This document shows, one piece after another, positions 1 through 24,974 of a stretch of 24,974 nt of DNA. How positions within the stretch are numbered: the stretch's first letter is position 1; the number at the start of each line of letters is the position of its first letter. The notes under the pieces are model-generated. The model was not told the origin of the DNA and ran no database searches. It saw only the letters and a program-made list of their open reading frames with translations. Position numbers and translations under genes: made by a program. The DNA is from a virus, in the IMG/VR virus record IMGVR_UViG_3300009702_000079, positions 1-24,974 of that record; one strand, given 5' to 3'.

Positions 1-87
1 ACCGAATCTGAATTCGAGAAGTATGGACCCTATCAATTCCACCATTGCTAAACTATATAGAATGTTGCTCATGCTTTTGTTAGGCAT
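1..87 (-). CDS. Small hypothetical protein, N-terminal fragment (runs off the window)
   Basis: An ATG at 87 (minus strand) follows a GGGGAAACGA purine stretch and opens a frame without a stop to the window edge, giving 29 residues that begin MPNKSMSNILYS. It starts 10 bases beyond the stop of the preceding 36-aa gene, in the same direction and with the tight spacing of the operon. The visible part is mildly hydrophobic. No family is recognised, and the call rests only on start, spacing and orientation. Confidence 0.4.
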   Translation of the reverse strand, partial: MPNKSMSNILYSLAMVELIGSILLEFRFG

Positions 88-97
88 TTCGTTTCCC

Positions 98-208
98 CTA
101 TTGGTAATTGAACACCACCCAAAACACTGCACCCAAGAAAGACAGAATTGAAATGATAATTAGAGCCGCGCATATTGTTAGTACGAACCCAAGTTTAGTA
201 GACTTCAT
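98..208 (-). CDS. Small single-pass membrane protein (36 aa)
   Basis: The ATG at 208 lies two bases past the TGA of the dCMP deaminase gene, and the GAGGAAATGA at that gene's end can act as its ribosome binding site. The product starts MKSTKLGFVLT, with a hydrophobic stretch covering most of residues 7-33 (ICAALIIISILSFLGAVFWV), and ends FNYQ. It is a lysine-started, single transmembrane segment typical of small phage membrane proteins. Function is unknown; a holin, spanin-like or inhibitor role cannot be told apart from sequence. Confidence 0.55.
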   Translation of the reverse strand: MKSTKLGFVLTICAALIIISILSFLGAVFWVVFNYQ

Positions 209-209
209 T

Positions 210-695
210 TCATTTCCTCAGTTGATGGAATCTTCTTCCCATTGAACCCCATAACTTCAATGCGTCTTCTGAATAAAGTTCTTCATATATTATTTTTTTG
301 CATGAAGTGTTCATCAAAAGTTTTACGCAATGAATACAAGGGGAGGCAGTAGTGAAACAGGAGTCTATAGAATTGACGTCCCCGCATTGCAACAAAGCAT
401 TCTGTTCTGCATGTATAGCCAAACAAAGATCCAAGTCTTTTCCCGAAGGACTATTTGCTCCAATACATCTATAGGGATATGTTATTTCTATTTTTCCTGT
501 CTTCCAAGATTCTTCTAAATGTTCTTCATTACAATGACGCGAACCTTTACAAACCCCGTTATATCCTGTTGACAATATGTGCCCCTCCTTATCTATAAGA
601 ACACATCCCACAGCTCGTCTCAAACAAGTTCCACGTTTAGAAACTACTCGAGCAATTTCTAAATAGTATTCTTCTTTACCCAATCTTCCATTCAT
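210..695 (-). CDS. dCMP deaminase (zinc-dependent deoxycytidylate deaminase)
   Basis: A 161-residue cytidine/deoxycytidylate deaminase family protein. It has the zinc-site signature HAEQNAL (His ligand plus catalytic Glu) in the middle, followed about 25 residues later by SPCIHC with the two Cys ligands. The N-terminal CLRRAVGCVLI and GYNG segments are typical of ComEB/phage dCMP deaminases. The family converts dCMP to dUMP, feeding thymidylate synthesis and setting the dCTP/dTTP balance. The start overlaps the 3' end of the thymidylate-synthase-like gene by 20 bases, so the two are likely translated together. In T4-like phages dCMP deaminase works beside dCMP hydroxymethylase, which fits the neighbour's predicted specificity. 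Confidence in the family is high; the substrate is inferred. Confidence 0.93.
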   Translation of the reverse strand: MNGRLGKEEYYLEIARVVSKRGTCLRRAVGCVLIDKEGHILSTGYNGVCKGSRHCNEEHLEESWKTGKIEITYPYRCIGANSPSGKDLDLCLAIHAEQNALLQCGDVNSIDSCFTTASPCIHCVKLLMNTSCKKIIYEELYSEDALKLWGSMGRRFHQLRK

Positions 696-1473
696 CTTCC
701 TTCTCCTTAAAAATGAAGTTATAATCGTTTATGAATAGGTGAAGACTTCCAATCCACATACTGAAAATCCCAGGCTTAACTTTTTTCCAATAGGGATTCC
801 GTTCTTTTAATTTTTCTAGTACCCAAAAAAGTAATCGTATCGTCATATAAACATCGTCTCTGAAATGTCTGTATAAGTCGCAAGAACGAATTGCATAGTG
901 AATATGAAGATATCCCGATCGATGGGTAAACAAGTATCCCAGGGAGCAAGGGATTCTATCCCCGTGAATAGCTCCTGTGTCTTCTGGGAAAAAGATAGGC
1001 AGATAGGCTTGCCTAGTGTTCGGCTCCCTTTCAAGTAGACTAACAAGATCATTCAGATCCCCATATTCAAATCGCAATCCTTTCAATCTTTCCCCCTCTA
1101 AAGTTCGGGGCCAATATCTTTCCATGTATGTATGGCTGAACTTCCCCTCGAATCTTCGGGAGTGGTCTGCTTTATTAGACCAAGGCCAGGACTTCCAAGT
1201 TTCCCCGGGGTTTAAAGGAATCCCCCCAACACGTTCTTCAAAGTGATCGTCTGCCCAAGGAAGATTGGGGCCTATTTCTTTTCGATAGATTTCTAATCTA
1301 GTACGAACAGTTGGGAATTGTAGATAGGTGCTGTAAACTTCTCGCATCCTAGAACCAGGTAGCTTTTTTAAATCATACCCTTGCCACTTCTCAGTCTGTA
1401 TTTCATAGGATAGATTTTTAAAATCCAGAAAAGTCTTTTGGATAGCTTCTTTTGAATTCGGATAGTAGTTCAT
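676..1473 (-). CDS. Thymidylate-synthase-fold enzyme, probable dCMP hydroxymethylase
   Basis: 265 residues. The core has thymidylate synthase (TS) order and spacing: EREPNTRQ near 148-155 (the phosphate-binding P-x-S-R-R region, one Arg kept), IPC at 174-176 with catalytic Cys176, and RSCD at 196-199, exactly 19 residues between PC and RSCD as in E. coli TS. The residue 31 positions after the catalytic Cys, Asn177 in E. coli TS, is Asp207 here. In T4 dCMP hydroxymethylase the same position is Asp179 (Cys148 + 31), the known determinant for cytosine instead of uracil. The His after the Cys and the Gln-Phe of PCHxxxQF are replaced (PCSLGYLF). Inferred reaction: methylene-tetrahydrofolate-dependent conversion of dCMP to 5-hydroxymethyl-dCMP. 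It overlaps the dCMP deaminase and methyltransferase genes at either end. The TS fold is close to certain; the cytosine specificity is inference. Confidence 0.82.
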   Translation of the reverse strand: MNYYPNSKEAIQKTFLDFKNLSYEIQTEKWQGYDLKKLPGSRMREVYSTYLQFPTVRTRLEIYRKEIGPNLPWADDHFEERVGGIPLNPGETWKSWPWSNKADHSRRFEGKFSHTYMERYWPRTLEGERLKGLRFEYGDLNDLVSLLEREPNTRQAYLPIFFPEDTGAIHGDRIPCSLGYLFTHRSGYLHIHYAIRSCDLYRHFRDDVYMTIRLLFWVLEKLKERNPYWKKVKPGIFSMWIGSLHLFINDYNFIFKEKEDEWKIG

Positions 1474-2339
1474 TTCTCCCTCCTGAAAACTACAATGGTT
1501 TGATAGTATGGAATCTTTACTTCGGGGAATCTTAGATTGTAGGTGTTCATAAATAAGGTCCTTGGATAATGAGGCAATAGAATTATCCCTTTGAGTTTGA
1601 ATTCTGTATCGCGGAGGATAACTTCAATCAGACTTTTATGTAGCAGATCTGATTTCTTATTCCGTATCTGATCCTTTACCCCTATGACAAGATGGGATCC
1701 CTTCTTACATAGATCGTAGCACTCCGAATAGATTTTCCCTAACGTATCAAAATAGGATTCTCCCTTCTCGAATGCTATGTTCGGCTTCTCTCTATTGTAA
1801 TCATACAATCCTCCTTTCATAGCTTTTTGAGATTGGTCCCCCCAGTATGGGGGATTGTTGACAATGAGTTCGATCCCTTTTCTTCTAACTAATTTCTTAA
1901 TCTTCCGAGCATCCCCCTCAATGATAGTACCCTTCGGGGATTTTTTTCCGTATAAAGATTGAGCCGCTTCAACATTCGCTTCCGTTACTTCTGTGAATTC
2001 CAATTCAATTCCTATAGAATTTCTCCCTTGGAGGATTGCTTCCACCATGGTAGTTCCGGACCCAACTGTTGGATCCAAAACCCAATCCCCTTCGTCAGTA
2101 AATTTCTGAATAGCCCATCGAGCAATATGAAGAGGCGTCTTAGCTGGATGTCCTGCCTTCTCTTTAGTTGAAGCTAATTCTTTTTTTGAGTAATAATCCC
2201 TCCTTTCATGTTTATTGTAATAGGATCCGTCTGATCTTTTCAACACCCCTTTGAAAAATTTCTTGCAATACTTACAAGAGCAATGATAATCCCTCGGGAG
2301 TGTTTTTAATCTTTCCATGTGTATTTCTTCTAGAATCAT
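1470..2339 (-). CDS. DNA amino-methyltransferase (N4-cytosine or N6-adenine type)
   Basis: 289 residues. The SAM-binding half reads HPAKTPLHIARWA followed by LDPTVGSGTT (motifs X and I) around residues 63-96, then GIELE (motif II). The catalytic motif IV is NNPPYWG near 160-166, of the (N/D/S)PPY(W) type that deaminates-inert amino groups are methylated by. PPYW is more usual for N4-cytosine enzymes, whereas N/DPPY without W suggests N6-adenine, so the target base is not settled. Motif I precedes motif IV, the reverse of the usual order in N4-type (beta class) enzymes that share the HPA element. An N-terminal CSCKYC cluster with a nearby His looks like a small metal-binding unit. No restriction endonuclease gene is adjacent, so this reads as a phage protective or modifying methylase. 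ATGA-type overlaps join it to both neighbours. Confidence 0.88.
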   Translation of the reverse strand: MILEEIHMERLKTLPRDYHCSCKYCKKFFKGVLKRSDGSYYNKHERRDYYSKKELASTKEKAGHPAKTPLHIARWAIQKFTDEGDWVLDPTVGSGTTMVEAILQGRNSIGIELEFTEVTEANVEAAQSLYGKKSPKGTIIEGDARKIKKLVRRKGIELIVNNPPYWGDQSQKAMKGGLYDYNREKPNIAFEKGESYFDTLGKIYSECYDLCKKGSHLVIGVKDQIRNKKSDLLHKSLIEVILRDTEFKLKGIILLPHYPRTLFMNTYNLRFPEVKIPYYQTIVVFRREK

Positions 2340-3553
2340 TTCTTTCTCCTTAGTTCACAAGTTTTATACATCCAACAATTCCGACAGGCTTTCTTTTGAG
2401 ACCGGTATCCAACATTCTCACAATACCATTTCTTAGCATTGTCAATGTGGGGATCCGGGGGGAGCATTCTCTTCCCACTAGCTTCGAATGTTTTTTTTTG
2501 TATGTAACTTGCTATCTGCCGAGCTACATATCTATTGAATTGAATGGGCATGGCCTTCCCTGTCTGCTTAACCAAGTCAATATTTTTGTCGTGGTTCCAT
2601 CTGCCCCGTCTGTCCAACTTAGTCCCGTAGAAAATAAAATCATCGGGGAATCCCTGGATCCTAGCTCGCTCTCGTATGGAATAGGGTAGGTTGGTCTTAT
2701 TATGTATGGCTGGGGAGCCACCATCCATCACGTGCGCGTGTTTTTTCCAATGCCCTTTGTAAGTCCCCGGCCTAGTTTTGATCGTGCCGTCCTCAGCGTG
2801 GTAGGGGAGGACACGTCCACCGCCCTCATTCTTGAAGTAATCCCTTAGTTCCCTCCAAGTAGCCCTGTCCCCTCTCTTTAGAAGATGCTGCCCTTTGGCT
2901 GCTAACTCCTTCAAGACATGTTTGTCGTGGTTGGGAAGGGACCCGTATTTTCTAACTATGTCACCTATCACGTCTTCAACAGTTAGAAGATTTTCTTTTT
3001 CCCCTGGGATGAACGCCCATCTTTCTTTTTTCAGGGAACCCAGCATGAACATTCTCTTCCTATTCTTCTGGATGTTGCCGTAGTTATAATTTGAAACCCA
3101 TTCCGGGAATAGATCGTACTCCTCTAAAATCTCTGCGTATTTTTCCATTGGGAAAGCAATTAGGCTCTTGGGAAGATCGTCCATGACGAAAAACCTGGGA
3201 CGAAGCTCTGCGATTGTTTTCACAAATAGAGGAATATCGGTAGGATCCGAAACTCGTTCCCTATTAACTTGGTTCAACTGACTGAAGTTTCCACATTCAG
3301 GATGCCCCAATGCTAGATCAATCCTTTTTCTATACGGTTTTATAACTTCCGAATACCCTTCGTTCCTCCCAACTAAGTAGAAAGGAACTCCGGGAAAATT
3401 TTCCTCGAATGTATTGTGCCCCTCTTCATCCCTCTTAAAATAATACTTCCTCCAATCACAATTGAATTGAATTCCGAATCCCGCTTGACGAGCTCCTACT
3501 AACATGGAACCAATCCCGCAAGTAATCCCCGCCGCTTTCAGTTGTTTACTCAT
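2336..3553 (-). CDS. Divergent C5-cytosine DNA methyltransferase-like protein
   Basis: 405 residues with the C5-MTase framework: motif I AGITCGIGSMLVGARQAGF near residues 8-26, motif IV ALGHPECGNFS with candidate nucleophile Cys87, motif VI FVMDDLPKS near 123, motif VIII KNRKRMFMLG near 163, a RERARIQGFPDDF block, and the C-terminal TGKAMPIQFNRYVA (motif X). Two catalytic motifs depart from the consensus: PC of motif IV is EC, and ENV of motif VI is DDL. The last 40 residues add a Cys cluster (C-x11-C-x2-C-x5-C) that looks like a zinc knuckle. A normal enzyme would transfer methyl from SAM to cytosine C5; the altered motifs leave room for a changed base or reaction, such as acting on pre-modified cytosine. 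It overlaps both neighbouring genes by a few bases. The family is clear, the chemistry uncertain. Confidence 0.85.
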   Translation of the reverse strand: MSKQLKAAGITCGIGSMLVGARQAGFGIQFNCDWRKYYFKRDEEGHNTFEENFPGVPFYLVGRNEGYSEVIKPYRKRIDLALGHPECGNFSQLNQVNRERVSDPTDIPLFVKTIAELRPRFFVMDDLPKSLIAFPMEKYAEILEEYDLFPEWVSNYNYGNIQKNRKRMFMLGSLKKERWAFIPGEKENLLTVEDVIGDIVRKYGSLPNHDKHVLKELAAKGQHLLKRGDRATWRELRDYFKNEGGGRVLPYHAEDGTIKTRPGTYKGHWKKHAHVMDGGSPAIHNKTNLPYSIRERARIQGFPDDFIFYGTKLDRRGRWNHDKNIDLVKQTGKAMPIQFNRYVARQIASYIQKKTFEASGKRMLPPDPHIDNAKKWYCENVGYRSQKKACRNCWMYKTCELRRKK

Positions 3554-3875
3554 TTTCTTCTATCCTCTTCAGGCAGATTTGATATTTCCTAGCATATTCC
3601 CTTTCCATTTCTTCAGCAGTAAACCCCGCGGAATTTACAATGTTCCCCCAAAATTGAAGGATGTCTATTATCTCCTCCCTTAGTTTTTGATGATTGATTC
3701 TCTTAGTTGTTTTCTTCCAAGGCTTCCAGTTTATCTCGTCCAGAACTTCTGTAGCTTCTACTATCAAAGCCAGAAGGTTTTCTTTAATAGACGCCTCTCA
3801 CCCATTCCTATCCATGGGGTTACCCATCTTTTGATTCAATAGTTGTTGTTTATTGAGTAAAGTTTTGATCTGCAC
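3546..3875 (-). pseudogene. MazG/dCTPase-like all-alpha NTP pyrophosphatase interrupted by an in-frame TGA
   Basis: The 3' part of this frame has the all-alpha pyrophosphatase signature: EATE (ExxE) followed 24 residues later by EIID (ExxD), with NWKPWKK between and a terminal AxKYQ..LKR helix, as in MazG, type 2 dUTPase and T4-type dCTPase families. Such proteins hydrolyse (d)NTPs to monophosphate plus pyrophosphate. An open stretch of 73 codons begins at TTG 3767, too short and lacking both the first helix and any SD. Reading the same frame upstream recovers ten more codons (EASIKENLLA), a TGA at 3798-3800, then 25 codons back to a GTG at 3875 preceded by GAGGTG, overlapping the end of the asparagine-synthetase-like gene. 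The upstream piece (LLNKQQLLNQKMG) fits the missing first helix. So one gene seems split by a single stop. Mutation, sequencing error and readthrough are all possible. Confidence 0.65.
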
Positions 3876-5256
3876 GTTCACACCTCGCTTTTTCTAGTTC
3901 ATAAAAAACGTCACATAAGTAACGGACCCACTTCAAACTCCCCTGTTCAAGAACTAAGGGATGTTTGAGAGCTTTCTTTTTCCTGTTCAAAATTTCCTTT
4001 GGAATTATATCCGAGAAAATTTCTTTCAGGAATTTCTTTTCCTTTCTTTCCTCCCAGGATAAACCCAAGGCCATACCAATGACTCTATGACTTAGGAAGG
4101 GACAACGGAGTTCTATCGTATTAGCCATGTTCAGTTTATCTAACCGGGGAAGGTGATAGTAAACTAGTTCCTGAAAGATATCTGAATACTGACTATCGTA
4201 TTCTAAAATTCTTTTATATCCTCCAAACAATTCATCTGCTCCATCCCCTGAAAGAACTACCTGAAATCCTTTTTCCTTGATTCCTTCCGCTAGTTGATAT
4301 TGGTTAATCATTGAACCTAGGTCCACAGGGGATTCGTTATAATATAAAATTTCAGAAAGAGCGGATACCCTATTCTCTAACTTCACAACAGGGATATCTG
4401 AAGGGATGTCTAGATAGTTTAGAAATTCTTCCTCTCCGTTATTACTATGAAAGCAAGTAATGTTATGAGTGAGGTTGGAAGCTATCTTGTAGATGATACT
4501 GGAATCTAATCCCCCCGATAGAAGAAGGGAGATAGGAACATCAGAAGCATCCAATCTATCAAACACGGCCTGCTCTATTGCTGGTCGTATCAATCTCTTA
4601 TTCTTATTAACTTCTATTGTTCCTCCAGGATATCCTCTTGGATTTCCGATCTCCCCCGTTTTTAAATCTATCAGTAAACAAACCCCCGGATCTAATTTAT
4701 AAACTCCTCTATAGGGGGTTTCGATACTTAAAGGGTACCCCCATTTCTTAATAGAAGAAAAATAGAGGGGATTGAAAATTTCTTTTAAGTTTTTCAAATC
4801 CCAATATCCACTCATTAAATTGGCTAAAGGTTTTATCTCAGAGGATATGGTAAGTTCGGCTCCTCTTCCACAGTAGTAGAGGGGCTTCTTTCCCAATGGA
4901 TCTATAAAAACCCAAGCCCTACGGTCTTTAACAAAAATTGCTGACCACATTCCCTCAAAAAAACTGAACGCTCTTTCCCCATACTTAACCCAGTATTCGG
5001 CTAGGACTTCTATATCCGATTCAGCTTGATTGTTTAATCCTTCATAATTGTAAATTTCTCCCACGAAAAGAATCGTCCATCCTTTATATTCATAGGGCTG
5101 ATCGAATTTCTTATCCAGTCCAACAATGGGGAGGCGAACATGTCCCAGGTACGCCCCATCTACTTCTTTGGAACTGCTCCGAATTCCTCTGTGGGAAATT
5201 GCTTTATTCATATCATCTACTATTCCGGGAAGCATTGTAAAATTTAATCCGCACAT
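3850..5256 (-). CDS. Asparagine-synthetase-like glutamine amidotransferase (AsnB family)
   Basis: 468 residues, two domains. The N-terminal class II glutaminase starts MCG, leaving Cys1 of the mature enzyme as nucleophile, and keeps RLPIV (Arg41) and the Asp of ESDIEV. The C-terminal ATP-pyrophosphatase domain has the PP-loop SGGLDSS at 247-253 and SGDGADELFGGY at 336-347, then RCPFL near 384. AsnB enzymes adenylate a carboxylate and amidate it with ammonia from glutamine. One odd residue: the conserved NGEIYN is VGEIYN (Val65), losing the Asn of the oxyanion hole, so glutamine use may be weakened. It is shorter than E. coli AsnB (about 554 aa). It is two bases from the DUF1599-like gene and among DNA-modification genes, so the acceptor could be a modified nucleotide instead of aspartate; that is inference. 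Confidence 0.9.
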   Translation of the reverse strand: MCGLNFTMLPGIVDDMNKAISHRGIRSSSKEVDGAYLGHVRLPIVGLDKKFDQPYEYKGWTILFVGEIYNYEGLNNQAESDIEVLAEYWVKYGERAFSFFEGMWSAIFVKDRRAWVFIDPLGKKPLYYCGRGAELTISSEIKPLANLMSGYWDLKNLKEIFNPLYFSSIKKWGYPLSIETPYRGVYKLDPGVCLLIDLKTGEIGNPRGYPGGTIEVNKNKRLIRPAIEQAVFDRLDASDVPISLLLSGGLDSSIIYKIASNLTHNITCFHSNNGEEEFLNYLDIPSDIPVVKLENRVSALSEILYYNESPVDLGSMINQYQLAEGIKEKGFQVVLSGDGADELFGGYKRILEYDSQYSDIFQELVYYHLPRLDKLNMANTIELRCPFLSHRVIGMALGLSWEERKEKKFLKEIFSDIIPKEILNRKKKALKHPLVLEQGSLKWVRYLCDVFYELEKARCERADQNFTQ

Positions 5257-5257
5257 G

Positions 5258-5698
5258 TTAGAAAAGCCCTCCGCGTTCTTGAAGAAATCCTAGGATAGTG
5301 TAGTTGAATAGATCCATCTTCGTATCAGTTTTCCTTTCTCCAACTTTATCTTCTACGCCTTGAAGTAAATTTTCCAAGCGGAAGATTTTATCAATCCCCC
5401 TTACAATTATCCCCAAGGACCCACACCAGATAAGAGAACCAGCTCCATAGGTATGATGTTTCTTAAGAAGAAGTTCAATACATTCTTTTTCTCTGGAGTG
5501 GAAGCTGGGACGAATCGTTTCAAAGATATTCTCCCACCAAGGAATCCCCATCCTCGATTTCCAACCTGAACTCAAATCCTGGTAGGCGACAAGATATTTC
5601 CCTTTCATATAGTTAATGAATTCCTTGTCCTCAAAAATGGGGATATCTTTTCTTAGAGGTAAAGCTAGTAGTTTTTCTAAATAATTCTGATTTATCAT
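5258..5698 (-). CDS. DUF1599 / nucleotide-modification-associated domain 1 (Nmad1)-like protein
   Basis: 146 residues. The C-terminal half carries the pattern I associate with DUF1599 (Nmad1): KKHHTYGAGSLIWCGSLGI, then IVRGIDKIFRLENLLQ, and after a variable stretch KMDLFNYTILGFLQ. That is a conserved H-x-x-Y-G-G/A-S, a helical R-x-x-D-K-x-x-R-L block and a terminal D-x-x-N-Y helix. From published comparative genomics the domain is recurrently found in phage operons for modified nucleotides and is distantly reminiscent of MazG-type helical pyrophosphatases; its reaction is unknown to me. The start overlaps the helicase stop (ATGA), and the stop lies two bases before the amidotransferase start, so the two are probably co-translated. 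The family call is from motif recognition only. Confidence 0.7.
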   Translation of the reverse strand: MINQNYLEKLLALPLRKDIPIFEDKEFINYMKGKYLVAYQDLSSGWKSRMGIPWWENIFETIRPSFHSREKECIELLLKKHHTYGAGSLIWCGSLGIIVRGIDKIFRLENLLQGVEDKVGERKTDTKMDLFNYTILGFLQERGGLF

Positions 5699-7119
5699 TT
5701 TGAAACTCCGTAGTGTTTTTTGAACATTTCTAAAAAATCCGATTGCTCTGCGTCTTTCTTTTGAAGAATTTTCATAATAACTTCATCAGTTGTTCCTCGA
5801 GCTACTATGTGGAGGATGTCTACGAACTTACTTTTTTGGCCATTCCTCCACACTCTTCTATTCAACTGTTCATAGGTTTCTAGGTTCAAGGGGATTGTAT
5901 ACCAGACAACAGTCCTCCCCGATCCTTCTTGGAGATTAAGTCCGTGGGCTATTATTTCAGACTGACCAAAGAGGACTTCTATTTCCCCCCTATTCCATCT
6001 GTCTTCAATCTTCACCCCCTCTTTTGGTTTTGTTTTATTACTATAGAATACTGCATTGGGGAAATTTTCTTTCAGAAGTTCCATCTCATGATTAAATTCA
6101 AAAGCTATTAGAACAGGGGAACCCTGAAGCTCTTCGATAATTTCTCTGACCTCCTCCACTTTTTCTTCGTGTATGTTTATTCGTTTTTTATTTTCCCCGT
6201 AGATACATCCCCCAACGTATTGACGAAGTTTACTCATAAGACCTACTGAGGAAATAGCAACGACTTCGTCTTCTTCAAGTTGAAGGACAAATTCTTTTTC
6301 CAACTCCCTATAGTTCTCCATGATGTCGCTACTAAGTTCTACAGTTCTAGTGACATCCATTCTCTCCGGCATCCCATCTATCATTTCATCCCCGTAACTA
6401 GCGACGAAAGATTTTATTTTCTTAGTTATTTTCTTCTCTGAATCTTCATAGGGTTTCCAGTCATACCCCATGTAACCGGACGGATAGAAGTAGGTTGTTA
6501 GAAAGTGGGTGATATATTTTCCCAGGGATAAACCCCCATCTAAAAAATAAATCTGACCAAAGATATCTTTTAGTTTATTAGGACAAGGAGTCCCCGTCAT
6601 AATTACTTTCTTATCAAATCGTCTTCTAAGAGTTTTTAGAATTTTGAATCTTTTTGTTTTGGTGTTTTTGATTTTACTACTCTCGTCTATTGCTACCATA
6701 GAAATTTTTCTTGGATGGGGAGCGTTGTATTCCTTCAGGATCCAGGGGAGAGATTCGTAGTTAGTGATAAGGATATCATTTTCCGGATCATTCCAAATTT
6801 CCTCCCTGTTCTTACCATAAAGAATTCCATATCTAATCCCCTTATCGAGGAGTCCCCATTTTTTTATTTCCTTAGGCCATGTGCTTATAGCAATCCTGAG
6901 TTTGGCAACTACCAGAAGTTGATCTACTTCCCCTTTCTTTTTTAGATCCTTGTAGGCTTCCAAAACAATTCGGGTCTTACCCAATCCAGGTTTCAAAAAT
7001 AAAGCAAAATAATCTTTTGATTTTATTTTCTTAATACATTTTTTTTGATAATCTCGGATTGGAGGCACTTCTTTCTTTTTCAAAGATTTGGATCGCTTCG
7101 TTTTTATCTCCGCAGACAT
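5695..7119 (-). CDS. SNF2-type superfamily 2 DNA helicase/translocase
   Basis: 474 residues. Motifs in order: RDYQ near residue 22 (Q-like motif), Walker A KPGLGKT at 43-49, motif II VAIDESS (DExx) near 142, motif III MTGTPCPN near 175, a second RecA lobe with QSEIIAHGLNLQEG, and motif VI RRVWRNGQKS near 420. These define the SNF2/RapA-like branch: double-stranded DNA translocases usually without strand opening. In phages such proteins are placed near replication and recombination genes. The ATG at 7119 has GGGAG seven bases upstream, so the 89-base overlap with the VRR-NUC gene appears real. Translational coupling of a small VRR nuclease with this translocase suggests a functional pair in recombination or DNA processing, which is inference. 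Confidence 0.9.
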   Translation of the reverse strand: MSAEIKTKRSKSLKKKEVPPIRDYQKKCIKKIKSKDYFALFLKPGLGKTRIVLEAYKDLKKKGEVDQLLVVAKLRIAISTWPKEIKKWGLLDKGIRYGILYGKNREEIWNDPENDILITNYESLPWILKEYNAPHPRKISMVAIDESSKIKNTKTKRFKILKTLRRRFDKKVIMTGTPCPNKLKDIFGQIYFLDGGLSLGKYITHFLTTYFYPSGYMGYDWKPYEDSEKKITKKIKSFVASYGDEMIDGMPERMDVTRTVELSSDIMENYRELEKEFVLQLEEDEVVAISSVGLMSKLRQYVGGCIYGENKKRINIHEEKVEEVREIIEELQGSPVLIAFEFNHEMELLKENFPNAVFYSNKTKPKEGVKIEDRWNRGEIEVLFGQSEIIAHGLNLQEGSGRTVVWYTIPLNLETYEQLNRRVWRNGQKSKFVDILHIVARGTTDEVIMKILQKKDAEQSDFLEMFKKHYGVSK

Positions 7120-7357
7120 AGACTTTCTCCCTTCTTACTCTTAAATAGTTGTGAATGTACTTTTGAAGTTTTCTTGGTTCAATGTTTTTATTCCGTTTGA
7201 ATTCAATCCAGATGTATCTACTGTCTCCAACGGAAACCAATCTATCCGGCCATCCTCTTTTATGTATTTTCAAAGGACGAATCCCAGTTCTCTTTTCTAC
7301 ATAGTCGCAGAAAGAATTTTCTATTGATTCTTCGAGGGGATCTAATATGCCTTGCAT
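7031..7357 (-). CDS. VRR-NUC domain nuclease
   Basis: 108 residues. The order of an early Glu (EESIENSFCDYVEKR), a GWPDRLV segment (the PD of the PD-(D/E)xK fold), the strand YIWIEFKR supplying ExK, and a following Q-containing helix (RKLQKYIHNYL) is that of the stand-alone VRR-NUC nucleases common in phages. Members cut branched DNA such as Holliday junctions or flaps. GGAGGGCGGACC lies just before the ATG at 7357. The gene overlaps the Fe-S nuclease upstream by 16 bases and the SNF2 gene downstream by 89, an unusually long overlap. Confidence 0.88.
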   Translation of the reverse strand: MQGILDPLEESIENSFCDYVEKRTGIRPLKIHKRGWPDRLVSVGDSRYIWIEFKRNKNIEPRKLQKYIHNYLRVRREKVYVCGDKNEAIQIFEKERSASNPRLSKKMY

Positions 7358-8025
7358 GGTCCGCCCTCCTTAGAAGAAAAGGAACAGTATTTACAATATT
7401 CATTGACAGTAGGTTTGAATTCCTTTTCTTCCTCTATTACATCTATTCTAGCTTTCAACAACTTCTTTGCTTTGGGCAGTTGCTTTCTGGTCATGTTACT
7501 ACTGAGGAATAAGTCCTCATTGTCAAAGTACCACATTTCTACGTTTACATTCTTAGCTTCTGGGAAATGACAGAACGCTAATATGGAATACATATTGGCT
7601 TGGTCTTTATGGGAGTCATACATCCTGCCCATCTTATGATCTATTATAGTAACAAGATCCCCGTCCTTAACTAAGACATCCGCTTTCCCTCTTATCCATA
7701 CATTATTCCAATCGTCGTAAGTAGTAGGTTTCCAATCCCGTGTTATAGCTATATCTTTTTCTACTTCTACATCCATATACTTGTAGAACAATCCCTCTCT
7801 TAAACTTTTCAATTCTTCCTTGTAGGCTTTCAGTTCCTTTGGGAAGCCTTTAATATCCCCGAGGATGAAATGCTCTGCTTTGGAATGTAATAATATCCCC
7901 CTCTGTGCGGAATAACTTTCTTCCTCGGGGAGTTTCAATAGGAATTTGCACTTATACTGAAAAGCGCATTTTTCAAAGCAAGTTATTCTTGAATATGAAG
8001 TTGCGAATTTTTTAGCCATTTTCAT
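7342..8025 (-). CDS. PD-(D/E)XK exonuclease with probable Fe-S cluster (Cas4/RecB-like)
   Basis: About 227 residues. The N-terminus has SYSRITCFEKCAFQYK (RecB-nuclease start with Cys), then GILLHSKAEHF (G-x-x-x-H), IRGKADVLV (catalytic Asp) and IIDHKMG (D-x-K type end of the active site). The C-terminus has CKYCSF...GGPC, so four or more Cys frame the domain as in Cas4 and AddB nucleases that bind a 4Fe-4S cluster. It probably digests or resects DNA ends in phage replication or recombination; no cas1/cas2 or CRISPR array is present. The longer frame from 8052 lacks an SD. AGGAG lies before the ATG at 8025, and a second in-frame ATG follows at 8019; either may be used. Confidence 0.82.
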   Translation of the reverse strand: MKMAKKFATSYSRITCFEKCAFQYKCKFLLKLPEEESYSAQRGILLHSKAEHFILGDIKGFPKELKAYKEELKSLREGLFYKYMDVEVEKDIAITRDWKPTTYDDWNNVWIRGKADVLVKDGDLVTIIDHKMGRMYDSHKDQANMYSILAFCHFPEAKNVNVEMWYFDNEDLFLSSNMTRKQLPKAKKLLKARIDVIEEEKEFKPTVNEYCKYCSFSSKEGGPCKAY

Positions 8026-8167
8026 GTATCTCCTCTTGTATTGCTTTTTCATTATCTATTACATTTTCCTTTCTTTTAGTTAGAGTGGGGGAAAAAGGAT
8101 CTAGTGCCTCGCAATAGTCTAGGCATTCGCAGTCTGGGTGAATACACTTTTCACTAGCCATTTTCAT
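8012..8167 (-). CDS. Small Cys-rich hypothetical protein (49-51 aa)
   Basis: This frame reads MKMASEKCIHPDCEC and continues LDYCEALDPFSP, ending EEIHENG. The N-terminal Cys set (C-x4-C-x-C-x4-C) could hold a metal ion. AGGAG precedes two in-frame ATGs (8167 and 8161). The stop overlaps the start of the nuclease gene, so it fills what would otherwise be a 130-base gap. Both the entry and exit junctions carry the same 24-base sequence. Function unknown. Confidence 0.6.
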   Translation of the reverse strand: MKMASEKCIHPDCECLDYCEALDPFSPTLTKRKENVIDNEKAIQEEIHENG

Positions 8168-8342
8168 ATATCTCCTCTATCCTTTCTTTCATTCCTTTAT
8201 TGCATTCACAAGCATAACGCATATTGCTATAAATCATCCTCTCCAGCGCTGCTTCCCTAGCTGTAACGGCCTCACCCTTATACCTTTCATTTTCCAAAAC
8301 ATCTAAAAGTTCTGCAAACATCAATTCAATACTGAATCCCAT
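8154..8342 (-). CDS. Small hypothetical protein (62 aa)
   Basis: 62 residues, predicted mostly helical and acidic (MGFSIELMFAELLDVLENERYKG at the start, ending RIEEIYENG), with a CEC pair in the middle. It starts 12 bases after the DNA polymerase stop behind a GGAGG (minus-strand reading of 8343-8353) and overlaps the next small gene. No family recognised; position suggests an accessory to polymerase or nuclease functions, without direct evidence. Confidence 0.6.
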   Translation of the reverse strand: MGFSIELMFAELLDVLENERYKGEAVTAREAALERMIYSNMRYACECNKGMKERIEEIYENG

Positions 8343-8353
8343 CTTACACCTCC

Positions 8354-10168
8354 TTAGTCTTTGTATCTAATCGCACTACCCCAACTCTTCTTGCCTATCT
8401 TCCCATCAGAAATAAGAGGAACATCCAACTCAATTGAGTCCATAGCTTCTTTCATCTTTTTCATTTCCTCCTTCTCCCTGCCCTTCTCGCAGCACACAAC
8501 GATTTCATCGTACACTTGTAGAACTATGCGACTTTCTTTTGAAAGAGATTTATTAACTCTAATCATTGCTTCTTTAGTAATGTCTGCAGCACTACCTTGA
8601 ATGAGATAGTTCATCATCTTGTAGTAGAAGTCCCTACCATGCTTAGGTTTTTCTGCATAGTATTGCCTACCGCCCCAAGTATAAATTGGTTCCCCTTTCC
8701 TCGTATGGAGTGTTAGAGTACGGTTCAATTCCCTTACTCCGGGGAGAGCTTTCAGATGGGCAGCTAACAACTCTTTTGCTTCCTCTTCTGTCCCTTGTAT
8801 TTGATTAGCTGTCCCAGGCACTCCCATCCCATACACCACGCCGAAGTTTACAATCTTAACGTGCTTCCTTTTATAGTCATGCCCCGAAGCATCCAGAATT
8901 AAATCGTGGACTAGGGCATGGGCATCCATAGTGGGGTCGTTCAGATAGGCCTGATACAATGTTCCCTCTTCGTAGTGGGCCAGTATCCTCAGTTCTTGTT
9001 GGCTATAGTCCCGAATTAAAAATGAACATCCCTCGTCGGGGATAAGGTAGTCGCGCATACTTAGCAGCAACGGATCCTCTTGATTCCGAGGGACGTTCAA
9101 AAAGTTTGGATGAGTGCTACTGGGACGACCTGTTCTGGTGCCAAACACTTTACCATGCTCGTCCGGTGTCCTCACCTGATTGAAGGAGGGATAAACTCTT
9201 CCATTGAATTCTTCAGCAGATTTAATCCAAGGCAAACAAAAAGTTGAAATATAAGTTTGGAGGATGCTGTATCTACTTAATTCCTGAACTAACTTTTTGT
9301 CACTACATCCTTTGATTAAATTTTCTTTAGAGGTACTTTTCTGACCCCTAGGAAATGTTTCACTAGGCTTAGTGTAATACCAAACTTTGATTTTCTTATT
9401 TCTATCGAGAGCTTCTGCAAGCTGTTTTCCGCTTTCAATATCCAACTCTTTTGTTTTCAATCTTTTTCTTATCCAATCCGCTCTTACAATGTTAGCCCTT
9501 ATCGCCGCATTGGTATCCCTTTTTAACTTAGGCAAAGCGATCCGAATCCCCTTGGTAGACATATCCTCGAAAAGGGGAAGACATTTCTTTTCCCTTTCGT
9601 ATGCTTCTTCCATTCCTATTTCTTTTATCTTGGGGTAATAGAATTCAAAGAGCTTTTCTGTTCGGATCGTATCCCCCCGAGCATATTTCCCCACTAATTT
9701 CCCAGGCGCTTCAGCTATGTGTGCAGCCCAGGGGTTTTTCTTTGTTTCCTTTTCCCCCTTGTAGATATGTTTCAGGATCCAATCCCTCAGTTCGTCCTGT
9801 TCCTCCGGGGGCATATCCAAATACTTATCCGCTAGGGGTTTAAGACTTAGTGAGGACTCACGAGGATCAAACAAGTAAGCTAGGAACAAAGTGTCATGAA
9901 ATTCTTTTGGCAGGGGAATTTTTAAATGGACAGAAGCAACGTACATATCAAACGCTGCGTTATGAAACACCGGAATAGATTCTTTGAAAATTTTTCTTAA
10001 GATTCCAGTAGCTTCTTTCTTTGTAGAATTATTCCCGGAGGGATGTCCCCAGGATAGATACCTATGCCTTCCGTTAATTTTTACTGACACTCCCACAGGT
10101 ACAGGGGGATAGACAGGTCTGAATTGAATTCTCTTTGTTTCAAAGTCAACAGGAATAATCTTTTTCAT
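8354..10168 (-). CDS. Family A DNA polymerase with 3'-5' exonuclease domain
   Basis: 604 residues. N-terminal DEDD exonuclease: VDFET (Asp8, Glu10), AAFDM (Asp74) and YARGDT (Asp166). Polymerase domain: motif A RDYSQQELR with Asp387, motif B (O-helix) spanning 434-447 with Arg434, Lys438, Phe442 and Tyr446 in the spacing of E. coli Pol I, and motif C VYDE with Asp554 and Glu555. Motif C has Tyr where Pol I has His (VHDE). Phe at the 762-equivalent position predicts discrimination against dideoxynucleotides. There is no 5'-3' nuclease domain, as expected for phage replicases of the T7/SPO1 kind. This is the phage's probable replicative polymerase. It must accept hydroxymethylated dCTP if the modification model is right. 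Confidence 0.97.
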   Translation of the reverse strand: MKKIIPVDFETKRIQFRPVYPPVPVGVSVKINGRHRYLSWGHPSGNNSTKKEATGILRKIFKESIPVFHNAAFDMYVASVHLKIPLPKEFHDTLFLAYLFDPRESSLSLKPLADKYLDMPPEEQDELRDWILKHIYKGEKETKKNPWAAHIAEAPGKLVGKYARGDTIRTEKLFEFYYPKIKEIGMEEAYEREKKCLPLFEDMSTKGIRIALPKLKRDTNAAIRANIVRADWIRKRLKTKELDIESGKQLAEALDRNKKIKVWYYTKPSETFPRGQKSTSKENLIKGCSDKKLVQELSRYSILQTYISTFCLPWIKSAEEFNGRVYPSFNQVRTPDEHGKVFGTRTGRPSSTHPNFLNVPRNQEDPLLLSMRDYLIPDEGCSFLIRDYSQQELRILAHYEEGTLYQAYLNDPTMDAHALVHDLILDASGHDYKRKHVKIVNFGVVYGMGVPGTANQIQGTEEEAKELLAAHLKALPGVRELNRTLTLHTRKGEPIYTWGGRQYYAEKPKHGRDFYYKMMNYLIQGSAADITKEAMIRVNKSLSKESRIVLQVYDEIVVCCEKGREKEEMKKMKEAMDSIELDVPLISDGKIGKKSWGSAIRYKD

Positions 10169-10179
10169 TTTATTTTCCT

Positions 10180-10362
10180 CTACTTAGACCAGATTTCATT
10201 TGAAGAGATTTTGGCTAATCTTTGCTTGAGTCTATTGATGAAACTCTTCCTCTTTCTTTTTTGGGATTCTTTTTCAAGAAGAATTCTTAATTCCTCTTTT
10301 TCTAATTTCATTATTTCACTATTGAAATCCACCCAACTCATTTCTAAAATATCTTTTTCCAT
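10180..10362 (-). CDS. Small basic helical hypothetical protein (60 aa)
   Basis: 60 residues, almost entirely helical in character and strongly charged: an acidic first half (MEKDILEMSWVDFNSEI) and a basic second half (KESQKRKRKSF...RLKQRLAK). It ends 11 bases before the polymerase start and lies in the same direction. It follows the terminator at 10390-10418, so it may head the polymerase transcription unit. A small nucleic-acid-binding or processivity helper is conceivable, but nothing specific is recognised. Confidence 0.5.
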   Translation of the reverse strand: MEKDILEMSWVDFNSEIMKLEKEELRILLEKESQKRKRKSFINRLKQRLAKISSNEIWSK

Positions 10363-10389
10363 TTCCTGTCCCCTTGCTGCATAAGTAAT

Positions 10390-10418
10390 AAGAAAACTTA
10401 ACCCCCCAGAGCGGGGGG
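10390..10418 (-). terminator. Rho-independent terminator
   Basis: On the minus strand CCCCCC (10418-10413) and GGGGGG (10407-10402) form a six-pair GC stem around a five-base loop, followed by TTAAGTTTTCTTAT. It lies 17 bases past the stop of the Cys-rich replication-type gene and before the polymerase unit, so it probably separates two minus-strand transcripts or dampens readthrough. Confidence 0.75.
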
Positions 10419-10434
10419 CAAAGTCTTGTATTTT

Positions 10435-11279
10435 CTAACGTGAGAATTTACTTTTCCCCCTCTTCTTTTTGACAGAGGATTTCTTCTTAGGGGCAGGGGC
10501 TTTCTTCTTCCTGGTACTCCTCTTTCGAGTAAACGCCTCCTTGGCTTCTTTGTATCCTGTAATATCGTAAGGTTGAAGTAGAATTTCCTCCGTCCCCTCG
10601 ACTTTCTGAAGAATCTTTTCCAAGTGGTCTTCATTAGTAATTTCTTCCAGAAGAGTGAACTCCAATTTTTCCCAGTCACAGTCCTCATCAAAAGTGATTC
10701 GAGTAATTCCTGCACATGTAGGAATCTTCTTAACTTTCAGAAGACCGTTCACATAGTCATCAAAGTTTCTTTTCGTAGTAGTGGGAGTCCTGAGGGATAC
10801 CACTTCTATATCGTCCACTTTATTGTCAAGGTCCGCAGCAGAAATCAAAACCAGTCTTTGATGATTACCACATGCTTTCCCTTTGCCAGTTGAAGAACTT
10901 CCGTAAGCGTTCTGATCGCATTCCTTACAAGTTTCAGATTGAATTTCTGGGGAATCCTCGTGGGGATCATTTCCTTTCCGCCTAAAGGAACAGCGAAACA
11001 TGCTGGAGGGGCGGGATTTTCTGGATCATAGGGGAGATCAAAGTAGCTGTTTTCATATCCGAAGTTAAGGATAACACAGTCTAAAACATCCCCCAAGTCA
11101 GTATCCTGATAAGTAAAACTTCCTCCCTTGATAGAAAGAGAACTTCTTGTAGAACTTTCAGCGCGGGCACTTTGTTCCTCTACTTGCTTTTGAAGTCTTT
11201 CCCTATAACTTACAAGGGCAGTAGATTTTTTCTTGGTTCCACGTTCCTTCTTTACTACGCTTTTCTTTTTCACAGCCAT
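10435..11279 (-). CDS. Cys-rich phage protein, split by a one-base frameshift
   Basis: Two overlapping frames make one protein of about 281 residues. The first part (start 11279) begins MAVKKKSVVKKER, has GGSFTYQDTDLGDV and runs to ACFAVPLGGKEMIP. The same frame then turns to unrelated sequence (TRIPQKF...) and stops at 10845. The second frame continues the family pattern: PHEDSPEIQSE, TCKEC, GKGKACGNHQRLVLI, then an acidic middle and a Lys-rich tail (RKKKAPAPKKKSSVKKKRG). The PHxDSPxxQSxxC..C...GKGKAC.N.RRLxLI pattern is one I have seen in many phage proteins beside replication genes; four Cys suggest a metal site. The function is not established to me; single-strand DNA binding is a guess from context and the basic tail. 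The break falls in a run of four C (about 10961-10964). Confidence 0.7.
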
Positions 11280-11431
11280 TTTATAAACTCCTTTAGATCC
11301 AGATATGAAATTTTCGTTCCTATTCTATTTTCAAGTTCCCGAATGAAGGGACTGTCGATTCTTGAATAGATTTCCTTCAGTAGTTCTTTGTCACTCAGAT
11401 TCCTTGCAATCACCTCCTCTATTTCACTCAC
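11270..11431 (-). CDS. Small hypothetical protein (53 aa), GTG start
   Basis: A GTG at 11431 with GGAGG seven bases upstream opens 53 codons: VSEIEEVIARNLSDKELL at the start, ending YLDLKEFIKWL. Its TGA overlaps the ATG of the Cys-rich gene, and its SD overlaps the TAG of the preceding coiled-coil gene. That overlapping arrangement at both ends, in a stretch otherwise empty, is good evidence for a real gene. Helical, acidic, no recognised family. Confidence 0.65.
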   Translation of the reverse strand: MSEIEEVIARNLSDKELLKEIYSRIDSPFIRELENRIGTKISYLDLKEFIKWL

Positions 11432-11433
11432 GA

Positions 11434-11841
11434 CTATACCTCCGATTTTTTCTTTTTGAGATTTAAAGAAATCATTCGGCTAGCACTAACCCCGGGGATT
11501 TCTTTTCCCTCTTTCAACCGAAGTCGGAAAGCTGTTGTATTAACTTTCTTAATCAGTAGATCGTATTCCTTACTCTTTTTCACAAAGTTCATAAAGTCTA
11601 CGAAATTATCGAGCTTTGGATAAACTTTTCTTTGAATTTCACATGATCCACTTTTTCCAGTAGCTCCTTCGAGCTTCATGCTTTTTAGTTCCTGTAACAT
11701 TTCCGCCTTTTTAAGATCTAAGGTTTCCTCCATTTTTTTAATCTTATCCGTTACCTTCTTGACTTCCTTTTTTTGGAGATCAATTTTATTCTGAAGGAGA
11801 ATTAAACTGTCTACCTTCCGTCCGGATATCGATTTGGCCAT
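11434..11841 (-). CDS. Coiled-coil hypothetical protein (135 aa)
   Basis: The start is taken at the ATG at 11841, which has AAGGAGG seven bases upstream; the frame is open to 11865 but the earlier ATG has no SD. Residues 10-60 form a strong heptad-rich coiled coil with many Lys/Glu (LQNKIDLQKKEVKKVTDKI and LDLKKAEMLQELK). The C-terminal part includes KLDNFVDFMNFVKK and FRLRLKEGKEIPGV. Such coiled-coil plus small C-terminal domain proteins are common near phage replication and recombination genes. I do not recognise the family. Confidence 0.7.
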   Translation of the reverse strand: MAKSISGRKVDSLILLQNKIDLQKKEVKKVTDKIKKMEETLDLKKAEMLQELKSMKLEGATGKSGSCEIQRKVYPKLDNFVDFMNFVKKSKEYDLLIKKVNTTAFRLRLKEGKEIPGVSASRMISLNLKKKKSEV

Positions 11842-12022
11842 TATTTTTCCTCCTTTCATTTTCAATTTGAATCTGGGATTCGGACCAATGGATATACAAG
11901 TCCTCGCTGTCCTTTCGGGAGTCCAAATATTCCTGAGCTCTTTCCAGGGATTTGAATTGACATAGCGTGATATCCTTGTCCCTATCCTTTGACTTACGTT
12001 TGTAAAACTTAACGATGTACAT
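11786..12022 (-). CDS. Small hypothetical protein (78 aa)
   Basis: The ATG at 12022 has GAGGGGG upstream and opens MYIVKFYKRKSKDRDKDITL, then CQFKSLERAQEYLDSRKDSE and YIHWSESQIQIENERR. The beta-strand start, charged loop and helix resemble small phage proteins that read like 'parameter-type' alpha/beta folds, but I cannot name a family. It overlaps the coiled-coil gene by 56 bases. It lies directly after the terminator at 12039-12070, so it probably begins a new transcript or is read by leak-through. Confidence 0.55.
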   Translation of the reverse strand: MYIVKFYKRKSKDRDKDITLCQFKSLERAQEYLDSRKDSEDLYIHWSESQIQIENERRKNNGQIDIRTEGRQFNSPSE

Positions 12023-12038
12023 CTTTAAATACCCCCTC

Positions 12039-12070
12039 AAAAAAATCCCCCTACCAATAAGGGAAGGGGG
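12039..12070 (-). terminator. Rho-independent terminator
   Basis: Minus-strand CCCCC (12070-12066) pairs with GGGGG (12051-12047), extended inside by a U-A and two C-G pairs around a CUUAUU loop, and is followed by A plus seven T (12045-12039). It lies 8 bases after the stop of the Lys/Ala-rich protein gene. Confidence 0.8.
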
Positions 12071-12078
12071 TTTCGGTT

Positions 12079-12825
12079 TTAAGAAACAGAAATGAACTTC
12101 TTCTTCAAGTCGTAGTGAATATATAACCACTGACCACCATTTTCCAAGAAACTACCTACAGTCTTATTTTTCCTGTAAAGTTCAAACATCCGATGAGAGA
12201 TAGTTCCTTCCCTCTTTGGATTTCCCTTCACCAGGATCTTAATCTTGGCAGTCCTGCTGATAGCAGACTTTCGTCCCTTTGAAGAAGTTGCTGCCTTTTT
12301 TGCAGGAGCAGTCTCCTTCGGAGCGGCTTTCTTAGTAGTCGCTTTCTTTGTAGGAGCAGTTTTCTTCGGAGCGGCTTTTTTTGCGGGAGCCTTCTTCTTG
12401 GAAGTTGCCTTCTTGGTTACAGCTTTCTTGATTGTGGATTTTTTGTTCATGGTAATGTACTCCTTCTTTTCGTTTGAAAGTAATTCCCCATATAAATTCT
12501 GAGGAATATTTTTGACGCACTTACTTGCATACTCCTTTATTAACTTCTTATCTTTTACATGATACCCCCTTTTGGTTTCTGTAATCTTTAAATCCCGGAA
12601 TATTAAATCCCGAGTCGTAGAATAGAGTTTGACAAGTTCTTGCTCATAACTCCAATCCTTCCCTGTAACTTCAGTCAAAAACTGTTGGAGCTTGTTATGC
12701 CCCATTTCACAGATCAGCCTACACAACCCCAGAGCATAGAAATTTCCAGAATCTTTTTCTGCAAAAATGGGGAGCTCGAACCCCAAGTCCTCGAAGTAAG
12801 TTTTTATCATCTCCACGTTAGTCAT
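12079..12825 (-). CDS. Two-part protein: unknown N-terminal domain, histone-H1-like Lys/Ala linker, conserved C-terminal domain
   Basis: 248 residues. Residues 1-125 are a helical domain (MTNVEMIKTYFEDLGFELP, later GKDWSYEQEL and FRDLKITET) that I do not recognise. Residues 126-190 are low-complexity Lys/Ala/Pro/Thr repeats (KKAAPKKTAP, KKATTKKAAP) like histone H1 or bacterial HU tails, which bind DNA non-specifically. The last 55 residues (KILVKGNPKREGTISHRM ... FLENGGQWLYIHYDLKKKFI) match a small domain often seen at the C-end of phage and bacterial hypothetical proteins. Codon 126 is an ATG (12450) with AAGGAG nine bases upstream, so a separate 123-residue histone-like form may also be made. 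The start at 12825 overlaps the stop of the small membrane protein gene. Confidence 0.75.
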   Translation of the reverse strand: MTNVEMIKTYFEDLGFELPIFAEKDSGNFYALGLCRLICEMGHNKLQQFLTEVTGKDWSYEQELVKLYSTTRDLIFRDLKITETKRGYHVKDKKLIKEYASKCVKNIPQNLYGELLSNEKKEYITMNKKSTIKKAVTKKATSKKKAPAKKAAPKKTAPTKKATTKKAAPKETAPAKKAATSSKGRKSAISRTAKIKILVKGNPKREGTISHRMFELYRKNKTVGSFLENGGQWLYIHYDLKKKFISVS

Positions 12826-12953
12826 AAGGATACCAACCAGTCACCCCATACAAGAACGACAAACGTAAGGGCTGCGAACAACATTGCCCACCCCAGAATG
12901 ACAGCTACAAAGCCCGCCAACCAACTATCCGATTCTGGTGATTTCATTTCCAT
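12822..12953 (-). CDS. Small single-pass membrane protein (43 aa)
   Basis: The ATG at 12953 follows AAGAGGGGCG and opens MEMKSPESDSWLAG, then a hydrophobic helix (FVAVILGWAMLFAALTFVVL) and ends VWGDWLVSL. The TGA overlaps the ATG of the next gene (ATGA). The N-terminus overlaps the end of the preceding gene by 29 bases. One strong transmembrane segment with a short polar N-terminus. A phage membrane protein of unknown role; holin-like size, but there is no lysis context. Confidence 0.65.
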   Translation of the reverse strand: MEMKSPESDSWLAGFVAVILGWAMLFAALTFVVLVWGDWLVSL

Positions 12954-13242
12954 CGCCCCTCTTATTAGCCCGAGCCTGGATTCCGTTTTTTCCTCCCTTT
13001 GCTATCCATGCCCCTACTATCCGGGGGTTTCCCCATGAATTTATCGGAGCTTGGTGATAGAGAAATTCAGCATATGAAAACAATCGTCCCTGATTTACAG
13101 TATCAGCAATCACAGCCGCTTCTACAAAGTTATTGCTGAGGATAGCTGTTAAGAAACTTCCAGGAGCAGCTCCCTGCTCTATGTAACGACGCATTCCTTC
13201 CTGCATGTGCTCGGGCAGTAGTTTGTAATTCAAATCAGTCAT
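12925..13242 (-). CDS. Conserved phage hypothetical protein (105 aa)
   Basis: The start is the ATG at 13242 with AAAAGGAGAAGCATC upstream; the open frame extends to 13269 but that part lacks an SD. The sequence LPEHMQEGMRRYIEQGAAPG, SFLTAILSNNFVEAAVIAD and a later WGNPRIVGAW is a pattern I have met repeatedly in phage hypothetical proteins: a short helical domain with R-x-Y-I-x-x-G, F-L-x-A-x-L-x-N and A-D-x-x-N. Function is not known to me. Confidence 0.75.
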   Translation of the reverse strand: MTDLNYKLLPEHMQEGMRRYIEQGAAPGSFLTAILSNNFVEAAVIADTVNQGRLFSYAEFLYHQAPINSWGNPRIVGAWIAKGGKNGIQARANKRGDGNEITRIG

Positions 13243-13313
13243 GATGCTTCTCCTTTTTTGATTGCTCAATATTGTTTTATCTCAAAATACTTTTACGAAT
13301 TTCTATCATGTTT

Positions 13314-13628
13314 CTAATGATAGGTTCCGCCGTAGCCATAGCTTCCAACAGGATTTCCAATGGGTCCTTTTGATCGTTGATTACTGAGGTCCAGTAGACA
13401 AGATAGGTGTTCCGGGAAGGATGCTGCACAGAAAAATCCTTGAAGCTCCTTCCCCCCCTTTTCTGGATGGCTCATATAGTTGAGTGTATTTTCCACAGCG
13501 GATCTTTCTACTTCAAGATGCTTGGCTATGGTCTGAGTGTTGAGGGTGCCGGATACATTGTTGGTACGAATATAATCCATTATTCTCTTTTTGAGATTTT
13601 TATTGGCTGGGTTAATTACTTTCTTCAT
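13314..13628 (-). CDS. Probable winged-helix DNA-binding protein (104 aa)
   Basis: Residues 10-60 read KNLKKRIMDYIRTNNVSG, TLNTQTIAKHLEVERSAVENTLNYM, which has the helix-turn-helix layout of a winged-helix domain (helix, turn, recognition helix ERSAVENTLNYMS). The remaining 45 residues are Gly/Ser rich and end GSYGYGGTYH. The ATG is preceded by AAAAGGAGAAGAAA. It could regulate phage transcription or bind replication sites; the target is unknown. Confidence 0.6.
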   Translation of the reverse strand: MKKVINPANKNLKKRIMDYIRTNNVSGTLNTQTIAKHLEVERSAVENTLNYMSHPEKGGKELQGFFCAASFPEHLSCLLDLSNQRSKGPIGNPVGSYGYGGTYH

Positions 13629-13640
13629 TTTCTTCTCCTT

Positions 13641-13889
13641 TTATTCACAGTCATAGTTTGAAATGAACAGAGCTACGATCGTTCCGTTCCTTCGTTGAAG
13701 TAAGTAAACGTCCCCGGGTCCGTTGGGATAATCCACAAAAACAAAAGCACTATCCCCCTGAGCTTCCCTGCTAATACTTAGATCGATGCCCTCTAGGGTA
13801 TCACCCAGCATCTTATAGGCAACATCAAAGTCAGCAGTATGAAAATTGAACCGGGTATTTTCATCTAGAAATTTTTGTATTTTTTTCAC
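13641..13889 (-). CDS. Small hypothetical protein (82 aa), GTG start
   Basis: 82 residues beginning KKIQKFLDENTRFNFHTADF and ending GTIVALFISNYDCE; mixed alpha/beta, acidic. The GTG at 13889 has GGGAGGG upstream and overlaps the TGA of the previous gene (CTGTGA), showing translational coupling. No recognised family. Confidence 0.65.
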   Translation of the reverse strand: MKKIQKFLDENTRFNFHTADFDVAYKMLGDTLEGIDLSISREAQGDSAFVFVDYPNGPGDVYLLQRRNGTIVALFISNYDCE

Positions 13890-14392
13890 AGTATTCCCTC
13901 CCGACTTCCCGTCCTCATTGCTTTCTTGATTTCATTCAGATCCTGAATCATTTCCTGCATTGTATAGGTCTTAGATTTTTTGATTTCTTCTATACGATCC
14001 AGAGTGGTGTACTCCTCCACTTCCCTTTTCACATCCTTCCAATATTTACCGGAATATGACTCAATATCCTCTTTAGAACAATCTGCAACAGTCCGAACAA
14101 TTTCATGGGGTAGGGTAGGATATGCTTTGCGTATCTTTACCATGTTTATCATTCTTTCTGCTACTACTTCTAACAGGTCACTTCTGGTTAGATTGTAGTT
14201 GTCTTTCATCACCGAGAAGTTCCGGCCGATCTTATCCCCTTCTCCAGCTACTTTCACATCGCAATTAGACCACGCTCGCCAGTGATTTTCAGGACGTGAG
14301 TTCTCCCATGCTCCATCGCTAATTTGACCTACGATTTCGCCTTCAAAAAGTATTTTCTGATTTTCATTTCTCAGAGTTAGTGTTGCAGTCAT
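13886..14392 (-). CDS. Conserved phage hypothetical protein (168 aa)
   Basis: The start is the ATG at 14392 preceded by AAAAGGAGATACATC; the frame is open to 14428 but that extension has no SD and enters the structured RNA block. Residues 1-60 (LRNENQKILFEGEIVGQISD, GAWENSRPENHWRAWSNCDV) are a beta-rich conserved segment that I recall from other phage hypothetical proteins. The rest is helical and acidic with VAERMINMVKIRKAYP and an end that overlaps the next gene. It may bind a ligand or DNA through the aromatic-rich segment, but no function can be claimed. Confidence 0.7.
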   Translation of the reverse strand: MTATLTLRNENQKILFEGEIVGQISDGAWENSRPENHWRAWSNCDVKVAGEGDKIGRNFSVMKDNYNLTRSDLLEVVAERMINMVKIRKAYPTLPHEIVRTVADCSKEDIESYSGKYWKDVKREVEEYTTLDRIEEIKKSKTYTMQEMIQDLNEIKKAMRTGSREGIL

Positions 14393-14420
14393 GATGTATC
14401 TCCTTTTGATTAGTAACGCG

Positions 14421-14961
14421 AAGCGCACTCCGAACGAAGAACGCTTTGAGCTACCGGCTCACGTGTCACCTGTTACGTGGGATTTCTGTTTACAACGTAA
14501 CAGCGCAAGCCATTCGCTCGGTGGGATAGTAGCTATCCGGCATGATCGGAACTAATAAGCTCCCCCGTATACATCCCAGCAGTTATCGCATGGTAACGAT
14601 CTGACACTGGATACAGGTTTCCCCCACCCTCCCGAGTATAGCGCCGGGTTCGCTTCAGGACTGCAGATATTTCAGTGGTGGCTGCCGTAGCTATTTCTTG
14701 TCCCCTTTCCGCAGTTATCACGCTTGGTGATCTGGCACGTAACGGATGGACGCCACCCCTACTTCGGGTCATTGTCCTCACCTTAGTTGCCTGTAGGTTT
14801 GGTTCTGTCGGTGTCTCACGACTGCATCCCTCCTACATTCCCTTCGGTGGCTTCCTTATGCACGATATCCCTTACCTTGCTTTTTGGAAGACTGGGGCAG
14901 TTTTTACGCTGTGGTAAACTGGCACCCCTGAACTACAGGACTATTGTCCCATAGTTAGAAA
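14421..14961 (-). ncRNA. Large structured non-coding RNA candidate (~530 nt)
   Basis: This block lies between two genes, is visibly more GC-rich than its AT-rich flanks, and contains no convincing gene. Many local stems can be read directly (plus coordinates): AAGCG 14421-14425 with CGCTT 14442-14446; TGAGC 14447-14451 with GCTCA 14457-14461; nine perfect pairs CTGTTACGT 14470-14478 with ACGTAACAG 14495-14503; GGATAG 14524-14529 with CTATCC 14533-14538; and TGTAGG 14792-14797 with CCTACA 14832-14837 enclosing GTCG/CGAC. Further stems include CCCG/CGGG, ATCAC/GTGAT, CCTG/CAGG and CAGTTTAC/GTAAAAACTG near the right end. A TATAAT box stands upstream on the minus strand. Size and phage setting recall the large ornate RNAs (GOLLD, ROOL), but I cannot match it to any. 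Strand is inferred from the promoter and neighbours. Confidence 0.65.
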
Positions 14962-14977
14962 ATAAAGTAAATATTTA

Positions 14978-15006
14978 ATTATAACTCTAAGTTATTGATT
15001 TTTAAC
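14978..15006 (-). promoter_or_regulatory. Possible sigma70-type promoter for the structured RNA
   Basis: Minus-strand TATAAT (14983-14978) is a perfect -10 box in a very AT-rich stretch. A weak GTTAAA -35 (15006-15001) lies 17 bases upstream, within the end of the primase gene. Transcription would begin near 14970, just before the first stem of the structured block. Confidence 0.5.
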
Positions 15007-16986
15007 GAATTTAGATTTTTTTCCCTTCATAAACACTAGCGAGCCCTCATAATTGGCGCATCTTTGCCCGTGGCTGGCTTTCTCCCAGTGCTTACAGTTA
15101 CGCAGTGCATATAAGCGCTTTGAGCCAGTGCTTGTTTTAGTCATAGCTAGTTGAGGAAATCCAAAACGTCTTAAGCTCTTGCTCATCGCAATGTTGCTTG
15201 TCCTTTTCTCTCCGTTGTAATCATACAGCTTGACGATTTCCTCAATAGTAAATAAGTCCCGATCTATAGGAGAACGGTCAAAGCGTAAAAGGGAGTCAGG
15301 ATCCACCCGCATAGATTCCAAGAACATGTCAATATCGCTCATACTAATGAGCCGCATATTTTCTTTTGATCTTGTTTCAGGGGAGGGGTCGAGAGGATAG
15401 AAATCTTTTAGATTAACTCTATGCAGTAAGTGATAAAACAAAGCCGCTGGTCCGTCCCCATTTTTCCATTCATTTAATCTGCGATAGAAATCCAACGATA
15501 ATTTTTCATTTGGTACTTCGCACACGGCAACTCTTCTATCACTTTGTTCTACGAACCAAGCATCGGGTCTGTTTGAATTTAAGTAGTAGTTGATACAATC
15601 TCGGATGATATGCTGAGGCTGGAATTTCACGTTCACTGTTATCTTAGTTCTTGTGATCATCCTTTTTATTCTGTCCGCTTCCTTCCGACTGTTGCTCCCT
15701 GTTATTTCCTCCCCCATGATAAACTGTTTCCCAACGCACCACTCATTGAACTGACTGTGTAAATCTTCCTCCCCGACTTCTTGGTAATTTTCTCCGTAGA
15801 TCTTACTCATGATTTCCCCAATAAAACTTTTTCCTGTTCCGTGTATTCTTCCATGCACTAGAACGCAGGTATAAAGTTTCGTCCCGGGATATTGTATGGG
15901 GTAGGCCAGCCATTTCATAAACCATTCTTTAAATCCCTTTTCCTTACTAAAGAGAAATTCCAACAGTTCGTCCCAGAGTTTTATGTTTCCTCTTTTCGGC
16001 TCGCAACCCCAACCTTTCCAAGAGTTGATATAGTTTTTCCCTGGGATGATTAAATCCTTGCCCGGTTCATAAACTAATTTTCTATGAACTCTTCGGCACG
16101 GCCACTTCATCCACTCCGAAGCTGCATTCAATTTTTTTAGTTTGTTATCTATCTCCACTGTTATATGACGATCGGAGTAAATCGTTCCTACGAGAATTTC
16201 TTTGTTGGTGAGGATCCCTGTTTTGAATTGGAATATGGAAGGCGGTTCCTCAAGGACAGCTATTTCTTCGTTAAGGTCCCAGAGCTTTGAGCTTAGAATA
16301 TACTCTTCTGATTCTAGTTCCTCAAGTTCTTCAGGACCGTTTTCAATTAGGAAATCATCAAGGCCTACTTTTTCTCCGTCTGGTCCCGGCGGTAGGAATC
16401 TGATGTATACGATGGCGCCCAGGTTAGTTAGTTCTTTAGCTAGTGTGGACAGAGCCATTGAGACGTTTGGATTATCTTTCAGGTCGCTGTCAAAGATAAG
16501 TTCTACGTTTCTATTTTCCCACTGGATTTTATAGAAGTCTTCTATTAAGGATTTTCTTTTCTTCTTACTTCTAAAGGACCACACTCCTCCGAGTCCTATT
16601 GTAGCCAACCCTTCCTCACAGGCTTTAGCGGCTTTCTTTTCCCCTTCTGTTATTATTAGTGGGGTATCAACATCTTTGAGGATTTCTTTCCAGCTTAACA
16701 AAGGAGGGAAGTATAGGTGGGGGTCTGTATTCTCAGGTTGTGAATAACGGATCTTCTTCCCCGCTCCTGCAAAGGAAGAAGGTTGTTCTAAATATCTGAC
16801 ACGGAAAAAGCTACTGACTTTTCCTGTTATTTCAAAGTAGGGAATCTTATATGCAGTTAAAGACTTCCCAGTTATTTTTTTCGTTTCCTCTTGTTTAAGA
16901 CTTTTTAATTTTAGTTTTTTAATATGTTCTTTTCTTAGACCACTTTTTTCTAAGTCCCTTATGACTAATTTCTGAATATTCCTCAT
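14992..16986 (-). CDS. TOPRIM primase/polymerase-type protein with superfamily 3-like helicase domain
   Basis: 664 residues. Residues 40-180 look like DUF3854: FFRVRY and YSQPENTDPHLYFPP, then the TOPRIM-like strand LIITEGEKKAAKA (Glu115) with GLGGVW, and LIFDSDLK (Asp166, Asp168). The central region has a Walker A VHGRIHGTGKSFIGEIM near 371-387, a Walker B-like QFIMGEEI, and NSRKEADRIKRMITRTKITVN followed by NSNRPDAWFVEQSDRRVAV, an arrangement of the phage DUF5906/D5-like helicases. The C-terminal 100 residues are probably a winged helix plus a Cys-His-rich tail (CKHWEKASHGQRC). This is the phage primase-helicase that would load at the nearby repeat region. It heads the minus arm, and its SD lies in the pseudoknot described at 16990-17064. 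Confidence 0.88.
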   Translation of the reverse strand: MRNIQKLVIRDLEKSGLRKEHIKKLKLKSLKQEETKKITGKSLTAYKIPYFEITGKVSSFFRVRYLEQPSSFAGAGKKIRYSQPENTDPHLYFPPLLSWKEILKDVDTPLIITEGEKKAAKACEEGLATIGLGGVWSFRSKKKRKSLIEDFYKIQWENRNVELIFDSDLKDNPNVSMALSTLAKELTNLGAIVYIRFLPPGPDGEKVGLDDFLIENGPEELEELESEEYILSSKLWDLNEEIAVLEEPPSIFQFKTGILTNKEILVGTIYSDRHITVEIDNKLKKLNAASEWMKWPCRRVHRKLVYEPGKDLIIPGKNYINSWKGWGCEPKRGNIKLWDELLEFLFSKEKGFKEWFMKWLAYPIQYPGTKLYTCVLVHGRIHGTGKSFIGEIMSKIYGENYQEVGEEDLHSQFNEWCVGKQFIMGEEITGSNSRKEADRIKRMITRTKITVNVKFQPQHIIRDCINYYLNSNRPDAWFVEQSDRRVAVCEVPNEKLSLDFYRRLNEWKNGDGPAALFYHLLHRVNLKDFYPLDPSPETRSKENMRLISMSDIDMFLESMRVDPDSLLRFDRSPIDRDLFTIEEIVKLYDYNGEKRTSNIAMSKSLRRFGFPQLAMTKTSTGSKRLYALRNCKHWEKASHGQRCANYEGSLVFMKGKKSKFVKNQ

Positions 16987-16989
16987 TTC

Positions 16990-17064
16990 CTCTTCTCCTT
17001 TCTATAAAAGATTCAGCAAGTCCACTCGGAGGAAAAGGAGAAGAGAACCCCCGAGTAAACTTGC
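16990..17064 (-). promoter_or_regulatory. Leader hairpin with anti-SD loop: pseudoknot over the primase ribosome binding site
   Basis: In the minus-strand leader of the primase, GCAAGTTTACTCGG (17064-17051) pairs with CCGAGTGGACTTGC (17029-17016), leaving a 2x2 internal loop. The hairpin loop contains CTCTTCTCCTTT (17045-17034), which is perfectly complementary over 12 bases to AAAGGAGAAGAG (17001-16990), the primase SD two to three bases before the ATG. A loop pairing with sequence downstream of its own stem is an H-type pseudoknot and would hide the SD. Seen directly in the sequence; regulation of primase translation is inference. Confidence 0.75.
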
Positions 17065-17105
17065 CGAACCAAACCGGATATTTCGCTATTGCTCCTCCTC
17101 AAAAA

Positions 17106-17122
17106 TACAATGGCCTATTGTA
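17106..17122. promoter_or_regulatory. Short dyad, possible operator
   Basis: TACAAT and ATTGTA form a six-base inverted repeat around five bases (GGCCT), about 120 bases upstream of the primase start in the leader/promoter region. It could bind a dimeric repressor or form a small hairpin. No copy is seen elsewhere in the divide. Confidence 0.3.
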
Positions 17123-17154
17123 AACGCCTCCCCACTAGCACACACGCATAAAGT

Positions 17155-17229
17155 GTTAGTCTAAGCCCTTGATCCTACAGCTATTGAAATAAAGCCCTTA
17201 GTGCAGCAACACTGGGGCCGTAGACTAAC
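17155..17229. ncRNA. 75-nt structured element closed by a perfect nine-pair stem
   Basis: GTTAGTCTA (17155-17163) and TAGACTAAC (17221-17229) are perfect inverted repeats. Inside, GCCC (17194-17197) with AGTG then pairs with CACT and GGGC to make a second stem around CAGCAA. AAGCCCTT occurs twice (17163-17170 and 17192-17199), so either copy could pair with the GGGGC, giving two alternative folds. It resembles a compact riboregulator or protein-binding site. The strand is unknown. It is tRNA-sized but lacks D, anticodon and T arms. Confidence 0.5.
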
Positions 17230-17239
17230 TATTTATTGA

Positions 17240-17264
17240 GGGGGTTTTTTGCTGTTTTTGGGGG
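17240..17264. repeat. G/T mirror repeat
   Basis: GGGGGTTTTTTG and GTTTTTGGGGG flank CT, a near mirror-symmetric purine-poor/G-run sequence. Such sequences can melt or form unusual DNA structures near origins. A descriptive call. Confidence 0.4.
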
Positions 17265-17281
17265 TAAACCGGGTTGAATAA

Positions 17282-17324
17282 GGGTAAAAACTAAAAAAAG
17301 AAAGGGTAAAACTAAAAAAAGAAA
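17282..17324. repeat. Tandem direct repeat, two copies
   Basis: GGGTAAAAACTAAAAAAAG plus AAA (17282-17303) is followed at once by a copy with one A fewer (17304-17324). The A-rich strand and the position between the early leader and the iteron block fit a DNA-unwinding or protein-binding element of an origin. Confidence 0.7.
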
Positions 17325-17537
17325 TGGGGAAAACAGGGGGTAATTGCAGCTTTTTGCATTTCTATAAATTAACGCTTTACAAAAAAACGGGTCGATTTGG
17401 GGAAGTTACCCCTGTAAAACAGCCAAAAAGAGGGTGGAAATTGGAGAAAAGAGCTTGGAAAAGGGCAAAAATAACCCACAATATAATTGTTCTTATTATC
17501 TATAAACTTAATGATATCAGGAACTTAGTTTTTTTGG

Positions 17538-17777
17538 GTATACGCTTTTTTTACGCTTTTTTTAAAACCGTAACCAGCTAAGTTGCTGATTTTTATCGTT
17601 AGTTACGAGTTACGGTTTTACTACGCTTTTTTGCATAGGTCTTTAGAGAATAACTTAGGGTAACAATTCCCCCTACCCCCCTAAAAAAGCGTAGAAAAAG
17701 CGTAACTCGTAAACTTCCCTTTGAGATCAACAACTTACTGGGTTACGCTTTTTAAAAAACCGTAGAAAAGCGTATAC
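17538..17777. repeat. Large inverted repeat with iteron-like motifs: probable replication origin or operator region
   Basis: Two ~96-bp arms, 17538-17633 and 17682-17777, are near-identical inverted copies around a 48-bp centre. Outer ends GTATACGCTTTT and AAAAGCGTATAC are perfect, as are inner TTACGAGTTACG (17603-17614) and CGTAACTCGTAA (17701-17712); both pairs share the centre 17657.5. Between them TACGC-T7-A4-CCGTAACC matches its partner at 21 of 24 positions. TACGCTTTT occurs at 17541, 17552, 17622, 17683, 17695, 17744 and 17765 (both orientations), and TACGGTTTT at 17564, 17611 and 17754. Lying at the divergence of the two arms and next to the primase gene, it is a good candidate for the phage origin, for operators of both arms, or for both. 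The binding protein is unknown. Confidence 0.8.
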
Positions 17778-17800
17778 TAAAATTACACAAATGTCCCACC

Positions 17801-17849
17801 CTAGCTGCACTATGCAGGACGAGCGCCCCATTGTGCAGGCTAGTATAAT
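17801..17849 (+). promoter_or_regulatory. Probable late promoter with overlapping dyad
   Basis: TATAAT at 17844-17849 is a perfect -10 box, with its predicted start at about 17856, exactly the ATG of the first late gene. No good -35 is seen at 17-base spacing, which suggests an activator or phage factor. CTAGCTGCAC (17801-17810) and GTGCAGGCTAG (17833-17843) form an inverted repeat with one extra base directly upstream, a likely operator or activator site. Confidence 0.55.
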
Positions 17850-17855
17850 TCCTCT

Positions 17856-18269
17856 ATGGACTCAACAACTTCCAACGCTGTCGTGGCCTCGCTCCCAGTT
17901 ATTAACGGGGAAAAGATTTATAACGAGATCATGAAGGAAGTTCGGGAAGTAGAAAAGCTCAAAAAGGAAATTCTGAAAGCTGAGAACACAAGGCGCAAGC
18001 CAACATGCGTTGTGGATACGTTGTCACGGAATAAGTCCTGCCTTCTTTTTTCAAAGTATCGTTTAGAAATCCTTTTTAGGATCCTAGATAAAGTTGTTCC
18101 CAATGTCTCCTCCATTCGGATTGAGGACTTAACAGATGGCAAGGGGAAAACAAAAGATCTTACGGACGAGCAACTTCTTGCAGCAGTTAAGACGGGACGT
18201 GAGTTGGAAAAGGCTTTGTCCAAATCGGTTCCTACTAAGAAAGCCCGGGCCCGGAAGAAAAAGTTATGA
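17856..18269 (+). CDS. Probable small terminase subunit
   Basis: 137 residues, helical. Residues 20-50 form a coiled coil (EIMKEVREVEKLKKEILKAE); there is a middle segment SKYRLEILFRILDKVVP; and the C-terminus is Lys/Arg-rich (PTKKARARKKKL). It directly precedes the large terminase with an ATGA overlap, the usual place of the small subunit, which recognises the packaging site and forms a ring. No family-specific motif is recognised, so the role is from position and gross features. No SD precedes the ATG; with the TATAAT box seven bases upstream the mRNA may be leaderless. Confidence 0.6.
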   Translation: MDSTTSNAVVASLPVINGEKIYNEIMKEVREVEKLKKEILKAENTRRKPTCVVDTLSRNKSCLLFSKYRLEILFRILDKVVPNVSSIRIEDLTDGKGKTKDLTDEQLLAAVKTGRELEKALSKSVPTKKARARKKKL

Positions 18270-19777
18270 GGAATAAATCCATCATATCCCTTTCTGTTGA
18301 AGCTGCTGAAGAGTTGCTTATGCGAAAAGAACTTCGGAAGCATCTTTATCCCTTTGTTATTCGATCCTTTGAAACAATTAACCCCGGAACTCCCTTTCTA
18401 AATAACTGGCATATACAATACATCTGTGAATATATTGAAGCGGCGTTTAAAGGAGATATTGGACGCAACCTAATCATAAACGTTCCTCCCCGTAATCTTA
18501 AGTCTATTATTTGTACAGTCGCATTCCCCGCTTGGGCACTGGGGAGCGATCCTTCTGAACAGATTATGGCAGCTTCTTATTCTTCTAAGTTATCTACTAA
18601 GCATTCAGTTGACTGCCGTCTTATTATGGAGTCCGGTTGGTATAGAGTTCTATATCCTGAGACAAGGATTGCTAATGATCAAAATGAAAAATCAAAATAT
18701 CAAACAACAAAGCGTGGTCACCGCATAGCTACATCCGTCGGAGGAACGGCTACGGGAGAAGGAGGAAACATTCTTATTCTTGATGACCCGATGAATCCTA
18801 AGGAAGCGTTATCCGATACTGAACGAGACGGGGTGAATACTTGGATCGATCAGACTTGGTCCTCACGTATGAATTCCAAGGACGGTATGAATTTGATTAT
18901 TATGCAGCGGCTACATGAGGACGACCCCACTGGGCACGTCCTGGCTGAGGAACTTGATTATCAACATATCGTAGTTCCTGAAGAAGCAACTTCTGAAACT
19001 CGTCTTATATCATTCCCCGTTTCTAAAATTAAAATGAAAAGAGATTTAGGAGAATTACTCCACGAAGAAAGATTCGATTCAAAATACATCGATCTACAAA
19101 AAAGAAAACTCGGTTCCTATGGGTATGCGGGGCAGTACCAACAAAACCCCGTTCCTGCTGAGGGCGGCATGTTCAAAGAAAATTGGTGGCAGTATTATGA
19201 TTCTCTACCAATTGTTCCTGATGAAGTCCTGCAGTCCTGGGATATGACGTTCAAAAAAACAGAGGACGGAAGTTTCGTAGTGGGGCAAGTATGGTTGAGG
19301 AAGGGAGCTAACAAGTATCTAGTCGATCAGGTTCGAGACAGGATGGATTTCCCAGAAACTGTGCGTGAGTTTATTCGGTTGACTAATAGATACCCCGAGG
19401 CCCTCAGGAAGTTGGTGGAGGACAAAGCTAACGGGTCCGCTATTATTGATTCTCTGAGGGATAGAATTTCTGGAATAATCCCCGTCAGGGTTGAAGAAAG
19501 TAAACCGGCTCGGGCTGCTGCATATGCAATAGAAGTAGAAGCCGGGAACATCTATCTTCCTGATCCTGTTATATACCCTGAAAAAAAGCAGATGGTAGAA
19601 GAATTCATAGAGGAACATTCCCGATGTCCGAAAGGAAAATACTGGGATCAAATTGATTCCGCTTCTCAAGCTATTAAGCATATGAGTAATTTGATTACGA
19701 CGGATTTGTTCAATGTTGAAAACATAGTGGTCGGGGATGCGCCCGCCGCATTACAAGAGGGTTCCCCATGGGCATAA
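18266..19777 (+). CDS. terL: Terminase large subunit (packaging ATPase/nuclease)
   Basis: 503 residues. The ATPase domain has NVPPRNLKS at 72-80 (Walker A of the terminase type), LILDDP with Asp173-Asp174 as Walker B, and the coupling-like IIMQRLHEDDPTGH near 211. The nuclease domain has SWDMTFKKTEDGSFVVG with Asp326, LVEDKANG with Glu385-Asp386, and KYWDQIDSASQA with Asp461, giving the RNase H-like acidic set. It cleaves concatemers and drives DNA into the prohead. The ATG overlaps the small-subunit stop; the 3' end overlaps the portal gene by 10 bases. Confidence 0.95.
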   Translation: MRNKSIISLSVEAAEELLMRKELRKHLYPFVIRSFETINPGTPFLNNWHIQYICEYIEAAFKGDIGRNLIINVPPRNLKSIICTVAFPAWALGSDPSEQIMAASYSSKLSTKHSVDCRLIMESGWYRVLYPETRIANDQNEKSKYQTTKRGHRIATSVGGTATGEGGNILILDDPMNPKEALSDTERDGVNTWIDQTWSSRMNSKDGMNLIIMQRLHEDDPTGHVLAEELDYQHIVVPEEATSETRLISFPVSKIKMKRDLGELLHEERFDSKYIDLQKRKLGSYGYAGQYQQNPVPAEGGMFKENWWQYYDSLPIVPDEVLQSWDMTFKKTEDGSFVVGQVWLRKGANKYLVDQVRDRMDFPETVREFIRLTNRYPEALRKLVEDKANGSAIIDSLRDRISGIIPVRVEESKPARAAAYAIEVEAGNIYLPDPVIYPEKKQMVEEFIEEHSRCPKGKYWDQIDSASQAIKHMSNLITTDLFNVENIVVGDAPAALQEGSPWA

Positions 19778-21972
19778 GAAGTGCCATATCCAACGCCATT
19801 GCCAGATTTGCTAGTAAACCTAGCAAAATAAGTGCTGAGCTTTCCGTCACCGATATAGGTTCTATCAGCGGAATTAAGTTTACTCAGTACAACCCATCCG
19901 ACTTGGTGGGCACTAAGGGGCTAGAAGAATTTGACAAGATGCGCCTTGACGATCAAGTCAAAGGTTCTATGATGTTAAAAAAGAATGCAGTAACGGCATC
20001 GGGCTGGGAAGTAGTGTCGCCAGATAGTGCTCCAGCGGATTGGGAAGTGACACGGTTCGTTGAACACGTATTCAAAACCATCAAGGGTACATTGGAGCAC
20101 GACATATCAGAAATTCTTAGCTCCCTTGACTATGGTTACTCTATCACTGAGAAGATATTTGATTTTATCCCCTCCGGTGAGTTTGCCGGACTATTGGGGC
20201 TTCGGGAACTAAAGACCAGGAAGCCCCATTCTTTTTCTCTAAAGAGCGATAGCCACGGCAACCTTACCGGCATCATTCAGAGCCAGAATTTCAGGGATGT
20301 TTTACTTCCTGTTGAGAAGTTTGTAGTTCTGTCCAATAACTTCGAATTCAGTAACTGGTATGGCACTAGCGATCTTGAAGCTGCCTATCGCGCTTGGTGG
20401 TCAAAGAACAACACTTACAAATGGCTGACTATTCTTATCGAGCGCCTCGGTGTTCCTCCCATCTTTGCTTTATATGATGGGGGCAAGTTTACCGCCACCA
20501 CTATAGATCAGTTGAAGACAGCGCTGAAAACTTTGCAGGCTAATTCCGTCGGAGTTATTCCTAACATGGGTAAAGACTCTTTGAATTTCTGGACACCACA
20601 GCTAGCCAAGAATTCTACTGACGTCTTTATTCCCGCTATTGAAATGTACAATAAAGATATTTCCAGGGCTTTGTTGATGCCTGGTCAAATTGGTATGTCA
20701 CCCGATACCAACGTAGGAAGTTTCGCCAAAGCCAAAGTTCACTTCGATGTCTTCATGATGGTAGTTGAAAAGCTACGCAACAATGATATAGAAGAGCGGG
20801 TGATGAATGAACAAATTATTAAGCAACTTGTGGATCTTAACTTCCCTGGTGTTACGGAGTATCCTAAGTTCAAGTTTCTACCACTGGGCGATGACATCAC
20901 CTCGGGCATTTTAGAATCATGGGTCAAGTTAGTCAATGGCGGTGTGGTATCTAAACAGCCAGAGGACGAGGGACATATTCGCTCTGCTTTGAAGATGCCA
21001 GAAATTACTGATGAAAGTATTCTTCCCGAGAAAGCTCCTGTTCCTGGTATGCCCCAACCAACAGATCCAAATGCTCCTCCGGTTGATTCAAATCAGCCCC
21101 CGGCTCAGTTTGCTTTATTGTCTCGAAAGAAAGATTCCTTTGAAAAGAAAGTAGATTTCGCTGTCATTGATAAAACTCTAACCAATATGGAAGAACTAGC
21201 TAAGAATCGTATAGTCGAGGAGTTAAAGATAACGCGCGATAAATTTATAAAGAAAGTAGATAAGAAATTTAATAACAACACAGTCTTCATTCAGAATATC
21301 AGTCTTAGCTTTGGAACCATAACTGAAGTATTCAAGGAGTTATTCCGAAACGCTATGGTATTCGGTAGACAGGAAATACAAAAAGAAATTCCGAAGAAAT
21401 TTGCTGTTATTAACAAGTCCCCGTTATTTATTCCGTCCGCTGCTATTCAGTTTCTGATACAGAAGGGAGTTACGGTATCTGGAATATTGAAAGCCGATCT
21501 TGAGAAACAAGTCACTATCATTTTGACCAATGCTATCCAGCAGGGGTGGACACAAAAGGAAATTTCAGCACGTATCACAGATGCCTTCCTACCCTTTGTC
21601 GGGGATCCGAAAGTGATTGGTGATTCTGGAGTATTGTCTCCTCATAGAATAGAAAACATTATTCGCACCAATACTACGGACGCATTTAATAACGGGCGTC
21701 TATTGGAAATGAGGAATAATCCGGACTTTGTTCAGGGGGTTGAGTACAGTGCTATTCTGGATGACAGGACTAGTCCAGTATGTAATTTTCTTGATGGCAA
21801 GAAGTTCAAACTTGATGACCCGAGACTTAACACGCTTTCCCCTCCAAACCATCATAACTGCCGGTCAGTCTTGGTGCCGATTACGATAGATGAGACAGTA
21901 TTAGCAAAAGACTTTATAAAACCTAGCCAAGTAGGCAAGGCTGAAGAATTAGCAACTAAGGGGTTCGTGTGA
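19768..21972 (+). CDS. Portal protein (DUF935/Mu gp29-like) fused to MuF-type minor head protein
   Basis: 734 residues. The first ~430 resemble the DUF935 portal family (MRLDDQVKGSMMLKKNAV, then SLDYGYSITEKIFDF, RAWWSKNNTYKWLTILIERLGVPP and MPGQIGMSPDTNVGSFAKAKVH). A Pro-rich linker around 430-450 (PVPGMPQPTDPNAPPVDSN) leads to a helical region and the C-terminal MuF/SPP1 gp7 head-morphogenesis domain: IRTNTTDAFNNGRLLEM, ILDDRTSPVC and PPNHHNCRSVLVP, with conserved Cys and His. In Mu these are two genes (29 and 30); here they are one chain. The portal forms the dodecameric packaging vertex; the MuF part is a minor head protein in the capsid. Confidence 0.92.
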   Translation: MGIRSAISNAIARFASKPSKISAELSVTDIGSISGIKFTQYNPSDLVGTKGLEEFDKMRLDDQVKGSMMLKKNAVTASGWEVVSPDSAPADWEVTRFVEHVFKTIKGTLEHDISEILSSLDYGYSITEKIFDFIPSGEFAGLLGLRELKTRKPHSFSLKSDSHGNLTGIIQSQNFRDVLLPVEKFVVLSNNFEFSNWYGTSDLEAAYRAWWSKNNTYKWLTILIERLGVPPIFALYDGGKFTATTIDQLKTALKTLQANSVGVIPNMGKDSLNFWTPQLAKNSTDVFIPAIEMYNKDISRALLMPGQIGMSPDTNVGSFAKAKVHFDVFMMVVEKLRNNDIEERVMNEQIIKQLVDLNFPGVTEYPKFKFLPLGDDITSGILESWVKLVNGGVVSKQPEDEGHIRSALKMPEITDESILPEKAPVPGMPQPTDPNAPPVDSNQPPAQFALLSRKKDSFEKKVDFAVIDKTLTNMEELAKNRIVEELKITRDKFIKKVDKKFNNNTVFIQNISLSFGTITEVFKELFRNAMVFGRQEIQKEIPKKFAVINKSPLFIPSAAIQFLIQKGVTVSGILKADLEKQVTIILTNAIQQGWTQKEISARITDAFLPFVGDPKVIGDSGVLSPHRIENIIRTNTTDAFNNGRLLEMRNNPDFVQGVEYSAILDDRTSPVCNFLDGKKFKLDDPRLNTLSPPNHHNCRSVLVPITIDETVLAKDFIKPSQVGKAEELATKGFV

Positions 21973-22151
21973 TGAGTACCGATTTTTTTAATGAGGAGTT
22001 TGACGGTATACAAAGATCGCTCAACCATTATGCTGAGAGCTATCAGAAAAAGCTGGTGTCTATTTCGAACAAATCACCGCTGCCTGCCAAATCGAAAGTT
22101 TTGGAGCGCGCAGTGAAAAGAGAATGCCTAAAAATGAGGGTCGGTATATGA
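21972..22151 (+). CDS. Small hypothetical protein (59 aa)
   Basis: The ATG at 21972 overlaps the TGA of the portal gene (TGATG), preferable to the in-frame GTG at 21969. The product begins MSTDFFNEEFDGIQRSL, has YAESYQKKLVS and a basic end (VKRECLKMRVGI). Helical; no family recognised. It probably serves head assembly by position only. Confidence 0.6.
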   Translation: MSTDFFNEEFDGIQRSLNHYAESYQKKLVSISNKSPLPAKSKVLERAVKRECLKMRVGI

Positions 22152-22351
22152 ATCGTGCAGGAATACAAATGACTTTTCATAAAGCTATGGATTGGATCGT
22201 GGAAGGAATACGAAAGATAGGCGGGGGCAGGGGTAAAAAGATAGGAGGAATTTCTTGGATCGATGGCAAGGAGAAAGACTATGCGTATTGGATTGGCCAC
22301 TTACTGGTGGTCGGATTGTTAGTTTGGTTCGTAGTACGAACTTTAATATAG
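22148..22351 (+). CDS. Small C-terminal membrane-anchored protein (67 aa)
   Basis: The start is taken at the ATG at 22148, which overlaps the previous stop (ATGA); an in-frame ATG at 22124 lies further inside that gene. The N-terminal half is basic with a Gly-rich patch (GIRKIGGGRGKKIGG). The last 21 residues (YWIGHLLVVGLLVWFVVRTLI) form one transmembrane helix. Unknown function. A tail-anchored protein in the middle of a head operon is unusual; a lysis or membrane role is possible. Confidence 0.6.
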   Translation: MNRAGIQMTFHKAMDWIVEGIRKIGGGRGKKIGGISWIDGKEKDYAYWIGHLLVVGLLVWFVVRTLI

Positions 22352-22360
22352 GAGGATAAG

Positions 22361-23422
22361 ATGCCAGATCCGACATTCAACTTGTCAGGCATTGAGATTA
22401 TGCGTACTGGTAAGGCTAATGGAACTGAAATCACTGCCCAAGATCTTGCCGATATGGCCAACGCTTTCAGTGAGCTTGATTACAAGCCTCCCCTGAAATC
22501 CGGCCATAGTAAGGACAAGCCGGGTATGCCTGCTCTTGGGTGGATAGACAACCTAGTTGCAAAGGGCAAATCTCTATTTGCTGACTTTTCTCATATGCCC
22601 AAGCAGGTGTATGATGCAATTCGTAGTCGCAGTTACGATACGGTATCCGCTGAAGTGTTCTATAACTTAGAGCGTGGCGGTAAGACTTATCGTAGAGCAC
22701 TGAAAGCCCTGTCCCTATTGGGGGCAGATATACCGGCGATTGCTGGATTAAAACCGCTCCATGAGATGTTCGACGCTGAACATGATAAATATGAGCACTT
22801 TGAATTTTCGTTAACGATTGATAAGGAGGATAACCAAATGCCTGATCCTGTAAAGAAGAAGGGTAGTGATGACACCCTGGAGGCTTTGAAGGCGGAAGTA
22901 AAAACTCTGTCTGAAAAGCTCACCGCCAAGACCCTGGAGAACGATGCTCTTCAGAAAGAGAAGGACGATGCCCAGAATGCCCTGGAAAAGAAATTGGTGC
23001 TGCTGGAGCTGGACAATCGCGCCACCAAAATCAAGGCCAAGGTCGCAGAGCTCAAAATCCCTGCCCTGCGTGAGCATGTTTCTGTGTTCTATGACCTGGC
23101 CATGCAGTCTGAAAAGACTGTGAAGTTTGCCCTGGGGGATGGTAAAACTGAAGAGTTGACCGGTGAAGCTGTGGTGGATAAGATGGTTGCGGATTTGAAC
23201 CAAGCAGCAGCCAAGCTGTTTGCTGAACAGTCCACCACCGATGGTGATCATAGGGAATCTGGTTCGTATGATAACGTTGGCGATGAAGTTGATGCCAAGG
23301 TTATGGAATACTGCCAGAAGAATTCCAAGGATTACACCAAGGACTACCGCGAAGCGCTCACTGCAGTTTTGTCCTCGGATGCTGATCTGAAAACTCGGTA
23401 CGCAACCGACCAAGCCGCATAA
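22361..23422 (+). CDS. Prohead protease/scaffold (Mu gpI-like)
   Basis: 353 residues. Residues 1-150 form a Mu gpI-type protease domain: ITAQDLADMANAFSE, PPLKSGHSKDKPGMPALGWI with a candidate catalytic His, and YDTVSAEVFYNL with a candidate Ser, then LKALSLLGADIPAI. Residues 160-353 are the scaffold: a long coiled coil (DDTLEALKAEVKTLSEKLTA, EKDDAQNALEKKLVL) and an acidic C-terminus. As in Mu I/Z, an internal start makes the scaffold alone. GGAGG lies at the normal distance from the ATG at 22361. The protease would process scaffold and capsid during head maturation. Catalytic residues are assigned from pattern only. Confidence 0.88.
   Translation: MPDPTFNLSGIEIMRTGKANGTEITAQDLADMANAFSELDYKPPLKSGHSKDKPGMPALGWIDNLVAKGKSLFADFSHMPKQVYDAIRSRSYDTVSAEVFYNLERGGKTYRRALKALSLLGADIPAIAGLKPLHEMFDAEHDKYEHFEFSLTIDKEDNQMPDPVKKKGSDDTLEALKAEVKTLSEKLTAKTLENDALQKEKDDAQNALEKKLVLLELDNRATKIKAKVAELKIPALREHVSVFYDLAMQSEKTVKFALGDGKTEELTGEAVVDKMVADLNQAAAKLFAEQSTTDGDHRESGSYDNVGDEVDAKVMEYCQKNSKDYTKDYREALTAVLSSDADLKTRYATDQAA
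22838..23422 (+). CDS. Internal in-frame start: free scaffold protein (Mu gpZ-like)
   Basis: Codon 160 of the protease/scaffold gene is an ATG at 22838 with AAGGAGGATAACCAA in front, the same strong site type as the neighbouring late genes. It would give a 194-residue scaffold starting MPDPVKKKGSD, and the upstream gene start MPDPTF is similar. Mu makes gpZ from gene I in this way. Confidence 0.8.
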   Translation: MPDPVKKKGSDDTLEALKAEVKTLSEKLTAKTLENDALQKEKDDAQNALEKKLVLLELDNRATKIKAKVAELKIPALREHVSVFYDLAMQSEKTVKFALGDGKTEELTGEAVVDKMVADLNQAAAKLFAEQSTTDGDHRESGSYDNVGDEVDAKVMEYCQKNSKDYTKDYREALTAVLSSDADLKTRYATDQAA

Positions 23423-23436
23423 GGAGGAATTGAAAA

Positions 23437-23799
23437 ATGAGTGATTCTGAACTCACTGCGAAAGCAGATGTCGATCTCAGTGCTGCGCAATACCACATCT
23501 TGCGTTTGACAGGAGATCATACCACCAATATTGCAAGCCTGAATACCGATATCGGTATTGCCGGGGTGCTGCAAAACAAGCCCACATCAGGGGATCATGC
23601 GACCCTCAAATATCTGGGCCGTGGAAAAATTGTAGCCGGGGCCGCCATCACGGTAAATGCCCTGCTTACTAGTAACGGTAGCGGTCGGGCTATCACCCAG
23701 ACAGGCAGTCTTCAGTACGTCGTAGCGCGTGCTCTTCAAGCTGCTGGTGGAAATGGTGAAGTGATCGATTGCGTTTACTTGCCGCCCTTTCGGCTGTAA
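23437..23799 (+). CDS. Head decoration / capsid cement protein (DUF2190-like)
   Basis: 120 residues, all-beta: AKADVDLSAAQYHILRLTGD, GIAGVLQNKPTSGDHATLKYLGRGKIVAGAAI, ITQTGSLQYVVARALQAAGGNGEVIDCVYL. The GVLQNxPxxGxxAxV-like core and the A-x-A-L..G.G..I.V.L end are characteristic of DUF2190-type cement proteins that lie just before the capsid gene in many phages. It probably binds outside the capsid shell and stabilises it. An AAGGAGG ribosome site precedes the ATG. Confidence 0.8.
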   Translation: MSDSELTAKADVDLSAAQYHILRLTGDHTTNIASLNTDIGIAGVLQNKPTSGDHATLKYLGRGKIVAGAAITVNALLTSNGSGRAITQTGSLQYVVARALQAAGGNGEVIDCVYLPPFRL

Positions 23800-23814
23800 C
23801 AGGAGGATAAAAAA

Positions 23815-24768
23815 ATGCCAACACCAGTTCAAGGAAATGCGCACATTGATGTGCCCCTTTCTAATCTTGCCATCGCTGCATTCGCTGATCAGCAGGATTA
23901 CGTCGCCCAGCGGCTGTTCCCTGTGGTCAATGTTGCCAAGGAGTCTGATCTATTCTATACGATCGACAAAAACGCCTGGCTTCGTAACCATAACACTCTG
24001 CGTTCCCGTAAGGCAGCGCCTAACCTGATCGAGTTTCAAGTCAGTTCCGACAATTACCACGCAAAGAACTATGCACTGCGTGAAGGGAATGCCTTGGAAG
24101 ACTTGGCCAATGCTGATGCTGCACTTTCTCTTCGTGAAGGCAGTGTCGCTAACGTTAGTGAAGCTCTGCTTCGTGATCTGGAAGTCCGTGTTGCCAATCA
24201 AGTGACCAGTATCAGCAATGTGGGTTCCGGCGTTACATTGACAGGGGCCAATAAATGGTCTGCAGTCAATAGTTCCAATCCGATCTCGGATGTTACTACG
24301 GCGCATGCGTTTATTCGCAACAATACCGGACTGATTGCCAACACCGCACTGATGGATTTCGATACGCTTCAGATTCTACGCACCCATCCCGACATCCTGA
24401 ACTTGTTTCAGTATACGGAAGGGGGCACTGTAACTGATCAACAGTTGCGTGAAGTGTTCGGCGTCCAAAACATCTTGGTCGGCAAGGCCGTTTATAACTC
24501 AGCCAATGAAGGAGCCACCCCTAGCATCGGTAACATCTGGGGCAATAACTTTCTGTTGGCCCGTGTTACCCCCGGCGTATCCCTGAAAACCAAGACTTTT
24601 GGTCTGGGAATTCGTTGGTCCCCGGCTGGCATTCAGCGCCCATTCCAGGTGACTCGTTATAATGACCCTGATCCGGGTAAGAAAGTTGAGTGGGTTGAGT
24701 CTGGGTATTACCAGGACGAGAAGATCGTGGCTCCCCAGCTTGCCTATCTTATTCACAATACCTTATAA
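23815..24768 (+). CDS. Major capsid protein (HK97-fold, phage coat)
   Basis: 317 residues. The N-terminus (NAHIDVPLSNLAIAAFADQQDYVAQRLFP, rewritten in two parts: HIDVPLSNLAIA and QDYVAQRLFPVV) is the start of a well-known capsid family. An N-arm/E-loop region (YALREGNALED) is followed by the P and A domains (TALMDFDTLQILRTHPDIL, REVFGVQNILVGKAVYNS, and WGNNFLLARVTPG). The size, the place after scaffold and cement genes and the AGGAGG site agree. It assembles into the icosahedral shell and could be processed by the upstream protease. Confidence 0.9.
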   Translation: MPTPVQGNAHIDVPLSNLAIAAFADQQDYVAQRLFPVVNVAKESDLFYTIDKNAWLRNHNTLRSRKAAPNLIEFQVSSDNYHAKNYALREGNALEDLANADAALSLREGSVANVSEALLRDLEVRVANQVTSISNVGSGVTLTGANKWSAVNSSNPISDVTTAHAFIRNNTGLIANTALMDFDTLQILRTHPDILNLFQYTEGGTVTDQQLREVFGVQNILVGKAVYNSANEGATPSIGNIWGNNFLLARVTPGVSLKTKTFGLGIRWSPAGIQRPFQVTRYNDPDPGKKVEWVESGYYQDEKIVAPQLAYLIHNTL

Positions 24769-24779
24769 GGAGGTGATCC

Positions 24780-24941
24780 ATGGAACGCATATTCACAAAA
24801 AACGTCGGCAAGAATAAGCGTGGAACAGTTCGCCGTTATCCACGGTTGACCTGGGACGCTATTTCTAAATCCATGGGGATCCCGTTACATAAGTTCAGCA
24901 TCCCTGTTGGGCGCGCTGGGGAACTTGTGGGTAAGCGATAA
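24780..24941 (+). CDS. Small basic hypothetical protein (53 aa)
   Basis: The ATG at 24780 follows AAGGAGGTGATCC, an almost complete SD. The product begins MERIFTKNVGKNKRGTVRRY and ends RAGELVGKR, with LTWDAISKSMGIPL between, basic and short. It follows the capsid gene by 11 bases. Unknown function; possibly a head-tail or capsid accessory protein. Confidence 0.65.
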   Translation: MERIFTKNVGKNKRGTVRRYPRLTWDAISKSMGIPLHKFSIPVGRAGELVGKR

Positions 24942-24974
24942 TTGATCAGGGGGCAGTTCTTCTATGGGCTGTCC

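Follow-up and report, generated by a model that had tools for sequence, protein, structure and literature searches.

A large structured RNA with repeated bulged hairpin modules among the replication genes of two related phages

Two related phages share, within their replication clusters, a family of folded RNAs built from repeated hairpin modules. One of its two certain members lies in the window, as we call the whole stretch analysed here (a complete IMG/VR virus record of 24,974 bases, without end repeats); the other belongs to a relative, G001, and a third phage, G002, is an uncertain member. To our knowledge, very few large structured phage RNAs have been described, and no ornate one has a settled function. 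That general kind of RNA is already known; the hairpin-module family itself looks undescribed.

In the window, a minus-strand gene series runs from 16986 to 210, with the terminase, portal and capsid genes on the opposite strand. Its sole large gap, 14429-14991, is non-coding. As an earlier note on this DNA had claimed, the block is GC-rich (52% G+C against 41.8% for the whole record, within the top 0.2% of 541-base windows) and holds no convincing gene: its open reading frames have no Pfam match. Six-frame comparison with the corresponding blocks of G001 and G002 gave only short, weak chance matches in differing frames; with no frame conserved, we rejected a protein-coding gene. The RNA is best read on the minus strand, from about 14970 to 14405, co-oriented with the preceding primase and the early genes that follow; the strand was assigned because of its better fold, together with the module and synteny evidence. 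The position amid replication genes suggests early expression.

Three other features of the record deserve mention. The 869 bases between the divergent primase and terminase genes (16987-17855) are AT-rich, with many TACGCTTTTTT repeats and a 30-nt inverted repeat (17603-17632/17683-17712, 93%), and G001 and G002 have gaps upstream of the primase at the same place; this is probably a replication origin or control region. The replication arm also carries an unusual cargo, an asparagine synthase with a glutamine amidotransferase domain (3850-5256, minus strand), and a protein with a long lysine/alanine/proline-rich, histone H1-like tail (KKAPAKKAAPKK..., 12079-12825, minus strand).

Table 1. Features of the RNA, its surroundings in the window, and the ribozyme of G002.
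Feature	Position	Strand	Basis or remark
DUF3854/DUF5906 primase-helicase	16986-14992	-	first gene of the minus-strand series
Candidate promoter, TTAAAA-16-TATAAT	14978..15005	-	10/12 consensus matches; overlaps the primase stop codon
Structured RNA, whole (ends approximate)	14405..14970	-	gap, minus-strand fold, modules common with G001
5' hairpin, AACUAUGGGAC-AAUA-GUCCUGUAGUU	14931..14956	-	minus-strand fold and constrained fold
Module u1, GGGG-UGC-CAG-UUUAC-loop-GUAAA-AA-CUG-CCCC	14894..14928	-	repeat and module pairing
Second internal repeat, copy 1, UAAGGAAGCCACC; then UGCAGUCGUGA at 14816-14826	14846..14858	-	repeat search
Module u2, CCG-(UUACG)UGC-CAG-AUCAC-loop-GUGAU-AA-CUG-CGG	14709..14745	-	repeat and module pairing
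Second internal repeat, copy 2, UACGGCAGCCACC; then UGCAGUCCUGA at 14655-14665	14677..14689	-	repeat search
AUAC-bulge hairpin, CCUGA-AGCG-AACCCGG-CGCU-AUAC-UCGGG	14631..14659	-	shared with G001
Module u3, CCAG-UGU-CAG-AUCG-loop-CGAU-AA-CUG-CUGG	14576..14610	-	repeat and module pairing
3' hairpin, long, interrupted (4+9+9 pairs), containing the 9-pair stem	14448..14519	-	constrained fold, stem count
Final hairpin ahead of the next gene's ribosome-binding site	14421..14446	-	constrained fold
Next gene, ATG 14392, ribosome-binding site AAAAGGAG at 14407-14400	13886..14392	-	distantly related to Bacillus phage G gp666
PolA-family polymerase	10168-8354	-	minus-strand series, after smaller genes
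Helicase-like gene	7119-5695	-	minus-strand series
Type III hammerhead ribozyme, full CUGAUGA/GAAA core	G002:C1 48433-48490 (L358; L357 934-991 -)	-	E 2.8e-6

The dense local pairing reported by the earlier note is real. The block has 17 perfect stems of at least 5 bp (loops of 3-25), where shuffles average 10.3 +/- 3.8; among the stems it had named, the nine-pair one (14470-14478/14495-14503) and the six-pair one near 14792-14837 (TGTAGG/CCTACA) are both present. A single nine-pair stem of this sort nevertheless occurs in 12 of 300 shuffles (4%), and the whole block folds with a z of -1.70 on the minus strand (+0.55 on the plus strand), so the case for an RNA cannot be rested on folding energy. 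The long 3' hairpin is a possible processing or stabilising element. One of its arms, 14467-14479, can pair either with the 9-bp partner 14495-14503 or with 14736-14748 ahead of module u2 (13 nt, 85%), a dual pairing that may represent an alternative fold. The two copies of the second internal repeat are collinear, with spacings of 161-187.

The decisive feature, strong evidence for a structured RNA, is a three-copy module that was overlooked before, when no strand had been named either. A minus-strand sequence of about 28 bases occurs as GTGCCAG..GCGTAAAAACTGC, GTGCCAG..GCGTGATAACTGC and GTGTCAG..GCGATAACTGC. Aligned by hand, all three copies follow one plan, in which an outer stem leads over a 5' UGY bulge to CAG/CUG and then to an inner stem of 4-5 pairs, with a 3' AA bulge. 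Among the copies the stems vary, while the bulges and CAG/CUG are constant. No further copy was found elsewhere in the window, nor any in 1000 shuffles.

Because plain similarity and Rfam drew a blank on the window RNA, we gathered phages with related primases and screened two batches, together 89 whole records, for TGCCAG-N(8-24)-AACTG, a pattern in which pairing is not demanded. Three matches fell within 290 bases on one strand of G001, the record whose primase is also nearest to that of the window (50% identity). Inner stems of 4-5 pairs form in all three, and none of the 47 other pattern matches has an inner stem of at least 4 pairs. The G001 RNA (15750-16256, plus strand) contains these three modules and a degenerate fourth copy. 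Over the seven copies, three from the window and four from G001, all 28 inner-stem positions are paired, which 2 of 5040 permutations equal; two of the copies are equivalent in this count because their arms are identical. The outer stems of the five copies with four-base arms are paired at 20 of 20 positions (1 of 120 permutations), evidence that is weaker since the arms were picked by eye and the bulge length is variable. Covariation in relatives, to which the earlier note had looked for support of its stems, is found in the module stems of the window and G001. Clusters of the module are rare: a structural scan of 2.96 million bases returned the window, G001 and one collagen-like coding repeat only, and among the matches listed from a pattern search of genome contigs (at least 120) there was no cluster.

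A second hairpin is shared. In both phages a stem of five pairs is separated by a four-base AUAY bulge in the 3' strand from a stem of four pairs, which closes a loop of seven bases, and the G001 counterpart (CUGGA-AGUG-AGUUGGG-CACU-AUAU-UCCAG) also stands between modules 2 and 3. Three of its nine pairs are altered on one or both sides between the two phages and all are still paired, as expected of compensatory change. The AUAY-hairpin pattern has 37 matches in IMG/VR, with modules nearby in G001 only. The order of elements is identical in the two RNAs, and so is the setting: in G001 the non-coding block lies between the primase (8034-10040) and relatives of the window genes at 11865-5695, PolA among them; as in the window, one strand carries them all. 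The synteny primase, RNA, replication genes, PolA therefore holds in both. The G001 block folds with a z of -3.47 against shuffles. At the 3' end of its RNA is a perfect 22-pair hairpin (L312 2770-2818), of the RNase III-site type and without a U-run.

Plain alignment of the window RNA with G001 yields a score that 28 of 300 shuffles equal, which is not significant; the case hence rests on modules, order and covariation. With blastn, the window RNA had no match in phages and plasmids and the G001 RNA none in phages. Single-protein scans of IMG/VR with the primase and the downstream gene found nothing, and IMG/VR patterns derived from exact u2, from the AGCCACC..UGCAGUC repeat or from an over-specific module gave chance matches only. 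The collections were searched by patterns, and more distant members may have been missed. Since a short module pattern found the family where blastn and Rfam miss it, similar RNAs may well have been overlooked in phage genomes.

Could the block be a relic coding region or a GC-rich insertion with chance stems, and no functional RNA at all? The modest whole-block z and the frequency of the nine-pair stem in shuffles would agree with this, but the clustering of modules and their covariation between two phages do not, and there is neither a conserved frame nor a Pfam match. The G001 relative already disfavours this reading, to which we give the least credence of all. The place between primase and PolA-family gene in two phages, with a length of ~550 nt, also recalls an RNA-based replication origin, whose transcript would prime DNA synthesis like ColE1 RNA II or some mycobacteriophage prophage non-coding RNA; RNA-based phage origins do exist (PMC7157519). 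This phage, however, has its own primase and a likelier origin in the 869-base repeat-rich region, no RNA I-like antisense unit was found, and the repeated hairpins would be left without explanation. We regard such an origin as very unlikely.

In G002 (primase 46%), a block of some 770 bases, GC-rich and holding no more than one short frame, occupies the matching place. Its local resemblance to the G001 block has a score reached in 1 of 300 shuffles; for the window RNA the figure is 155 of 300. No module was found in this block, which counts as an uncertain homologue of the window RNA. Its last part, directly before the next gene's ribosome-binding site, is a hammerhead ribozyme (Table 1), which at 37.5 bits falls under the Rfam gathering score of 48.5 and has a complete core. 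Among 59 records searched, G002 alone carries a hammerhead, the 58 others having none; in the window and G001 neither the CUGANGA...GAAA core nor a match to the Rfam model was found. At the matching position G001 has its 22-pair hairpin and the window RNA its long interrupted hairpin. The GC-rich gaps after the primase in the other relatives followed up had no Rfam match, and a 465-base gap in L054 was rejected as an RNA: it reads as a gene running off the locus end.

The TATAAT box that the earlier note assigned to the block is present, on the minus strand, in a candidate promoter with a predicted start near 14970. As a promoter it is weak evidence, because promoter scans of the region return candidate sites at chance level. 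No terminator was found after the window RNA, an anatomy that an mRNA leader would equally have. Among the relatives found for the protein of the gene that follows, the only named one is Bacillus phage G gp666 (35%); large virus contigs carry a few more (QISDGxW motif). The gene after the RNA differs between the window and G001: the RNA is therefore not bound to one gene, and this speaks against a switch dedicated to a single gene.

The main rival is a cis-acting leader of the early operon, in which the repeated hairpins of the nascent RNA would bind RNA polymerase or a phage factor, for put-like antitermination along the long minus-strand operon or for control of that operon's translation. 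The missing terminator and the place ahead of a long operon keep it alive: the RNA has a possible promoter just before it, abuts the ribosome-binding site and lies directly upstream of the tightly packed minus-strand series down to 210, much as the bulged stem-loops of HK022 put lie downstream of early promoters (PMC9378689). Yet put is ~70 nt with two stem-loops, against ~550 nt and many domains; in G002 the self-cleaving ribozyme that separates the matching block from the next gene would cut a leader off; and the next gene is not the same in the two phages. On these grounds we consider a leader somewhat unlikely.

Our preferred reading, with a probability of about 45%, is a processed RNA that would act in trans through several protein-binding modules, a function that we infer from the sequences. 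An RNA of ~550 nt would be transcribed from the minus strand just after the primase gene, in the early replication cluster. It is built round three or four bulged hairpin modules and one AUAY-bulge hairpin, their order kept while the paired letters change. A structural element at the 3' end may lead to processing and separate the RNA from the downstream mRNA; the long hairpin of the window, the 22-pair hairpin of G001 and the hammerhead at the matching place in G002 could be alternative devices to this end. Once freed, the RNA would act in trans. The modules, with constant bulges and variable stems, may be repeated docking sites for a phage or host protein, and three to four of them per RNA could make a multivalent scaffold or decoy that gathers or titrates several protein copies in early infection or genome replication.

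Such a trans-acting RNA is supported by module clustering, pairing, covariation of the AUAY hairpin, synteny, the folding of the G001 block, the G002 hammerhead and the differing downstream gene. Against it count the single clear relative, the lack of a terminator, promoter matches at chance, and a hammerhead-bearing block tied to G001 and not to the window RNA. Put at its broadest, and more tentatively, it may represent a new class of large phage RNAs from the replication cluster, with several copies of a bulged protein-binding hairpin and a 3' end that either RNase III-type hairpins or a hammerhead would release, acting in trans as a multivalent scaffold or as a decoy directed at a protein of the host or the phage. 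The clear modular design means that a module can be cut out as bait and its partner found directly, and the hammerhead at the matching place in G002 is a lead on how such RNAs gain defined ends.

How does this RNA compare with known ones? The earlier note had proposed GOLLD, ROOL or an undescribed class. With Rfam 15 there is no match at gathering threshold and none to GOLLD, ROOL or OLE up to E=10, nor do their covariance models match in G001; these families are not supported. The other half of the proposal holds up: given a covarying relative and no kept frame, the RNA looks like a large structured non-coding RNA of an undescribed phage kind. A GCGGAAAGGGG stretch made us consider a group I intron, on which Rfam was then blank; a self-splicing intron was rejected, as no group I or II model matches up to E=10 and the primase C-terminus is normal, as in relatives.

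GOLLD and ROOL in phages are often close to tRNA islands. The window RNA resembles them in being large, densely structured, phage-encoded and of no settled function; it differs in lacking a covariance-model match and a tRNA island (there is no tRNA in the 24,974-base window), in its place in the replication cluster and in repeating a small bulged module three to four times. GOLLD, ROOL and OLE form homo-oligomeric RNA complexes (PMC12286853), and an oligomerising ornate RNA, unrelated in sequence, might work as a similar RNA cage. The similar size (659 nt for a ROOL example, PMC12286853), complex fold and phage origin of the window RNA would suit, as would the want of an obvious protein partner, and the repeated modules could be RNA-RNA docking sites; the blank Rfam search, the missing tRNA island and the replication setting make a cage improbable.

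Sponge RNAs of the CsrB/RsmZ type use repeated hairpins as multivalent binding sites, and by analogy the repeated hairpins here are candidates for the same role. The constant parts, however, are UGY and AA bulges with no loop GGA, and a CsrA sponge was rejected as GGA is not enriched (15 in 566 nt). VIPR guide RNAs have 9-16 tandem YNNGG repeats (PMC13142463); no GGYNN tandem run was found in the window RNA, and this identity was likewise rejected. With HK022 put, whose RNAs are bulged stem-loops downstream of early promoters (PMC9378689), the window RNA shares such stem-loops and a place close to where an early phage operon begins; the ~70 nt and two stem-loops of put, set against ~550 nt and a matching G002 block with a self-cleaving ribozyme, do not fit in size or architecture, and we rejected identity with put. 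Finally, tandem phage hammerheads have been proposed to cut long phage transcripts (PMC3088659). In G002, the type III hammerhead adjoining the matching block resembles these phage and prophage ribozymes, whereas the window and G001 RNAs carry long 3' hairpins instead.
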